Origin: Desulfococcaceae bacterium HSG9
GTDB lineage: Bacteria > Desulfobacterota > Desulfobacteria > Desulfobacterales > JAUCGF01
DNA: 64,000 nt
Assembly (NCBI GenBank): GCA_030378005.1
Contig: JAUCGF010000076.1
Span: 1-64,000 of the forward strand
Direction: 5' to 3'
Each line of letters begins with the position of its first letter. Position 1 is the stretch's first letter. The notes beneath the pieces are model-generated. The model was given only the letters and a program-made list of their open reading frames with translations. It was not told where the DNA came from and searched no databases. Below, piece by piece: positions 1 to 64,000 of this stretch. A program made the translations under genes and the position numbers.

Positions 1-119
1 CCGCCCGCTCTGATAACCATATCTTTCAAACCATCAGCGGCCCCGCTGTCTTCCACAGCGAGATTCAAATGCAGCTTCTCGGCCTCTCGCAAAATCAGTT
101 CTTCTTCAGCTTCAAAATT
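1..119 (-). pseudogene. CHAT-domain gene fragment at window edge
   Basis: Read on the minus strand, these 119 bases are identical to 13643-13761, an internal part of the truncated CHAT copy. They correspond to the CHAT region just before the catalytic His motif of the full-length protein starting at 6054. No start codon belongs to the fragment. Similarity stops at 119 on the ribF side, so this is either a broken fragment or the interrupted end of a gene lying mostly outside the window. Identity to the pseudogene copy is perfect, while the intact gene at 6054 differs at several positions, so this fragment and the pseudogene are the closer relatives. Confidence 0.75.
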
Positions 120-210
120 TCCGGTTACATTATAATTTTTAGAGAGCCTTTTGATATTCGGGTTGCCTGATTGAAACGGAAAACAAAAACGGATTACAAA
201 AAATAGCGCT

Positions 211-1152
211 ATGAAATATTTTGATCAAATTGAAAAACTGAAGGAGCCATTCAAAGCGGCGGTCGTTACTATCGGCAATTTCGATGGCGTGCATCTGGGA
301 CATCAATCGCTTTTTCATGAAGTGATTGAAAAAGCGGATGCCATTCACGGAAGTTCTGTTGTTATTACCTTTCAGCCGCATCCTATTCGTGTGTTGACAT
401 CTAATGGAAAACCGCCGTTAATCACGCTTACTGAACAAAAAAGAGAACTTATCGCCAATACGGGTATTGATAACCTGATCTGCATTCCTTTCACCACCGG
501 CTTTTCGCAGATTGCGGCGTCAGATTTCGTCAAAAATATTTTGGTAGAGCGTATTGGGATGAAAGCTATTGTCGTGGGCCAAGACTATACCTTTGGAAAA
601 AACCGGGAAGGTAATCTTGATCTGTTACAAACATACTCCGAGCAGTTCGGTTTTGAGGTGATTATCAATGACTGGATTCGTCCGCGAACGAACGGTAGCG
701 TTCAGCGAATCAGCAGTACGCTCATCCGGGAGTTGGTTACAGACGGTGATATTGAAAAAGCACGCACTTTGCTGGGGCGTTATTACCAGATTCGAGGAAC
801 CGTCGCTCAGGGACGTGACCGTGGCGGACGGCTTTTAGGATTTCCCACTGCCAATGTGAATCTGAAGGATGAACTCTGTCCCAAAATGGGGGTTTACGCT
901 GTAACCGTAGAACTTGATTATAGAAAGTTCAACGCTGTCGCCAATATCGGCTTTAGCCCGACCTTTGATGATCATGTTTTTACAGTGGAAGTGCATATTC
1001 TGGATTTCAACGATGATATTTACGGCCAAAACATTCGGGTTAATTTTATCAAAAGAATCAGAGATGAAAAAAAATTCGCCGGCATCAGCGAACTATCTGC
1101 CCAAATTGAAAAAGATATTGCCAAAGCACACGAAATCTTGACGTTATTGTAG
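211..1152 (+). CDS. ribF: Bifunctional riboflavin kinase / FAD synthetase
   Basis: This 313-residue protein has the usual length and order of RibF. The N-terminal FAD synthetase (nucleotidyltransferase) domain covers about residues 15-165, with the GNFDGVHLGH motif near residue 22 and the ISSTLIR motif near residue 168. The C-terminal riboflavin kinase domain follows, with RGRDRGGRLLGFPTAN-like residues near 195-215. The family phosphorylates riboflavin to FMN and adenylates FMN to FAD in the cytoplasm. No good ribosome binding site is visible before the ATG at 211. A strong hairpin with a T-run follows the gene (1189-1254). It leads a plus-strand run of housekeeping genes, but the hairpin suggests it may be a separate transcription unit. 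Confidence 0.95.
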   Translation: MKYFDQIEKLKEPFKAAVVTIGNFDGVHLGHQSLFHEVIEKADAIHGSSVVITFQPHPIRVLTSNGKPPLITLTEQKRELIANTGIDNLICIPFTTGFSQIAASDFVKNILVERIGMKAIVVGQDYTFGKNREGNLDLLQTYSEQFGFEVIINDWIRPRTNGSVQRISSTLIRELVTDGDIEKARTLLGRYYQIRGTVAQGRDRGGRLLGFPTANVNLKDELCPKMGVYAVTVELDYRKFNAVANIGFSPTFDDHVFTVEVHILDFNDDIYGQNIRVNFIKRIRDEKKFAGISELSAQIEKDIAKAHEILTLL

Positions 1153-1188
1153 TGCAAAAGGCTTTGACGCTCAATAACATTCCCAACC

Positions 1189-1254
1189 GGTGTGCATCAA
1201 TTTCAGCTTACGTTATTGCCATCGCAAGCTGAAACTTCTGCACACCTCTTTTTT
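1189..1254 (+). terminator. Hairpin plus T-run after ribF
   Basis: Arms at about 1189-1209 and 1226-1246 pair over some 20 bases with one or two mismatches (GGTGTGCA...TTTCAGCTT against AAGCTGAAA...TGCACACC). A T-rich run follows at 1247-1254. This has the form of a Rho-independent terminator for ribF. It also resembles the hairpin elements at 16803-16911 and 41700-41717, so it may be a dispersed palindrome serving as terminator. Confidence 0.65.
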
Positions 1255-1260
1255 AACAAT

Positions 1261-2367
1261 ATGAAAAAAAATGTCATCCTGTCGCTGCTGTTCGGAATTA
1301 TCATATCCGCCGCAGCGCTTTATTTTGCAGTCCGCAATGTACCGTTTGCTGAACTGTTAGCCTATCTGTCATCTATTAACTATTGGTGGATTTTGCCTTC
1401 CGCTGTTATCGGTTTGCTCAGTTTTGCATTAAGGACGTATCGCTGGCAAATTATTCTTAGCTCTGCCAAATCATTGTCATTCTGGACGGCGTTCCATCCG
1501 CTGATGATCGGTTTTATGATGAATTGTATTCTGCCGGGACGTGTGGGTGAAATGGCCCGGCCTGTCATTCTTCACAAAAATGAAAATGTTCCTTTTAGCG
1601 TCGGTTTGGCTACGGTAGCGGTTGAACGGGTGTTCGATCTGATCCTTTTAATTACGCTTCTGGCTTGCGTGCTTACGTTTGTGCCGATTGACCCGAATCT
1701 TAATATGACTTTCGGTGATCACAATCTCAACCGTAACACTCTGATGGCCATCAGTTCCGGAATCGTTAAAATAAGTCTGGTTTTGCTCACCGGCATTATC
1801 CTGATAAGTATTCAGAAAACCCGGCAATTGATCTGCCAACTGATTTTAAAATTTCCAACATTTCTTTTTTTTCTGAGTCAGGCCGCCATAAACACGCTGC
1901 AACAAAAATTAGCTATGCCGTTTGTACGTCAGATTGATAACTTCGCATCCGGATTCGCTTTAATCAAGCAGCCCAAATCAATTATTCTCTGTTTGTTGAT
2001 TTCCACGGCAATCTGGGTTTTGTCAGCACTATCCTATTATATAATGGCGCTGGGATGTCCGGGCCTTAACCTGTCATTTCTTGAAATTTTCGCCATGATG
2101 ATTATTATCTGTTTTTTCATTGCTTTGCCTTCGGCACCCGGATTCTGGGGGCTGTGGGAAGCCGGTGGCATATTTGCGTTGGCAATTTTTGGCGTCACCC
2201 ATGAAATTGCCGCAGGTTACACCCTGGCTAACCACGCGATTCAGCTTTTTCCGGTTATTATTGTAGGCCTGGCGTCAGCAATGATCACCAGTGTGAATAT
2301 TTGGCAAGTGTCTTACGGTGAAGCGGAACCGCAAAGGCAGCCTGTCCCACATAAGTCCGATATTTAA
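1261..2367 (+). CDS. Flippase-like integral membrane protein (LPG synthase TM / UPF0104 family)
   Basis: A protein of about 368 residues that begins MKKNVILSLLFG and is mostly hydrophobic, with roughly seven to eight predicted membrane segments. The pattern matches the lysylphosphatidylglycerol synthase transmembrane-region family (UPF0104). Visible family features are MNCILPGRVGEMARP near residues 83-100, a VAVERVFDL motif near 120, and PSAPGFWGLWEAG near 290. Family members act in the cytoplasmic membrane in lipid or polyprenol-linked processes, and the substrate cannot be inferred here. The frame stays open upstream to an ATG at 1192, but that extension lies inside the terminator hairpin, so I prefer the ATG at 1261. 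No clear ribosome binding site precedes it. The next gene, def, starts 12 bases after the stop. Confidence 0.8.
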   Translation: MKKNVILSLLFGIIISAAALYFAVRNVPFAELLAYLSSINYWWILPSAVIGLLSFALRTYRWQIILSSAKSLSFWTAFHPLMIGFMMNCILPGRVGEMARPVILHKNENVPFSVGLATVAVERVFDLILLITLLACVLTFVPIDPNLNMTFGDHNLNRNTLMAISSGIVKISLVLLTGIILISIQKTRQLICQLILKFPTFLFFLSQAAINTLQQKLAMPFVRQIDNFASGFALIKQPKSIILCLLISTAIWVLSALSYYIMALGCPGLNLSFLEIFAMMIIICFFIALPSAPGFWGLWEAGGIFALAIFGVTHEIAAGYTLANHAIQLFPVIIVGLASAMITSVNIWQVSYGEAEPQRQPVPHKSDI

Positions 2368-2379
2368 AAGGAGGCCACA

Positions 2380-2901
2380 ATGGCATTGCTCGAAATTATA
2401 AAATATCCTGATAAATTTCTTAAACACACAGCCACACCGGTTGCCGAGATCAATGATGAGATTCTGCAATTGATTGAAGATATGGCTGAAACCATGTACG
2501 ATGAACCCGGTGTGGGATTAGCCGCCACTCAGGTTGGCCGGGATGAACGTCTTTTCGTTTATAATATATCCGATAATATGGAAAAGTGCGAATATGATGT
2601 TTTGATCAATCCTGAGATAATTTCCCATGAAGGCGTCAAAGTTATCGAAAAAGAGGGATGCCTCAGTGTTCCCGATTATAAGGCCAATGTAAAACGCTTT
2701 GCTTCAGTTACTGTCAGCGGCCTGAATCTTAAAGGCGAATCTGTACGCATTGAAGTCCAAGATATGATGGCAGCGGTGTTTCAGCATGAAATTGATCATT
2801 TGAACGGCATTCTGTTTATTGAGCATATCAGTGCTTTGAAAAGAGATATGTATAAAAGGCGTATCAAAAAAAAGTTGCGCAAAAAAGCCAAGAAAAAATG
2901 A
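2380..2901 (+). CDS. def: Peptide deformylase
   Basis: A 173-residue protein with all three deformylase motifs: GVGLAATQVG (about 45-54), EGCLSVP with metal-ligand Cys94, and QHEIDH with metal-ligand His136 and His140 and catalytic Glu137. It removes the N-formyl group from new proteins in the cytoplasm. The C-terminus is unusually basic, ending in a run of Lys and Arg. A strong ribosome binding site (AAAAGGAGG) lies just before the ATG. The stop overlaps the fmt start by four bases (ATGA), so the two enzymes that remove and add the formyl group are translationally coupled, a common arrangement. Confidence 0.97.
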   Translation: MALLEIIKYPDKFLKHTATPVAEINDEILQLIEDMAETMYDEPGVGLAATQVGRDERLFVYNISDNMEKCEYDVLINPEIISHEGVKVIEKEGCLSVPDYKANVKRFASVTVSGLNLKGESVRIEVQDMMAAVFQHEIDHLNGILFIEHISALKRDMYKRRIKKKLRKKAKKK

Positions 2902-3854
2902 AACAAGCCGGATTCTGCCAAAAAACAGATATTATCTTCATGGGAACGCCGGATTTTGCCGCAGTCACCTTGAAATATATGCTGAAGCAGGGGTGTCGGC
3001 TTTCTTTGGTGGTAACGCAGCCAGACCGACCCAAAGGACGCGGCCGTAAACTGATTGCACCTCCTGTAAAAACAGCCGCTCTGGAAAGTGGATGTGAAGT
3101 TGCGCAGCCCGTTTCAATTAAAAATGATGCGTTTATTGAACAGGTTCGGTGTCTTAAACCGGATTATCTAATCGTGGCAGCTTACGGACAGATTCTTCCG
3201 CAGGAATTGCTTGAAATTCCGCGTTTGGGCGCAATTAATGTGCATGCGTCTTTACTTCCCCGATACAGAGGTGCCGCGCCGATTCAGTGTGCGATTATCA
3301 ACGGCGATCAGGAAACCGGCGTTACCACCATGTTTATGGATAGCGGCTTAGACACCGGAGCGATGTTGCTTTCCAAAACGGAACCCATCCTGCCTGATGA
3401 CACGGCGGCCACGCTTCACGACCGTTTGGCGTTAATCGGGGCCAAATTGCTTTGCAAAACGCTGGAAAGCCATTATGCTGGGGAGATTACGCCTACGCCT
3501 CAGGATAATAATCAGGCCACGTATGCACCTTTATTAAAGAAAAAAGATGGTCGGATTGACTGGTGCAAACCTGCCCAACAGTTAGTCTGTCAAATTCGCG
3601 GTATGAATCCCTGGCCGGGTGCGTTCACCTTTTATGGCGACAAGCGTCTTAAAATTTTAGCTGCCCAGACTGCCGCAATGGAAACCCCTGCTAATCCCGG
3701 AACGGTGATTCAGGGATTTGCAGATGAATTGCGCATCGCCACCGGAGACGGCGCATTAAGTATTTTGGAAATTCAAGGCGCTTCCGGCAAACGCATGGGG
3801 ATCAAGGCCTTTTTGCGGGGATGTAAAATGCCTCCCGGTGTGGTTTTAGGTTAA
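2898..3854 (+). CDS. fmt: Methionyl-tRNA formyltransferase
   Basis: A 318-residue protein of normal Fmt length. The N-terminal formyltransferase domain shows IIFMGTPDFA near residue 13, the catalytic-region motif HASLLPRYRGAAPIQ near 114-128 and a DTGAML motif near 152. The C-terminal OB-like domain follows from about 205, with a GMNPWPGAF motif. It formylates initiator Met-tRNA using 10-formyltetrahydrofolate. The start overlaps the def stop. The N-terminus has about ten extra residues before the conserved core, so initiation at a later codon is possible but the coupled ATG is favoured. Confidence 0.96.
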   Translation: MKQAGFCQKTDIIFMGTPDFAAVTLKYMLKQGCRLSLVVTQPDRPKGRGRKLIAPPVKTAALESGCEVAQPVSIKNDAFIEQVRCLKPDYLIVAAYGQILPQELLEIPRLGAINVHASLLPRYRGAAPIQCAIINGDQETGVTTMFMDSGLDTGAMLLSKTEPILPDDTAATLHDRLALIGAKLLCKTLESHYAGEITPTPQDNNQATYAPLLKKKDGRIDWCKPAQQLVCQIRGMNPWPGAFTFYGDKRLKILAAQTAAMETPANPGTVIQGFADELRIATGDGALSILEIQGASGKRMGIKAFLRGCKMPPGVVLG

Positions 3855-3881
3855 TTCTTAAACAGAAACATGCCATAACTT

Positions 3882-5285
3882 ATGCCCATTGACGCCCGCC
3901 AAACGGCCTTATCTGTTCTAAACCAGTTGGAGCAGGGCCGCCATACACTGGATCGTTTATGGGAGGAACGCTTGGGCGTTGAATCGGATGCGCCTAAAAT
4001 GGCCAAGCGCGATATGGCCTTGGTGTATGTTTTAGTATATGGTGTTTTAAGATGGCGAAATCGTCTGGATCAGATTATCGCCCATTTTTCAAATACCCCT
4101 TTGCGTAAAATCCGCCCCCGCGTTTTAAATGTTTTAAGACTCGCCCTGTTTCAAATCATCTATTTAGACCGCATTCCCGTTTCTGCCGCAGTGAATTGTG
4201 CCGTCAATCAGGTCAAACGCCCCAAGTCCGTGTGGATCGGGCGCTTTGTCAACGGAGTGTTGCGCGCCGCATCCACCGGCTACACTCAAACCCCTTTTCC
4301 GGATTACAAAAAAAACCCGGTTGACGCATTGGCCGCACGCAAATCTTTTCCCCGATGGATGGTTAAACGCTGGTTAAAACGTTTTGGTTTGAACCAAACC
4401 GTCGCACTGTGCGATGCGATCAACACAATACCGCCTATTACAGTGCGCTTTAATTCGCTTTTGACAACGCGGCAAAAGCTTATGCAGGCGCTTCAAGACG
4501 AGGCACAGGAAATTCAGATAACACATTATTCTTCCTACGGAATTTCGTTGGAACATCCGCGCCGGTCTGTCCCGGAAATGAAGGCTTTCAAATCAGGATG
4601 GTTTCAAGTTCAGGACGAGGCCGCTCAACTGTCAGCCTTGTTGCTGAATCCTCAGCCTGGCGAAACCGTTCTGGATGCCTGCGCCGGTTTGGGCGGCAAA
4701 ACCGGACATATCGCCGCTCTGATGCAAAACCGCGGTGTGATTGTAGCCACCGATTACAATAAAGCCAAACTCCGCAAGTTAGAAGATGAAATGGCGCGTT
4801 TGCAAATTTCGATTGTTACCAGCCATTTTCATAACCTTGCAAAACCTTGGAAAACAGCCGCAACCCATCGGGCAAAAATGCAATTTGACCGAATTTTGCT
4901 TGACGCGCCCTGTTCCGGCCTGGGGGTGCTAAGACGCAATCCTGACGCCAAGTGGCGCGCCAAACCGGATTGGAAACACTATCAGAACCGCCAATTGCGC
5001 TTCCTGGAACATGTCGCCCAAGCGCTTAAACCGGGCGGAGTTTTGGTATATACGGTATGCAGTATGGAACCGGAAGAAAATGAAGCGGTCATAGAGAAAT
5101 TCCTTAAACGGAAGCCGGAATTTTATTGTGAAAAAAAACCGGACGGCCCGACTATCGAATTACCCGACAGTGTTCGCAAATTGGTTGATCAGAATGGATA
5201 TTTAAGGACTTTTCCGCATCATCATAATATGGATGGTTTTTTTGCGGTGCGTTTGATGAAAGGTGTAAGTCAGGATCAGCCATGA
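3882..5285 (+). CDS. rsmB: 16S rRNA (cytosine-967-C5) methyltransferase
   Basis: A 467-residue protein with an N-terminal NusB-like RNA-binding domain (about 1-135) and a C-terminal NOL1/NOP2/Sun methyltransferase domain. The SAM-binding motif DACAGLGGKTGH lies near 262-275. The two catalytic-cysteine motifs DAPCSGLG (near 338) and TVCSMEPEENE (near 386) are both present. It methylates C967 of 16S rRNA. It sits 27 bases after fmt, and def-fmt-rsmB is a widespread gene order. The gene ends the housekeeping run; the DNA beyond it is repeat-rich and non-coding. Confidence 0.95.
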   Translation: MPIDARQTALSVLNQLEQGRHTLDRLWEERLGVESDAPKMAKRDMALVYVLVYGVLRWRNRLDQIIAHFSNTPLRKIRPRVLNVLRLALFQIIYLDRIPVSAAVNCAVNQVKRPKSVWIGRFVNGVLRAASTGYTQTPFPDYKKNPVDALAARKSFPRWMVKRWLKRFGLNQTVALCDAINTIPPITVRFNSLLTTRQKLMQALQDEAQEIQITHYSSYGISLEHPRRSVPEMKAFKSGWFQVQDEAAQLSALLLNPQPGETVLDACAGLGGKTGHIAALMQNRGVIVATDYNKAKLRKLEDEMARLQISIVTSHFHNLAKPWKTAATHRAKMQFDRILLDAPCSGLGVLRRNPDAKWRAKPDWKHYQNRQLRFLEHVAQALKPGGVLVYTVCSMEPEENEAVIEKFLKRKPEFYCEKKPDGPTIELPDSVRKLVDQNGYLRTFPHHHNMDGFFAVRLMKGVSQDQP

Positions 5286-5370
5286 AATGGCTTCACTGAA
5301 AAGTTGTGTGCTACAAACATGCCGCCCGCTTTTTGACTAAAGACATCGCCAAGACTGCAATTTCGGTTTC

Positions 5371-5463
5371 TTAATTTAAAACGCCTGAAATTTTCTGAAG
5401 GATATAAACAGCTTCCTGCGGACCGATTCTCCCGTCGTTATTTACATCTGAACAGAACGGTGG
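5371..5463 (-). pseudogene. Orphan dockerin-type repeat remnant
   Basis: On the minus strand a frame between stops at 5464-5466 and 5371-5373 encodes about 30 residues containing DVNNDGRIGPQEAVYILQ. This is a classic dockerin/EF-hand-like calcium-binding repeat (D-x-N-x-D-G-x-I, then E-A). In intact proteins such repeats are usually at the extreme C-terminus of a large secreted protein. Here there is no start codon or upstream coding sequence, so this is the surviving tail of a deleted gene. Confidence 0.65.
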
Positions 5464-5546
5464 CTAAATCATTTACATATCAAATTCCCTTGCTTTGAAA
5501 TCCTTTTGCCATTACTATGCCCGAAGTTAAATTATTTTTCTATTTC

Positions 5547-6020
5547 GTCCCTACGGGACTTGTCGTATAAGCAATCCTTTTTCTATAGATATTATGTCCC
5601 TAACGGGACAAAATGTAAACTGACAAATGAAGGAAGCCCAATTTAGTTTTATTCGTGTAATTCGTGTGCTTCGTGGTCAAAAATCAGGTTGAACAGTGTC
5701 CCGTTAGGGACATAATATCTATAGAAAGAAATCTTGCTAGTAGGCAAGTCCCGTAGGGACGAAATAGAAAAAGCGTAAGCTGCTTCAAAGCTGATATGAA
5801 GGAAGCCCAATTTAGTTTTATTCGTGTAATTCGTGTGTTTCGCAGTTAAAAATCAGGTTGAATAGTGTCCCGTTAGGAACATAATATCTATAGAAAGAAA
5901 TCTTGCTGGTATGGCAAGTCCCGTAGGGACGAAATAGAAAAGCGTAAGCTGCTTCAAAGCTGATATGAAGGAAGCCCAATTTTTGTTTTTTTCGTGTAAT
6001 TCGTGTGTTTCGTTGTTTAA
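5547..6020. repeat. 169-bp tandem repeats with GTCCC/GGGAC palindromes
   Basis: Two direct copies of a 169-bp unit (5627-5795 and 5796-5964) are followed by a partial third copy (5965 to about 6020). Each full unit carries two short hairpins, GTCCCGTTAGGGAC-like and GTCCCGTAGGGAC, about 40 bases apart, and an ATTCGTGTAATTCGTGTG block. An inverted copy of the palindrome-bearing segment lies at about 5547-5610. The structure resembles REP/BIME-type elements. No protein gene is credible across the array. It lies immediately upstream of the CHAT gene. Confidence 0.85.
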
Positions 6021-6053
6021 AATTCATCACCTTTACTGAAAGCGACAATTAAT

Positions 6054-9000
6054 ATGAAAAAATGCACAATCAAAATCGAACCCGGCAATGACACCCAAGA
6101 CGTAACTGTCAAATACAATGATATGAAATCCCATGCCATATCCGCATCCCGAATGGCGGATGTGATCAAGGCTTCGGAAACGGCTATCGGGCAGAGCAAT
6201 GCCGTGGAAACAGGTCGGGAGCTGTTTTCTGTTTTAGATGGTTCGGGCGGTAGGCTGCGGGCTGAAATGGAAAAAGCCGATGAAACCGGTGAGGTTCTGG
6301 CGCTTTATTTGGATTTGCCCCCGGTTTATGACAGCCTGCCCTTTGAACTGCTTTTTGACAACGGGTTTTTGCTGCAGGATGAAGATTTGTATCTGTTTCG
6401 CCTGGCGGATACGAAAAAGCGGAAATATAAAACTGAATCGCGTGCCTTGGGCATTCTGTTCATGGCCTGTTCGCCTGAAGGGCAGACCGCATTGAATTTT
6501 GAAGATGAAGAGGAACTGATTTTGCGTGAGGCCGAGAAGTTGCAATTGAATCTTGCTGTGGAAGACAGCGGGTCCGCAGACGGTTTGAAGGATATGGTTA
6601 TCGGTGCGGGCGGGTTTGACGTGCTGCATATTTCCGGTCATGCGGGCATTGATGATAAGCTGGGGCCGGTGTTTTACATGGAAAATGAAATCGGTTGGCA
6701 AGACAAGGTGACGCCTGAACGGTTCAACAAATCATTGCAAGGTTTTCAGCCCCGGATTCTGTTTTTATCGGGCTGTTCCACGAGCAAGCGCGATACGGAA
6801 ACGAATGATCCGTCGTTCACCGAAAAAATGGTGTCATTCGGGGTTCCCTTTGTCATGGGCTGGGCCGAGCCGGTTTATGACTCGGCCGCTTCGAAAATGG
6901 CCGCGCAATTGTTCAAATATCTGGCCATGGGCAAAGATATTGCCGAATCCGTACGTCTGGCGCGAGGAGTGGTTCGGGATTTTGTGCATACCTGGGCGCT
7001 TTTTCGGGTGTATTGCAACCGGTCGTTACCGGATGCGCTGATTCCCGCGGGCATGGGCATTCGCACTCAAACCTATCGCAAGACCGTGCATCGCATGTTG
7101 GAACATAGCGAGATTCAGGTTCTGGCCCAGGGGTTTGTGGGGCGGCGGCGTCTGATTCAAAAAGGCGTCAAAGTTTTGCGAGGCTTTGAAGCGCAAAAAG
7201 GACTTTTGATCACGGGCGCGGCCGGTGTGGGCAAATCCTGTCTGGCCGGAAAGCTTATTGAGCGATTCGAGCAAAAAAAGCTCCTTGCATTTCACGGTAA
7301 ACTGGAAACCGGGGCATTGTTTCAAAAATTCATCGATCTGTTTGAGCGTTTTGATATTCAAACCGGACTGGAAGCCATACATTCCGATAAGCCGCCTGAA
7401 GAGCGCCTCATGGGACTGTTTCGGCAGGCGTTGCAGGAATTGCCGGTCATTATTTATCTGGACGATTTTGAACGGAATCTCGAACGCCGGCCGGCCGGGG
7501 CTGATGATGCGGATGACGTGTTTCAAGTGAAAAAGGATGTGCTGCCCCTGGTTCGGGGCTTGCTGCGCGGCGTATCGTGGGCCGAGGGCCAATCCAATCT
7601 GATGATCAGCACCCGGTATCCGTTCAAACTGGAACATGCGGGCCGCGAATCGGTTTCCGAAAATCTGATCCGCATTGCGCTCATGTCCATGCGGGATGCG
7701 GAACTGAAAAAAAAGATCGAAAAGCTCGAATTCATTGCAAATAGCCCTCACCGGAAAATATACGAAACCGCGGGCCGAGGCAATCCCCGGCTGCTGGAAT
7801 GGCTTGATAAAATTGCCGAGGAAGAGGGCAAATACGATCTGGCCGAATTGCATACACGGGTGTCGGGCAAACAGGAGGATTACATTGCCGAATACATGTC
7901 CGACTTGATTGCGAACACAGACGGCGAAGCATTCAATACATTTTTACATCGCTCGGCTGTGTATCGTCAGCCTGTGCCCGCAGATGCGTTTGCGGAATTC
8001 GGAACTGCTGAACTGTTGCGACGGGCTGTGTTGTTGACCTTGATGGAACAGGAAACCCGGCCGAACCGGGATGTGTATTGGGTGCATCCCATGATTCGGG
8101 ACAAGCAACGGGAAAAACTGTCCGCATCCGACCAGACTGCCGCGCATGAAACGGCTGCAAAGTGGTATGAAACCGCAATCGAACAGACGGGCCAGGTGTC
8201 ATATAGTTCGCTGTTCGAAGCGGTTTATCATTCCCTTGCTGCTGGCCGCATCCGGCAGGCGTGCAAACATGCGATTCCTCTGGGGGAAATGATGGAAAAC
8301 ATGCAACTGTACCGGGAACTCGTGGAAATGCAGCAAAATGTGGCGGAATCTGTCACGGCGGCGGTGATTGCTGAAGCACTTGCGGAAAAAGACGGGAATG
8401 TGGCCGAGTTGATGAGCGATCTTGGGGCTGCGTATCATACGATGGGGGATTATCACAGTGTCATCCAATGGACGGAAAAAGCCCTTGCCATTGATTTGAA
8501 AAACTTCAGTGAAAATCATCCGAAGGTAGCGATTCGTTACAACAACATCGGCTTGGCTTATGATGAATTGGGCGAGTACAGTAAAGCCATCAAGTATTAT
8601 GAGCGCGCCCTTGCCATTGATTTGAAAAACTTCGGCGAAAATCATCCGAAGGTGGCGATTCGTTACAACAACTTCGGCTCGGCTTATAATGCATTGGGCG
8701 AATACAATAAAGCCATTGAATATTTTGATCGAGCCCTCGCCATTGATTTGAAAAACTTCGGCGAAAATCATCCGAATGTGGCGATTCGTTACAACAACCT
8801 CGGCTTCGCTTATCAATCATTGGGCGAATACATCAAAGCTGTCGAGTATTATGAGCGCGCCCTTGCCATTGATTTGAAAAATTTCGGCAAAAATCATCCG
8901 GATACGGCGATTGATTGCAACAACCTCGGCTTCGCTTATCAATCATTGGGTGAATACATCAAAGCCATCAAGTATATTGAGCGGGCCCTTGCCATTGATT

Positions 9001-10925
9001 TGAAAAACTTCGGCGAAAATCATCCGGCAGTTGCTAGAGCATATAACAACCTCGGATCGTCCTATAAAGCATTAGGCGAATACAGTAAAGCCATTGATTA
9101 TTTTGATCGAGCACTTTCCATTGATTTGGAAAACCTTGGCGAAAATCATCCGAATGTGGCGACTCGTTACAACAATCTCGGCGAGGCTTATCAAGCATTG
9201 GGCGAATACAGTAAAGCCTTTGAGTATTATGAGCGGGCCCTTGGAATTTATATAAAATTTTTAGGTCATGAACATCCGAATACGAAGACAATAGAGAATA
9301 ACTTGGAAACAGTTAGAAAGGCATATCACAATCAAAATTCGATTTTTGATGGAACACAAAAAAAATTAGCCGATGAAAAAATTGTTGAGAAAAAATTTGA
9401 TCAAGCACCTATACTTCAATTTCTCAAAAAAGCTGGCTTCAAAATCAGTAAATTTTCAAATTCAAACAAAGTTTATGCTTCATCAGATAAAAATCCTTGG
9501 AAGAACTATTTCCATAAGGGAATCTACATTACTGCGTGCATAAACAGGTCACTTGACCGTGATGAAGCGAATATTATTTTTCAAAAAGCTATTGATTATA
9601 CTGACCATGCACTTGTTTTAACAGATCGAAAACCAAAACTAGATGGATGGATGGAAATGGCAAGTATGCGTCTAAATGATAGAAACCCATTTATACTTAT
9701 CCCAATAACGCAAGATATAATTAATGAAGGTATTTCAGAAAAGAAGGAAGCTAAAGTTTTTACTGAACACATTATCAAATTCATTAAGAGGTATAACCCA
9801 TATGATGTGCGTAGCCCTGTATTTGATATTTTTGGTTTTTTTGGTCGAGAAGTAATCATGGATGAAATTCTAAGTGAACTGATGTTAGGAAAAAATATGG
9901 GATTGTTTGGTATTCATAAGATAGGAAAAAGTTCTGTACTAAAGGCATTGCAGAAAAAAGCTGAAATTCCAGTTGCTTATGTTTGCTTAGAAGAAGATAT
10001 ATCTTTGGATGAAATTATTGAAAGAATCATTAGCGGTTGGATAGATGATATTCATGTCAAATTTCCAGATTTTGCATTGAATGGCCAAATTGCAATAGAT
10101 TCAATTTATAAAGAAAATTTTAAACCACATGCAGAAAAGTTATTAAAATACTTGGAAACAGTTGGCCAAATTCCATATTTAAGCATTTTTTTTGATGAAA
10201 TTGATAAAATTGTTCCTTATAAAGAAGACGAAAAAACAATAATTAAACGTTATGTTAGGACAATGGATTTATTACGTGGATTCCAACAAGAAACAAATAG
10301 TATATCTTATCTTTTTGCAGGTGTTAATCCTTCATTTGCGAGAGTTAATTATTTTTGGGGCAATCAAAAAAATCCGATGCATCAGCTCATTATTGAAAAA
10401 TTCTTACCACCATTAAACAATGATGAATGTGAAGTTATGTTAAAAAGTTTAGGAACTCAAATTGGTGTAATTTATAGCGATGAATCAATGGAGTTTATAA
10501 TCAGAAAAAGTGGTTTACATCCTTTTATCGCGCGTAGATTTTGTAGCGTAGTTTATCAAAAATTTAAAGCGACTGGTGAAATACCATTTAAAATTGTTAG
10601 AGAAACTGCTGATGAATTCATTTATCATCCATCTTTAAATGATTACTTTAATGATCATGCTCTGTGGGGTGAGCTTTCAAAAGATGAAATATGGGGGAAA
10701 GGTGTGGGTAATGAAAATCATCGTATCCTCTGTGAACTAGCAGGCTCAAAAGAAGGATTGTCAAAGACCGACCTTTCATGTGGCCAAAATGACAGAATTA
10801 TATTTGAAAAGGCATTTTCAGCTCTTAATGAAAGGAGTATCATTGTTAAGGACTTAACCGAATCTGATCACTATACAATATCGTTTGAATTATTTAAAGA
10901 TTGGATTAATGCACACAAGATTTAA
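6054..10925 (+). CDS. CHAT protease - NTPase - TPR - second ATPase giant fusion protein
   Basis: A 1623-residue multidomain protein. Residues about 90-330 form a CHAT (caspase-like) protease domain with a likely catalytic His196 (HISGHAG) and Cys241 (LSGCST). Residues about 350-640 are a P-loop STAND-like NTPase with Walker A GAAGVGKS (388-395) and Walker B YLDD (468-471). A helical linker follows. Residues about 790-1085 hold seven or more 42-residue kinesin-light-chain-type TPRs. Residues about 1130-1235 form a small alpha/beta domain I cannot name. Residues about 1245-1510 are a second P-loop ATPase with Walker A GIHKIGKSS (1286-1294) and Walker B FFDEID (to 1384), then a winged-helix-like tail. 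CHAT-STAND-TPR proteins act as regulated proteases in bacterial immunity and cell death, so defence is inferred, not shown. DNA after about 9240 becomes distinctly AT-rich, suggesting the C-terminal half was joined later. The next gene starts 29 bases downstream. Confidence 0.85.
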   Translation: MKKCTIKIEPGNDTQDVTVKYNDMKSHAISASRMADVIKASETAIGQSNAVETGRELFSVLDGSGGRLRAEMEKADETGEVLALYLDLPPVYDSLPFELLFDNGFLLQDEDLYLFRLADTKKRKYKTESRALGILFMACSPEGQTALNFEDEEELILREAEKLQLNLAVEDSGSADGLKDMVIGAGGFDVLHISGHAGIDDKLGPVFYMENEIGWQDKVTPERFNKSLQGFQPRILFLSGCSTSKRDTETNDPSFTEKMVSFGVPFVMGWAEPVYDSAASKMAAQLFKYLAMGKDIAESVRLARGVVRDFVHTWALFRVYCNRSLPDALIPAGMGIRTQTYRKTVHRMLEHSEIQVLAQGFVGRRRLIQKGVKVLRGFEAQKGLLITGAAGVGKSCLAGKLIERFEQKKLLAFHGKLETGALFQKFIDLFERFDIQTGLEAIHSDKPPEERLMGLFRQALQELPVIIYLDDFERNLERRPAGADDADDVFQVKKDVLPLVRGLLRGVSWAEGQSNLMISTRYPFKLEHAGRESVSENLIRIALMSMRDAELKKKIEKLEFIANSPHRKIYETAGRGNPRLLEWLDKIAEEEGKYDLAELHTRVSGKQEDYIAEYMSDLIANTDGEAFNTFLHRSAVYRQPVPADAFAEFGTAELLRRAVLLTLMEQETRPNRDVYWVHPMIRDKQREKLSASDQTAAHETAAKWYETAIEQTGQVSYSSLFEAVYHSLAAGRIRQACKHAIPLGEMMENMQLYRELVEMQQNVAESVTAAVIAEALAEKDGNVAELMSDLGAAYHTMGDYHSVIQWTEKALAIDLKNFSENHPKVAIRYNNIGLAYDELGEYSKAIKYYERALAIDLKNFGENHPKVAIRYNNFGSAYNALGEYNKAIEYFDRALAIDLKNFGENHPNVAIRYNNLGFAYQSLGEYIKAVEYYERALAIDLKNFGKNHPDTAIDCNNLGFAYQSLGEYIKAIKYIERALAIDLKNFGENHPAVARAYNNLGSSYKALGEYSKAIDYFDRALSIDLENLGENHPNVATRYNNLGEAYQALGEYSKAFEYYERALGIYIKFLGHEHPNTKTIENNLETVRKAYHNQNSIFDGTQKKLADEKIVEKKFDQAPILQFLKKAGFKISKFSNSNKVYASSDKNPWKNYFHKGIYITACINRSLDRDEANIIFQKAIDYTDHALVLTDRKPKLDGWMEMASMRLNDRNPFILIPITQDIINEGISEKKEAKVFTEHIIKFIKRYNPYDVRSPVFDIFGFFGREVIMDEILSELMLGKNMGLFGIHKIGKSSVLKALQKKAEIPVAYVCLEEDISLDEIIERIISGWIDDIHVKFPDFALNGQIAIDSIYKENFKPHAEKLLKYLETVGQIPYLSIFFDEIDKIVPYKEDEKTIIKRYVRTMDLLRGFQQETNSISYLFAGVNPSFARVNYFWGNQKNPMHQLIIEKFLPPLNNDECEVMLKSLGTQIGVIYSDESMEFIIRKSGLHPFIARRFCSVVYQKFKATGEIPFKIVRETADEFIYHPSLNDYFNDHALWGELSKDEIWGKGVGNENHRILCELAGSKEGLSKTDLSCGQNDRIIFEKAFSALNERSIIVKDLTESDHYTISFELFKDWINAHKI
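8481..9280 (+). repeat. 126-bp coding repeats (TPR array)
   Basis: Within the CHAT gene, a 126-bp unit (42 codons) recurs with exact period, starting at 8481, 8607, 8733, 8859, 8985, 9111 and 9237. Several units are nearly identical at the DNA level, including synonymous positions (the GATTTGAAAAACTTCGGCG block). This points to recent amplification or gene conversion and makes the repeat number likely to vary between strains. Confidence 0.9.
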
Positions 10926-10954
10926 TGAAGCAGTTAAAAAGATAGGAGTTTATT

Positions 10955-13138
10955 ATGTCGATAAATCCATATAATTACGGAGTGCCTGTAACGCATGAAA
11001 AGTTTGTTGGTCGTTGGCAACAACTGAGAAATATTGCTAATACGTTTGATAGTGTAGAAGGTCACTCACATGCTTTAATAGGTGGACGACGATTTGGGAA
11101 AAGTAGTTTTCTTGAAGTATTACGATTTTTATTGATGGAAAGAATAAAACGATCATCTCATCACGATTATAATATTTTTCCTATAGTTATCAATTTAAAA
11201 AGAACTGAAGAAAATAGTCCTGTTGGTATTTTCGGCTTAATTTTAAATACAATTCATCAATATTTTAATTTAAAACGACTGAGGAATGACTTGGGAATAA
11301 CTTTTAAACTACATTTAATAAACACAAAACTTAATAATTTCGTAGAACAAAACCGGAAAACATGTCCTTATCAGGAATTTGAGCATATCATTGATGAATT
11401 TTTGAATGTTTTTGAAGAAAAATACGGAATATCACGTATAGTGATCATGCTGGATGAAGTGGAATATTTACTCAACGAAAATTGGGCAACATCTTTTTTG
11501 GATAAGTTGCGCTCATTAATATATGATTCTTTCCTAAAGAAGCATATACGTATAGTGATTGCCGGGTCTTCCAAAGTACTTGAAGCTCGACAGAAAGGTT
11601 CTCCCTTGTTAAATATGCTAGAATTAACTCACCTTCACTCTTTAAAAAAAGAAGATGTTATCTCGATAGTTAAATGGGCGGGTATTGTTCCGAAGTCTGT
11701 TGCAAACGAAGTCTTTTACCAATGCGGTGGGCACCCTTTCATCGCCCAATATCTTATGTATTACATCTGGCAGGAAATAGAACATGAAAATGTTATGGAT
11801 GTTGTTTCAAAGGTAATATACAAATTCAAACATGAGCGGTACGCTGATATCTATCAATGGAATCGTGAAATAGGCGACTCAGGACAAGATGTTTACAGAT
11901 TGCTCGTCGAGCATGGCAAATGGCTTACGGAAAAAGAAATCCGAAAAACGATACATGACAAAAGAATAAAGGTTGATATCGCCTTAACCACGCTCTGTTA
12001 TCATGGATTAGCAATTCATGATGGTTCATGGAAAAGTTATCGTTATTCAGGGGAACTTTTTAAAAGCTGGTTTATGAATAATTCATTTGCTTCTACTGAA
12101 AGATCAGCAGTAACTCAGAATAAAGACCCTTTGTTAAAGATTATCATCAAAAAGACTATTTTTCCAACAGCTTTCTGTTATTCTTTAACGAAAGATGAAT
12201 ACCCGTTAATCACTTGTAAAATAGATAACTCTTCAGCATCTTGTGGAAATTGCCGTGTAAGTGTCGAAGCTGAAATACAGGGCTACAGTAAAATTGTCAC
12301 AGATACAAAAAAATTTTCAGCAGGAAAAACAGAAAATATAAGATTACTTACCAAAATTACCCATGAATCTTTATTCACTCTAAATGAAATTCGTCCGGCA
12401 TACCTTAGGGTAATCATTAAGAAACATGATAAATCAGGTGTTTATCAACTTGAAGATAAGACATATGAAATTAAACTACATGCTGCCAATACCGCTCTTT
12501 TAGCTATTAAAAATGAAAAAGGCATTATTGAAGATTTAGCTGATTATTTATCTGTTTTTGTAATACCACATACAGAGGAGATCGAAAAAGCAATTAAATT
12601 AGCTGCTGAACGTCACCCTGAATTATGTATTGTCGGTTATCAAGGAGCAATGTTAAATGGCCGTGAGACAGTGCGATCTCAAGCCAACGCAATATTTAAT
12701 ACACTCAAAAAAGATTATCAATTGCTATATACTAATGCGCCAAGAAATTTTGGAAAAGAACCTAAAAAATATACCCAACGCGTTCGCCTTCCGCATGAGA
12801 GTATTATGATGAATCAAAGCCAAGCTAATTGTATCGATGGAACTGTTCTTTTTGCAAGTCTACTCGAAAACATAGGTATTGAACCGCTCATTACAATAGT
12901 GAAGGGTCATGCTTTTGTTGGATGGCGAACATGGAGAGGTGTCAATGAATATGATTTTTTAGAAACAACTATGATTGGTACAGGAACTTTCAAAGAAGCA
13001 CTTGATGTTGGAAATGAACAATATAAAGATGCAATCAACAATAACTATGATAAAAACAAATTATTTGATCCTATCGGTTTTCTTCGTATCGTGGATGTAA
13101 CTAAATGTAGAAAAAATGAGATAACACCTTTGCTGTAA
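10955..13138 (+). CDS. STAND-like ATPase with C-terminal transglutaminase-like domain
   Basis: A 727-residue protein. It starts with NPYNYGVPV...FVGR, the lead-in typical of ORC/STAND-like ATPases and also present before the second ATPase of the upstream gene (NPYDVRSPV...FFGRE). Walker A is GGRRFGKSS (43-51) and Walker B is VIMLDEVE (163-170). A winged-helix-like region follows to about 375, then a beta-rich segment (about 395-510). The C-terminal domain (about 545-727) looks like a transglutaminase/papain-like fold: Cys626 in ANCIDGTVLFASLL, His652 in KGHAFVGW, and Asp667 or Glu670 as candidate third residue. It could be a protease, cross-linker or deamidase. It lies 29 bases after the CHAT gene, is similarly AT-rich and was probably transcribed with it. 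A TAGGAG ribosome binding site precedes the ATG. Involvement in defence is inference. Confidence 0.8.
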   Translation: MSINPYNYGVPVTHEKFVGRWQQLRNIANTFDSVEGHSHALIGGRRFGKSSFLEVLRFLLMERIKRSSHHDYNIFPIVINLKRTEENSPVGIFGLILNTIHQYFNLKRLRNDLGITFKLHLINTKLNNFVEQNRKTCPYQEFEHIIDEFLNVFEEKYGISRIVIMLDEVEYLLNENWATSFLDKLRSLIYDSFLKKHIRIVIAGSSKVLEARQKGSPLLNMLELTHLHSLKKEDVISIVKWAGIVPKSVANEVFYQCGGHPFIAQYLMYYIWQEIEHENVMDVVSKVIYKFKHERYADIYQWNREIGDSGQDVYRLLVEHGKWLTEKEIRKTIHDKRIKVDIALTTLCYHGLAIHDGSWKSYRYSGELFKSWFMNNSFASTERSAVTQNKDPLLKIIIKKTIFPTAFCYSLTKDEYPLITCKIDNSSASCGNCRVSVEAEIQGYSKIVTDTKKFSAGKTENIRLLTKITHESLFTLNEIRPAYLRVIIKKHDKSGVYQLEDKTYEIKLHAANTALLAIKNEKGIIEDLADYLSVFVIPHTEEIEKAIKLAAERHPELCIVGYQGAMLNGRETVRSQANAIFNTLKKDYQLLYTNAPRNFGKEPKKYTQRVRLPHESIMMNQSQANCIDGTVLFASLLENIGIEPLITIVKGHAFVGWRTWRGVNEYDFLETTMIGTGTFKEALDVGNEQYKDAINNNYDKNKLFDPIGFLRIVDVTKCRKNEITPLL

Positions 13139-13202
13139 TCAATTAAAAATAAAGTAAAAACGTAAAAACTAAAAATGTCATTATAAACTTGGTGGTGATG
13201 TC

Positions 13203-13865
13203 ATGAAAAAATGCACAATCAAAATCGAACCCGGCAATGACACCCAAGACGTAACTGTCAAATACAATGATATGAAATCCCATTCCATATCCGCATCCCG
13301 AATGGCGGATGTGCTCAAGGCTTCGAAAGCGGCTACCGGGCAAGGCAAGGCTGTGGAAACAGGTTGGGAGCTGTTTTCTGTTTTAGATGGTTCGGGCGGG
13401 TGGCTGCGGTCTGAAATGGACAAAGCCGATGAAACCGGTGAGGTGCTGGCGCTTTATTTGGATTTGCCTCCGGTTTATGACGGTCTGCCCTTTGAACTGC
13501 TTTTGACAACGGGTTTTTGCTGCAGGATGAAGATTTGTATCTGTTTCGCCTGGCGGATACGAAAAAGCGGAAATATAAAACTGAATCGCGTGCCTTGCGT
13601 ATTCTGTTCATGGCCTGTTCGCCTGAAGGGCAGACCGCATTGAATTTTGAAGCTGAAGAAGAACTGATTTTGCGAGAGGCCGAGAAGCTGCATTTGAATC
13701 TCGCTGTGGAAGACAGCGGGGCCGCTGATGGTTTGAAAGATATGGTTATCAGAGCGGGCGGGTTTGACGTGCAGCATATTTCCGGTCATGCGGGCATTGA
13801 TGATAAAAAGGGGCCGGTGTTTTACATGGAAAATGAAATCGGCTGGCAAGACAAAGTGACGCCCA
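13203..13865 (+). pseudogene. Truncated, frameshifted copy of the CHAT module
   Basis: From its ATG this segment closely matches 6054-6716, the first 220 or so codons of the CHAT gene, with only scattered substitutions. Similarity begins exactly at the start codon: upstream DNA is unrelated. A one-base loss in a T-run (T5 at 6351-6356, T4 near 13502-13506) shifts the frame at about residue 100. Similarity ends near 13865, after the His motif but before the catalytic Cys position. The copy therefore cannot make an active protease even if the frameshift were a sequencing error. Downstream sequence to 14007 is unrecognised. Confidence 0.85.
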
Positions 13866-14007
13866 ATGCAGAATACCAATTGATGGCTGTATGCCGGATG
13901 TATTCAGATTGCTGATGACGAAGTTACACGCCGTCATTAGAACTCTCAGCCAGATGGGAAGAATTCTCTCGTCTGGAAATTATTCATATCATAAAGATGT
14001 GTGTCCA

Positions 14008-14589
14008 TTACATCCCCATTCCCAAATTATATCCTGCTAAAAATATTTTTAAACTATCTTTTTCATCTGAAGCCTCTGTAATCTCATATTCAAGAATCGG
14101 ATCTTCCAAATATTGCTTCTTATCAGGCAGCCATAAATTTTGTATTGCTAATTGTAGCTTATTATTAACCAAAGTTGAAAAAGGATAAATTCGCTTGGAA
14201 TTCTTAATACGAATATTTCCTGACATTTTGCCCATACTCGATTGAAAAAGAAGAAAAAAATAATCGGAAAATACTGGTACGCTGACTTTGATTTCATTCC
14301 ATTTGTGTTTCTTTGCTTCCTTAGATTCGGATATTAGCTTAATATTTTTTTCGATCGAGGTCGTGTTATTTTGAATTAATGTCAATTTTTTTTGAAGATC
14401 ATTTATGTGGTTTTGTGATTTTATTTGAGCAGTAGCAGATATTTTATCTTTTTTTTCTGCTTCTTTTTTGCCAAAGTAATAAGTTCCTAAACCACCAGTT
14501 GCAGTAAGAAGCACTCCAATAAAAACTACAATATTGCTTATTGTCAGAAAAGACACAGTACTATTCCTTTTTTTTCGGTCACTTTTCAT
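14008..14589 (-). CDS. Hypothetical membrane-anchored coiled-coil protein
   Basis: A 193-residue protein I do not recognise. It has a basic N-terminus, one membrane segment (about residues 14-40, ending in a Gly-rich stretch), a Lys/Glu/Gln-rich coiled-coil-like region (about 44-90) and a soluble C-terminal part of about 100 residues. This layout suggests an inner-membrane anchor with a cytoplasmic or periplasmic domain. It is AT-rich like the neighbouring island genes and lies opposite to the CHAT locus. No function can be assigned; membership of a defence island is a guess from position. Confidence 0.55.
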   Translation of the reverse strand: MKSDRKKRNSTVSFLTISNIVVFIGVLLTATGGLGTYYFGKKEAEKKDKISATAQIKSQNHINDLQKKLTLIQNNTTSIEKNIKLISESKEAKKHKWNEIKVSVPVFSDYFFLLFQSSMGKMSGNIRIKNSKRIYPFSTLVNNKLQLAIQNLWLPDKKQYLEDPILEYEITEASDEKDSLKIFLAGYNLGMGM

Positions 14590-14739
14590 TTAACTATTTC
14601 AAATTTTTAATAACTTCACTAACTCCGTTCTTCTTTACTGATGCAATCTCTTTTTCACACCTTGTTTGGAATAACACATTTGGATTTTCCCTATAAGGTG
14701 GTGATTGGCCGCCTTTAGATGCTAACTATATAAATATAC

Positions 14740-15177
14740 CTATGATGATTTGTAAATTTTTAGTGCTTGCAAAATATTAAGTGAGTTTGATAGCTTTGAT
14801 AGACTTTTAGACGCCTTATTAGATTCGCTTTTATACTTTTCAGCGTGCTGTTTTATTTTTGATAATGACTCTCGTAACTCAACCAACTCCCATATCAAAT
14901 CACTGTCTACTTCGTAAGTAATAAACTCATGTTGGCAGCGACTGCATATTCGTCCCCTCTGAAAAATCTTGATATCATCATGTTTATCTATGTACTTACG
15001 CTGTTCATAATCATCCGTTTTACATGATATTTTTGCAACAGACACTGCTTCACATTTTCTATGTTCTTCGCAGCTTGGACAAAACATTTTTGTTCCTTTT
15101 GGTTTCGACCGTTTTATTTTTGTTTTCACTTTTAGTCTCGGCCGTTTTATTTTTGTTTTCACTTTTAGTCTCGGCAT
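14740..15177 (-). CDS. Hypothetical zinc-ribbon protein with repeated basic N-terminus
   Basis: A 145-residue protein of unknown function. The N-terminus is a basic 11-residue unit (PRLKVKTKIKR) repeated twice. Two CxxC pairs follow (FCPSC near residue 33 and ICSRC near 78), forming a probable zinc ribbon; the second pair sits in a context (CxxCxxEFxTYE) reminiscent of the NrdR zinc ribbon, though no ATP-cone follows. The last 50 residues look like a coiled coil. It is preceded by an AAGGAGAG-type ribosome binding site (minus strand, about 15183-15190). A nucleic-acid-binding role is plausible but unproven. Confidence 0.55.
   Translation of the reverse strand: MPRLKVKTKIKRPRLKVKTKIKRSKPKGTKMFCPSCEEHRKCEAVSVAKISCKTDDYEQRKYIDKHDDIKIFQRGRICSRCQHEFITYEVDSDLIWELVELRESLSKIKQHAEKYKSESNKASKSLSKLSNSLNILQALKIYKSS
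15110..15175. repeat. Two perfect 33-bp tandem repeats
   Basis: Bases 15110-15142 and 15143-15175 are identical 33-bp direct repeats. They encode the duplicated 11-residue basic unit at the start of the zinc-ribbon protein. In-frame slippage could change copy number without breaking the gene. Confidence 0.9.
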
Positions 15178-15707
15178 TTTACTCTCCTTGTTTATTTTTC
15201 GCTAATTCTAAAAAAACCAGCAACCTTTTTCCGCCAGAAATCATGTCAGTAAAGAGGTTGCTGGATGTTACGCCACAGTCCGTCCCACATTTATCTCTTA
15301 CCACATCAAAAATAGTGGCGCAAATAATTTTTTACTCACATGACAAATTTACAAAAAATCATCCTATTTTTGGATGCCGTGGAATGGTACACACCTACCA
15401 ATATTGCTATTCTGCTGTATTCTGAAAAGTCTATAAATAAGAACCCGTGTTCAAGGTTTATTATAAGCACCAGTAAAAGCATTCTGTTTAAGCCCCGATT
15501 CAACCACCGAATGATTGAAAAGCGGTTTCAATAGAATTGCGGTTTTTTCAGACACCGGAGCACACTCAGGAGAAAAACGGATTTCCATTCTTAATCATAA
15601 TCTAAACGATCACGATTAAGAGAAAGAAATTATTGCTTCCGGCGTAATTATTCACTATAATAGTTTTAAAAAAGTAACATTACAGCTAAGAGGGAGGAAA
15701 GGGAACC
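15178..15707. other. Intergenic region between zinc-ribbon gene and xdhC-like gene
   Basis: About 530 bases with no credible gene, containing divergent promoters for the flanking genes. It has an inverted repeat CCAGCAACCT/AGGTTGCTGG at about 15217-15263, and a degenerate CTTAATCATAATCT...GATTAAGAG hairpin at about 15592-15626 that resembles the AT-rich palindrome at 25778-25839. A strong purine-rich ribosome binding site (GAGGGAGGAAAGGG) precedes the ATG at 15708. Confidence 0.6.
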
Positions 15708-16751
15708 ATGCAAGAACAAATCAACACCGTTTGTCAAATGTTAAAACAGGGACAACCTTGTGTCATGGCTTTAGTGCTTCATCAGGCGGGGTCGGCTCCC
15801 AGAGCGGCGGGTGCCCGTATGCTCATCAAACCGGACGGCAAAATCTTGGGCACAATTGGCGGCGGCATTATGGAAGCAAACGTCATTGAGGCCGCCCGGG
15901 AAGTTTTCGACTCCCAGAAAAGTATCACAAAAACCTTTGATATGACATCCACTATCGTCGATTCAGCAGATATGATCTGTGGTGGTCGGATGGAAATCCT
16001 GATCGAATATTGCACGCCTGAAAAAGAGCTACTTCGGCTTTTCAATGATCTTCGGCATGAACTTGATCGGTACCGGAAATGTCTCTTGGTAACGGAACTG
16101 ATGCCATTGTCCGGGAATACCTGGCAAGTGAGGCGTGCTTTGATCCGTAAAAACGAGTCTATATACGGTGATGCGGTTATTCCGGTGCACCTGAACGCTG
16201 AAATCAAAGCGAATATGGCTAATATGAGAAATCCTGTTCTAAGGGAAATTGATGGACAACGCTTTTTTGTCGAACCTTATGCGAATATGGGAACAGTTTA
16301 TCTTTTCGGTGCCGGCCATGTGGCTCTCGAAGTTGCCAATCTCGCCAAAAATGTGGATTTCCAAACTGTTGTCATGGATGACCGCCGGGAGTTTGCCAAC
16401 TCAGACCGTTTCGTAACGGCCGATGAAGTTATCGTGCGGCCATCCTTTGAACATGCTTTGGAAGGGCTGGAAATAGATGAAGACAGTTACATGGTAATCC
16501 TCACTCGCGGACATAGCTACGATAACACAGTGTTGCGTCAGGTGTTGCGTACTTCGGCCGGCTATATCGGCATGATCGGTTCTACTCGCAAGCGGGATAC
16601 AATTTATAAAGCCCTGCAAAATGAGGGCGTTTCGGCCCGTGAACTGGAACGGGTACACTGCCCTATCGGGCTTGCAATTAAAGCGCAAACCCCGGAAGAA
16701 ATTGCCGTCAGCGTTGTTGCTGAATTGATTCAATCGCGTGCATCCCAATAA
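15708..16751 (+). CDS. XdhC/CoxI family protein
   Basis: A 347-residue protein with the two XdhC/CoxI parts: an N-terminal domain (about 10-75) with AGSAPRAAGARM and GTIGGGIMEA, and a C-terminal Rossmann-like domain from about 200 with VYLFGAGHVALEVA. The VILTRGHSYDNTVLRQVL and YIGMIGSTRKR motifs near 265-300 are typical. The family supports molybdenum-cofactor sulfuration and insertion into xanthine dehydrogenase or CO-dehydrogenase-like enzymes. No molybdenum hydroxylase is nearby, so the client enzyme is unknown; related proteins also occur as stand-alone selenium or molybdenum hydroxylase accessory factors. The gene is flanked by repeat elements and runs convergently with the following minus-strand cluster. 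Confidence 0.85.
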   Translation: MQEQINTVCQMLKQGQPCVMALVLHQAGSAPRAAGARMLIKPDGKILGTIGGGIMEANVIEAAREVFDSQKSITKTFDMTSTIVDSADMICGGRMEILIEYCTPEKELLRLFNDLRHELDRYRKCLLVTELMPLSGNTWQVRRALIRKNESIYGDAVIPVHLNAEIKANMANMRNPVLREIDGQRFFVEPYANMGTVYLFGAGHVALEVANLAKNVDFQTVVMDDRREFANSDRFVTADEVIVRPSFEHALEGLEIDEDSYMVILTRGHSYDNTVLRQVLRTSAGYIGMIGSTRKRDTIYKALQNEGVSARELERVHCPIGLAIKAQTPEEIAVSVVAELIQSRASQ

Positions 16752-16802
16752 TTGTCGAGGCTATCGTATTTCCAAAAAACGGCAGCCCCTTAAATAAACT
16801 AC

Positions 16803-16911
16803 TGTTGTGTCAAGTGAAAATCAGGAGTGCAAACTTCAGTTTGCCGCTTTTGGAGTGTTTTGGCAAACTGAAGTTTGCATTCCTGCCCGTCAGCTAAATG
16901 TTGACACAACA
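16803..16911. repeat. 109-bp palindromic element (MITE-like)
   Basis: Outer arms TGTTGTGTCAA (16803-16813) and TTGACACAACA (16901-16911) enclose inner arms around GTGCAAACTTCAGTTTGCC (16828-16845) and its near-perfect complement at 16861-16880. It lies between convergent genes and could act as a bidirectional terminator. The nested inverted-repeat structure is that of a small non-autonomous element. The core resembles the shorter hairpin at 41700-41717. Confidence 0.7.
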
Positions 16912-16981
16912 CCACCCGGATTCAGTAGCACGTTCCACTGACGCGCTCTACAATTCAGGTATATTTTTTTGGGCAAATCCA

Positions 16982-18109
16982 TTACTTTTTGACTGCCAGC
17001 AGGCGGTCGATTTTTGATTGCAGTTGCATTTTAGCTAAACTCATGGCACCCAGTTTCCCTCGTGCGCGCCCCAACTGAAGCCCTGTTTCAATAACATTGG
17101 CTGGTGTTTCGGGCTGTTCAGATTCCGGTTTGCGCTCTAATGCAAGAGATTTGGTAGGGCAGGTGGACACGCATAATCCGCATCCGATACAGCGTGTCAA
17201 ATCCAGTGCCACTTTATCATCTTTTAACTCAAGAGCGTCCATTTGACAGCGTTTTACGCACACGCCGCAACCATTACAGGTTTCGGGCGTCAAGGTGGCA
17301 ATAAAAGCGGAAGCGATCAGACTCGCCGAATTCGGTTGCAGTCTGACATTTCGTAATATTGCACAGCAACACCCGCAACAACAACAAATATTGACAATTT
17401 TACGGCTGTTACCGGGTTGCAGAACAAGTCCGGATTTGTCAGCCAGTTTTAGAATATCAAGAACTTCGCTTCGTTCAATCACTCTTCCCAGTCCGTTATG
17501 TTGGTAATAATCGGCCCCCAGCCCGAAAACCAGACAAGATTCCAGCGGTTTATCGCATCCTTCGCCCACTATTTGGCGCTCCTTGCGACAGATACAAGGC
17601 GCAACAACCGCTTTCTTTTTATCCCACACCAATTTTTCGGCGGCTTCGTAAGGAAGCACATCCAGTTGCGGTGTGATACTTCGTCCGATGGGAATCGTGC
17701 GCAGTTGAGGCATTTTCTTCCAGGATTGATCTAACAGTGTGGGAGCATAAATCTCCATATCTTCGATCAATTCGGGGTTCAGATCATTAACATGATATTC
17801 CCATATACCGATAACAAACTGGGCCGCCATATAAAGCGTTTGCCCGTTATGGTGCGCAATTCTGTAAATAAGGCCTTTTTGGGACATCTCTTTAAGGCGT
17901 TTTCGGGATTCTTCAACTGAAATTCGGGCGCGGCGGGCGATTACATACGCCTGTTCCGGTATTAATGTCAGCCGGATTGCCAAATCCGCTTCTTCTTCTG
18001 AAAAAAGCCGTTTTAAAATACGCAACTCAACACCACTGTCCGTAGAAGGAAATCCGCCTGGCAGATTATCCAGATGACGTGCCAATTTTTTGTATATTTT
18101 TGCTGTCAT
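16982..18109 (-). CDS. 4Fe-4S ferredoxin-like protein with N-terminal winged-helix-like region
   Basis: A 375-residue protein. Residues about 25-100 look like a winged-helix domain. The middle part has a CICRKE motif near 174, a second Cys pair near 186-193 and an unusual Cys cluster, ICCCCGCCC, near 243-251. Two classical ferredoxin motifs follow, CNGCGVCVKRC (about 280) and CIGCGLCVSTC (about 309). Proteins of this layout are common in sulfate reducers and other anaerobes but lack an assigned reaction; they probably transfer electrons or sense redox state. It is the last gene of a minus-strand run, 43 bases after znuB, so co-transcription with the zinc transporter is likely. Confidence 0.75.
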   Translation of the reverse strand: MTAKIYKKLARHLDNLPGGFPSTDSGVELRILKRLFSEEEADLAIRLTLIPEQAYVIARRARISVEESRKRLKEMSQKGLIYRIAHHNGQTLYMAAQFVIGIWEYHVNDLNPELIEDMEIYAPTLLDQSWKKMPQLRTIPIGRSITPQLDVLPYEAAEKLVWDKKKAVVAPCICRKERQIVGEGCDKPLESCLVFGLGADYYQHNGLGRVIERSEVLDILKLADKSGLVLQPGNSRKIVNICCCCGCCCAILRNVRLQPNSASLIASAFIATLTPETCNGCGVCVKRCQMDALELKDDKVALDLTRCIGCGLCVSTCPTKSLALERKPESEQPETPANVIETGLQLGRARGKLGAMSLAKMQLQSKIDRLLAVKK

Positions 18110-18152
18110 ATTATCCTGCTTATTATAAAATTCTTGAAAGTTTGAAGTTATT

Positions 18153-18971
18153 TCATATACTTTTGATCAAAACTACCAGCCGTTCGATAAGTAAAAAAAT
18201 AAAAAAAGAAATCCCGGCAACCATAATAACACACGCACCTGATGTCAGGTCAAAGGTGTATGAAAACCACAGGCCGCTCAAAGTGAAAACAGCTCCCAGC
18301 AGACCGGAACCAAGCATCATCTGAAACATTGATTTGGCGTATTTTTCGACGATAAACGGTGGGATGGTCAGTAAGGCGATCACCATAATCAATCCGACAA
18401 CTTGAATCACCATCACGATTGTTACCGCCAACATCCCGATCAGCATAAAATAGAGCGCCTGTACCGGTACACCACGAATACGTGCAAATTCTTCATCATA
18501 AGACATCGCCAGCAAATCCTGATAGAAAAAAGCCGTCAATCCCATGATAACAACTGCGACAACAAGCATAATCCAAATATCGCCAGCCGAAACAATGAGA
18601 ATACTGCCGAACAGGTAGCTCATCAAATCGACGTTATATCCGGGGGTTAAGTCTGTTAAAATGATACCGCAAGCCATTCCCACAGCCCAGATCACGCCAA
18701 CAACAGTGTCAGCACGATGTTTGGAGTGCATACTGACCGCCGCCATGACCATACCGGCCGCCAGTGAAAAGCCGATGGTGCAAATCATGTAAGGCCAACC
18801 GAAATAGAAGGCCAATCCGATTCCACCATAAGCGGCATGGGCAATCCCGCCGGAAAGAAAAACGATACGGTTGGTAACGACCAACGCGCCGATAATACCA
18901 CAGATAAAGCTTACAAGCAAACCGGCTGACAGCGCATTGCGCATAAATTCAAATTGGAGGATTTCCGGCAT
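18153..18971 (-). CDS. znuB: Zinc/metal ABC transporter permease
   Basis: A 272-residue, highly hydrophobic protein with about eight membrane segments and the ABC-3 metal permease signature, including GGIAHAAYGGIGLA near residue 40-53. It forms the membrane channel that imports zinc (or manganese/iron in related systems) delivered by the binding protein. It sits ten bases after znuC on the same strand, completing a znuA-znuC-znuB set. Metal specificity is inferred from the His-rich loop of the partner binding protein. Confidence 0.88.
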   Translation of the reverse strand: MPEILQFEFMRNALSAGLLVSFICGIIGALVVTNRIVFLSGGIAHAAYGGIGLAFYFGWPYMICTIGFSLAAGMVMAAVSMHSKHRADTVVGVIWAVGMACGIILTDLTPGYNVDLMSYLFGSILIVSAGDIWIMLVVAVVIMGLTAFFYQDLLAMSYDEEFARIRGVPVQALYFMLIGMLAVTIVMVIQVVGLIMVIALLTIPPFIVEKYAKSMFQMMLGSGLLGAVFTLSGLWFSYTFDLTSGACVIMVAGISFFIFLLIERLVVLIKSI

Positions 18972-18981
18972 ATTATTCCGC

Positions 18982-19764
18982 TCAGTGATCTTGCAGCACC
19001 CGGTGAGGCAGTCCGTGAGCGATTAACTCAACCGGACAAACTTCATCATCTTCTGTGCAAGGGTACATGGTTTCCAGCATTTCACCGGTGATTTCAGCCT
19101 GATCGTGATAGTGCAAGCCTTTGTTCACGCATGCCACGGATTTTACATACGTTGAAATTACCAGCAGGTCGTGGCTGACTGCCAGTATGGTAATTGATTT
19201 ATTCAGTTCTTTTAGCAATCTGAAAAAATCGGCCTGTCCTTTGGCGTCAATACTGGCAGTGGGTTCGTCTAAAAGCAACAATTGGGGCTGCGCTGCCAAT
19301 GCCCGGGCGATCAGCACACGTTGCCGCTGACCTCCGGAAAGCGCGCTGATCTTGCTATCCGCATACGCGTCCATCTCCAATTGTTCCAGAATTTCAAGTG
19401 CTTGGCAGCGTTCTTTGGTGATATTGCTGCGCCAGCGTGTCCTTTTAATTTGGGGTTTAAGCATGCCCATTCGGACAATATCGGTAACGGTAATGGGAAA
19501 GTTGCGTTTAAGATGAATATCCTGTGGAACATAGCCGATATGATGTGATGCTTTATTGGCCGGTTGTCCCATGACGCGAATCGAACCTATCTCCGGTTTG
19601 AGCAAGCCCAGAATCAATTTCAGCAACGTTGTTTTGCCGCCTCCATTAGGGCCGATCATGGCAATAAAATCGTTAGGTTTGACCGTAAGATTCACATTCT
19701 GAAGCGCTGTTTGTCCGTTATAGCGAAAAGAGACATCTTTGATTTCAACAATGGGAAAATCCAT
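18982..19764 (-). CDS. znuC: Zinc/metal ABC transporter ATP-binding protein
   Basis: A 260-residue ABC ATPase. Walker A GPNGGGKTT lies near residues 38-46, the Q-loop VPQDIH near 80, signature SGGQRQRV near 142-149, and Walker B LLLLDEPTAS near 162-171. It powers metal import through the adjacent permease. The gene lies ten bases downstream of znuA and ten bases upstream of znuB. The C-terminus has a His- and Cys-containing tail that could bind metal. Confidence 0.92.
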   Translation of the reverse strand: MDFPIVEIKDVSFRYNGQTALQNVNLTVKPNDFIAMIGPNGGGKTTLLKLILGLLKPEIGSIRVMGQPANKASHHIGYVPQDIHLKRNFPITVTDIVRMGMLKPQIKRTRWRSNITKERCQALEILEQLEMDAYADSKISALSGGQRQRVLIARALAAQPQLLLLDEPTASIDAKGQADFFRLLKELNKSITILAVSHDLLVISTYVKSVACVNKGLHYHDQAEITGEMLETMYPCTEDDEVCPVELIAHGLPHRVLQDH

Positions 19765-19774
19765 ATTTGTCCAC

Positions 19775-20665
19775 TTATTTCAGAACCGTTTGGAATGTTT
19801 TGGCAAGCTCACGTAAATTAGCAGGCCAATCAGCGGCAAGAGGGTCTGCGATAGCGACCCGGCCGCCGATTTCACGAGCGATCAGCTGGGCGCTTTTAGA
19901 TGAAAATTGTGGCTGCACAAAAATCACTTTGATAGCGTGTTGCCTGGCATATTTGATCAACGCCTTGAGTTGCGCCGGTTTCGGTGATTTGCCTTCAATT
20001 TCGACGGGTGTTTGTTGAAGGCCGTAGGTGTGAGCAAAATATCCCCACGAGGGATGAAACACCATAAATCGCTGTCCCTGCTTTTCAGCAAAAATATTTC
20101 TTAAATCCCCATCCAAATCGACAAGTTCGGAAATAAACGCTTTATAACGGGTTTGATAAGCGGAACGATTGGCCGGATCGGCTTTTTGAAGAGCTGTTAC
20201 AATTTTATGGGCTTGCATCATTACCAGTGGCGGTGATGTCCAGATGTGAGGATCAGGGGTGCCGGATTGACCATGATCTTCATGCGAATTTTGTTCATCC
20301 TTGCTATGAGAATGTCTTTTCATAGCAAGTTTGTCGATGCCATGATCGGTGGGAATAACAGTTAGAGCGGGATTGGAAGCGGCAATTTTTTTGAGCCACG
20401 AATTTTCAAACGGCACACCAATGGAAAAATAAATTTTTGCTTTGGTCAGTGCGGCCATCTGTGAAGGTTTGGGTTCATACGTCGCCGGGCTGGTGTCAGG
20501 TTGAACCATTACCCGAACATCAACTAAATCCTGGCCAATTTGTTCCACAAAATATTTTTGCGGAACAATGCTGACAAACACAGATAATTTGTTTTGAGCC
20601 ACTCCTGTTTGAACAAAAACAAAAGATATTGTAAGAACAAGAATTATTTTAAGTATTAATCGCAA
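19775..20665 (-). CDS. znuA: Periplasmic zinc-binding protein of ABC transporter
   Basis: A 296-residue protein with an N-terminal signal peptide (hydrophobic stretch to about residue 23, ending VAQN). It belongs to the cluster A-I metal-binding family. A His-rich loop (RHSHSKDEQNSHEDHG, about 115-130), typical of zinc-specific members, lies before PHIWTSP (about 136-142). Conserved His ligands follow, for example in VFHPSWGYFAH (near 205). It captures zinc in the periplasm and hands it to ZnuB. It is first in the znuA-znuC-znuB-ferredoxin run; no Zur box could be identified confidently upstream. Confidence 0.9.
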   Translation of the reverse strand: MRLILKIILVLTISFVFVQTGVAQNKLSVFVSIVPQKYFVEQIGQDLVDVRVMVQPDTSPATYEPKPSQMAALTKAKIYFSIGVPFENSWLKKIAASNPALTVIPTDHGIDKLAMKRHSHSKDEQNSHEDHGQSGTPDPHIWTSPPLVMMQAHKIVTALQKADPANRSAYQTRYKAFISELVDLDGDLRNIFAEKQGQRFMVFHPSWGYFAHTYGLQQTPVEIEGKSPKPAQLKALIKYARQHAIKVIFVQPQFSSKSAQLIAREIGGRVAIADPLAADWPANLRELAKTFQTVLK

Positions 20666-20698
20666 TTTATTAAATTTCCGATGTAATTATAAGCAATG

Positions 20699-20761
20699 GA
20701 ACCACGAATGAACACGAATAGACACGAATGAATTATTTTTATCAGTGTTCATTCGTGGTTC
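20699..20761. repeat. Perfect 17-bp inverted repeat (CACGAATGAACAC type)
   Basis: Arms GAACCACGAATGAACAC (20699-20715) and its exact complement (20745-20761) enclose a loop containing a further ACACGAATG copy. It lies upstream of znuA, where it would fall in the promoter or leader region. The sequence style is like the ATTCGTGT blocks in the repeats at 5627-6020, so these may be related dispersed elements. Confidence 0.75.
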
Positions 20762-20790
20762 ACACTTCTTTATTACCACCTTATTGATAA

Positions 20791-20830
20791 CTAAAAAAGG
20801 GAAAACGTTTAACGTTTTCCCTTTTTTTAG
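20791..20830 (-). terminator. Strong terminator downstream of qmoC
   Basis: Arms of 19-20 bases (AAAAAAGGGAAAACGTT and its complement) with a very short loop, flanked by A- and T-runs on both sides. This can act as a Rho-independent terminator in either direction. It is placed to end the qmoABC transcript about 30 bases after the qmoC stop. Confidence 0.85.
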
Positions 20831-20862
20831 TTCGTCAGTCCTAAGTGATCATAACTTAGTGA

Positions 20863-21999
20863 TTATTTACGCCCCGAATATTCGTTATACGCCATTACAA
20901 CCGTGCGATAAGCGATATGTGCGAGTTTAGAGTACGGCAGTGACATAAAAAGTACAAAAACGAACATTAGATGCAGAAAGTAAAAAAAGTAGGTAGGACA
21001 AGCAGTGCCAGCCAAGCGTGTCATTTCAGTCAGCATACCGGTCAGACCGACGCCGAACACCAATCCCAGCAGATACCAGTCTTTATACATGCTGACCTGA
21101 TCATCTTTTTTCGAGAGACGGTTTTTAATCATCAGTCCGCTTCCAATCAACAGCGTAACACCGCTGACGTTAGCAAGCCATTTTACTGGGTTTAATTGAC
21201 TGTAAGGGCCGGGAATACGAAAAACATCCAACACGACAAAAAAGATACCCGTCACGATTGCCAAGCCAATAAATGAATATAAGACCATCAAATGGGGCGT
21301 GTCGCGATCACTATTTTCGCTACATTCTGAAAATTTGTCCTGCTTCAGTATTATGGGCAACACGCGCACAAGGGCCTGTCCCAATTCCTTGTAATCTAGC
21401 TCCTTTTTTTTAGTTCTGCCATACAAAACGGCGTCGGCATGGATATCGTTGAGATAATCTTTCAGGCTCAGAACCAAACTAACGGTAAGCAAAAGGGCCA
21501 ATAAGGGAAAAATTATCTGTACCAATATTACGGAGAAAAATTTTGCTTGTACAATAGCTCCGGGTTCCGGTGAAAAATTAAGCTGCCCGGTAAGCAGACC
21601 TATCACCAAAAAAATAACGACCGGGATAGCAAATAAAATCGGTAGTTTTTTCGGATCATTCACCCAATCAGCCAAAAATTTCGGTTTGGCATAAGCGGCA
21701 ACCGCATAAGAGCGCAGTGCGGATAAAACATCGCCCGGCTTGGCGCCACGCGGGCATTTATCAGAACAATCCCCGCATTGGTGGCACAACCATATATCGC
21801 TGTCCTTCACTAAGCGGTCTTTCAGTCCCCATGAAGCGGCGATCATCTCTTTACGGGGAAACGGTTTGGTATCCGGCGAAATCGGGCAAACCACCGCACA
21901 AGTGGCGCATTGAAAACATTTTTTCACATCGCCGCCGCCTAACGCCTTCACATCTTTAATAAATTCAACATCCGGTTCAACCAGATATGTATCAGTCAT
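20863..21999 (-). CDS. qmoC: Quinone-interacting membrane-bound oxidoreductase subunit C
   Basis: A 378-residue protein that joins a HdrC-like ferredoxin domain (about 10-95; CFQCATCAVVCP and CHQCGDCSDKCP motifs binding two 4Fe-4S clusters) to a HdrE-like membrane domain with about six hydrophobic segments and candidate haem-b ligand histidines (about 110-370). In the Qmo complex it is the membrane anchor that takes electrons from menaquinol and passes them to QmoAB and on to APS reductase. A strong AAGGAGGTG ribosome binding site precedes the start. The 80-base gap to qmoB contains an imperfect GAATTCGGAATG palindrome. Confidence 0.95.
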   Translation of the reverse strand: MTDTYLVEPDVEFIKDVKALGGGDVKKCFQCATCAVVCPISPDTKPFPRKEMIAASWGLKDRLVKDSDIWLCHQCGDCSDKCPRGAKPGDVLSALRSYAVAAYAKPKFLADWVNDPKKLPILFAIPVVIFLVIGLLTGQLNFSPEPGAIVQAKFFSVILVQIIFPLLALLLTVSLVLSLKDYLNDIHADAVLYGRTKKKELDYKELGQALVRVLPIILKQDKFSECSENSDRDTPHLMVLYSFIGLAIVTGIFFVVLDVFRIPGPYSQLNPVKWLANVSGVTLLIGSGLMIKNRLSKKDDQVSMYKDWYLLGLVFGVGLTGMLTEMTRLAGTACPTYFFYFLHLMFVFVLFMSLPYSKLAHIAYRTVVMAYNEYSGRK

Positions 22000-22079
22000 A
22001 TTGACACCTCCTTTATGAATGGGGAATTCGGAATGGGGAATGTGAAATTCCGCATTCCAAATTCATAATTCCAAATTTC

Positions 22080-24416
22080 TTAGAAGCCTTTGAACGGATT
22101 GGGGCCGAGGTCTTCGATCATTTCCACAAATTCGTTGATCATCTGTGGAATCTTATCATATTCGTCAATTGCAATTTGCCACTGGGTAACGCGCTCTTCT
22201 TCCAAAGCCAGACTGGAAAGGGCATCGCCAATCTTTTTCATGCGGACTTCGGCCAGTTCGCTGCCTTTCATAAAATGGCACTGGTAATCATCGCCATGTT
22301 TACAGCCTAACAAGAAAGCGCCGTCCATGCCTTGAGCCAAAGCATCTTTAATCCAGATCGTATTGACAGAGCCGAGACAACGCACCGGAATAATGCGTAC
22401 ATCAGCAGAATAGCTCATACGATTCAGCCCTACAATATCCAGGGCAGGATAGGCATCGTTTTCACAAACCAGGCCTAAAATTCTGAACGGCGGTTCATCA
22501 TAGTCATCCTCAGATGGAACGCCGACCGCTTTGACCATCGAACCGATACTGTCGATGTTGTAATCGGCAAAGCCGATAATACGCTCGGGACACGCTCCCA
22601 TACAGGTACCGCAACGCCGGCAACGGGTGGGATTAGGTTTGGGCGTGCCTTTTTCATCATCATCCAAAGCGCCGAAAGGACATTCCACCGTACAGCGTTT
22701 GCACTGGGTGCAGCGTTGAAAGAAAAAGTCGGGGAAGGTCATATCACCGGAACGCGGATGAACGGCCACGCCGCGATTTACCGATTCAACACATTGAATC
22801 GCTTTGAGCGCCGCGCCGCACGAGTCTTCCATCGCTTCTTCAATGGTCATAGCGCGTCGGATAGCGCCGGCGGCATAGATTCCGGTACGCTGTGTTTCAT
22901 ACGGAAAACAGATAAAATTGGAATCCGCATATTCGTCAAACAGCTCGTTATCTCTGAATCCCGGACCTTGGCGGTAAGCGATGTTGATAACCGGGTCGTC
23001 TGCCGTAACCGGCGTCATACCGGCAGCTAACACCACCATATCGGCTTTGACTTGGAGTTTTTCACCTAACAAGGTGTCATCAGCCTCCACAATCAGGCCG
23101 TCACCGTTTTGGGATACGCTGACCACTTTGCCCTTAGTTAAAAAGATGCCGTCGTCCTGCTGGATGCTTTTATAAAAATACTCTTGCAGGCCGGGGGTGC
23201 GAATATGTTGATAAAAAACAAATGCTTTGCCGTCATCATAATCTTCGCGCACATACTTGGCCTGTTTGAGAGCAACCATGCTGGTAACAGCACCCGTGTA
23301 AGCAAAATCAGCGTCATCATCGGGAACCGGATTCTGGATAAAAACCACAGATTTGGCTTCTTTGCCATCCGAAGGCCGTGTAATAGTGCCTTGCGTGGCA
23401 ATCTCTTCAAACTGACTGTTAGTTATAACATCCTGTAATTCTCCGAAACCGAGATGCGCGATCTGCTCTTTATCCGGTTCGGCCGGACGCCAACCCGCAG
23501 CGAGAATCACCGCGCCGAACATTTCACCATCCGGGTCTAACTGCAAAATATCTTCTTTACCTTCATTATACTCAAGGTAGCGTTTGTGTTGCTCTTCAAC
23601 ATCAAGATCATCGCCTTTTTCATCCTTGGTCATCTCTTCGGGAAGTGGAAAAGGCACATCAAACTTGGTTTTTTCACCAGGTTTTTTGAGGGAAACTGTA
23701 AATTCACCCGGTTGCCCTGCAATACGAGCAACAATGGTTTCAGTCTTGATCGTGATTTTGTCGTGAATTTCCGCCTGTGTGATTTTAGCGGCGATCATTG
23801 GTGGAAGCAGTTCTTCATAAGGTGCATCCATAGGCAATTGTTTGCGCATTTTAGCCGCATAACCGCCCAGAGCCGCTTCTTTTTCCACAACAGTAACTTC
23901 GTATCCTGTGTCAGCGGCTTCAATAGCGGCGTTTAAACCGGTTACACCGCCACCGATAACCAATATTTTCTTACTAATGGCATCCAACTTGAACGGTTCC
24001 GGCAGATCGACTTTTTCAACTCGCGCCATCCCCATTTTAATATAATCTTCGGCTGCCATCTGAACGACGTCGAAGTTTTCTTCATCCTCTTTTTCTTCTT
24101 CGGTCAGGGCTGGAAATTCGGAGCGCGGATGTGACCACACCACCTGTTCTCTGATATTGACGCGATCAACGATACAGCCATCAAACTGAAAAATATCAAA
24201 GTTTACGCGGCGCGAACAACCGGTAATCACCAGTGTATTGGTTCCTTTTTCGCTAATATCCTTTTCAAGCAAGGCAACGCCTTCTCGACCGCAAAGAAAA
24301 GGGTGGGTTTGCACAGGAAGTCCTTCTTCTTCCGGAACTTCACACAGCGCTTCGACATCAAGGGCGTCTCCGATTCCACAGCCTGTGCAGATATAAACGC
24401 CATATTTTTTATCCAT
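22080..24416 (-). CDS. qmoB: Quinone-interacting membrane-bound oxidoreductase subunit B
   Basis: A 778-residue HdrA-like flavoprotein. The FAD-binding motif ILVIGGGVTGLNAA lies near residues 150-163, and a second dinucleotide-related region lies around 440-500. Ferredoxin motifs CTQCKRCTVECP and CRRCGTCMGACP lie near 575-610. The last 130 residues resemble MvhD (delta subunit of F420-nonreducing hydrogenase), with a typical GCKHGDDYQCHF motif. It sits in the cytoplasmic part of the Qmo complex between QmoC and APS reductase. The gene begins six bases after qmoA, preceded by GGAGG. Length and fusion order are as in other sulfate reducers. Confidence 0.96.
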   Translation of the reverse strand: MDKKYGVYICTGCGIGDALDVEALCEVPEEEGLPVQTHPFLCGREGVALLEKDISEKGTNTLVITGCSRRVNFDIFQFDGCIVDRVNIREQVVWSHPRSEFPALTEEEKEDEENFDVVQMAAEDYIKMGMARVEKVDLPEPFKLDAISKKILVIGGGVTGLNAAIEAADTGYEVTVVEKEAALGGYAAKMRKQLPMDAPYEELLPPMIAAKITQAEIHDKITIKTETIVARIAGQPGEFTVSLKKPGEKTKFDVPFPLPEEMTKDEKGDDLDVEEQHKRYLEYNEGKEDILQLDPDGEMFGAVILAAGWRPAEPDKEQIAHLGFGELQDVITNSQFEEIATQGTITRPSDGKEAKSVVFIQNPVPDDDADFAYTGAVTSMVALKQAKYVREDYDDGKAFVFYQHIRTPGLQEYFYKSIQQDDGIFLTKGKVVSVSQNGDGLIVEADDTLLGEKLQVKADMVVLAAGMTPVTADDPVINIAYRQGPGFRDNELFDEYADSNFICFPYETQRTGIYAAGAIRRAMTIEEAMEDSCGAALKAIQCVESVNRGVAVHPRSGDMTFPDFFFQRCTQCKRCTVECPFGALDDDEKGTPKPNPTRCRRCGTCMGACPERIIGFADYNIDSIGSMVKAVGVPSEDDYDEPPFRILGLVCENDAYPALDIVGLNRMSYSADVRIIPVRCLGSVNTIWIKDALAQGMDGAFLLGCKHGDDYQCHFMKGSELAEVRMKKIGDALSSLALEEERVTQWQIAIDEYDKIPQMINEFVEMIEDLGPNPFKGF

Positions 24417-24422
24417 GGTATT

Positions 24423-25700
24423 TTACCTCCTCACCAGGGTTTGAATCGCTTTAAGGGCCATACCTGTGGCATTCTGATTGGATGAAACCACGTCTGCCGG
24501 TTTGTTGGCAACGCCGGCCGCAAACATTCCGCCCTTTGCAAAATCGTTAATAATAAAGCCATCTTCAGTATATTGCAGGTCTGCCGGAAGTTTGGCAGTT
24601 GCCGTGCATGGTTGCATACCGGTTGCCAACACAGCCATATCAACCGTCTGATAGATTTTTTCTCCTGTAACGGCGTTTTCAGCAACAACTGTGATATTTT
24701 TGGTTTCCGGATCCTCATTGACTTCGGCGACTTTGCCTTTGATAAAGAAAACGTTTTCATCCGCTTTGATGTTTTTGTAAAATTTTTCATAGCGGTAGCC
24801 CGGCGCGCGCAGGTCAATATAGAAGATAAAAATTTTGGCATCCGGATAGCGTTCACGTATGTAAGTCGCCTGTTTTAAAGAAGCCATGCAACATATATAG
24901 GAGCAGTACGGCAGGTAGTTTTCATCTCTTGAACCGGCGCACTGAACAAAAGCGATGCTTTCCGGCGCTTTGTCGTCTGAGGGACGCAAAATCTGGCCTT
25001 TGGAAGGGCCATTGGGAGCGGCCAGACGCTCCATCATCATATTAGTAACGATGTTGGGATAAAGCCCGAAACCAAGATTATCGATCTTGCGAGCATCATA
25101 CGGTTCCCATCCGGTCGCCCAAACAATCGCTCCGACTTGCAGATTGATCGTTTTGGTCTCCATCTCCAAATCAATGGCGTCATACTTACATGCTTCCTTA
25201 CATTTTTCAGCATCCTGCGTGCCGATAATCTGCGGCGAAATCACATAGCGTGATGGAAATGCCATGCCAAATGGCAGATAAGCACCCTTAATGCGATCCA
25301 TGCCAAGATTGAATTCATTGGAGACTTCCATTTCGCAAACCGCTTCACAATCACCGCAACAGGTGCAGTTTTCGTTGACATAACGAGGGTTTAATCTAAC
25401 AGTTGCATCATAAGCGCCAGGTGAACCTTCCACTTTTTCCACTTCGGCGAGTGTAAGAACCTTGATGCGAGGGTTGTCCTTAATGCGTCGGTAATTGATT
25501 TCAAGACCGCAGGTCGGCGGACACAACTTGGGAAAATACTGGTTTAACTGTGAAACCCTGCCGCCCAGGTAAGGATTTTTTTCCACCAGAAAAACCTCAT
25601 ATCCCACCTCGGCCGCTTCGATAGCCGTGGTCAGACCGCTGATCCCACCTCCCACAACCAAGAGGCTTTGGCCTTGGGGAGCTGTTTTTTCGTTTGCCAT
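24423..25700 (-). CDS. qmoA: Quinone-interacting membrane-bound oxidoreductase subunit A
   Basis: A 425-residue HdrA-like flavoprotein with an N-terminal FAD motif LLVVGGGISGLTTA (about 13-26), a Cys-rich segment CTCCGDCEAVCEM (near 111), and further conserved Cys in YCSYICCMASLKQA (near 266-280). It is the soluble flavin subunit of Qmo and likely contacts AprAB. It heads the qmoABC unit, separated from aprA by a 256-base gap with a terminator, so aprBA and qmoABC can be transcribed separately or by read-through. Confidence 0.96.
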   Translation of the reverse strand: MANEKTAPQGQSLLVVGGGISGLTTAIEAAEVGYEVFLVEKNPYLGGRVSQLNQYFPKLCPPTCGLEINYRRIKDNPRIKVLTLAEVEKVEGSPGAYDATVRLNPRYVNENCTCCGDCEAVCEMEVSNEFNLGMDRIKGAYLPFGMAFPSRYVISPQIIGTQDAEKCKEACKYDAIDLEMETKTINLQVGAIVWATGWEPYDARKIDNLGFGLYPNIVTNMMMERLAAPNGPSKGQILRPSDDKAPESIAFVQCAGSRDENYLPYCSYICCMASLKQATYIRERYPDAKIFIFYIDLRAPGYRYEKFYKNIKADENVFFIKGKVAEVNEDPETKNITVVAENAVTGEKIYQTVDMAVLATGMQPCTATAKLPADLQYTEDGFIINDFAKGGMFAAGVANKPADVVSSNQNATGMALKAIQTLVRR

Positions 25701-25777
25701 GCTATTCCTCCGTTTATTCAGTTTTAACTTTTAGGTATCAGGAACGGTGATTAAATAACTTAACCAATTGAAATTTA

Positions 25778-25839
25778 TTAATCATAATCTTAATTTTAAT
25801 TTTAAATAAAAAAGTGATTAAAATTAAGATTATGATTAA
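25778..25839. repeat. Perfect 23-bp AT-rich inverted repeat
   Basis: Bases 25778-25800 are exactly complementary to 25817-25839 around a 16-base loop. The sequence (TTAATCATAATCTTAATTTT style) recurs in degenerate form at 15592-15626 and 39103-39154, suggesting a dispersed hairpin family. Here it lies between the aprA terminator and qmoA. Confidence 0.75.
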
Positions 25840-25885
25840 GAGAAAAACGCTAAACGGGAGAGTTATTTATTCCGTATTGCTTAAT

Positions 25886-25921
25886 AAAAACCTCCGGACA
25901 CAATCTTAAAGCGTCCGGAGG
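25886..25921 (-). terminator. Rho-independent terminator of aprBA
   Basis: A nine-base perfect GC-rich stem (CCTCCGGAC at 25891-25899 with GTCCGGAGG at 25913-25921) is followed on the minus strand by a run of five T (25886-25890). It is placed about 36 bases after the aprA stop and should end most aprBA transcripts before qmoA. Confidence 0.9.
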
Positions 25922-25956
25922 TCGGTAGTTCAATTCAAGTCAAACACATATCAAGA

Positions 25957-27933
25957 TTAATCGGAAATGATCTTAACATAGTCTTTCTTGAAACATTCCC
26001 ATTTATCTTCTTTGGGATCATACTTGGAGTTGGTGAAGCAGAACCAGTTCTCGTCATCCTGTCCGGGATAATCCGCTTGATAGTAGAAACCTGGGTAACG
26101 GGTTTCTTTGCGGTACTGGATGTGACGCAGATGTGATTCAACTGTCCAAATGCGGTGGAAAATTTCCCAGCAGCGCATCAGTTCATGCAGATCGCCGGCA
26201 GCCAGTTTTTCACAGTCTTCACGCATGGTCTGGAGAAGTTCCATGATAATTTCCAGAGACTTACTGGAGGTCGTATAAAATGTGGCTGTGCCAGCGCCAT
26301 ACTCGTGGGTGGCTTTCATCAGGCGCAAAGCCATACCAGCCGGTTTGACATACGCCGGGTTGATATCTTCGGCGGTTGTATAAGCGACATTGTCCAGATA
26401 AAGGCGAACCGGTTTATAAATCAGGTCAACCAATTCTTCTTTAGATTGGCTAAACGTCGGCGTAAAATCGGCGTTGTCGCGCACAAAACGACACATTGAT
26501 TTTGCAACTGTACGGCCTTCCGCATGGGAACCGGAAGAGAATTTATGGCCGGAGCAACCTACACCGTCACCGGCGGTGAACAGGCCGTTAACCGTGGTCA
26601 TACGGTTATAGACTTTGTCTTTATATTTGATTTTGTAGCTATCCGGAACCCAGTCAAAATCCGGGCCGGAAGTCCACAGACCACAACAACCAGAGTGAGA
26701 ACCCAACAAATAAGGTTCGGTCGGCATAACTTCGGAATTTTTCTTTTCCGGTTCAGTGTTCTGAGCACACCAGAGGTTGGCCTGGCCACAGGTCATGTCA
26801 AGAAAATCTTCCCAAGCTTCGGATTCAAGATGCTTGAGTTCTTTTTTGCTCATGGTTTCGCCCAGAGCAGCCAATGCGGAAACGGTGTCCATAATGATTG
26901 GGCCACGGCCGGCTTTCATTTCAAACAGCATCAAGTGGTTACGCAGACAGGTCGGTGTGATTGCTGCGGTACCGTACGGTGCGTAATTTTCCAACTCTTG
27001 TTTGGCAGCGTCACTGGCAGCAAAATTTTCGCCCAATCCGTTCAGGGTTTTGGCTTTGAACAGTAAGAACCAAGCACCTACAGGACCGTAACCATCTTTA
27101 AAACGGGCTGGGGTGAAACGGTTTTCCATCATGGAGAGTTCGGCACCCACTTTCATACACATGGTGTAGGTGGAACCGGCATTCCATACAGGATACCATG
27201 CACGGCCTTTACCTTCGCCAACAGAACGGGGCTGATAGATATTCACAGCGCCGCCACAGGCTACCATCATGGTTTTACATTTGATGATGTAAATTTTGTT
27301 TTCACGTACGGAAAAACCTACGGCGCCGGCAATGCGGTTTTCTTCATTGGCGTCCAGCAGAAGTTCAACAATAAAACAGCGTTCTAAGATATTATCATCA
27401 CCGATTGCCAATTTAGCGGCTTCAGCGACAACACGTTTGTAGGACTCACCATTGATCATGATTTGCCATTTACCGGTGCGAACAGGTTTGGCTCCACTTT
27501 TAAGCGTTCCTACCTTCTGGCCTTTTTTACCATCCAGGTTTTTGCCGTCATCGGTCAGTTTCCATACCGGCAAACCCCACTCTTCAAACAGATGAACAGA
27601 GTCATCAACATGGCAACCGAGATCGAAAATCAGGTCTTCACGTACGATTCCCATAAGGTCGTTGCGCACCATACGGACATAATCTTCAGGTTTGTTTTCA
27701 CCGACATAGGTGTTAATCGCGGACAGACCCTGAGCCACCGCACCGCTTCTTTCCATCGCAGCTTTATCACACAATAAAACGGATGCGCCTTCGGGCAACC
27801 ATTTTTTAATTTCAAATGCTGTTCCGCATGCGGCCATGCCACCGCCTACGATCAGAACATCAACTTCACGCTCCTCAACTTCCGGGTCCCTAACGGCCTT
27901 ACGTTCGCCTTGGGGAATATTGGGTAATGCCAT
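25957..27933 (-). CDS. aprA: Adenylylsulfate reductase alpha subunit
   Basis: A 658-residue flavoprotein of the fumarate reductase/succinate dehydrogenase family. The FAD-binding motif VDVLIVGGGMAACG lies near residues 24-37, and MERSGAVAQGLSAIN (near 60-75) and SGCCGLWTSG (near 430) match AprA. With AprB it reduces APS to sulfite and AMP in the cytoplasm, the second step of dissimilatory sulfate reduction. Length and sequence are typical. The direction with qmoABC and absence of aprM/sox genes fit reductive sulfate metabolism rather than sulfur oxidation. A GGAGG ribosome binding site precedes the start. Confidence 0.98.
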   Translation of the reverse strand: MALPNIPQGERKAVRDPEVEEREVDVLIVGGGMAACGTAFEIKKWLPEGASVLLCDKAAMERSGAVAQGLSAINTYVGENKPEDYVRMVRNDLMGIVREDLIFDLGCHVDDSVHLFEEWGLPVWKLTDDGKNLDGKKGQKVGTLKSGAKPVRTGKWQIMINGESYKRVVAEAAKLAIGDDNILERCFIVELLLDANEENRIAGAVGFSVRENKIYIIKCKTMMVACGGAVNIYQPRSVGEGKGRAWYPVWNAGSTYTMCMKVGAELSMMENRFTPARFKDGYGPVGAWFLLFKAKTLNGLGENFAASDAAKQELENYAPYGTAAITPTCLRNHLMLFEMKAGRGPIIMDTVSALAALGETMSKKELKHLESEAWEDFLDMTCGQANLWCAQNTEPEKKNSEVMPTEPYLLGSHSGCCGLWTSGPDFDWVPDSYKIKYKDKVYNRMTTVNGLFTAGDGVGCSGHKFSSGSHAEGRTVAKSMCRFVRDNADFTPTFSQSKEELVDLIYKPVRLYLDNVAYTTAEDINPAYVKPAGMALRLMKATHEYGAGTATFYTTSSKSLEIIMELLQTMREDCEKLAAGDLHELMRCWEIFHRIWTVESHLRHIQYRKETRYPGFYYQADYPGQDDENWFCFTNSKYDPKEDKWECFKKDYVKIISD

Positions 27934-28002
27934 CTTACATCCTCCTTAAATATAATTAATTCTATTTTCTATTTCGTTTGACAGACACCGATTCTATCTC
28001 GC

Positions 28003-28440
28003 TTAAGCGAGTTCTTGCGGAGTCGGAAGTGCGTAGCCGTCTGCTTCTTCGGTGGAAAGCAATTCGCTGTCCAGGTCTTTGCCTTTCATATCAACATACG
28101 CATTAGCAGCTCCTTCGGGAGTTGTACGGATAGGGAACTTAAAGCGTTTGATAAGGCCATTGCGGAACTTACAGGTCCACATCACATCTTCGGTGCCCAT
28201 TAAAGGATAGATGCTGCTTCCCAGCGGTACAAAATCGGAATACCCTCTGACTTCAATTGCCTGCGACGGACAAATTTTGACGCAGGAAAAACATTCCCAA
28301 CACTGATCCGGTTCTTGATTGTACGCTTTCATGGCGTTGGGTTCCAGAACCATCAGGTCGTTCGGACAGATGTACTCACATGCGGTTTTATCTCCGCCCT
28401 TGCAACCGTCACATTTTTCGTCAATTACAAAACTTGGCAT
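28003..28440 (-). CDS. aprB: Adenylylsulfate reductase beta subunit
   Basis: A 145-residue ferredoxin-like protein carrying the two 4Fe-4S cluster motifs: CDGCKGGDKTACEYICP (about 10-26) and CWECFSCVKICP (about 47-58). The C-terminal tail (about 95-145) is the arm that wraps round AprA. It transfers electrons from Qmo to the AprA flavin. It is the first gene of aprBA, with 69 bases between it and aprA, and has the strong site AGGAGGT before its start. Confidence 0.98.
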   Translation of the reverse strand: MPSFVIDEKCDGCKGGDKTACEYICPNDLMVLEPNAMKAYNQEPDQCWECFSCVKICPSQAIEVRGYSDFVPLGSSIYPLMGTEDVMWTCKFRNGLIKRFKFPIRTTPEGAANAYVDMKGKDLDSELLSTEEADGYALPTPQELA

Positions 28441-28861
28441 TTAATGATACCTCCTGTTAATGTTGTTTGATACTTAAATCACACTTAAACACACTATCTA
28501 TTTATATAGTTTTTTGCCTTCATATCTTTGTGAAAGCATATTTAACTCGAAAATTACAAGTTTAAAATTATTCCGTAACAGTTTCCAAAATTTGTGTTTA
28601 AAAATTATATGACACGATTTGAAAATTTATTATTGATCATATTTCGCTTTCAGACGAACAAATAAAAGCATTTAGCATTAGAAAAATACCTTGTCAAGAA
28701 CTTTTGATATACAAAAACATCTAATTTTATTCGGTTTCATGCTACAACGTGGTGTTCAAATCCATTTTGAAGAGCCATTGGTACAAATTGACATAAGAAT
28801 GAAAATGTTTAATTTGTTATTTAAGAATATTATACCTTATATATTATTGCAGGAGCATAAA
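28441..28861. promoter_or_regulatory. Divergent intergenic region between aprB and clpB
   Basis: About 420 bases of AT-rich DNA with no credible gene, between the divergent aprB and clpB starts. It must carry the promoters for both. No confident -35/-10 pair or known regulator site can be assigned by eye. The clpB reading frame stays open to 28691, but the extension lacks family similarity and the site AGGAGCATAAA lies directly before the ATG at 28862. Confidence 0.5.
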
Positions 28862-31459
28862 ATGCGATTTGACAAATTCACTTTAAAATCACAGGAATTG
28901 ATCCAAAACTCCCACAATCTGGCGGTGCAATATAACCATCAGCAGATCGAACCGGAGCATTTACTGGCCGCGATGTTAAGCGAGCCGGAAGGAATTACAC
29001 GCGCCATGTTACATAAATTGGGCGCATCCCCCGGAGAAGTGGCTCAGGAACTGATCGCTCATTTGAATAAATTTCCCAAAGTAAGCGGTGCCGGTGCCGG
29101 CGAAGCCCATATTTCGCACCGCACCAAGCGTGTGTTGGACGCCGCTTTTGCCCAAGCATCCAAAATGAGGGATCAATATGTCGGCGTCGAACATATTTTA
29201 ATCGCTATCAGTGATGAAAAAGATGGCGATGCCGGACGTATCCTTGATCGTCACGGTGTCAAACCTGAATCTATCTTAAAAGGGTTAAAAGATATCCGCG
29301 GTTCGCAACGCATCGTCGATCCCAATCCGGAAGAAAAATACCAGGCATTGGATAAGTTCAGCCGGGATTTGACCGCTTTGGCACGCTTGGACAAGCTGGA
29401 CCCGGTCATTGGACGTGATGAAGAAATCCGCCGGGTGGTACAGGTGCTTTCCCGACGACGCAAAAACAATCCGGTTCTGATTGGTGAACCCGGCGTTGGT
29501 AAAACAGCCATTGTTGAGGGATTGGCGCGACGTATTGTTGCCGGTGATATTTCCGAAACTCTCAAAAATCGACGATTGATGGCACTTGATATGGGTGCTT
29601 TGATTGCCGGAGCCAAATATCGGGGTGAATTTGAAGACCGTCTCAAAGCGCTTTTAAAAGAGGTCGAAGCGGCTGAGGGCGAAGTCATTTTGTTCATTGA
29701 TGAACTTCACACGCTGGTGGGAGCCGGTGCCAGTGAAGGCGCTATGGATGCTTCCAACATGCTCAAACCCGCTCTGGCACGCGGGACGCTGCGATGCGTC
29801 GGTGCCACCACGATCAATGAATACCGTAAATATATCGAAAAAGATGCTGCTTTGGAACGGCGTTTTCAACCCGTAATGGTACGCGAACCCAGTGTGGAAG
29901 ATACCATTTCGATTTTGCGCGGCCTGAAAGAAAAGTATGAGGTTCACCACGGCGTTCGAATCACAGATGCGGCTATTGTGGCGGCAGCAACGCTCTCTAA
30001 TCGCTATATAGCGGATCGTTTTTTGCCTGACAAGGCCATTGACCTGATTGATGAATGCGCTTCTAAACTCAGAATTGAAATCGACAGCATGCCCGCTGAA
30101 ATTGATGAAATCCAGCGCAAAGTCACCCAGATTGAGATTGAACGGCAAGCCTTGAAGAAGGAATCGGATCCGGCTTCCAAAGAACGTCTTATCCGTCTGG
30201 AACATGAAATCAGCGCCATGCGGGAATCTCTGGATGCCATGAAAGCCCACTGGCAAAATGAAAAGGATGTAATCCAATCCATTCGCAATATTAAGGAGCA
30301 ACTCGAACAATTAGGCAGTGCCGCGCAGCAGGCCGAACGCGCCGGCGATCTGGCGCGCGTAGCTGAAATTCGTTACGGCCAAACTGCCCAATTGCAAAAA
30401 CGGCTGGAAACAGCTAATGCCGATCTTGAGCGACTTCAAGCAGACCGTAAAATGCTGAAAGAAGAGGTGGATGACAAAGATATCGCCGAGGTGATTGCCA
30501 GTCAGACCGGCATCCCGGTGAACAAAATGCTGGAGGGCGAGCGCGAAAAATTAATTTACATGGAAAAACGGCTGGCAAGGCGTGTTGTTGGTCAAAAAGA
30601 AGCCATTACGGCCGTGTCTGATGCAGTACGCCGCGCCCGTTCCGGTTTGCAAGACCCTAATCGTCCTTTAGGTTCCTTTATTTTTATGGGGCCCACCGGC
30701 GTGGGTAAAACGGAACTGGCCAAGGCTTTGGCAGAATTTATTTTTGACAGCGAACAGGCCATCATCCGGATTGATATGTCAGAATACATGGAAAAACACG
30801 CCGTTTCACGCTTAATCGGCGCGCCTCCCGGTTACGTGGGGTATGACCAAGGCGGCTACTTGACCGAAGCTGTGCGACGGCGCCCCTTTGCCGTGGTGTT
30901 GTTTGACGAAATCGAAAAAGCTCATCCAGAGGTGTTTAACGTGTTGCTCCAGATTTTAGATGACGGTCGTATGACTGACGGTAAGGGGCGCACCGTGGAC
31001 TTTAAAAACACTATTATTATTATGACATCCAATATTGGCAGCCAATGGATTCAGGAACTTGGGCATTCTGACCGCGCAGAAATGGAAAAACGTATCACTG
31101 AAACATTGCGCGCTGGTTTTAAACCCGAATTTTTAAATCGCATTGATGAATCGATCATTTTTCATAATCTGCAACCTAATCAGATTGGCGCCATTGTGAA
31201 AATTCAGATGCAACATCTTTTAGAACGTTTGGCAGATAAAAAAATCGCGCTGACCCTTACCGATGGCGCTGAGGCATTCCTGGCGGAAAAAGGGTATGAT
31301 CCGGTATATGGTGCCAGACCGCTAAAACGGGCGATTCAAAAATATATCGAAAATCCGCTGTCCATGGCGATTTTAAAAGGAACGATTGCAGAAGGCATAA
31401 TTCTGAAAGCCGATGTCACCGGCGAACAGATTCGGTTTGCCCAATCTGTGGAAAAATAA
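28862..31459 (+). CDS. clpB: ATP-dependent chaperone ClpB
   Basis: An 865-residue Hsp100 disaggregase. The N-terminal Clp repeat domain (about 1-145) is followed by the first AAA+ module with Walker A GEPGVGKT (208-215), a coiled-coil middle domain (about 400-530) that distinguishes ClpB from ClpA/C, and the second AAA+ module with Walker A GPTGVGKT (610-617) and [13 protein letters not shown]. Numbering matches E. coli ClpB closely. It rescues aggregated proteins with DnaK. The gene is alone on the plus strand between aprB and the histidine kinase operon; no heat-shock promoter could be identified confidently. Confidence 0.97.
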
Positions 31460-31541
31460 TAGAGAACTCACGATGGTCCGTTATCCCGAAGCCAACCTGA
31501 TTCATCAATTATCAGATATTTCAATGCTGACAATGGCCTCG

Positions 31542-34145
31542 CTAAGTATATTTCTCTAATTCTTCTTTAACCGCAAGTCCGATCTTTTCTAGCGTAACCG
31601 GCTTCTTTAAATATCGGCCGGCACCCGATTTTTGGGTTTTCTTAACCTCATCAGTTTCAGCGAACCCACTTAGAATGACAGCCTTTTGTCTATGATGAAT
31701 CTTTTTTATCCTTTTGTATGTCTCACGGCCGTTTATGCCCGGGTCCATAATCATATCAAGCAAGATTAAATCCGCACTGTTTTCTTTCAAATATTCAACC
31801 GCCTCCTCACCGCTGGAAACGGCTTCAGTTTTATAACCCAGTGTATCCATCATATTACAGGATATCTCTCGTTGGCTTTTCACATCATCAACAACCAGGA
31901 TCATCTCTCCGTTGCCTTGATAGTCTTTGATCGGTATGGACAAGTCTTTGCCTGATATTTTATCTCTTGTTATTGGGAAATACAACTCGAACACAGTGCC
32001 GTTCTCGTCAGTTGTCACATTGATATAGCCTTTATGATCTTGCACAACGTTCCATACTACGGCCAGCCCCAAACCGGTACCGCTTCGGCCCATTACCTTC
32101 TTTGTATAGAACGGCTCAAATATCCTCTCAAGGTCATCCGGCGCTATTCCGGAACCCTCGTCTGATACAGTCAAAACCGCATATTCACCGATGTTTACAT
32201 CACCATATCCTTTTAGAGGCCTGTCTATATAACGGTTCACAGTCGATAGGGTGACATTGCCGCCGCCTTTAATCGCTTCCGCAGCGTTTGACACAAGGTT
32301 CATCACTGCCTTTCTGATATGAACATGAGAACCGTCCATGTTAAACAAGTTGGTGTCGAGGTCGATTCTGACCTTAACGGTAGGATTAATCTGTTCAAGT
32401 TTTTTAAACTCCGGAGATTTTAAATAGTCGATTACCAAATCATTTAAATTCAGAGGCTCTTTTGCAGTGGCGACGCCTCTTGCCACAGTTAACAAATCCT
32501 GGACAATAGCGGCGGCCCTGAGTCCGGATTCCTGCATTGTTGCAATGGGCTTCCTGAGTTGGCTGTCTTCAGGCAATTGCATTAAAATCAATTCCGGGTA
32601 GCTTACGATCCCGGACAGGACGTTATTCAAATCATGGGCGACGCCACCGGCCAAAAGCCCCAATGACTCCATTTTCTTTGCTCTGAAAAGCTTTTCTTCA
32701 CTTTCTCGCAGTGCCTTTTCTGCCTGCTTTCGATTACTGATGTCTATGACTGAGCCTTCGTAACAGATCAATTCATCCTGCTCATTTCTAACCGCCCTGA
32801 TATTTTTCGATGTCCATTTTACACTTCCGTCCTTACAATAGATTTGTGTTTCAAAGTTATGAATGAAATCTTTCTTTTTTAACACGTTCATAAACTGTTT
32901 GCGGCTATCTGGATTTACATAGAGTTGGCGCTCAATGTCCGTTAAATTATCAATTAAATCATCAGGAGATTCATAGCCATAGATTTCTGCCAGAGCAGGG
33001 TTTGCGCTGATATAATATCCCTCAGATGTCGTCTGAAAGATACCTTCAACGGTATTTTCAAATATATTGCGATATTTCTTCTCACTCTCCTTTAATTTTT
33101 CCTCGCGAGATTTTATAACCCTGATCATTTGTGCAAAACTCGCTGCCAGTTCATTGATTTCTTTATACGATTCTTTGTGTTGTTGAATTTGATATTCACC
33201 TGAAGCAATTCGTTTTGAATTATCCGATAGTTGAAAAAGCGGAGTCAGAATCTTGCGCAGATTTAAACTGGCTGCAACGAGAGCAAAGATAGCCGCTATC
33301 GTAACACCTACCCAGATTAACACACTAATTTTTTTTATAGATGAAAAGGCCTCCTTTGAGGGCTGTAATACGACAACAAGCCAGCCGGCCGGTGGAACAA
33401 TGGCCACACTGCCTAACTTGTCTGTCTCCATAAAACGGTAGTTGAAAGTGCCTTCCTTGCCCGCCAACCCCTGTCGAATAACACTCAAATTTTTGACATT
33501 CAAACGTTCGGAAACAAATTTGCGGACGGGATGGGCGATTGTTGTTCCGTCCTGATCAGATATGGCAGCGTAACCGCTGGACCCGATTTTGATTTTATCT
33601 ATGATAGCATTCAACGTATCAAGTTCCAAATATCCGACAATGACGCCATCTTTAATCTGTTTTCCAAGAGCGACAGCCGGCTTGCCAGTCTGTGATGATA
33701 TAAAAGTCGATGACCAGTATGGTTTTTCCGATTTTAGGGTTTCCTGAAAATACGGATGGTTCGACAAATCATTCCCGATATAATTTTTGTTGAAGGGAGC
33801 GATATAAATAACGCGGCCTTTGCTATCAAGTATTTGGACCCTGCTGAAATAGCTGAACTGGCTGACCAAGCCCTCTAACAGCAAAGGAATGATAGCGGCG
33901 TTGCTGGTTATTGAATCTCCGGTGATTCCGGATTCAGCAAACTCTAAAACAGATAATGGCTGCTTTAAAAATTTTTGGACTTCGCCGGAAAGTGATTTTG
34001 CAATCAGGAAGTTTTTATCAGCGATCTCTTTTTCCATGCCAGATTTCATGATCGTCATCATAACGACACCGATAACAACTAATGGCAGCATAGCCGTAAG
34101 AACAAAGTTTACGGTCAATATTTTTTTCAGGCTTGTTTTTTTCAT
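31542..34145 (-). CDS. Hybrid sensor histidine kinase (Cache-PAS-HisKA-HATPase-REC)
   Basis: An 867-residue membrane sensor. There is a membrane segment at about 10-32, a periplasmic double-Cache domain (about 40-265), a second membrane segment (about 270-292) and a HAMP-like region. A PAS domain (about 345-465) and PAC-like segment follow. The HisKA motif GGVAHDLNNVLSG holds phosphoacceptor His504, the HATPase domain has N and G boxes (about 610-710; DEGSGIAPDD, GRSGTGLGLA), and a C-terminal receiver carries phosphoacceptor Asp797. The start codon abuts the stop of the upstream solute-binding lipoprotein (TAAATG), so the two are translationally coupled and the lipoprotein may help sensing. 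The output partner is not in the window. Confidence 0.9.
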   Translation of the reverse strand: MKKTSLKKILTVNFVLTAMLPLVVIGVVMMTIMKSGMEKEIADKNFLIAKSLSGEVQKFLKQPLSVLEFAESGITGDSITSNAAIIPLLLEGLVSQFSYFSRVQILDSKGRVIYIAPFNKNYIGNDLSNHPYFQETLKSEKPYWSSTFISSQTGKPAVALGKQIKDGVIVGYLELDTLNAIIDKIKIGSSGYAAISDQDGTTIAHPVRKFVSERLNVKNLSVIRQGLAGKEGTFNYRFMETDKLGSVAIVPPAGWLVVVLQPSKEAFSSIKKISVLIWVGVTIAAIFALVAASLNLRKILTPLFQLSDNSKRIASGEYQIQQHKESYKEINELAASFAQMIRVIKSREEKLKESEKKYRNIFENTVEGIFQTTSEGYYISANPALAEIYGYESPDDLIDNLTDIERQLYVNPDSRKQFMNVLKKKDFIHNFETQIYCKDGSVKWTSKNIRAVRNEQDELICYEGSVIDISNRKQAEKALRESEEKLFRAKKMESLGLLAGGVAHDLNNVLSGIVSYPELILMQLPEDSQLRKPIATMQESGLRAAAIVQDLLTVARGVATAKEPLNLNDLVIDYLKSPEFKKLEQINPTVKVRIDLDTNLFNMDGSHVHIRKAVMNLVSNAAEAIKGGGNVTLSTVNRYIDRPLKGYGDVNIGEYAVLTVSDEGSGIAPDDLERIFEPFYTKKVMGRSGTGLGLAVVWNVVQDHKGYINVTTDENGTVFELYFPITRDKISGKDLSIPIKDYQGNGEMILVVDDVKSQREISCNMMDTLGYKTEAVSSGEEAVEYLKENSADLILLDMIMDPGINGRETYKRIKKIHHRQKAVILSGFAETDEVKKTQKSGAGRYLKKPVTLEKIGLAVKEELEKYT

Positions 34146-35288
34146 TTAATCACCGATCGTAACGAATTTGCCATTTTCAACTCTTACAAGGAAAATTTTT
34201 CGTATGGCATCACCATACCGGTCCATCTCAATTATACCCTGTAATCCTTTAAATGTTTTCTGTTTTTGAATATGGCGTTTTAAATAAACAAAACTTTCCG
34301 CGGACCTTAATGCATTTATAAGAAGCTGGATTGCTTCAAAACTGTGAACCGCTGCAAGATCAGGATCTTTCCCAAAACGTTCCTTGAATTTGCTTCTAAA
34401 TTCGATATATCTTTTATTTTTGCTCCGCTTATCGAAATAAGTGAAAAAACTGATGCCTTCTACGGCTGATCCGCCATGCTTGATCAACTCATCTGTTCTG
34501 GACCACCCGGCAGCAAAAATCGGTCTATTATAAGCCATCTTTTTTAACTGTTGACAAATCATTGCTGTGTCAATAGCACCGCTGACAAAGAGCATCGCAT
34601 CGGGGTCAGTCTTGATGGCACTTTGGGTAATGCCGAGGTAATCGACATTTTGTCCGGACGTAAAAGATATCGCTTGAATAATTTTTCCACCCATTTTCTC
34701 AAACTCAGACTTAAAGTTGCGGTACCAACCTTCTGTATAGGTTTTATTGGACAGATCATACAAAAACGTCAGGGTTTTTATTCCCATTTTGTGAAATGCA
34801 TATCTGGCAAATTTATCTGTTTGTCTTCGATTCGGCATGAGCATCCTGAAGAAGTAATCGTCAATTCCGGTCAACTTGTTTGTGCTGGTTGTCGGGCTGA
34901 TCATCACGATTTTATTCTTATTAATCAATGGGAGCGCTGCTATACTCATGGCACTGGTCATGTGGCCGATGATGGCTGCCACGCCTTCATCAATCAGTTC
35001 CTGATCTGCTCGAATGGCGGTTTGGGCGTCATGTTTATCATCCTTTACGATAAGTTCAATAGATCGCCCCTTTATTCCTCCAGACGCATTTATTTCCTCA
35101 ACGGCTATCAAAGCGCCATTTCGGCCTGATATCCCCAGATCGGATAATTTGCCCGTCAGACATCCGGAAAAACCCACCTTGATTGGCTTTTTGTTTTCAC
35201 AGGCCAACAACCCAAGGAGCATAATCGTAAAACTCAAGAACAAGTTGAATACGAAAAAGTTTTTTCTATTTACTGTTTGTTTTTGCAT
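34146..35288 (-). CDS. Branched-chain amino acid-type substrate-binding lipoprotein
   Basis: A 380-residue protein with a signal peptide ending in a lipobox (LLGLLAC, Cys near residue 30), then a type I periplasmic binding fold of the LivJ/Peripla_BP_6 family (KVGFSGCLTGKLSDLG, NGALIAVEEINASGGIKG). The start at 35288 is chosen because AAAGGAGG lies ten bases upstream; an upstream ATG would place this site inside the gene. No ABC permease or ATPase genes are adjacent. Instead it is coupled to the downstream histidine kinase, suggesting ligand sensing rather than transport. Confidence 0.85.
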   Translation of the reverse strand: MQKQTVNRKNFFVFNLFLSFTIMLLGLLACENKKPIKVGFSGCLTGKLSDLGISGRNGALIAVEEINASGGIKGRSIELIVKDDKHDAQTAIRADQELIDEGVAAIIGHMTSAMSIAALPLINKNKIVMISPTTSTNKLTGIDDYFFRMLMPNRRQTDKFARYAFHKMGIKTLTFLYDLSNKTYTEGWYRNFKSEFEKMGGKIIQAISFTSGQNVDYLGITQSAIKTDPDAMLFVSGAIDTAMICQQLKKMAYNRPIFAAGWSRTDELIKHGGSAVEGISFFTYFDKRSKNKRYIEFRSKFKERFGKDPDLAAVHSFEAIQLLINALRSAESFVYLKRHIQKQKTFKGLQGIIEMDRYGDAIRKIFLVRVENGKFVTIGD

Positions 35289-35371
35289 GATGTAAAATCC
35301 TCCTTTGGTAACCAATTAAGTTTGTTAAGTATAAAGCTTACAAACATACCTTTTAAACGGCTTTCGCTATT

Positions 35372-36040
35372 CTATATAAACACAGCAATATCTTCCAATG
35401 TTTTTTTCTGAATTGTCGGCACAAGCGCAGTTTTTGACGGGTATCCGGCTACAAGGAGCATAAACGGTTTTTCGTTCAGCGGTCTTGACAGTATCTTATT
35501 TAGAAATCTCATATTCGCAGGCGTGTAGGTCAGGGTGGCCAAGCCGGCATGGTGTAAAGCCGTGATAAGCATACCTGTGGCAATACCTACGGATTCTGTT
35601 ACGTAGTAGTGTTTCATTTTTTTTCCGTCAGCAGAAAAGCCGTGAAGTTGAGAAAAAATTACGATCAGATATGGAGCTGTGTCCAAAAATGGCTTGCTTG
35701 GCCCTGTTTTCAGATGTTTAAGGGCATCTCGCCATTTTTCGGTCGCCGCTTTAGTGTAAAATTCATTCTCGATCTTTTCGGCAGCTTCGCGAATTTGCCG
35801 TTTAACAGCGAGGTCAGACACAACAACAAAACTCCAGGGCTGCTGGTTGGCGCCACTTGGAGCTGTGGATGCAGTACGCAGACAATCTTCGATAATGCTG
35901 CGATCAACGGGTTGATCTGAAAATTCTCGCACAGTACGGCGTCGTTTCATCTCTGCATAAAATTCTGATGCCCGCCTTTTCATCTCAGTTTCCGGAAATT
36001 TGTAATAATCAGTCAACGGCAGGGAAGTTTTTTCGGTCAT
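35372..36040 (-). CDS. Nitroreductase family FMN-dependent oxidoreductase
   Basis: A 222-residue nitroreductase-fold protein. The FMN-phosphate-binding motif [14 protein letters not shown] lies near residues 31-44 and the [15 protein letters not shown] motif near 64-78; these resemble the iodotyrosine deiodinase/BluB-like branch. The substrate is unknown; members reduce nitro compounds, quinones or dehalogenate aromatics. It is a single gene, with a different family on each side. The upstream region contains a 24-bp direct repeat. Confidence 0.8.
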
Positions 36041-36052
36041 ATCTGGCCTCGT

Positions 36053-36177
36053 ATAATTTTAAGGTTTAGCCTGTTAAGTGCTTGGACATATATTTTCAGG
36101 TTACAAATTCTGCTGGAAATCGGAGTTTTCCAAAAAATCCGATTTCTAAAATAATAATTTTAAGGTTTAACCTGTTA
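36053..36177. repeat. 24-bp direct repeat flanking a small hairpin
   Basis: The 24-bp sequence at 36053-36076 recurs at 36154-36177 with one mismatch, 101 bases apart. Between them, GAAATCGGA (about 36116-36124) pairs with TCCGATTTC (about 36138-36146) in a hairpin. The second repeat overlaps the stop codon of the minus-strand FeS gene, so the hairpin may serve as its terminator. Confidence 0.6.
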
Positions 36178-36696
36178 TTCTAAAGAATAATCAGCCATAT
36201 AAGCATTCAGCTTTTGTATTGCGCCGTTTTCAAGAGGCGGGCAGTCTTCGGCTCCTTTGGCGCCTTCAGCTACCATTGAAGCGAAAACCATACAAGTCGG
36301 TGAGCCGCATTCCCGACAATTTGTTTTCGGAAGCAGCTTTAATATTTCGATCAGCTTGGGTTTTTGTCGCCCGTGGAAAACCGGTTCGATCTCTTTTCGT
36401 TTTTTCCAAGCCTCATTGATTTCACGTTTAAGCCACTTGACAATTGTTCTGGCCTCGGCTTCATCTTTCAGTGCATTGACAGCGATCTTGTGGCCATGAA
36501 CCGTTATCAGTTTGCCTTGTGACCTGAAAGTCACCGACGGCGGATCGGAAACGTATTCAAATCCGCCAAGAGTCGCATTCAAATAGGGCAAAGCCGCACT
36601 CACATCTTGATCAAGGTGTGCGAAGCATTGAACAGTCATAGCACTGGGCATACATTCGTTATTGAATATTTCAAGTTGATAACTGTTGAGCAACAT
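36175..36696 (-). CDS. FeS-cluster-binding protein (CFeSP/Fdh-type four-Cys domain)
   Basis: A 173-residue protein. The C-terminal 55 residues carry a four-cysteine FeS motif (NCRECGSPTCMVFA, then DCPPL), the type found in the corrinoid iron-sulfur protein gamma subunit and various electron-transfer proteins. The first 110 residues are an unassigned domain. I choose the start at 36696 because an AAGGAGGT ribosome binding site lies directly before it; the frame continues upstream to 36768 without support. Function is unknown; a small redox or cofactor-related role in anaerobic metabolism is inferred. Confidence 0.7.
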   Translation of the reverse strand: MLLNSYQLEIFNNECMPSAMTVQCFAHLDQDVSAALPYLNATLGGFEYVSDPPSVTFRSQGKLITVHGHKIAVNALKDEAEARTIVKWLKREINEAWKKRKEIEPVFHGRQKPKLIEILKLLPKTNCRECGSPTCMVFASMVAEGAKGAEDCPPLENGAIQKLNAYMADYSLE

Positions 36697-36809
36697 GTTG
36701 ACCTCCTTATGGTTTTCATAAAAAACTTGAGATTCTCTTTCATCCTCAGTTTTTATACAATGGCACATTGATTGTCAAGCACATCGGCAAGAACACCATA
36801 AGCAGATCG

Positions 36810-37715
36810 CTACATGAGGCTTCCGGCATATTCCACGGCCCATTGATCCGCCGCGTCGATCAGACTTTGAAGCATTTCCGAAAAATATTTGTCTTTGTGG
36901 CAGACCATGTAATACCGATGCAGCATGGATGAATCCGCAAAAGGAATCGCCCTTAACCGCCCGGTGCTGATTTCATAACCGGCAATTTTTCGGGATATCA
37001 AGGCGATACCGATACCCTGTTGAACAGCCAGTTTTACCGCCCGATTACTTGAAAATTCGAGAGGAAAACAGACGGACAGGTTATTTTTGCGGATATAATG
37101 CAAAAGCGCCTTTGCGGTGGCCGAGCCTTTTTCATGGCTGATAATAGATTGACCTTCGAGATCACGAGGTATAATCCTCTTTTTGGATGCAAGAGGATGG
37201 TCCGGTGAAACGATAATCACCAATCGGTCAGTGATAATTTCCCGAACTGTCAATTTTTCATTTTCAACAGGAAATGAAATAAATCCCAAGTCGTTTTTCA
37301 GATTGGCGGTGTTTTCCGCAACTTGCTCGGTCGGCAGGATATTGCAAGAGACGCGAACACGAGGGTTCTTTTTGCAAAAAGGCAGGATAAAATCCGGAAG
37401 ATAATAAGCGCCGAAGCTTTCACCAGCCAGTATCCTGATATGCCCTCTTTTTTTGACTTGAAAGTCACGGATGCTTTCTTCCGCTTGCATTTCCATTTCA
37501 AATATTTTCTCGGCGATTTTAAACAGCACTTCACCCGCATCTGTGAGAACCATTTTTTTTCCAAAACGGTTGACCAATTTGAGTTCATAATGTTCCTGAA
37601 GCCGTTGTATGCCCTTGGTGACAGCCGGCTGAGTCACATTGAGTTCCCTGGCCGCGGCGATAAAACTTTCTCGTTTGGCGGCCATATAAAATATTTTTAG
37701 CTGATTTAAGTTCAT
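36810..37715 (-). CDS. LysR-family transcriptional regulator
   Basis: A 301-residue LysR regulator. The N-terminal helix-turn-helix (about 1-60; FYMAAKRESFIAAARELNVTQPAVTKGIQRLQ) is followed by a typical effector-binding domain (about 88-295). Its start overlaps the stop of the upstream aminotransferase by four bases, so it is co-transcribed with it rather than divergent as is usual for LysR genes. Its likely target is this two-gene unit or a linked pathway; the inducer is unknown. Confidence 0.9.
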   Translation of the reverse strand: MNLNQLKIFYMAAKRESFIAAARELNVTQPAVTKGIQRLQEHYELKLVNRFGKKMVLTDAGEVLFKIAEKIFEMEMQAEESIRDFQVKKRGHIRILAGESFGAYYLPDFILPFCKKNPRVRVSCNILPTEQVAENTANLKNDLGFISFPVENEKLTVREIITDRLVIIVSPDHPLASKKRIIPRDLEGQSIISHEKGSATAKALLHYIRKNNLSVCFPLEFSSNRAVKLAVQQGIGIALISRKIAGYEISTGRLRAIPFADSSMLHRYYMVCHKDKYFSEMLQSLIDAADQWAVEYAGSLM

Positions 37716-39067
37716 TGCGCTTCAACCTCAGAAATGGCGTCCTCAAGAATATCCAAAGCCCGGTCGAGCTGTTCTTTGGTAATGATCAGAGCCGGAGTCA
37801 ATGTAAGAATATTGCCCATAGTCAATTTAAAGCTCAAACCTCGCGTCAAGGCGGCATACATGACCGCTTCAGCTTCATCTGACGCCCGCTCCCGCGTGGC
37901 CCGGTCTTTGACCAGTTCAATTCCCAAAAACAATCCAAGTCCGCGCACATCACCGATTAGCGGATGCCTGTCTTTCATTGCACGCATTCGTCCAAGTGCA
38001 TAGCGTCCTGATTCGGCGGCATGTTCCGCGAGCTTGTGCTTTTCAACATAACGAACAGTTGCCAGAGCCGCAGCGCACGCGACCGGATTTTTTTCATGAG
38101 TATAATGCCCCAAAGCCCGTTCTTCGGCAACATCCAGTTCTTCATGGGCGATAAGCGCCGCCATAGGAATAATTCCGCCGCCCAAGCCTTTGCCGATGAC
38201 GACCATATCCGGGGTCACGCCAAAATTTTCAAATGTGAACATTTTGCCGGTGCGTCCCAAACAATGGGGGATTTCGTCAAAAATGAGCAGCGCGCCGTAG
38301 CGATCACATGCCCGCCGAATGTGCTGCCAGTATTCCGGTTTCGGAATATAGGGTGTGCTGCGAATCGGTTCGGCTATCACCGCAGCGATGTCCCTTTCTT
38401 TTTCCAGAATGTATTCCACATAACGGGCGCAAGTCAGATCGCATCCGCCGCGTTCATTGCATCCGAAGATGCAGCGATATTCATCCGGTGGCGGCGCATG
38501 TTCGGTGCCGGGGAGCAAAGGGCCTATGTCCTGGCGAAACAGAGCTTCACCGCCAACGGATATGGCGTCCAGAGTCGCTCCGTGGAAAGAATCCCACATC
38601 GAAATCGTTTTATGGCGTCCGGTGGCGATGCGCGCCAGTTTCAGAGCGATACCAATTGCTTCGGAACCGCCGGGGCAAAACAGCACCTTGTTCAGATTTC
38701 CGGGAGCGATTTCTGTCAGTTTGCGGGCAAGCTTCACAGCCACACGGTTGGTATAACGCCGGGTGCAAAACGGCAATTCATCAAGTTGGCGTTTGATAGC
38801 CTCAATAATATCCGGATTGGCAAAACCCGCTTGATGAACATTGTTCCCGTGAAAATCCATATATCTGCGTCCCTGCGTATCTTCAATGTAGATTCCATCG
38901 CAAGCCTGCATGGTGTTCAGGCAGGGCGTGGAAAGGGACTGTTTTAAAAAATAGCGCGCGTCTTCATCCAGAAGCGCACGGCTGGCATCATTAAGATGCG
39001 TTTTTTGCCATAAGGCACGCATCGGCGAAATGTTGATGTCACCTTCGGATTTGTGGGGTTTTTCCAT
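37712..39067 (-). CDS. Class III PLP-dependent aminotransferase or ammonia-lyase
   Basis: A 451-residue fold-type I PLP enzyme of the class III aminotransferase family. The PLP-binding Lys293 lies in VIGKGLGGGIIPM, the DEIPHCLGRTGKMF motif near 265 holds the conserved Asp, and CPGGSEAIGIALKLAR near 128 binds phosphate. The Pro-His in DEIPHCLGRTG (usually DEVQTGFGRTG) and the N-terminal SEGDINISPMR resemble the (R)-1-hydroxy-2-aminoethylphosphonate ammonia-lyase-like branch, but no phosphonate genes are nearby, so the substrate is open. It is translationally linked to a LysR regulator. Confidence 0.82.
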   Translation of the reverse strand: MEKPHKSEGDINISPMRALWQKTHLNDASRALLDEDARYFLKQSLSTPCLNTMQACDGIYIEDTQGRRYMDFHGNNVHQAGFANPDIIEAIKRQLDELPFCTRRYTNRVAVKLARKLTEIAPGNLNKVLFCPGGSEAIGIALKLARIATGRHKTISMWDSFHGATLDAISVGGEALFRQDIGPLLPGTEHAPPPDEYRCIFGCNERGGCDLTCARYVEYILEKERDIAAVIAEPIRSTPYIPKPEYWQHIRRACDRYGALLIFDEIPHCLGRTGKMFTFENFGVTPDMVVIGKGLGGGIIPMAALIAHEELDVAEERALGHYTHEKNPVACAAALATVRYVEKHKLAEHAAESGRYALGRMRAMKDRHPLIGDVRGLGLFLGIELVKDRATRERASDEAEAVMYAALTRGLSFKLTMGNILTLTPALIITKEQLDRALDILEDAISEVEAQ

Positions 39068-39456
39068 TTTGGGGGCAGCCTCCTTCTCATGCTTTTACTC
39101 TTACTCTTAATCTTACTCTTAATCCTAATTTCGAGCAAGAGCAAGATTAAGAGTATAAACTATAGCAATCCGATTTTGGATTTTTCAAAATCAGGCATAA
39201 TTTAGCGTATCCAGTTTTTTAAACCACTATTTTTATAGACCCATGCAAATTTCAGGTCAAGAAAAACCAAAATTTGAATAGTATATGATTTTTAGATTGG
39301 GCGATTATTTTCGGAATATAGTATTTTTCTCATCTCAATTGATGGTCGTATTGAGACTGAACTGCTAAGTGATAAGCAAGCTTACTTCATAGAACAATGC
39401 CTCGCAGAATTTACAGACACTGTCTCGGTTGAGGCTATGATTAGTGGTTTTAGATT
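39068..39456. other. Intergenic region upstream of the aminotransferase
   Basis: About 390 bases. A degenerate inverted repeat of ACTCTTAATCTT style lies at 39103-39154 just upstream of the aminotransferase start. A plus-strand frame between stops at 39293-39295 and 39476-39478 encodes about 60 residues with protein-like composition (LISIDGRIETELLSDKQ) but has no start codon near its beginning and overlaps the recD2 3' end, so it is at most a remnant. Nothing else is recognised. Confidence 0.45.
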
Positions 39457-41691
39457 TCAGCATTCAATATTTCCGTGAATCAGCCGCTCTCGCAAACCTG
39501 TAAAGCGTTTATGTGTTTTATTATTATGCACGCCGATAGCCAACGCTTTGCGTGTTCCCACGAGTACGACCAATCGGCGACCGCGTGTGACCGCCGTGTA
39601 TATCAAGTTGCGTTGTAAAAGCATGTAGTGCTGAATCAGAACAGGCATGACCACAGCCGGATATTCGGAGCCTTGGGCTTTATGCACCGATACCGCGTAA
39701 GCCAAAGTGATTTCATCCAATTCGCTGAATTCATAAATTACCGGCACCCCATCAAAACTGATAACCACTTGCTGATTATCAAAAGCGATGCTGTTTATGC
39801 GGCCGATATCGCCGTTAAACACATTTTTATCGTAGTTGTTACGAATTTGCATCACTTTGTCGCCCGGCTTAAATTTACGATGGCCATGATTGAGGCCGTC
39901 TTCGCGCGGATTTAGAAATTCCTGTAATTTGGTATTGAGATTGCCTGCGCCTACAATTCCCCGGTGCATCGGTGTCAGCACCTGAATTTGATCAACCGCG
40001 TGAAAACCGAAACGCATAGGAATGCGTTTTTGCACCACCAGGATAATCGTGTCCAATACCTTTTCAGGGTCCTCTTGTTCGATAAAATAGAAATCGCTCA
40101 ACTCTTTTGGCACTTGATGCGCCGGCTTCGAAGCCGGCCAACGAGGCAAAATCCCTTGATTGATTTTATGGGCGTTGACAATAATCAGGCTTTGCCGTGC
40201 CTGACGGAATATCTCGGTTAAAGCTGTTACCGGGATTTCATCGGATGCGATAATATCATTAAGAATGCTGCCGGCGCCTACGGATGGCAACTGATTGACA
40301 TCCCCGACAATGATAAAAGCGGCGTGCGGCGGTATGGCTCGTAAAAGATGGTACATTAAAACAGTGTCGATCATTGACGCTTCATCAACAATAAGCAGGT
40401 CGCATTTGAGCGGTTTGTCGCTGTTTTTTTGAAAGCCGCCTTTTTTAAAACTGTATTCAAGCATACGATGAATCGTTTTGGCTTCATGCCCGGTGGCCTC
40501 GGTCATCCGTTTGGCCGCTCTTCCGGTGGGTGCCGTCAGCAAGACATGCGTTTTCATGCGGATAAATATTTTTAAAATAGCGCTGATCAGCGTTGTTTTG
40601 CCTGTACCCGGGCCGCCGGTGATCACCATCACTTTATGCTCAAGCACACTTTGAACCGCATCGGCCTGATGTTTTGCCAATCGGATACCTATCTGTGCCT
40701 CGGCCCAGGCAACAGCTCGTTTTGCATCTATTGCGCCGGTCATTGACGGCGCATACTTTAAACGCACTAACATGTCAGCAATCCGTCTTTCACAAAAATG
40801 GAACTTTTGCAGATAAACCGCTTTATGATTACTGTGAAATTGGTCTGTGTCTTCATTCAAATCTTCGATGACTATTTTTTTTTCAAGTGTGATGTCAGCA
40901 ATTGCAGTTTCAATGATCGCGGGGGCCACATCTAATATTTCGCGGCATTTTGTAATCAAAGGCAGATAGGGATAATACACATGGCCGTCATCAGCCATTT
41001 GATGTAGCACATAAATAACACCTGCCTGGGCGCGCATGGGCGAATCTTGTTCAAATCCCAGTTTGGCGGCAATTTTATCGGCTGTGAGAAAACCGATGCC
41101 AAAGATATCACGGGCCAGTCGATACGGATTTTCCTTGACAACGGTAATGGAGTCCTGGCCATAGTGCTTAAAAATTTTGGCGGCGTAACCGGTGCTGACA
41201 CCATGGGATTGCAAAAACAGCATGACTTCGCGTACTTCTTTTTGTTCATCCCAGGCGGTTCGAATCATTGCGATCCGTTTTTTACCGATGCCATCCACTT
41301 CAGCCAATTTGGTGGTGTCTTCTTCAATGACAGTCAGCGTATCGGTTCCGAAACTGGCCACAATTCTTTCAGCGATTTTAGGGCCAATCCCTTTGATCAG
41401 CCCCGACCCCAGATATTTTCTGATGCCATATACGCTGGCAGGAACCTTGGTTTCATAATATTCGACCTTAAATTGCTCTCCGTGCTTGGGATGGCAGCCC
41501 CAGCGGCCGCGCATTTTGAGAATTTCACCCGGAGCCGGAGACATTAACGCACCGACAACGGTGACCAGATCGTGACGGCCATAAACTTTGAGCTTTGCAA
41601 CGGTGTAGCCATTCTCTTCACTTGCGAATGTGATTCTTTCGACCTGCCCGGAAAGGTCGGATAGATAATTATTTTTGACAGATGTCTGCAT
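39457..41691 (-). CDS. recD2: RecD2-type ATP-dependent 5'-3' DNA helicase
   Basis: A 744-residue helicase of the RecD-like family without RecBC. The N-terminal OB-like and helix-hairpin-helix region (about 1-200; IKGIGPKIAERIV and LAEVDGIGKKRI) marks RecD2. The helicase core follows: Walker A GGPGTGKTTLI (near 357), DEASMI (near 428), VGDVNQLPSVG (near 455), and AYAVSVHKAQGSEYP (near 665). It acts in DNA repair and replication-fork processing. It stands alone upstream of the FAD dehydrogenase stop, separated by a small hairpin. Start at 41691 lacks a good ribosome binding site, but family similarity begins right away. Confidence 0.93.
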   Translation of the reverse strand: MQTSVKNNYLSDLSGQVERITFASEENGYTVAKLKVYGRHDLVTVVGALMSPAPGEILKMRGRWGCHPKHGEQFKVEYYETKVPASVYGIRKYLGSGLIKGIGPKIAERIVASFGTDTLTVIEEDTTKLAEVDGIGKKRIAMIRTAWDEQKEVREVMLFLQSHGVSTGYAAKIFKHYGQDSITVVKENPYRLARDIFGIGFLTADKIAAKLGFEQDSPMRAQAGVIYVLHQMADDGHVYYPYLPLITKCREILDVAPAIIETAIADITLEKKIVIEDLNEDTDQFHSNHKAVYLQKFHFCERRIADMLVRLKYAPSMTGAIDAKRAVAWAEAQIGIRLAKHQADAVQSVLEHKVMVITGGPGTGKTTLISAILKIFIRMKTHVLLTAPTGRAAKRMTEATGHEAKTIHRMLEYSFKKGGFQKNSDKPLKCDLLIVDEASMIDTVLMYHLLRAIPPHAAFIIVGDVNQLPSVGAGSILNDIIASDEIPVTALTEIFRQARQSLIIVNAHKINQGILPRWPASKPAHQVPKELSDFYFIEQEDPEKVLDTIILVVQKRIPMRFGFHAVDQIQVLTPMHRGIVGAGNLNTKLQEFLNPREDGLNHGHRKFKPGDKVMQIRNNYDKNVFNGDIGRINSIAFDNQQVVISFDGVPVIYEFSELDEITLAYAVSVHKAQGSEYPAVVMPVLIQHYMLLQRNLIYTAVTRGRRLVVLVGTRKALAIGVHNNKTHKRFTGLRERLIHGNIEC

Positions 41692-41699
41692 AGAAGGAG

Positions 41700-41717
41700 T
41701 GCAAGCTTCAGCTTGCA
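41700..41717. repeat. Small TGCAAGC/GCTTGCA hairpin
   Basis: A perfect seven-base stem (TGCAAGC, loop TTCA, GCTTGCA) between the start of recD2 and the stop of the upstream FAD dehydrogenase gene, both minus strand. The AGTGCAA...CTTCAG...TTGCA style is shared with 16803-16911. It could terminate transcription, but no clear T-run follows. Confidence 0.55.
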
Positions 41718-41738
41718 GGAGTTAAGGAATTTTCGATA

Positions 41739-43166
41739 TTAATGACCGCATTTTTTGACAATCGCTTTGGCCGGAATCAGCCCTGTGGCAGATGCCGCAA
41801 CAATATTTCCGGCAACACCGGGGCCGTCTCCGGCCACATACAGACCTTGTATGTCGGTTTCAAGATCGCCGCCAGTTTCAACCTGAGTGGCGAAAAACTT
41901 TATCTCAGGAGCATAAAGAAGTGTTTCATCATTGGAAACCCCTGGTACAACTAAATTCAGCTTTTCCAAGCCTTCCACAATATTGGTTAAAATTCTTTCG
42001 GGCAGCGCCATCGCAATATCACCACACACCACATTAACGAGGGAAGGTTCGATATAGCCTTTACCAATCCTGTTTTCGGTGCTGCGTCTTCCTCGTTTGA
42101 GATCGCCGAAACGCTGTAAAATCGGTTTGCCTCCGCCAATCAGCGTGGCCAACCGGCCAATCGCTTCACCATAAGCCTGGTTATCCGTAACCGGCTCGGT
42201 TAAAACAACTTTGGATAGAAAAGCGAAATTGGTGTTTTCCGACTTTCTGTGCATGTAGGCGTGTCCATTGACACAAACAAAGCCATTGCTATGGTCCGGT
42301 TTGTAATTTTCGAGCGAAACGAAGCCCCCCTGGTTGGTGCAAAATGTCCGCGTTTGATCATCGTATTTAGGGGTTTGAATAAAAAAGGTGGGATCATAAA
42401 TGACGTTACAAAGGTCTTCCATAATATCATTATGCACTTCCACGCGCACGCCGACTTCGATACCTCGCTGGCTAAGTCCGAGTTTATAGCGACGCGCCAA
42501 TCGGCCCACCCAGTTGGCACCTACCCGTCCCGGAGCGAGAATGACATTCTGGGCATCATATTGACGGTCATCGGTGGTGACACCGGTGACTTTATTCTTT
42601 GATACGATAATATCCCGCACTGTTTCGGAAGTATGAACCGTTACGCCTCTCTCACGAATGTAATCTCCCAGATATGCGATATGATTGGGCAAACAATCGC
42701 TTCCCAAATGTTTTTGCTTGATAAGAAGCAGATTCATACCATGCAGTTTGGCTTTTTTGCGCATTTTACGAGCGGCTTGCATGTCTGTGGGATACACATC
42801 TCCATCCATACCGAAACGGTTAAATATCTGCTCGGTTTCATCTATCAGCGCCTTGGCGTCCGTGCGGGGCATAAACTGGGTGAGGTCGCTTTTTCCCAGC
42901 CGATAGATATAATTCAGTTTGCCATCGGAAAACAATCCGGCTCCGCCAATGCCGGATAAAATGTTGCATGGCTTACATTGCAAACATTTCTGTGTGTCTT
43001 TCATGGGACATTTACGCCGGGCTATGCTGCGTCCTTTTTCAATGAGCAACACTTTGGAATCGGAATGCTCACACAGATAATAAGCGGCAAATAATCCGGC
43101 AGGGCCGCCGCCAACAATAATCACATCATATTTTTTTTGCATTCTTTTTTCATTAAAATCATTCAT
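41739..43166 (-). CDS. FAD-dependent dehydrogenase (COG2509-like)
   Basis: A protein of about 475 residues with an N-terminal FAD motif YDVIIVGGGPAGLFAAYYL. A Cys-rich segment follows (KCPMKDTQKCLQCKPCNIL), then FSDGKLNY and a C-terminal GLYVAGDGPGVAGNIVAASATG that closes the FAD site. This matches the uncharacterised FAD-dependent dehydrogenases common in anaerobes; the substrate is unknown. The start is uncertain: the frame is open to 43208, but that extension runs into the remnant at 43180-43347, so the ATG at 43166 or the one at 43142 is more likely. No clear ribosome binding site helps decide. Confidence 0.82.
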   Translation of the reverse strand: MNDFNEKRMQKKYDVIIVGGGPAGLFAAYYLCEHSDSKVLLIEKGRSIARRKCPMKDTQKCLQCKPCNILSGIGGAGLFSDGKLNYIYRLGKSDLTQFMPRTDAKALIDETEQIFNRFGMDGDVYPTDMQAARKMRKKAKLHGMNLLLIKQKHLGSDCLPNHIAYLGDYIRERGVTVHTSETVRDIIVSKNKVTGVTTDDRQYDAQNVILAPGRVGANWVGRLARRYKLGLSQRGIEVGVRVEVHNDIMEDLCNVIYDPTFFIQTPKYDDQTRTFCTNQGGFVSLENYKPDHSNGFVCVNGHAYMHRKSENTNFAFLSKVVLTEPVTDNQAYGEAIGRLATLIGGGKPILQRFGDLKRGRRSTENRIGKGYIEPSLVNVVCGDIAMALPERILTNIVEGLEKLNLVVPGVSNDETLLYAPEIKFFATQVETGGDLETDIQGLYVAGDGPGVAGNIVAASATGLIPAKAIVKKCGH

Positions 43167-43179
43167 AGGGTTATTCGAT

Positions 43180-43347
43180 TCATGCCAGGGAAGCCTGCAA
43201 TATTTCAATCTCTTCGAGGCTCAACCCGGTTATTTCGGAAATTTGTTCTGATGAAAAAATTTTCATTATCAAAATAGTTTTCGCTGTTAATTGCGCATTG
43301 ACTTTAATACCTTGTTCAATATTATTTGAGTTAAGCAATTCATTAGG
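43180..43347 (-). pseudogene. C-terminal remnant of a Rpn/PD-(D/E)XK transposase-like protein
   Basis: A minus-strand frame between stops at 43348-43350 and 43180-43182 encodes about 55 residues ending SEQISEITGLSLEEIEILQ. This ending is characteristic of the Rpn family of recombination-promoting nucleases/putative transposases. There is no upstream body or credible start codon, so only the tail remains. It directly abuts, and in a different frame overlaps, the 5' region of the FAD dehydrogenase gene. Confidence 0.5.
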
Positions 43348-43946
43348 TTAGAGATATAAGGAATTGATTATGATAAGCAAATCTGCCGATGATGGGATCG
43401 AAGAGGCTGCCTGACGTTAACACAATATTTGTGCCAGCGCGTTAACTGATTTTCGAAAACTCAAGTATATAATTGAATCCTGAATTTTAAGGCAAAGGGA
43501 ATAAGATAAAATATAGACGTTCAGATAAATAATATCACTGTGTTATCGGTCGGAGATATACTCAGTAGATGGAAAGTTCATGAGTGCAAAAATTAAGCAC
43601 AGCGATTTTTTGCATCCGAAACCCGGAGATGCCTACGGATTCAAAGGCCGGCAAAAAACCGCTTCACTTAATTTTTGCGCTCCCTGCCGTATTTTCAGGC
43701 ATTTTCCATCTACTGATACTATGGGTTATGGGTATTGTCTCCTCCCTCTGGCCTTGTGACATTAATTATCTGAAAATCTATAGCAAAAATTCTTCTGGTT
43801 TCAAGTGTCGGGTGTCAGGACGCTTACGTTAAATACTGAAACCCGAACACTGAAACTCATACCATTTGATTTGAATAAGATACGATAATTAAATATTCAG
43901 ACAACACACGCTATTCAACAGCTAATCGCTCATTTTAGGTCTGAAT
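43209..43946. other. Large intergenic region upstream of FAD dehydrogenase
   Basis: About 740 bases. Apart from the Rpn-like remnant at its left edge and the palindromic element at 43562-43716, no gene is supported. A plus-strand 82-codon frame at 43584-43832 runs through the palindrome and looks spurious. The aldehyde:ferredoxin oxidoreductase gene ends at the right border. Confidence 0.6.
43562..43716. repeat. 155-bp nested palindromic element (MITE-like)
   Basis: Terminal inverted repeats TCAGTAGATGGAAA (43562-43575) and TTTCCATCTACTGA (43703-43716) are perfect. Inside, GAGTGCAAAAATTAAG pairs with CTTAATTTTTGCGCTC, and GCGATTTTTTGC pairs imperfectly with GCAAAAAACCGC, so most of the element can fold on itself. 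This is typical of small non-autonomous transposons or long-hairpin elements. No flanking target duplication was confirmed. Confidence 0.75.
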
Positions 43947-45674
43947 TTAAAAATCAAAGGTCTGATCCATTTCTTCGTCACTGATGATGACCACTTTATT
44001 ATGAGGAGGTAACGGCTCTTCGTAAAACATTTTGGGCAGCCGATCATCCGCATTTGTAAATCCGGCATTGCGGTTGAATTCCCGCTCGGCCTTCAACACC
44101 CGGACACCCATCGCACTCCAATCATCTTCTCCAAATGGCTTGCCCATCTTGGTCGCCACCATTTTATAAACAGTTTCGATTCCTTCCGGAGTGGCCAAGC
44201 CGGTCTGTGCAAAATCACAGATTCCCACGGTATCGACTGCCGCCATGTGAATTTGGGTGTCGCGGGAAGCTTCCACCTGGCCTTCGGCTGAAAATCGATC
44301 AAGGGTTCCTCCGAAATCTTCCAGATTTTGATCCACGACCCATCCGGCGGTGTGATCTCCGCCCATAGGACTGGTGGCGTAGGTGACTGCCATACCTTGA
44401 AGTGTCCTGGGATCATAGGCCGCCATACTTTGCCCTTTCATAACCGGTACCCGATCGTGTTTGAAGTGCTTTCCGACCGCGGCAGGGCCGTTGCCGATGA
44501 GCTTACCGAAATCGGTGCCTTCAGCGACTTCTTCGACCATTTTAATAGCCGCCTGACCGTCACCGAATTCTTTATAACCGGCATCCATAGCGACAGCAAT
44601 GGCCACTCCGGTGCTGATGGTGTCCAATCCGATATCATCGCAGAGAAAATCAAGTTTTGCAATCTCATCCAAATTGTCATTGCCGATCATGCCGCCCATA
44701 GACCATATCGTTTCGTATTCCAAAGAGGATGTGACGTATTTGCCGTCCGGATCCACATACTCATTAGAACAATTGATGATACACTGCGCACAGCCTTTAT
44801 GAGTCGTTTTGCCGCCACGCTCTTTAATTATAGCGGCCATGGTCTCACCGCTGATTTTGTCAGCCTGCTCAAACTGTCCGAATCTGGCGTTATTCGTCGG
44901 AAACGCGCCGGCAGCATTTATCGGGGCTACCAGAACAGCACTTCCAAGCTCCGGCAGAACTTCGCCACTAAATTCATCTTCTCTTACCGCTTTGGCATAC
45001 GCCTTGGCAGCTTCTTTAAAAGCAGAGGGATCCACCAATTTATCGGTTGCTTTGCCGCCCTTGCTGATCACAACGGCTTTCAAACCTTTGGAACCCATCA
45101 CAGCCCCCAAACCTCCGCGGCCGGCCGCCCGGCAGGGTCGCCCGTCAGCATCTGTCGTCTGGATAGAAGCGGCCGTCAGTTGAAAGTCTCCGGCCGGGCC
45201 GATACAGGTCACACTATTTTTATCGCCGTACTTTTCTTTAAGTTCCGCTACGAGTTTGTATGTGCGCATTCCTTTGAAGTCCTGGGCATCAATCAGGGTG
45301 GCGTTTCCATCGGAATCGATTTTGAGCAAAAAATATTCTCCCTGCGGAGCCTGGCCTTCAATGAGTATCGCGGTAATGCCTAAATGCGCCAAATCGGCCG
45401 CAACCGTGCCTCCCACGTTGCTTTCTTTGATACCGCCGGTCATGGGGCTTTTAGCCCCGATAGATAAACGGCTGGAATTGACCAGCGGAGTTCCGCTCAA
45501 ATAGCCGGGCGCGATAATCAGTTTGTTTTCAGGGCCTAAAGGATCGCAGTCGGCCGGAACTTCATTATTGATTATAATTGAAGTCAATCCTCTTCCGCCC
45601 AGATTTTCATATTCATCGGGAACCGGTGCAGACTGAATTGTTTTGTCGATCATATTCACTTTTAAGAATTTCAT
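43947..45674 (-). CDS. aor: Aldehyde:ferredoxin oxidoreductase (tungsten/molybdopterin)
   Basis: A 575-residue protein of the AOR family, which oxidises aldehydes to carboxylic acids with ferredoxin as acceptor using a bis-pterin tungsten cofactor. The N-terminal domain has GGRGLTSIIINNE near 27-39, PMTGGIKESNVGG near 77-89 and RPCRAAGRGGLGAVMGSKGLKA near 178-199. The 4Fe-4S ligands Cys295, Cys298 and Cys302 lie in GCAQCIINC, with a further Cys in VGICDFAQ near 486 as fourth. An AAAAGGAGG site precedes the start. It is slightly shorter than archaeal AORs (about 605). Alternative substrates within the family cannot be excluded. Confidence 0.9.
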   Translation of the reverse strand: MKFLKVNMIDKTIQSAPVPDEYENLGGRGLTSIIINNEVPADCDPLGPENKLIIAPGYLSGTPLVNSSRLSIGAKSPMTGGIKESNVGGTVAADLAHLGITAILIEGQAPQGEYFLLKIDSDGNATLIDAQDFKGMRTYKLVAELKEKYGDKNSVTCIGPAGDFQLTAASIQTTDADGRPCRAAGRGGLGAVMGSKGLKAVVISKGGKATDKLVDPSAFKEAAKAYAKAVREDEFSGEVLPELGSAVLVAPINAAGAFPTNNARFGQFEQADKISGETMAAIIKERGGKTTHKGCAQCIINCSNEYVDPDGKYVTSSLEYETIWSMGGMIGNDNLDEIAKLDFLCDDIGLDTISTGVAIAVAMDAGYKEFGDGQAAIKMVEEVAEGTDFGKLIGNGPAAVGKHFKHDRVPVMKGQSMAAYDPRTLQGMAVTYATSPMGGDHTAGWVVDQNLEDFGGTLDRFSAEGQVEASRDTQIHMAAVDTVGICDFAQTGLATPEGIETVYKMVATKMGKPFGEDDWSAMGVRVLKAEREFNRNAGFTNADDRLPKMFYEEPLPPHNKVVIISDEEMDQTFDF

Positions 45675-46266
45675 AGTCTTCCTCCTTTTTTTAAATAACT
45701 GAAAAATTATTTTTTCAACATAAATGAATTGAAACGATGATGGGAATCTATCAAATTTAGAAACGGTATGTCAAGAAAAAACAGCTATTTCGCAAACAGT
45801 CACTGCATCATGTCAAGTATTCTGAAATAGTAATGCGCAAACGGCAAGAATCACAGTTTGCCCTGGTAGAGCGGAATGGGTATGGATTTTTTTCCGCAAA
45901 AATACTGTAAGAATATTACGTGCAAACGGAGATTGGGAAAAGTATCAGGAAAAAATAAAACGACTTGAATGAAATATAGTTCTAACACTTTTAATTACAC
46001 CCGTTATTGACTTTACTTATTTTACCGTATATATGCTGATTATTATAACCGCTTTGATTTTAACAGTAACATACAGGCTATAAAAAGCGGGATAAAAAGT
46101 GGTTTGGCGCTGCCGAAACTGCGGCTATCTCCATGAAGGCATGGATGCGCCTGATAAATGTCCCGCCCGTCCGACCATCCGGTCATTTTGAAATTCTATG
46201 TGAAAATTGCTAGAATACCATGACTTTGGGCAACCACAAAGGGTTGCCCATACTGAAGGAACATGA
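45675..46266. other. Intergenic region between aor and the rubrerythrin locus
   Basis: About 590 bases with divergent transcription at its ends. It contains the rubrerythrin remnant at 46099-46213. The rest is AT-rich without an identified gene or strong repeat. The promoter of aor must lie near 45680-45800 on the minus strand. Confidence 0.5.
46099..46213 (+). pseudogene. Rubrerythrin C-terminal (rubredoxin-like) remnant
   Basis: Plus-strand translation gives VWRCRNCGYLHEGMDAPDKCPA from 46099, the rubredoxin-like iron-site domain found at the C-terminus of rubrerythrins. After CPA the frame shifts and continues RPSGHFEILCENC then stop (46211-46213), which also matches the usual rubrerythrin ending. 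An in-frame stop lies just upstream, so the body of the gene is lost. The intact rubrerythrin gene starts about 380 bases downstream and has a different C-terminal sequence. Confidence 0.75.
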
Positions 46267-46488
46267 ATGGAAAAGCACAAAATTTCAATTTTCAAACCCT
46301 ATTCGTTTTATGAAGGGCAGAAAATCCACATTGATGGCGGCCCGCGCAATGGTGACTGGGAAGTTGTGAGTTTTACCAAACATAAAGTCAAGCTTCGCTG
46401 CCCAATCAGCCTTAAAGAGTTTGAGTGGAGCCGCTTCTGCTATCAGGTTGAAGAGCGCGATGAGGCCGTATGGCCGCAAGAAAAATAA
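46267..46488 (+). CDS. Small hypothetical protein
   Basis: A 73-residue protein with a good ribosome binding site (GAAGGAACATGA) ahead of the ATG. It is rich in aromatic and charged residues with a central segment (EGQKIHIDGGPRNGDWEVVSF) that looks like a small beta-barrel or SH3-like fold. No membrane segment or signal peptide. I do not recognise the family. It lies between the rubrerythrin remnant and the intact rubrerythrin, on the same strand. Confidence 0.6.
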   Translation: MEKHKISIFKPYSFYEGQKIHIDGGPRNGDWEVVSFTKHKVKLRCPISLKEFEWSRFCYQVEERDEAVWPQEK

Positions 46489-46527
46489 TCAGGCTATCGC
46501 AAAATCAATTTTGATATTATAGTCAAC

Positions 46528-46579
46528 TCAGGGGCGTATATATGGGAAAACCCTGATTTGGAGGTAAGCGTCCTCCAAA
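46528..46579 (+). promoter_or_regulatory. Two adjacent hairpins in the rubrerythrin leader
   Basis: TCAGGG (46528-46533) pairs with CCCTGA (46551-46556), directly followed by TTTGGAGG (46557-46564) pairing with CCTCCAAA (46572-46579). The rubrerythrin ribosome binding site AAGGAG follows within a few bases. The CCTCC arm could alternatively pair with that GGAG, so a translation switch is conceivable. No known riboswitch family was recognised. The first hairpin could also be a terminator for the small upstream gene. Confidence 0.45.
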
Positions 46580-46594
46580 ATAAGGAGATAATCA

Positions 46595-47116
46595 ATGCCT
46601 AAAACCGAAGATAATTTAAAACATGCCGTAATTAACGAATCCCAAGCAAGAAATAAATATACCTATTGCGCGGAAATCGCAAGAAAGGAGGGATATCATT
46701 ATATCGCCAAAATTTTTGATGAAACGGCTGAAAATGAAAAATATCATGCTATGGAAGAGTTAAAATTGGTTCATAAAAACAGAGATACCGCCACCTGCTT
46801 AAAAGAAGCGATTGGTAACGAAAATTACGAATCTGAAGAGATGTATCCATCATTTGCCAGGGAAGCGGAAATAGAGGGAAACACGCAAGCGGCCATTTTG
46901 TTTGCCCAAATTGCCAAAATTGAAAAGCAGCATTGTAGCCGATTTAAAAAACTTCTGCAATTGGTCGAATCAGGCAACGTTTTTAAAAGGGAGCGCCCCA
47001 TTAAGTGGAAGTGCAGTATATGCGGGTACACACATGACGGATATGAGCCGCCAAATCGTTGTCCTTATTGTAAAAAACCGAAAGAATATTATGAACCTGC
47101 CAATTTGGATGTTTAG
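46595..47116 (+). CDS. Rubrerythrin
   Basis: A 173-residue protein. The N-terminal ferritin-like domain (about 1-130) carries the diiron-site glutamates (NESQARNKYTYCAE near 14-27, ENEKYHA near 46-52, AREAEIEGN near 87-95, EKQH near 108-111). The C-terminal rubredoxin-like domain has WKCSICGYTHDGYEPPNRCPYC (about 138-159). Rubrerythrins reduce hydrogen peroxide in anaerobes. The next gene starts 11 bases after the stop and begins with a rubredoxin domain, a natural electron donor, so the two probably form an operon for oxidative-stress defence. Confidence 0.93.
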   Translation: MPKTEDNLKHAVINESQARNKYTYCAEIARKEGYHYIAKIFDETAENEKYHAMEELKLVHKNRDTATCLKEAIGNENYESEEMYPSFAREAEIEGNTQAAILFAQIAKIEKQHCSRFKKLLQLVESGNVFKRERPIKWKCSICGYTHDGYEPPNRCPYCKKPKEYYEPANLDV

Positions 47117-47127
47117 AGGAGCTATAA

Positions 47128-48537
47128 ATGGCCCGATATATATGCGAAGTATGTGAATTTGTTTATGATGAAGAAAAAAATGAACTGGCATGGGATGATC
47201 TCCCCGAAGATTGGGTCTGCCCGGTTTGTGCGTCTTCTAAAAAATATTTTAAGTGTATGGAGCAAAGTCCGCCAATTTCAAAAGAAGCGGAATTACCACT
47301 GACCCAAGAAAAAGAGGTGATAATCGATCTTAAAAAAACTATGGCGGATTCAGAGGCGCATTTTATGGATATCCATGAAATTGCCGAAACAGGCAAAACT
47401 GTTTTTGAGCCTATGCGAACGAAAATGTTCACCCTGTCATGGGACGAAATCCTGATAAAAGGGGCGCAACTGGCTAAAATTCCGTTAGACCACGAACATC
47501 CGGTCAATACCCAAACAATCATCGGCCCAAAAGCAAAAAAACCGCTGATCATCAATACACCGATCTATATAACCCACATGTCTTACGGCGCACTTTCAAA
47601 AGAAGCCAAAATTTCATTGGCCAAAGGGAGTGCGGCTGTAAAAACCGCCATGTGTTCAGGTGAAGGGGGAATATTGCCTGAGTCCATGGAGTATGCCTAC
47701 AAGTATATATTTGAATATGTGCCGAATCAATACAGTGTGACCGAGGAAAATCTGAAAAAAGCGGATGCCATTGAGATTAAAATCGGCCAATCAGCCAAAC
47801 CCGGCATGGGAGGGCATTTGCCGGCAGACAAAGTGACTCAGGATATCGCTCGTATCAGAGGGTTTGAACAAGGGGTCGATATTATCAGCCCCCCTCATTT
47901 TAAAGATATCAAAATCAGGGATGATTTAAAGACAAAGGTGGATTGGCTCAGGGAGGCATCTCTTGGTAAACCGATCGGTATTAAAATTGCCGCTGGCAAT
48001 CTTGAAGCTGATCTTGCGGTTGCGCTACATGCGTCCCCTGATTTTATTACCATTGACGGCAGGACCGGATCAACCGGATCATCTCCCAAATTTGTTAAGG
48101 CATCCACCTCAATCCCCTCCATATTTGCCCTATATCGCGCCAGAAAATTTCTAAATGAAAAAGGCGCAACTGATGTTTCGTTGGTGATCACGGGTGGATT
48201 AAGGGTCTCTTCAGATTTTGCCAAAGCGCTGGCATTAGGGGCCGATGCGATTGCTATCGGTACTACGGCGCTTATCGCCATCGGATGCCAGCAATATCGA
48301 GTTTGCAACACCGGAAAATGCCCTGTCGGTATCGCCACCCAAGACCCTCTGTTACGGTCTCGCTTGAATGTGGATGAAGCTGCCAGAAAGCTTGAAAACT
48401 TTCTTAAAGTTACTACAAACGAACTGGCTGATTTTGCGAGATTGACCGGCAATGACGATGTACACAAACTTGCCGTAACTGACTTGTGTACAACGAATTC
48501 AGAAATTTCCAATTATACAGATATTGAGCATGTATAA
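47128..48537 (+). CDS. Rubredoxin-glutamate synthase-like FMN domain fusion
   Basis: A 469-residue protein. Residues 1-45 form a rubredoxin domain (YICEVCEFVYDEE and DWVCPVCASSKKYF, four iron-ligand cysteines). After a linker, residues about 95-460 are the FMN-binding domain of glutamate synthase large subunit (GltB_2-like): THMSYGALSKEAK near 150, GMGGHLPADKV near 228, TIDGRTGSTGSSP near 310 and ITGGLRVSSDFAKALALGADA near 353-373. A late Cys-rich segment (CQQYRVCNTGKCPVGIATQDP, near 390-410) resembles the 3Fe-4S region of glutamate synthase. No glutaminase domain is present. It may pass electrons between FMN and rubredoxin/rubrerythrin rather than make glutamate. Downstream of rubrerythrin by 11 bases. 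Confidence 0.88.
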   Translation: MARYICEVCEFVYDEEKNELAWDDLPEDWVCPVCASSKKYFKCMEQSPPISKEAELPLTQEKEVIIDLKKTMADSEAHFMDIHEIAETGKTVFEPMRTKMFTLSWDEILIKGAQLAKIPLDHEHPVNTQTIIGPKAKKPLIINTPIYITHMSYGALSKEAKISLAKGSAAVKTAMCSGEGGILPESMEYAYKYIFEYVPNQYSVTEENLKKADAIEIKIGQSAKPGMGGHLPADKVTQDIARIRGFEQGVDIISPPHFKDIKIRDDLKTKVDWLREASLGKPIGIKIAAGNLEADLAVALHASPDFITIDGRTGSTGSSPKFVKASTSIPSIFALYRARKFLNEKGATDVSLVITGGLRVSSDFAKALALGADAIAIGTTALIAIGCQQYRVCNTGKCPVGIATQDPLLRSRLNVDEAARKLENFLKVTTNELADFARLTGNDDVHKLAVTDLCTTNSEISNYTDIEHV

Positions 48538-48626
48538 TCAATAACTCGTCTAAGTTGCTGCAATGGTTGGTTGACTGTTAAATTTGGTGGTTAACTGTTG
48601 TTGGGAGTTGCTTTTGCCTCCTGTTA

Positions 48627-48681
48627 GGAGTGAAAGGCACATGTAAAGACCTGACCGATAACGTCAACGTGATGGCCCAAC
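48627..48681 (+). pseudogene. Short fragment of a HAMP-repeat chemoreceptor gene
   Basis: About 53 bases match, with only a few differences, the complement of about 63368-63419 in the chemoreceptor HAMP array (the codons for [17 protein letters not shown]). Sequence on both sides is unrelated. There is no start codon or frame of useful length. It lies in the leader of the hicAB pair. Confidence 0.75.
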
Positions 48682-48714
48682 TGATAAATACGCCATCAGA
48701 TAGGGAATTAGAAA

Positions 48715-48975
48715 ATGGGGAAATATGAAAAATTGATATTCCAGGTACTGCGTGGTACAAGCGATGCCAATATAGCTTTCGCGGATCTGATAAATCTTAT
48801 GCAACGTTTAGGGTTTGAAATGCGTATCAAAGGCAGTCACCATATTTTTCGAAAAAAAGGAGTTGATGAAAAGCCAAATTTACAAAAAGACGGCAATAAA
48901 GCAAAACCGTATCAAGTCAAACAGATACGCAATATCATTTTAAAATATAAGCTATCAAACACAACTTGGGAGTGA
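48715..48975 (+). CDS. hicA: HicA-type mRNA interferase toxin
   Basis: An 86-residue protein with the double-stranded-RNA-binding-like HicA fold and the catalytic His in GSHHIF (His42/43), followed by a basic C-terminal half. HicA cleaves mRNA and halts translation. It is slightly longer than typical HicA (about 60-80). The antitoxin gene begins five bases after its stop. Toxin-first order is normal for hicAB. Confidence 0.85.
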   Translation: MGKYEKLIFQVLRGTSDANIAFADLINLMQRLGFEMRIKGSHHIFRKKGVDEKPNLQKDGNKAKPYQVKQIRNIILKYKLSNTTWE

Positions 48976-48979
48976 ATAT

Positions 48980-49195
48980 ATGATGAGCAAATATCAAATC
49001 ATTATTTATTGGAGCGATGAAGACCAAGCATACGTAGCTAATGTGCCAGAACTTCCAGGTTGTATGGCACACGGTGAAACTTACGAATCCGCGTTGGCAA
49101 ATATCAAGATCGCAATGGAATTATGGATCAAAACAGCCAAAGAATTCAACGATACCATTCCGGTTCCTAAGGGGCGGCGTTTAGTCTTTGCATGA
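48980..49195 (+). CDS. hicB: HicB-type antitoxin
   Basis: A 71-residue protein with the HicB partial RNase H-like fold (YQIIIYWSDEDQAYVANVPELPGCMAHGETYESAL). It is the short form lacking a C-terminal DNA-binding domain, so it probably neutralises HicA by direct binding. It ends about 100 bases before sucA. Confidence 0.85.
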   Translation: MMSKYQIIIYWSDEDQAYVANVPELPGCMAHGETYESALANIKIAMELWIKTAKEFNDTIPVPKGRRLVFA

Positions 49196-49291
49196 TCTTT
49201 GCTTTGAAAAAACTGTTGATAATAATAAAATCAGAAATAACACCTAACCCGACAGCCCAGCGGCAAAGGGCTAATCAAAAACGGAGTTGAT

Positions 49292-52060
49292 GTGAAAAAC
49301 AAAGATAGCGATCCGGATAAATCGGCAAGAACGATGCCCTTGCCAGAAACATTAAATCAAGACTATATCGAATCCCAATATATACAATGGAAGCAAAACC
49401 CGGAATCGGTTGCGCGGGATTGGAATTTTTTTTTCAAAGGTTTCGAATTTGCCGAAAGCGGTAAATTCACGGCAACGGATTCAGGAAACTCGGATCAAGC
49501 TTCATGCCAGGGTCTTGCCGAAGCGCTTATATCGCGTTACCGTAATCTTGGGCACCTGCTGGCCTGCATGGACCCATTGACCGCATGTCCCACTGACCAT
49601 CCGCTACTGTCTTTGGAATCATTTGATCTGGAAGCCAAAGACCTGGAAAGCGAATTTTTCACGAGGGGAATCACTGACACTGAAAAAGCACCTCTGAAAG
49701 AGATTATCCGGACGCTTAAAGCGACCTACTGCCGATCTATCGGGGTCGAGTATATGCACATTCAGGACCCAGATGAGCGGCGATGGCTGCAAGAACGCAT
49801 GGAACCGGTCGAAAACAGCCCACAATTTGATGCTGAGACCAAAATCACGATTTTAAAAAAATTATCCGAAGCGGTTTTGTTTGAAAAATTTCTTAATAAA
49901 AAATATGTGGGTGTCACTCGTTTTTCGTTGGAAGGCGGTGAAGCGCTTATTCCTTTGCTTCATTTTCTGATTGAGCATGTCGCTGAACAGGGATGTCGGG
50001 AAATCATCTTAGGAATGGCGCACAGAGGACGACTGAACGTTCTAATCAATATCTTAAAAAAGCCTTATGAAGAAATTTTTGGCGAGTTTGAAAGCTGCTA
50101 CGATCCGGATCAACTGTTCGGCGCCGGTGATGTCAAATACCACAATGGCTATCTTGCAGATATTGAAACCCATGACGGAAGTCCGTTTCGATTATACATG
50201 CTGAATAATCCGAGCCATTTGGAAGCTGTCGATCCGGTTGCTGAAGGGGCGGCACGGGCCAGGCAGGATATTGACGCCAAAGAACGCTATAAAGTGTTGC
50301 CGCTGCTAATACACGGAGACGCCGCTTTTGCGGGTGAAGGCGTTGTGGCGGAAACGCTCAACCTTTCCCAGCTAGATGGATATGCCACGGCCGGCACGGT
50401 CCACATCATTATCAACAACCAGATCGGTTATACCACCCTTCCCGAAGATGCCCGCTCCACACGTTATTCCACCGATATAGCCAAAATGCTCATGGCACCG
50501 ATTTTTCACGTTCAAGGTGAAAATCCGGAGGCAGCCGTGCATGTCGCCCGGCTTGCCGCGGAATACCGCAAGAAATTCAGCAAGGATATCATCATCGACT
50601 TGGTTTCCTTTCGCAGATACGGCCATAATGAAAGCGATGAACCCTATTTCACCCAGCCGCTTATGTACGACCGTATCAAACTGCGACCGTCACTTCATCG
50701 TCTCTATGGCGACCAACTGATCGCCGAAAAAATTTTCGATAAAAATAAGCGGACAGAACTGGAAAATCAGATAAACCAGGCGATTGACGAAGCCTATCAG
50801 GAAGTTCACGGAAGCGCCTGCCCCTTTCCCGAAGATCGCTTTTTTGAAAACTGGGATGAATTTCATGGCGTTTATTCGCATGAACCTGTTGAAACCGGTG
50901 TAGCCAAGGAACGTCTGACAGAATTAACCCGCCGGCTATGCGAACTTCCCCAAGATTTTACGCTTCATCCCAAACTGAAACGGTTGCTTGCAAAACGACT
51001 CAAAGCGGTTGAAACAGGCTCCGGGATTGACTGGGCCAACGCAGAAGCGCTGGCCTTTGCCTCCTTGATTGACGAGGGGACGCCTATTCGGTTAAGCGGG
51101 CAGGATAGCGGGCGAGGCACTTTCAGTCAACGGCATTGTGTTCTTACAGATATAAAAACAGAGGCGCGCTATGTTCCGCTGAATGCCTTGGAAAATTCCT
51201 CTTTCGATGTGTGCAACAGTCCGTTGTCAGAATTCGGGGTTCTCGGTTTTGAATACGGATACTCTATGATCCGACCTGAAACCCTGACATTGTGGGAAGC
51301 CCAGTTCGGCGATTTTGTTAACTGTGCTCAACCCATAATCGATCTGTTTATTGCTAGCGGCCAATCCAAATGGCAGCGTTTAAGCGGGTTGGTTATGTTG
51401 CTGCCCCACGGATGGGAAGGGCTGGGGCCGGAGCATTCCAGCGCCCGATTGGAACGTTTTCTGCAACTGTGCGCCGATAACAATATGTTAGTGTGCAATC
51501 CCACCACACCGGCGCAGTATTTTCACCTGTTGAGACGCCAAATAAAGGCCCGCTTTCGCAAACCTCTTGTGGTGATGACCCCGAAAAGCCTTTTGCGGCT
51601 TCCGCTTGCGGTTTCTGATTTAGATGCAATGGTTAATGGCGCTTTTGAAGAGGTGATAGATGATCAGAACGGGCGTCATCAGGCAACCACGGTTCTTATC
51701 TGTAGCGGAAAAATTTACTACCAACTATTCCAGCGGCGTCAGGCCGTAGGCGCTTCAGATATTGCTATTATACGCCTTGAACAGTTTTATCCGTTTCCTA
51801 AAGCCCGTTTAACTGCGCTGTTGAATCAATATAAACAGGCGCAAGAATGGGTTTGGGTGCAGGAAGAGCCGGAAAATATGGGCGCTTGGCAGTTTGTACG
51901 GCCACGGCTTGAAAAAATTATCGGACAACCTTTTGACTATGTTGGCCGAAAACCCGCTTCCAGCCCGGCCACCGGCTTTCCGGCAATTTATCGTCAAGAA
52001 CAAGAGGCGATTTCATTACAGGCAATAATTGATAAACAAATTATAAAAAAATCAAGTTAA
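49292..52060 (+). CDS. sucA: 2-Oxoglutarate dehydrogenase E1 component
   Basis: A 922-residue E1 enzyme. The N-terminal segment has the SucA-type NQDYIESQYIQWKQNPESV motif (near 19-37). The thiamine diphosphate core contains AHRGRLNVL (near 248), HGDAAFAGEGVVAETLNLS (near 342) and GYTTLPEDARSTRYSTDIAK (near 374), and the C-terminal transketolase-like domains complete it. With E2 and E3 it converts 2-oxoglutarate to succinyl-CoA, NADH and CO2. The start is GTG at 49292, with ACGGAG a few bases upstream. The complex is unusual in strict sulfate reducers, which often use 2-oxoglutarate:ferredoxin oxidoreductase instead. sucB is displaced by an unrelated gene. Confidence 0.95.
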   Translation: MKNKDSDPDKSARTMPLPETLNQDYIESQYIQWKQNPESVARDWNFFFKGFEFAESGKFTATDSGNSDQASCQGLAEALISRYRNLGHLLACMDPLTACPTDHPLLSLESFDLEAKDLESEFFTRGITDTEKAPLKEIIRTLKATYCRSIGVEYMHIQDPDERRWLQERMEPVENSPQFDAETKITILKKLSEAVLFEKFLNKKYVGVTRFSLEGGEALIPLLHFLIEHVAEQGCREIILGMAHRGRLNVLINILKKPYEEIFGEFESCYDPDQLFGAGDVKYHNGYLADIETHDGSPFRLYMLNNPSHLEAVDPVAEGAARARQDIDAKERYKVLPLLIHGDAAFAGEGVVAETLNLSQLDGYATAGTVHIIINNQIGYTTLPEDARSTRYSTDIAKMLMAPIFHVQGENPEAAVHVARLAAEYRKKFSKDIIIDLVSFRRYGHNESDEPYFTQPLMYDRIKLRPSLHRLYGDQLIAEKIFDKNKRTELENQINQAIDEAYQEVHGSACPFPEDRFFENWDEFHGVYSHEPVETGVAKERLTELTRRLCELPQDFTLHPKLKRLLAKRLKAVETGSGIDWANAEALAFASLIDEGTPIRLSGQDSGRGTFSQRHCVLTDIKTEARYVPLNALENSSFDVCNSPLSEFGVLGFEYGYSMIRPETLTLWEAQFGDFVNCAQPIIDLFIASGQSKWQRLSGLVMLLPHGWEGLGPEHSSARLERFLQLCADNNMLVCNPTTPAQYFHLLRRQIKARFRKPLVVMTPKSLLRLPLAVSDLDAMVNGAFEEVIDDQNGRHQATTVLICSGKIYYQLFQRRQAVGASDIAIIRLEQFYPFPKARLTALLNQYKQAQEWVWVQEEPENMGAWQFVRPRLEKIIGQPFDYVGRKPASSPATGFPAIYRQEQEAISLQAIIDKQIIKKSS

Positions 52061-52064
52061 TGAA

Positions 52065-52805
52065 ATGAATAAAATTATAGCTTTATGGGCAGTGCCCCGC
52101 TCTAGATCAACCGCATTTCAATGGATGATGAAGCAGCGAGGTGATTTTATAACTTTGCATGAACCATTTGGCAAGTCGGCTTACTACAGCGAGGAACGAA
52201 TTTTTAACGCTGCTGATTATTTGCCGTCACGATCTGAATATAATTATCAAATGGTATTACAAAATTTATTATTAACCGCAGAAAAAAAGCAACTTTTTAT
52301 CAAAGATATGCCAAAGAACTTTATACATATTGTTGATAACCAATTTTTATCATATTTTCAGCATACCTTTTTAATCCGTCATCCAGCAAAAATGCTTCCT
52401 TCATACTTCCATGCATGGTCTGATCTGCCAATAGAGAATGCAGGATATGAAAATCTCTATCAACTCTTTGAAAATGTGGCTGATTATACAGGGCAAATCC
52501 CTCCGTTAATTGATTCAGACGATTTAGTAAACCACCCAGAGGCCATAGTTAAGGCATACTGCAAAAAAATCGGGGTACCATTCATAAAAAATGCTTTAAC
52601 TTGGGAGCCGCCTAAGGACAGCAAAGAAGTAAGTTGGTGGGATGGAGGAAGTGATTGGCATGATTATTTAAGCACCACCAAGGGATTTCAGAAGCAAACG
52701 AAATCTTTTTATTCAAATGTCAATGAAAATGATGTTTTGAAACGTCTTTACGATATATGTTTGCCGTATTATGAAAAACTTTATACACATCGGGTATTAA
52801 TTTAG
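52065..52805 (+). CDS. Sulfotransferase-like protein
   Basis: A 246-residue protein resembling the sulfotransferase superfamily. The N-terminal phosphate-binding loop is AVPRSRSTAFQWMM (about 8-21), close to the PAPS-binding PSB loop, and FLIRHPAKMLPSYF (about 100-113) matches the second PAPS-binding (3'PB) motif R-x-P. Members move sulfate from PAPS to alcohols or amines, but some homologues have other roles, and the substrate is unknown. It is AT-rich relative to sucA and sucB and lies four bases after sucA and 138 bases before sucB, so it appears inserted into a suc operon. Confidence 0.75.
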   Translation: MNKIIALWAVPRSRSTAFQWMMKQRGDFITLHEPFGKSAYYSEERIFNAADYLPSRSEYNYQMVLQNLLLTAEKKQLFIKDMPKNFIHIVDNQFLSYFQHTFLIRHPAKMLPSYFHAWSDLPIENAGYENLYQLFENVADYTGQIPPLIDSDDLVNHPEAIVKAYCKKIGVPFIKNALTWEPPKDSKEVSWWDGGSDWHDYLSTTKGFQKQTKSFYSNVNENDVLKRLYDICLPYYEKLYTHRVLI

Positions 52806-52943
52806 GTACTTGAAAAGCACTGAAATAAATAAAATAAAACCAGGCCTGAAAGTTTTTTCTTAAAGCTTATATCATGGCTCAAGTTTTGAATATCCGCATT
52901 GCAATCGAATATTGAGATTTATTTGTAATAAGTGAGGAGCGTT

Positions 52944-54191
52944 ATGACTATCGAAATAAAAATTCCCAGTGTGGGAGAATCGATCCAAGAAGCGATTCTG
53001 GCCGAGTGGTTTAAAGAAGACGGTGATTTTGTTGAAAAAGATGAGCCGCTTTTTGTTATCGAAACGGATAAAGTCACTTTAGAAGTAGTGGCCGAGGCGG
53101 ATGGAATTTTGAAAATTCTGACGCCTGTGGATGAGGTGGTCGCCATCGGTGCGGTGGTGGGTTTGATTGAACCATCGGAATCAGTGGAAAAACCTGAAAC
53201 TCCGGTAACCGAACCGGAGAAGAAAATTCCGGCAGAGGTACCGCAAGCCACTGAACCAGTCCCGAAAAAGCCTCGGTCGCCAGATTTGAAAGGCCCGGCC
53301 GATATTCCGTTGTCTCCTTCGGTTCGTCGTTTGATTGCAGAAAAAAACTTAGATGTAACCCAAATCAGCGGAACCGGACCCGGCGGTCGGATCACCAAAG
53401 GCGACGCACTTCTTTATTTGGAACAATTCCCGGCCCAAGCACCTGCCCTGGTTTCACCGCCATCCGTATCCGTCGCACCGGACAAAGCGCCGTCAGCCCA
53501 GGTGCGCAAACCCATGACGCCGATTCGTAAACGAATTGCAGCGCGATTGCTCGAAGCCCGGCAAAACACCGCGATGCTCACGACTTTTAATGAAATCAAT
53601 ATGAGTCGTGCTATGGCGATTCGTTCCGAATTCAAAGAACAGTTTAAAAAAAGACACGATGTCAATTTGGGGTTTATGTCTTTTTTCATAAAGGCCAGTG
53701 TTGAAGCGTTGAAAGAGATTCCTGAGATTAACGCATTTATCGACGGAGATGACATCATTTATAATAACAGTCAGCATATCGGCGTGGCCATTGGCACCAA
53801 GCGAGGCCTGGTTGTTCCGGTGATTCGCAATGCCGAACAGTTGAGTTTTGCAGGCATTGAACGGGCTATTGTTGATTATGTAACCAAAATCAAGGCCAAT
53901 CGTCTTGAACTGGCTGACCTGGAAGGCGGCACTTTTACCGTCAGTAACGGCGGCGTTTATGGTTCCTTGTTAAGCACACCGATTCTGAACACCCCCCAAA
54001 GCGGTATCCTCGGAATGCACAAAATTGAAAAAAGGCCGGTGGTCGTGGATGATCAGATTGTGATTCGGCCAATGATGTATGTGGCTCTGAGTTACGACCA
54101 CCGGATTGTGGACGGTAAAGGGGCTGTCACTTTTTTAAAACGGGTTAAAGAATTTGTGGAAAACCCTGAACGAATCATATTGGAGGTGTGA
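52944..54191 (+). CDS. sucB: 2-Oxoglutarate dehydrogenase E2 (dihydrolipoyl succinyltransferase)
   Basis: A 415-residue E2 enzyme. The lipoyl domain (about 1-75) carries the lipoylated Lys43 in ETDKVTLEV. A Pro/Glu-rich linker is followed by the E3-binding domain (about 128-165; SPSVRRLIAEKNLDVTQISG), and then the acyltransferase core with catalytic His386 and Asp390 in SYDHRIVDG. It transfers the succinyl group to CoA. The start at 52944 is chosen because AGTGAGGAG precedes it; an upstream in-frame ATG at 52932 would fall in this site. The gene abuts lpd (one base between stop and start). Confidence 0.95.
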   Translation: MTIEIKIPSVGESIQEAILAEWFKEDGDFVEKDEPLFVIETDKVTLEVVAEADGILKILTPVDEVVAIGAVVGLIEPSESVEKPETPVTEPEKKIPAEVPQATEPVPKKPRSPDLKGPADIPLSPSVRRLIAEKNLDVTQISGTGPGGRITKGDALLYLEQFPAQAPALVSPPSVSVAPDKAPSAQVRKPMTPIRKRIAARLLEARQNTAMLTTFNEINMSRAMAIRSEFKEQFKKRHDVNLGFMSFFIKASVEALKEIPEINAFIDGDDIIYNNSQHIGVAIGTKRGLVVPVIRNAEQLSFAGIERAIVDYVTKIKANRLELADLEGGTFTVSNGGVYGSLLSTPILNTPQSGILGMHKIEKRPVVVDDQIVIRPMMYVALSYDHRIVDGKGAVTFLKRVKEFVENPERIILEV

Positions 54192-54192
54192 T

Positions 54193-55608
54193 ATGGCGTC
54201 TGATGCAAGCTATGATCTGATTATTATTGGCACGGGACCCGGCGGTTATGTCGCCGCTGTCAGAGCCGCTCAACTCGGTTTAAAAACAGTCTGCATCGAA
54301 AAAGAGCCGCGTTTGGGCGGTGTATGCCTTAATGTCGGCTGTATTCCGAGCAAAGCTTTACTTGATTCCAGTGAATATTATCACTTGGCCCGGCACCATT
54401 TCGCCAATCACGGTGTGATGTGCGACGGCCTGCGTCTTGATCTAAGTGCGATGATGTCCCGGAAAGAACAGGTGGTGAATGAATTGACTGCCAATGTGCG
54501 CAAACTTCTGCAAGGCAACGGCGTGAAAATTATTCAAGGAACGGCGCGTCTTAGCGGCAAGGACCGGGTTGAAGTGCTTTCTGATGACGGCAAAACTGAG
54601 CTTGTCGCTGCCAAAGCGATTTTGCTGGCCACCGGCAGCACACCGGTTCAAGTCCCCGGATTGGAATTCGATGGCGACCGTATTGTCAGTTCCACGGAAG
54701 CGCTCTGTTTTAGTTCTGTCCCGAAACATCTCGGCATCGTAGGCGGCGGCTATATCGGTCTCGAACTGGGTTCCGTGTGGCGGCGTCTGGGCGCTAAAGT
54801 CACAGTTATCGAGATGCTTCCGAAAATTGCCGCAACACTGGATGGCCAGATCGGTCGAACGCTTGAACGAATTCTTAAAAAACAGGGGTTTGAATTTCAC
54901 TTGAAAACCAAAGTGTCCCAAGCTGCCGTGAACGGAAAAACCGTAGAAACCGTGCTGACGACTGATAAAGGAGTTGAAAAGAAGTTGTCATTTGATAAAC
55001 TCTTGGTGTCAGTGGGAAGGCGGCCTTTGACTCAAGGCTTGGGATTGGAAGAAATCGGCGTTGAAATCAATCCTGTGACCGGCCTGGTGCTGACTGATGA
55101 ATGTCTCCGCACCAACATTCCTTCGATTTTAGCCATCGGCGATCTGACTTCCGGCCCGATGCTGGCCCACAAAGCATCGGCCGAAGGCATTGCGGCGGTT
55201 GAATGTCTGGCCGGTCAGCCGGGCGAAGTCAATTACGATACCATTCCCGCTGTGGTTTACACCTCGCCCGAAGTCGCCAGCGTGGGACTCACCGAGGAGC
55301 AGGTGAAAGAACGAGGCGCTCCGTATTGCACAGGAACATACCCTTTTGCCGGTGCAGGACGCGCCCGCTGCATGGGGGAAAGTGACGGATTCGTGAAAAT
55401 TATCGCCCATGCCAAAACCGACCGAATACTCGGTGTGCATATCATCGGCCCTCGCGCCGCCGATATGATTGCTGAATGCGTTTTGGCAATTGAATTCGGA
55501 GGGAGTTCAGAAGACATCGCCCGAACCGTCCACGGCCATCCGACTTTTTCAGAAGCGCTTCAAGAAGCGGCTATGGCAGTGCGCAAGTGTTCTATTTATG
55601 CGTCTTGA
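54193..55608 (+). CDS. lpdA: Dihydrolipoyl dehydrogenase (E3)
   Basis: A 471-residue flavoprotein disulfide reductase. The FAD motif IIIGTGPGGYVAA lies near 9-21, and the redox-active disulfide is Cys45-Cys50 in CLNVGCIP. The NAD motif GIVGGGYIGLELG lies near 184, GDLTSGPMLAHKASAEG near 318, and the His-Glu pair in VHGHPTFSEAL near 445. It reoxidises lipoamide for the 2-oxoglutarate dehydrogenase complex. A GGAGGTG site ends the sucB gene and directly precedes this start, so expression is coupled. Confidence 0.95.
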   Translation: MASDASYDLIIIGTGPGGYVAAVRAAQLGLKTVCIEKEPRLGGVCLNVGCIPSKALLDSSEYYHLARHHFANHGVMCDGLRLDLSAMMSRKEQVVNELTANVRKLLQGNGVKIIQGTARLSGKDRVEVLSDDGKTELVAAKAILLATGSTPVQVPGLEFDGDRIVSSTEALCFSSVPKHLGIVGGGYIGLELGSVWRRLGAKVTVIEMLPKIAATLDGQIGRTLERILKKQGFEFHLKTKVSQAAVNGKTVETVLTTDKGVEKKLSFDKLLVSVGRRPLTQGLGLEEIGVEINPVTGLVLTDECLRTNIPSILAIGDLTSGPMLAHKASAEGIAAVECLAGQPGEVNYDTIPAVVYTSPEVASVGLTEEQVKERGAPYCTGTYPFAGAGRARCMGESDGFVKIIAHAKTDRILGVHIIGPRAADMIAECVLAIEFGGSSEDIARTVHGHPTFSEALQEAAMAVRKCSIYAS

Positions 55609-55697
55609 TCAGTATGACTTTTTAATTGTTACATGGCGCGGGGCGCATACATTCGTATTGATAATCTGCCTGATTCAGCAGAATTTCAACTTGTTTT

Positions 55698-56816
55698 TCA
55701 ATTAACAGGGGCCTCTCCCAGGGTAAAATAAAATGTTGCGCCCTCGTCAATTTTTCCCTGTGCCCACACATTTCCCCCATGCCGATTGACAATACGCTTA
55801 ACAATTGCCAGTCCTACGCCAGTTCCCTCGTATTCTTCAGATTGGTGCAATCTTTGGAAAACATCAAACAGTTCGTCAGCATATCGCATGTCAAAGCCTA
55901 CACCGTTATCTTTTACATAATAAATGGGTTCTTTGTCCGAGGGTTCACTGCCGATTTCTATTCGAGCGATTTCCCGGCAGCGCGTATATTTGATGGCATT
56001 ACTCAGCAGGTTTGTTACCACCTGCTTTAACAAGATCGGGTCGCTATGGCATTCCGGAAGGTCGCCGATGTTCAATTCAATATCCCTGTCCTTGTATTTA
56101 TAGGCTATTTTTTCGAATACATCTTCTACCAATTGTTTTATATTGATCGTTTCACGTTGAATATCCGCACGGTTAATACGCGACAACCGGAGAAGATCGT
56201 CAATCAGGTTGCCCAGTTCCAGGGAGCTGTCTTTTATTGTTTTCAGATAGAGTCGGGCCTTGTCAGGAAGATCATCAGCAAATTTCTCCATCAGTATCCT
56301 GGAAAAACCGATCATAGCGCGCAGGGGTGCGCGCAGATCGTGTGAAACAGAATAGGTGAAAGCTTCAAGTTCGGCATTCGTCTCTTTAAGTTTCTTTGAC
56401 AACACAGCGTAATCACGGACCCGACGTGACATGTCCGTGACATCCTGGATTGAAAAAATGGCATAAAATTTATCCCCGCCGATCTCCCGCCTGGCAGTGA
56501 CAATGGTATGGTTGGTGCGTAGCTGTCCACTTGGCAGAGTCGAAAAAATAAGGTGTTTGTGTAGCTGGGAGGAAAAGACCATTGGAGGTCCTCCCTGGAA
56601 AATACTCTCTAACCGCGCGGTGTACCTGGGTTCCTTGAAATGCGGGAAGCAGTCAGCTATGTTTGTCCCGACAATCTTTTTTTTGTCGATTCCCGTCCAG
56701 TTTTCCAAGCATCGATTCCAGAATAAAACAACATAATCCTTTCTTAAAACAAAGGCGCCCACAGGCATATAATCAAGCGAGCCAAAATAGGTATTTATTA
56801 TTTCATGATCAATCAT
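55698..56816 (-). CDS. PAS-domain sensor histidine kinase
   Basis: A 372-residue soluble histidine kinase. An N-terminal PAS domain (about 12-125; VGAFVLRKDYVVLFWNRCLENWTG) is followed by a coiled coil, HisKA with phosphoacceptor His159 in SHDLRAPLRAM, and a HATPase with N and G boxes (LLSNAIKYT near 256, VKDNGVGFD near 292, GTGVGLAIVKRI near 327). There is no membrane segment. It is the last gene of the chemosensory operon, six bases after cheC, and may phosphorylate the response regulators encoded there in place of, or alongside, a CheA encoded elsewhere. Confidence 0.9.
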   Translation of the reverse strand: MIDHEIINTYFGSLDYMPVGAFVLRKDYVVLFWNRCLENWTGIDKKKIVGTNIADCFPHFKEPRYTARLESIFQGGPPMVFSSQLHKHLIFSTLPSGQLRTNHTIVTARREIGGDKFYAIFSIQDVTDMSRRVRDYAVLSKKLKETNAELEAFTYSVSHDLRAPLRAMIGFSRILMEKFADDLPDKARLYLKTIKDSSLELGNLIDDLLRLSRINRADIQRETINIKQLVEDVFEKIAYKYKDRDIELNIGDLPECHSDPILLKQVVTNLLSNAIKYTRCREIARIEIGSEPSDKEPIYYVKDNGVGFDMRYADELFDVFQRLHQSEEYEGTGVGLAIVKRIVNRHGGNVWAQGKIDEGATFYFTLGEAPVN

Positions 56817-56822
56817 CAGTTA

Positions 56823-57431
56823 CTATCCTACGTCGGCTATTGTTTTTTTAAGCGCTTCGAGAAGATTGTCAAAAGAACCCACATCAAACATAAGCACGAC
56901 GTTTCCTTCAATATTTCTTTCCTGTATGATAAAACGGGTTTGCGCGATAAGTACCATTGCATCCCTTCCGAGCTTGTCCTGGGGCACCAGATTTAACAGA
57001 GAGTCTTCAATATAAGTGGGAGGCGAGTAATTAATATATTCTTGAAGCACATTACCGATGGAACCCATAACCCCGTTAATCACAATATTGCCAACTTCGT
57101 TTAAGGTTCCGACGCGGAGTTCGTCTAATTCAGCGCTGTCCGGGTCTTCGCCCACAAGCACAGCCACGAGTGTGGTGGCGCTTTCAGGCGGGAACACAAT
57201 AGCGGCATTGCCGGCAAGCCTTCCGAAGAAACCGATAGATACGGTGGCTAACCTGGCCTCCGCATCCGTACCCACCTCATTTTCCAGTTCTAAGTATGGC
57301 ATGACTTTTACGGACGGCACTTCCAAGTGAATGTGAAATCCGGTCATGTCATTCAGAATACCGGCTGCTTTGCCCACCCCAATATTAATAAGCTCCTTTA
57401 AAAGGTCCTGTTCATCTAATGTCAGGTTCAC
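56823..57431 (-). CDS. cheC: CheC-type CheY-phosphatase
   Basis: A 202-residue protein with two copies of the CheC/CheX/FliY phosphatase signature. Glu13 and Asn16 lie in KELINIGVGKA, and Glu112 and Asn115 in LNEVGNIVING. CheC dephosphorylates CheY-type regulators and ends the signal. Its start overlaps the response regulator stop by four bases, consistent with that regulator being its substrate. Confidence 0.9.
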   Translation of the reverse strand: MNLTLDEQDLLKELINIGVGKAAGILNDMTGFHIHLEVPSVKVMPYLELENEVGTDAEARLATVSIGFFGRLAGNAAIVFPPESATTLVAVLVGEDPDSAELDELRVGTLNEVGNIVINGVMGSIGNVLQEYINYSPPTYIEDSLLNLVPQDKLGRDAMVLIAQTRFIIQERNIEGNVVLMFDVGSFDNLLEALKKTIADVG

Positions 57432-57806
57432 TTGGTATTCTCCTTCAAAGACGCAATGACTTCTCTAAGCGTCTTGGTTACTTTATCTTTTTTAATCGGT
57501 TTGTTGATAAATGCGACTGCACCGAGTCTTTTGCAGCGTTCCTTGGTCATAGCCTGTATATCGGCGCTGATGACGATAACGGGAACTTCGAAATTCTTAT
57601 GATGTAAAACTTCAAGAACGTCAATACCGGTGACATTGGGCATGACAAGGTCCATCAAGACAAGGTCCGGGCCTGTATGTGGCGATTTTAAAAAGGCCCT
57701 CATGCCCGTTTGCCGCTTCAATCACTTCATGGCCTTCTTCTTTTACGATCTTTGTGAGCATCTTGCGTTGGAAATTTGAATCATCCATCGCTACAATTTG
57801 CACCAT
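57428..57806 (-). CDS. CheY-like response regulator, frameshifted
   Basis: Two overlapping frames together make a complete receiver domain of about 125 residues. The first (from 57806) gives IVAMDDSNFQRKML and continues to NGHEGLFKIATYRP. The second gives PDLVLMDLVMPNVTG, with the phosphoacceptor Asp, then the conserved VIVISA and the FINKPI Lys. The best alignment needs one base fewer in the GGG at 57670-57672 (CCC on the coding strand), which restores ATYRPDLVLMD with normal spacing. This is a real inactivating frameshift or a sequencing error. The gene overlaps cheR at its start (57781-57806) and cheC at its end. Confidence 0.75.
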
Positions 57807-58620
57807 ACATCTTTCTCCTGTAAATCACTGCACCGCCATGCCTGATCTGTTCAAAATGGCTGTTAAGTCTGTTCGGTGTCTCTGCCGTGCCGACAAAAAG
57901 CCACCCTCCGGGTTTCAGCACACGCAGAACTTTATCCAGAATCATCTTTCGGTTGTTTATATCAAAATAAATAAGCACATTCCGTAAAAAAATGACATCC
58001 ATATCAGGCAGAGGCGGCCAGACCTCAAGAAGATTGATATTGCGAAATTCCACTTTTTTACGAATATTGTTTTTTATTTGCCATGTTAAGCCCTGTTTTT
58101 GAAAATATTTTTTTTGCAAACAAGAAGAAAGTCCGCGGCTAATTTCCACCCGGGTGTAGTTTCCCTTGCGAGCCCGATCAAGGATCCCTTTTGAAAAATC
58201 GCTGGCAATGATTTTAACAGTCCGATTTTCAGTAAATGGAAATGTTTCAGCCAGGATCATCGCAATTGTATAAGGCTCTTGGCCGCTTGAGCAGGCCGCG
58301 GACCAGATGGCCAAACTACGCTTATTATTAATTATATCAGGTAACACCAATTTTTCCAGAGCCTCGAAAACAAACGTATCCCTGAAAAAATAGGTTTCTT
58401 TGGTGGCAAATGCCTCTGTCACCATTGTGTGGAGCCTGCCGGACGGCTGCTCTCTGCGCATGGCCGCCAGAAGTTGCTCAACAGTGCCAATGCCCTCCTG
58501 GCGCACAATTGGCATGAGCCGGGTTTCGGTCAGGTACTGCTTATCGGACTCAAGCGCAATACCCGATTTATTCCGGACCAGAAACCTGAGATATTCAAAA
58601 TCATTCGTGGTTATCGCCAT
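57781..58620 (-). CDS. cheR: Chemoreceptor methyltransferase CheR
   Basis: A 279-residue SAM-dependent methyltransferase. The N-terminal CheR helical domain (about 1-75) is followed by TEAFATKETYFFRD (near 68-81) and the SAM motif IWSAACSSGQEPYTIAM (near 104-120), and DVIFLRNVLIYFD (near 208) completes the active site. It methylates glutamates on chemoreceptors, presumably the poly-HAMP receptor encoded upstream. Its end overlaps the response regulator start by 26 bases. Confidence 0.93.
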   Translation of the reverse strand: MAITTNDFEYLRFLVRNKSGIALESDKQYLTETRLMPIVRQEGIGTVEQLLAAMRREQPSGRLHTMVTEAFATKETYFFRDTFVFEALEKLVLPDIINNKRSLAIWSAACSSGQEPYTIAMILAETFPFTENRTVKIIASDFSKGILDRARKGNYTRVEISRGLSSCLQKKYFQKQGLTWQIKNNIRKKVEFRNINLLEVWPPLPDMDVIFLRNVLIYFDINNRKMILDKVLRVLKPGGWLFVGTAETPNRLNSHFEQIRHGGAVIYRRKMYGANCSDG

Positions 58621-58636
58621 AAAAAGGGGCCTGCAC

Positions 58637-59677
58637 CTATGTTTTCATTTTTATTATAGTAAAAAATTTTTCAAAAAATCCTTGTTTGAATGACAGGACT
58701 ATATCGCTGTCAACCAATTTGTTTTTAACTTTGAAACCCAGTTGAATAACTAGAACGATAGGGCTTGATCCTTCAGGCATGATACTCGTTTTAGCGGTCT
58801 CAAAATATATGGGAGTGGAAAAATCAAAACGCTCCTTTATTTTCAGCAGATTTGCAATCGATCCGATAATACTGTTAATGAGTATGTTCCCCATTTCGGA
58901 AAAAATATCAATTTTATCCCCGTCATTGGTGATGAATTCTTCTGCAAAAGCATTGATTATGTCAGAACTGTTTTCAACTGCAATAGCAAATGTCGCAAGG
59001 CCGGAGAATTTACCCGTAAAATCAATCCCCACAACCCTGATCCCGCTTTGATCCGTATTTAATCGCTCGATCATCTCCGTTGTTAAATCATAAGCCGGCA
59101 ACAAATTTATTAAAAGAATATTCAGTTGAATCGGCAATCCGGTCATCAGGTTCAGAGTTTCCACTGCGCTTTCTATGCCCGTTTTTATAGTTTTTTCTAA
59201 CAGATACAGTTCTTCGGATGATATTGAAAGCGTTTCTTTGCCGGAAACAGCGTTCCCACTGGATTGCCCGTTATATTTTTTAGGCAACAGGCCTGAATGA
59301 TCAAGGGATTGGATCAACTGATCAAATCCTTCTGATTTAACAGAATGGCCAATAATGCCTAACTTCTTGCATTTATCAATAATTTTCTTATCATAAATAT
59401 CACTGAATAGAAATACGGGAATATTCAGAGTCTTCGGGTCTGACCTTATTTGTTCCAATACCTTATCCCCTCTGATTTTTGGCAGGATTAAATCTAACAA
59501 AATCAGTGTGGGGGGATCATCTTCCCTATCTGCATACCTGCCTTTGCAAAAAAGGAAATCAATTGCGTCTTCACCATCATTTGTCACTGTAAAATGATTG
59601 ATTTCAAAGGCTGTGTTTATCGTATACAATATTAACTCAATGTCTTTGGGATTATCTTCCACTAAGAGCAAATTCAT
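58637..59677 (-). CDS. Response-regulator receiver fused to CheC/CheX-like phosphatase domain
   Basis: A 346-residue fusion. Residues about 1-140 form a receiver domain (LLLVEDNPKD; phosphoacceptor Asp in LILLDLILPKI near 58-68; FLFSD). Residues about 155-345 form a CheC-like domain. Its first phosphatase-site copy is degenerate (EKTIKTGIESA, with Lys where Asn is expected), but the second is intact, with Glu261 and Asn264 in SEMGNILIN. A receiver-CheC fusion could form an intramolecular phosphate-control switch, or dephosphorylate partner regulators when itself phosphorylated. Its start overlaps the cheB stop by four bases. Confidence 0.85.
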   Translation of the reverse strand: MNLLLVEDNPKDIELILYTINTAFEINHFTVTNDGEDAIDFLFCKGRYADREDDPPTLILLDLILPKIRGDKVLEQIRSDPKTLNIPVFLFSDIYDKKIIDKCKKLGIIGHSVKSEGFDQLIQSLDHSGLLPKKYNGQSSGNAVSGKETLSISSEELYLLEKTIKTGIESAVETLNLMTGLPIQLNILLINLLPAYDLTTEMIERLNTDQSGIRVVGIDFTGKFSGLATFAIAVENSSDIINAFAEEFITNDGDKIDIFSEMGNILINSIIGSIANLLKIKERFDFSTPIYFETAKTSIMPEGSSPIVLVIQLGFKVKNKLVDSDIVLSFKQGFFEKFFTIIKMKT

Positions 59678-60723
59678 TTGGCTCCCACTATTTCTAGTAT
59701 TTCATTACCGATCTTTTTCAGAGGGAGTATTTTATCCGCAAGCCCTGCGTCGGCTACGGCCTTTGGCATCCCCCATACTGAACTGCTGGCCTTGTCCTGA
59801 ACCAGAACCTGGCCCCCGTATTTTTTTATGTATTCACAGCCTTTAAGTCCGTCATATCCCATGCCGGTCAGTATGACACCCAGCGCATAACTTCCGTATA
59901 TCCTGGCTACTGACTCAAAAAGGAGATCCACGGCGGGCCGGCAATTATTAACGGGCGGATCACGGTTTGTCCGAACTACGACCATTGCGCCGTTTTTTCC
60001 AAGGGTCATGTGAAATCCTCCGGGCGCAAGAAACGCCTGTCCATGTATGATTTCATCTCCGGGGCCGGCCTCACTGACACAGATGGACAATTTGGCAGTG
60101 AGACGCTCTGACAGATATTTTGAAAATACAGGGGGCATGTGCTGCACAATGACAATGGGAACTCGAAAATTTGACGGTATGCAGGAGAGCACTTCCGCCA
60201 ACGCATTCGGACCGCCCGTTGACACGCCAATGGCGACAATGCTTACACGCTGACGGGCATCTGTTTTGATAAGCCCTGGCATTGATCGCAAAGGCCGATG
60301 CAGGGGTGATTCCAGTTTGTCAACGCAGAGAGCCTTGATTTTTGGAGTAAGTTCGTGACGAATACATTGTTTGGATTCATTATAATCCCTGGTTTTCGTT
60401 GGTTTTGCAACATAATCGTTTGCGCCCATAAAAAGGGCGTCAATGGTCTCGCTTGCTCCGCGCTCCGTCAGCCTGCTAAACATGATAACAGGAAGTTCCG
60501 GAAATTGTTTGCGAATCTGTTTTAATGTTTCAAGACCATCCATATCCGGCATTTCAACATCCAGAATAACAATATCAGGCTCGGCCTGTGAAATTTTGCT
60601 CAGACCGATCCGGCCATTAGCGGCTGCTATGATCTCAAACACCGCTTCTTCGGACAACACCTCTATAAGCATCCGGCGGGCCAGGACAGAATCATCAACG
60701 GCGAGTATACGGATTTTTTTCAT
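59674..60723 (-). CDS. cheB: Chemoreceptor glutamate methylesterase CheB
   Basis: A 349-residue protein. The N-terminal receiver has phosphoacceptor Asp55 in IVILDVEMPDMDG. The C-terminal methylesterase/deamidase domain (about 160-349) has the catalytic triad Ser168 (GVSTGGP), His195 (VQHMPP) and Asp291 (TGMGYDG). It removes methyl groups from chemoreceptors for adaptation. It lies 35 bases after the chemoreceptor gene and overlaps the REC-CheC gene. Confidence 0.95.
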   Translation of the reverse strand: MKKIRILAVDDSVLARRMLIEVLSEEAVFEIIAAANGRIGLSKISQAEPDIVILDVEMPDMDGLETLKQIRKQFPELPVIMFSRLTERGASETIDALFMGANDYVAKPTKTRDYNESKQCIRHELTPKIKALCVDKLESPLHRPLRSMPGLIKTDARQRVSIVAIGVSTGGPNALAEVLSCIPSNFRVPIVIVQHMPPVFSKYLSERLTAKLSICVSEAGPGDEIIHGQAFLAPGGFHMTLGKNGAMVVVRTNRDPPVNNCRPAVDLLFESVARIYGSYALGVILTGMGYDGLKGCEYIKKYGGQVLVQDKASSSVWGMPKAVADAGLADKILPLKKIGNEILEIVGAK

Positions 60724-60758
60724 TTAGCTCACTTTTAGCATACTTCATCGGCATCCTG

Positions 60759-63700
60759 TTAGTAAGTGAAATGCCCGATCAATTTTTGCAATTCCGAAGC
60801 CAGATTTACCAATTCGTTAGCAGAATTCTGCGAATCACCAGCTCCCTTGGCGGCACTTTCAGCAGCATTGGCCACCATTTCGATATTACTGACCATTTCA
60901 GCAGAACCTTCTGCGGCGCTATTAACAGTCTGGGCGATCTCATTGGTTGTGCTTGTCTGCTGTTCCACAGCACTTGCAATGGTGTTCTGAATATCAAAAA
61001 TTTTATTGATAATATCACCGATTTTTTCAATCGCACCCACCGCACCGTCTGTATCACTTTGTATGGTTTCAATTTTATCGCTGATATCTTTGGTAGCTGC
61101 GGCAGTCTGCTTGGCCAGCTCTTTTACTTCATTTGCAACCACTGCAAAACCTTTGCCAGCTTCACCGGCTCTTGCCGCCTCAATAGTTGCGTTCAAAGCA
61201 AGAAGCCTGGTCTGCTGGGCAATGCCGGTAATGACCTGGATGATGTTGCCGATTTCAGAACTGCTCTCGCCCAGTTTTGCCACGGTTGCGTTTGTTTGTT
61301 CGGCCATTTGAACAGCATCAGTTGCCACTTGGGAACCATCATTGGCGTTCATGGCGATCTCCTTGATGCTGGCATTGAGCTCTTCGGAAGCGGTCGCCAC
61401 AGTCTGGAAACTTTTGTGGACCTCATCCGAAGTTGTTGATATGACAGCCGCCTGTTCGGATGTTTCCTCAGCATTGGAAAGCATTCCTGTGCTGACCTCC
61501 TTTAGCTTTCCGGATGATTCAGTAAGCGTGCGGGTCATTTCTGCAATGTTACGCACTTGATCCGTAATATTGGATGCCATGAGATTGACATTTTCGGTCA
61601 GGTCTTTCCACACACCGGCCGCACCCTTAACCGTTGCCTTTCCACCAAGTTTGCCCTCAACACCGACTTCTCTGGCCAGTCGGGTCACTTCGTCACCAAA
61701 TGTGTTCAAGCTGTCAACCATATTGTTGATGGTGTCTTTCAACTCCAGAATTTCGCCTTTGACATCCACGGTGATCTTTTTGGTGAGGTCTCCCTGAGCC
61801 ACGGCGGTTGTCACATCCGCGATGTTGCGCACTTGATTGGTCAGATTGTCGGCCAGCATGTTCACATTGTCAGTCAGGTCCTTCCATGTGCCTTGCACGC
61901 CTTCGACTTGGGCCTGCCCGCCCAGTTGGCCGTCAATCCCCACCTCGCGGGCCACCCGGATGACTTCGGATGCGAAGGCGTTGAGTTTGTCCACCATCAC
62001 GTTGAGGGTGTTTTTCATTTCCAGCAGCTCGCCCTTGGCTTCAACTGTGATTTTGCCGCTCAAATACCCGGCAGCGACCGACTTGGTCACTTCGGCGATA
62101 TTGCGAACCTGGTCGGTCAGGTTGGCCGCCATGACATTCACATTGTCGGTCAGGTCTTTCCAGGTGCCGCCCACACCCTCGACTTTGGCCTGACCGCCCA
62201 AAACGCCCTCTGTGCCGACTTCGCGAGCCACGCGGGTCACTTCGTCGGCAAAGGTGTTCAGACCGTCAACCATATTGTTGATGGTGTCTTTCAACTCCAG
62301 AATTTCGCCTTTGACATCCACGGTGATCTTTTTGGTGAGGTCTCCCTGAGCCACGGCGGTTGTCACATCCGCGATGTTGCGCACTTGATTGGTCAGATTG
62401 TCGGCCAGCATGTTCACATTGTCAGTCAGGTCCTTCCATGTGCCTTGCACGCCTTCGACTTGGGCCTGCCCGCCCAGTTGGCCGTCAATCCCCACCTCGC
62501 GGGCCACCCGGATGACTTCGGATGCGAAGGCTCAGATTGTCGGCCAGCATGTTCACATTGTCCGTGAGGTCCTTCCATGTGCCTTGCACGCCTTCAACTT
62601 TGGCCTGCCCGCCCAGTTGGCCGTCAATCCCCACCTCGCGGGCCACCCGGATGACTTCGGATGCGAAGGCGTTGAGTTTGTCCACCATCACGTTGAGGGT
62701 GTTTTTCATTTCCAGCAGCTCGCCCTTGGCTTCAACTGTGATTTTGCCGCTCAAATCCCCGGCAGCGACCGACTTGGTCACTTCGGCGATATTGCGAACC
62801 TGGTCGGTCAGGTTGGCCGCCATGACATTCACATTGTCGGTCAGGTCTTTCCAGGTGCCGCCCACGCCCTCGACTTTGGCCTGGCCGCCCAAAACGCCCT
62901 CGGTGCCGACTTCGCGAGCCACGCGGGTCACTTCATCGGCAAAGGTGTTCAGACCGTCAACCATATTGTTGATGGTGTCTTTCAACTCCAGAATTTCGCC
63001 CTTGACATCCACGGTGATCTTTTTGGTGAGGTCTCCCTGAGCCACGGCGGTTGTCACATCCGCGATGTTGCGCACCTGATTGGTCAGATTGTCGGCCAGC
63101 ATGTTCACATTGTCCGTGAGGTCCTTCCATGTGCCTTGCACGCCTTCGACTTGGGCCTGCCCGCCCAATTGGCCGTCGGTTCCAACTTCGCGGGCGACGC
63201 GGGTCACCTCGTCGGCAAAGGTGTTCAGTCGGTTTACCATCTGATTAATTGTGTTTTTCAACTCAAGAATCTCACCCTTGGCTTCCACCGTGATTTTGCC
63301 GTTCAGATCGCCCTGAGCCACTGCTGTGGTTACTTCTGCGATATTGCGAACTTGATCTGTCAGATTCTGGGCCATAACGTTGACGTTATCGGTCAGGTAC
63401 TTCCATGTGCCTTTCACTCCTTCAACTTTGGCCTGACCACCCAGAACTCCCTCAGTGCCGACCTCATGCGAAACACGGGTCACTTCCGAGGCAAAAGCGT
63501 TCAGTTTGCCAACCATTTCATTAACAACTGTGCCGATCCGGTAAAAGTCCCCTTTCAGAGTTCGTCCCTGAATATCCAGATTCATTGTTTTGGACAAATC
63601 GCCAACTGCAACAGCATTGATGATACGATCAACTTCATTAATGGGCCGCGTAAGATTGTCCATTATGGAATTGGCCGAATCAACGATCTCTTTCCATGAA

Positions 63701-63990
63701 CCTTTTAGAACTCCCGCGGGAATTCGAGCGTTTAATGATCCCTCTTCGGAGACGGCCCTGCTGAGTCTGATGAAATCGTCTGCCAAGCCCGCATCATTAT
63801 CCGCTATTTGATTGAAAATTCGGGCAATTTCACCCAGTTCATCTGGAAGGCGCGCTGAAAAATCACCGTCCCTGATCCGCTTGAGGGCGTCCAGGATCAG
63901 TTGCACTTCTCCTTTGTCAGTGCTTGTCGCAACATTCTGAGTTGCGGTTTCATTCCTGTAAAATACTGAGGAACCGGGTTTTATTGCCAT
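60759..63990 (-). CDS. Poly-HAMP methyl-accepting chemoreceptor, interrupted by a 137-bp deletion
   Basis: Two frames (63990-62485 and 62507-60759) together encode a soluble chemoreceptor. A short N-terminal region is followed by a row of 92-residue Nik1-type HAMP repeats (VAREVGTEG...[11 protein letters not shown]...VRNIAEVT). The C-terminal MCP signalling domain has the hairpin tip [27 protein letters not shown], so CheA/CheW coupling is possible. There is no membrane segment, so it probably senses cytoplasmic signals. At about 62532, one repeat is 139 rather than 276 bases long: 137 bases are missing, which shifts the frame and breaks the protein. The start at 63990 is near the window edge and the gene could extend further upstream. 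Regulated partners cheB and cheR follow directly. Confidence 0.85.
61594..63400. repeat. 276-bp HAMP-coding repeats
   Basis: The GGTCAGGT landmark recurs at 61594, 61870, 62146, 62422, 62561, 62837, 63113 and 63389. Spacing is exactly 276 bases (92 codons) throughout, except 139 between 62422 and 62561. Several units are almost identical in DNA sequence, so unequal recombination or assembly collapse is easy here. Confidence 0.92.
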
Positions 63991-64000
63991 AACATCGTCT

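Follow-up and report, generated by a model that had tools for sequence, protein, structure and literature searches.

An exchangeable-module pair of STAND-type ATPase genes in Desulfococcaceae bacterium HSG9, probably a bacterial conflict system

Do the two large, adjacent ATPase genes near the start of a Desulfococcaceae bacterium HSG9 contig encode one system and, if so, what might that system do? We addressed this question in the window, i.e., the whole 64,000-nucleotide stretch that was analyzed (positions 1 to 64,000 of contig JAUCGF010000076.1). An initial annotation had proposed that the genes encode a new two-protein defense or cell-death system in which sister ATPases drive two different cysteine-based effectors. 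Both open reading frames were present where it had placed them, with gene 2 starting 29 bp downstream of gene 1, and the features of the locus are as follows.

5535..6023, + strand: repeated leader units, found ahead of both gene 1 and its C130 paralogue
6054..10925, + strand: gene 1, CHAT-NTPase-TPR-alpha/beta-ATPase1, 1623 amino acids
6213..6998, + strand: CHAT (caspase-fold) protease domain, residues ~54-315, with His196/Cys241 (Pfam PF12770)
7125..7721, + strand: first NTPase (AAA_22/AAA_16/nSTAND-like), residues ~358-556, P-loop at 388
8406..9311, + strand: kinesin-light-chain-type TPR array, residues ~785-1086
9288..10922, + strand: low-GC core-1 (alpha/beta plus ATPase1), fused where the TPR array ends, with the mosaic junction at ~9287 (DNA homology, GC3)
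9405..9740, + strand: alpha/beta domain, residues ~1118-1229, in the order alpha-beta-beta-beta-alpha-beta-alpha-beta (AF2 model)
9813..10922, + strand: ATPase1, STAND/Orc-Cdc6-like AAA+ with winged helix, residues ~1254-1623 (Foldseek)
10955..13138, + strand: gene 2, ATPase2 plus a ProA-type C-terminal unit, 727 amino acids
10955..12106, + strand: ATPase2, residues 1-384, with both Walker A and Walker B (LDEVEY) intact
12107..13135, + strand: ProA N-terminal unit, residues ~385-727, an Ig-like segment plus a transglutaminase-like domain with Cys626, His652, and Glu670 (NF058533)
13203..13865, + strand: second copy (94%) of gene 1's initial 660 bp, truncated and frameshifted, a relic of CHAT-gene duplication

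The domain layout proposed for gene 1 was upheld. When the isolated CHAT region was scanned, it matched PF12770 with an E value of 1.2e-14, and both catalytic residues, His196 and Cys241, are retained in the 85% paralogue and in a 49% relative (L145). Between gene 1 and its paralogue, Ka/Ks was 0.155 for the CHAT domain, which is under purifying selection, and 0.55 for the TPR array, the fastest part of the protein. The two P-loop ATPases are separate, with the first NTPase carrying a Walker B motif at residues 465-473 and ATPase1 carrying an intact Walker A/B pair (P-loop at 1286, Walker B DE at ~1380); the TPR array lies between them. The alpha/beta domain, which the initial annotation had left unnamed, is also real, as it is conserved among relatives and was modeled by AF2 with fair confidence (local pLDDT of ~70 to 90). 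Foldseek searches with the core-1 model returned 2qen, 2fna, Orc/Cdc6, CED-4, and Avs4, and the predicted fold resembles STAND/Orc proteins, including CED-4 and Avs4. Assignment of core-1 to nSTAND6 was rejected, since the isolated core scored 16.5 bits against a cut-off of 27.7.

Gene 2 carries the related ATPase that had been claimed for it (Walker A at residue 43, Walker B at ~166). The family profiles of ATPase1 and ATPase2 match each other at about 20 to 47 bits, and on these reciprocal matches the two are sisters. Residues 410-726 of gene 2 match NCBIfam NF058533, "anti-phage protein ProA" (E value of 2.6e-28, 98 bits), although this match covers only positions 3-312 of the 1903 in the profile. 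Gene 2 falls below the full-length equivalog cut-off for ProA (1500 bits) and contains no DUF4011 or helicase domain, and by its profile match the C terminus is best described as a ProA N-terminal unit. Cys626 and His652, which the initial annotation had singled out, are invariant in an alignment of 13 divergent members, and Glu670 is nearly invariant; the Cys-His-Asp/Glu order expected of transglutaminase-like or papain-like cysteine proteases is thus present. Several of these 13 relatives gave weak, subthreshold matches to three different Pfam families of the transglutaminase superfamily. PDB profile searches with the appendage returned nothing credible, and its AF2 model was set aside as support for a transglutaminase fold because the mean pLDDT was 35 and the alignment was shallow; neither confirmed a papain-like fold. 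An alignment of gene 2 over its whole length, meant for AF2, was discarded since its ProA rows had lined up with the ATPase.

Far from rarely co-occurring, the two genes keep company across phyla. In genomes gathered by the C-terminal core of gene 1 alone, a gene-2 ATPase directly follows the core-1 gene in 29 of 36 testable loci, mostly overlapping it, with these statistics coming mainly from other phyla because few relatives turned up when the phylum of the window was sampled evenly. The reverse search, in 245 independently sampled genomes of the Nostoc-containing order, found 7 of 8 paired; for a distant sister branch of core-1, the gene-2 ATPase was next door in none of 43 loci. ATPase2 and core-1 are on one polypeptide in Tildeniella (L116, 545 bits), a fusion that suggests that ATPase1 and ATPase2 contact each other. 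The closest core-1 relative, from Desulfobacterales HSG2 (48% identity), is overlapped by an 84-amino-acid remnant of a truncated gene 2. Judged by this conserved neighborhood, genes 1 and 2 are a real unit, as the proposal of one two-protein system had held.

Cyanobacteria carry the pair, two Nostoc plasmids among them, as does one actinobacterial MAG, and its distribution is patchy (2 of 244 cyanobacteria; 9 of 245 genomes in the Nostoc-containing order). Gene 1 of relatives bears HEAT-NTPase, NACHT, phosphoesterase-TIR, beta-propeller, or caspase modules, the caspase-type sequence being in L083. Nearly all family members join these other N-terminal modules at the same place as does gene 1 of the window, and some likewise have a second NTPase ahead of core-1. 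Most gene-2 homologues have no appendage; where the C-terminal slot is filled, it holds CHAT in two cyanobacteria (L073 and L078) and EAD1 in L130, and an effector sits on gene 2 both in the window and in L073/L078. From these comparisons, alpha/beta-ATPase1 plus ATPase2 is the constant core, whereas CHAT-NTPase-TPR is a module that can be swapped at the N terminus and was gained in a recent fusion. The initial interpretation is only partly supported: protease-type domains recur on the pair (CHAT on gene 2 in L073/L078, caspase-type on gene 1 in L083), but CHAT-NTPase-TPR lies outside the constant core. Walker A/B of ATPase1 is intact in 29 of 29 proteins, whereas the Walker B Glu of ATPase2 is lost in 26 of 29 gene-2 proteins (most cyanobacterial homologues), the exceptions with an intact Glu being L116, L130, and the window; since the ATPase2 of the window is one of these exceptions, the idea of an inactive partner does not apply to it literally.

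Gene 1 of the window is a recent mosaic in which a 52%-GC CHAT-NTPase-TPR protein was fused to a 31%-GC core. Composition breaks sharply at ~9287 (GC from 0.52/0.44 to 0.31, GC3 from 0.55 to 0.21), and DNA homology to the C130 paralogue, which has no core-1 extension, ends exactly there. This genome, assembled in 197 contigs, is the only one in which exactly these CHAT-core-1 and ATPase2-ProA fusions were found. PADLOC matched no named system and named neither protein as a defense component, giving only TPR and weak ATPase matches on gene 1. Scans of a viral collection found ProA-type helicases only, with no relative of core-1 or of the gene-2 appendage.

Taken together, these findings make the pair probably a two-gene conflict system of STAND (NLR-like) type that is modular and moves horizontally, with anti-phage defense or abortive cell death as its likeliest role. 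Gene 1 would be the sensor and transducer, with a swappable recognition module on the constant alpha/beta-ATPase1 core, and gene 2 the partner and executor, with a swappable effector carried by ATPase2. A ligand bound by the TPR module (or by a HEAT, propeller, or NACHT module) would serve as the trigger, upon which the hydrolysis-competent ATPase1 would exchange nucleotide and form a mixed oligomer with ATPase2. This oligomer would crowd and activate the attached cysteine-protease-type domains, namely, the CHAT of gene 1 and the ProA-type domain of gene 2 (CHAT in relatives), which could then cut proteins of the host or the phage and so halt the infection. The copy in this genome would have arisen by fusion of a resident CHAT-NTPase-TPR protein to an acquired core-1/gene-2 cassette. 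More tentatively, the pair may be an analogue of paired sensor/executor NLRs, with obligate, unequal STAND ATPases in a mixed ring, a different exchangeable cysteine protease on each subunit, and activation that needs both; this would make the window copy the first whose executor is a ProA-type protease.

The same mechanics could serve developmental cell death or signaling, with the pair acting not against phage but as a switch for regulated proteolysis or for stress/kin recognition in multicellular or filamentous bacteria. Most copies are in filamentous cyanobacteria, and repeat sensors that evolve fast would suit self/non-self recognition too, an idea put forward for related systems (PMC10907252). 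Housekeeping genes make up most of the neighbors, both in the window and in 13 relatives, so a defense-island context is not supported and the proximity to known defense genes that the initial annotation had looked to did not materialize. Patchy distribution, plasmid carriage, and foreign GC are nevertheless typical of conflict systems, as are TIR, CHAT, caspase-type, and ProA modules, and we regard such a switch as unlikely. A reading that we find somewhat doubtful concerns gene 2, whose C-terminal domain might bind or crosslink rather than cleave, as it may in ProA helicases, leaving CHAT as the sole effector. The same unit stands at the N terminus of a helicase with effector parts of its own, its third catalytic-type position has Glu670, within ETT, and not a clear Asp, and most gene-2 homologues do without it. 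Against this, Cys626 and His652 do not vary among the 13 members, several of which weakly match the three transglutaminase families, and a real CHAT protease fills the same slot in L073/L078.

It is also conceivable, but quite improbable, that the window copy is a broken or accidental fusion, in which a duplicate of a CHAT-NTPase-TPR gene landed in a mobile cassette and the protein made from the whole of gene 1 does not function as a unit. The abrupt composition break, the truncated CHAT copy at 13203-13865, the ending of the contig in the same repeat, and the failure to find another genome with this fusion would all fit. However, the frame is open over 1623 codons, the join behind the TPR array is seamless and at the place used by relatives (some with their own second NTPase before core-1), and gene 2 is intact. 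What emerges from the analysis is a recurrent core of two proteins, alpha/beta-ATPase1 plus ATPase2, into which bacteria plug different sensors and cysteine-protease-type domains. It makes unequal pairing of bacterial STAND receptors, like that of plant sensor/helper NLRs, directly testable, and it links the ProA N-terminal unit to an independent effector position, suggesting a possible role for this unit within the ProA helicase.

Among known systems, nSTAND2 two-gene counter-invader operons were predicted, as a prediction only, by Kaur et al. 2021 (eLife 10:e70394, PMC8195603, Fig. 6C), with GT4 or HEPN as the most common effectors, with a conserved arginine finger, and with eroded NTP-binding motifs in the effector-bearing partner. 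The present pair is likewise a mobile two-gene operon with a STAND NTPase in both proteins and a variable effector on one partner; its NTP motifs are eroded in most gene-2 homologues, yet ATPase2 of the window keeps its Walker B. Compared by description, it differs in the CHAT or ProA-type unit of gene 2 and in the large swappable N termini and conserved alpha/beta domain of gene 1. No nSTAND2 family was among the Pfam matches of the pair, the gene-2 proteins scanned had CHAT, a ProA-type unit, or EAD1 instead of a GT4 or HEPN effector, and a HEPN_Swt1-bearing ATPase pair (L044 in G214) was only remotely similar (27 to 61 bits). Since paired-STAND two-gene systems had thus been predicted earlier, calling this one new was only partly right.

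The C-terminal ~340 amino acids of gene 2 are homologous over their full length to the N-terminal unit of ProA (NF058533; DUF4011-helicase proteins), Cys/His motifs included, but here the unit is attached to ATPase2 instead of to a DUF4011 domain or helicase. TPR-CHAT of type III-E CRISPR (Craspase, PMC9729208) also brings a caspase-like CHAT together with TPRs; unlike it, gene 1 has the order CHAT-NTPase-TPR and fused ATPases, and its identification as TPR-CHAT was dropped because no Cas7-11/gRAMP open reading frame was among the window neighbors read. Avs and bNACHT STAND defense proteins (PMC10907252) share the STAND-type ATPase switch and repeat sensors, with Avs4 among the core-1 Foldseek matches, but they are single-protein tripartite receptors, whereas here two ATPase proteins pair and the repeat sensor of the window precedes the core ATPase. 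Although the pair has no MoxR or vWA component, it resembles the MoxR-vWA ternary and EAD systems (Kaur et al. 2020, PMC7159879) in being NTPase-centered and modular, in its protease effectors and enrichment in multicellular bacteria, and in the EAD1 of L130.

All of the parts that the initial annotation had listed for the two genes (reading frames, domains and residues) were present when we re-read them in the window. The genes are separated by 29 bp:

6054-10925, gene 1: intact ORF of 1623 aa encoding CHAT (His196, Cys241), an AAA/STAND-type NTPase, seven TPR_12 stretches, an alpha/beta domain and a second ATPase (ATPase1)
10955-13138, gene 2: intact ORF of 727 aa encoding an ATPase (ATPase2) that is sister to that of gene 1, followed by a C-terminal unit that contains Cys626, His652 and Glu670

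Plasmid searches with the extension of gene 1 beyond its TPRs, and separately with ATPase2, matched adjoining genes in Nostoc HK-01; the ATPase2 search also matched Nostoc C057, where gene 1 starts with NACHT. A genome scan with the alpha/beta domain and ATPase1 (core-1) alone yielded 80 loci. When the loci from the plasmids, the phylum sample and the window were added to these, and the count was limited to loci with a gene 1 of the same subfamily and at least 700 nt downstream, an ATPase2 gene lay directly 3' of gene 1 in 29 of 36 testable loci, whereas in a distant sister branch, made up mostly of single ~664-aa proteins, none of 43 loci was paired. This co-occurrence bears out the earlier proposal that the gene pair is a unit. 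Five of the seven unpaired loci belong to a single 1293-aa family from Leptolyngbya and close relatives. A search with ATPase2 through 245 genomes of the order that includes Nostoc independently found it in 9; where the upstream gene could be tested, core-1 occupied that position in 7 of 8 cases (two of the loci, or their genomes, were already known from the earlier searches). One Tildeniella protein (L116) carries a full ATPase2 domain N-terminal to core-1. The nearest core-1 relative (48%), from Desulfobacterales HSG2, has a phosphoesterase-TIR N terminus; since an 84-aa gene 2 stump overlaps the end of its gene 1, the HSG2 pair must once have been complete. The system is rare, occurring in 2 of 244 evenly drawn cyanobacteria.

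The 1293-aa NACHT-core-1 proteins of Leptolyngbya/Adonisia (L084-L088) lack gene 2, and Walker B reads LDN rather than LDE in aligned rows L084, L088 and L080; the L084-L088 proteins may have lost their partner together with ATPase activity. The sister branch is widespread (L036, L037, L053, L054, L093-L135), with members on a Klebsiella plasmid (WP_094716518.1) and in Deinococcus, Bacteroidetes and archaea. Its proteins join the shared alpha/beta-ATPase core to a C-terminal helical domain with an RxxAH-like motif, have no partner gene, and look like a separate single-gene conflict family.

ATPase1 kept Walker A and the acidic Walker B pair in 29 of 29 proteins. ATPase2 kept Walker A and lost the Walker B glutamate in 26 of 29 (mostly D-G), retaining it in the window (LDEVEY), in L116 and in an actinobacterial MAG (L130). 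The core-1 model (mean pLDDT, 84.7) resembled the archaeal STAND-like ATPases 2qen and 2fna, Orc/Cdc6, CED-4 and Avs4. The alpha-beta-beta-beta-alpha-beta order of its alpha/beta domain is compatible with a restriction-endonuclease-like fold lacking an obvious active site, a reading of the model rather than a database match.

Both genes carry swapped modules. The CHAT-NTPase-TPR N terminus of the window's gene 1 is replaced in relatives by HEAT-NTPase, HEAT, NACHT, ATPase_2-like, phosphoesterase-TIR, beta-propeller or caspase-type/CHAT-like modules; no N-terminal module was recognized in HK-01 gene 1. Gene 2 is mostly a bare ATPase of about 400 aa in relatives, although it bears an N-terminal EAD1 in L130, a C-terminal CHAT (E about 1e-31) in L073 and L078, and a ProA unit in the window; a truncated L070 copy shares its linker with L073/L078. 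That a known caspase-fold protease holds the same slot in relatives is the strongest indirect evidence that the window appendage acts as an effector. The CHAT-bearing ATPases are from Mastigocoleus (L073 10565-13018 and L078 11677-14115), which offer good laboratory models, with two complete partners and an unambiguous protease.

Residues 410-726 of gene 2 matched positions 3-312 of NCBIfam NF058533, "anti-phage protein ProA" (E 2.6e-28), and the two units align end to end; the ProA-type proteins found carry DUF4011 and helicase domains C-terminal to the shared unit. The Cys and His of the unit do not vary across 13 aligned members, and three different transglutaminase-superfamily models gave subthreshold matches to unit members (best E 0.004). 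Given that the AF2 model of the unit reached a pLDDT of only 35 and that PDB profile searches with it returned no credible match, the papain-like fold is likely but unproven. The ProA N-terminal unit also occurs free-standing (~400 aa, with a membrane or signal segment at the N terminus) on Bacteroidales plasmids and in one genome of the window's phylum (L055 5350-6561, L056 5362-6555 and L040 1012-2175).

Gene 1 of the window is a mosaic. A paralogue at a second locus of the same genome (C130; L031:4823-8128, 1101 aa, 85% amino acid identity) terminates past the TPRs without the ATPase extension, and a 49% relative from another genome of the order is also free-standing (~1018 aa). Window positions 5643-9287 match the C130 locus at 88.7% DNA identity, and the match ends at 9287, where GC falls to 0.31 (from 0.44-0.52) and GC3 to 0.21 (from 0.55), both staying low through the end of gene 2. 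Past gene 2, the CHAT 5' end recurs at 13203-13865 as a truncated copy (94%), and the contig end holds a further fragment. Together, the match boundary, the composition drop and the CHAT fragments show that the 1623-aa product arose by fusion of a resident CHAT-NTPase-TPR chassis to a foreign core-1/gene 2 cassette. Between the two chassis copies, Ka/Ks was lowest in CHAT (0.16), intermediate in the NTPase region (0.30) and highest in the TPRs (0.55); a constrained protease and variable repeats would be expected if the TPRs are the sensor. Repeated leader units ("gtcccgttagggacataatatctatagaaa" ... "gtcccgtagggacgaaatag") lie 5' of both CHAT copies (window 5535-6023; L031 3577-4840) and are possibly a mobile or recombinogenic element behind the duplication. 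Window positions 1-119 are an inverted, 100% identical copy of 13643-13761 within the CHAT fragment; the assembly therefore breaks in this repeat, which may hide further CHAT copies.

The window's flanking genes, annotated from their ORF sequences, encode a formyltransferase, a deformylase, an rRNA methylase, an XdhC-like protein and transporters, and those of relatives are mostly metabolic, so the flanks in either gave no support for proximity to known defense genes. Plasmid carriage, foreign GC and patchiness favor a mobile conflict system. The pairing, homology and modularity of the two genes are directly observed; complex formation, a trigger, protease activity and phage protection are inferred. 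The pair is most likely a paired sensor/executor STAND switch, in which invader detection would release the cysteine proteases.

The papers found on paired, helper or bacterial NLRs dealt mostly with plant or fungal systems. Kaur et al. (2021; PMC8195603) predicted nSTAND2, a mobile two-gene counter-invader system of two STAND proteins, one of which is inactive and carries a GT4 or HEPN fusion. This paired-STAND theme fits the present pair, the families being compared by description rather than sequence; the present pair differs in its effectors and its gene 1 sensor modules, and in that Walker B is intact in the window copy. An overlapping STAND-type ATPase pair at L044 (826-3734, minus strand), the second with a C-terminal HEPN_Swt1, resembles the published nSTAND2/HEPN system and is more remote from the window pair; the paired-ATPase theme is therefore wider.
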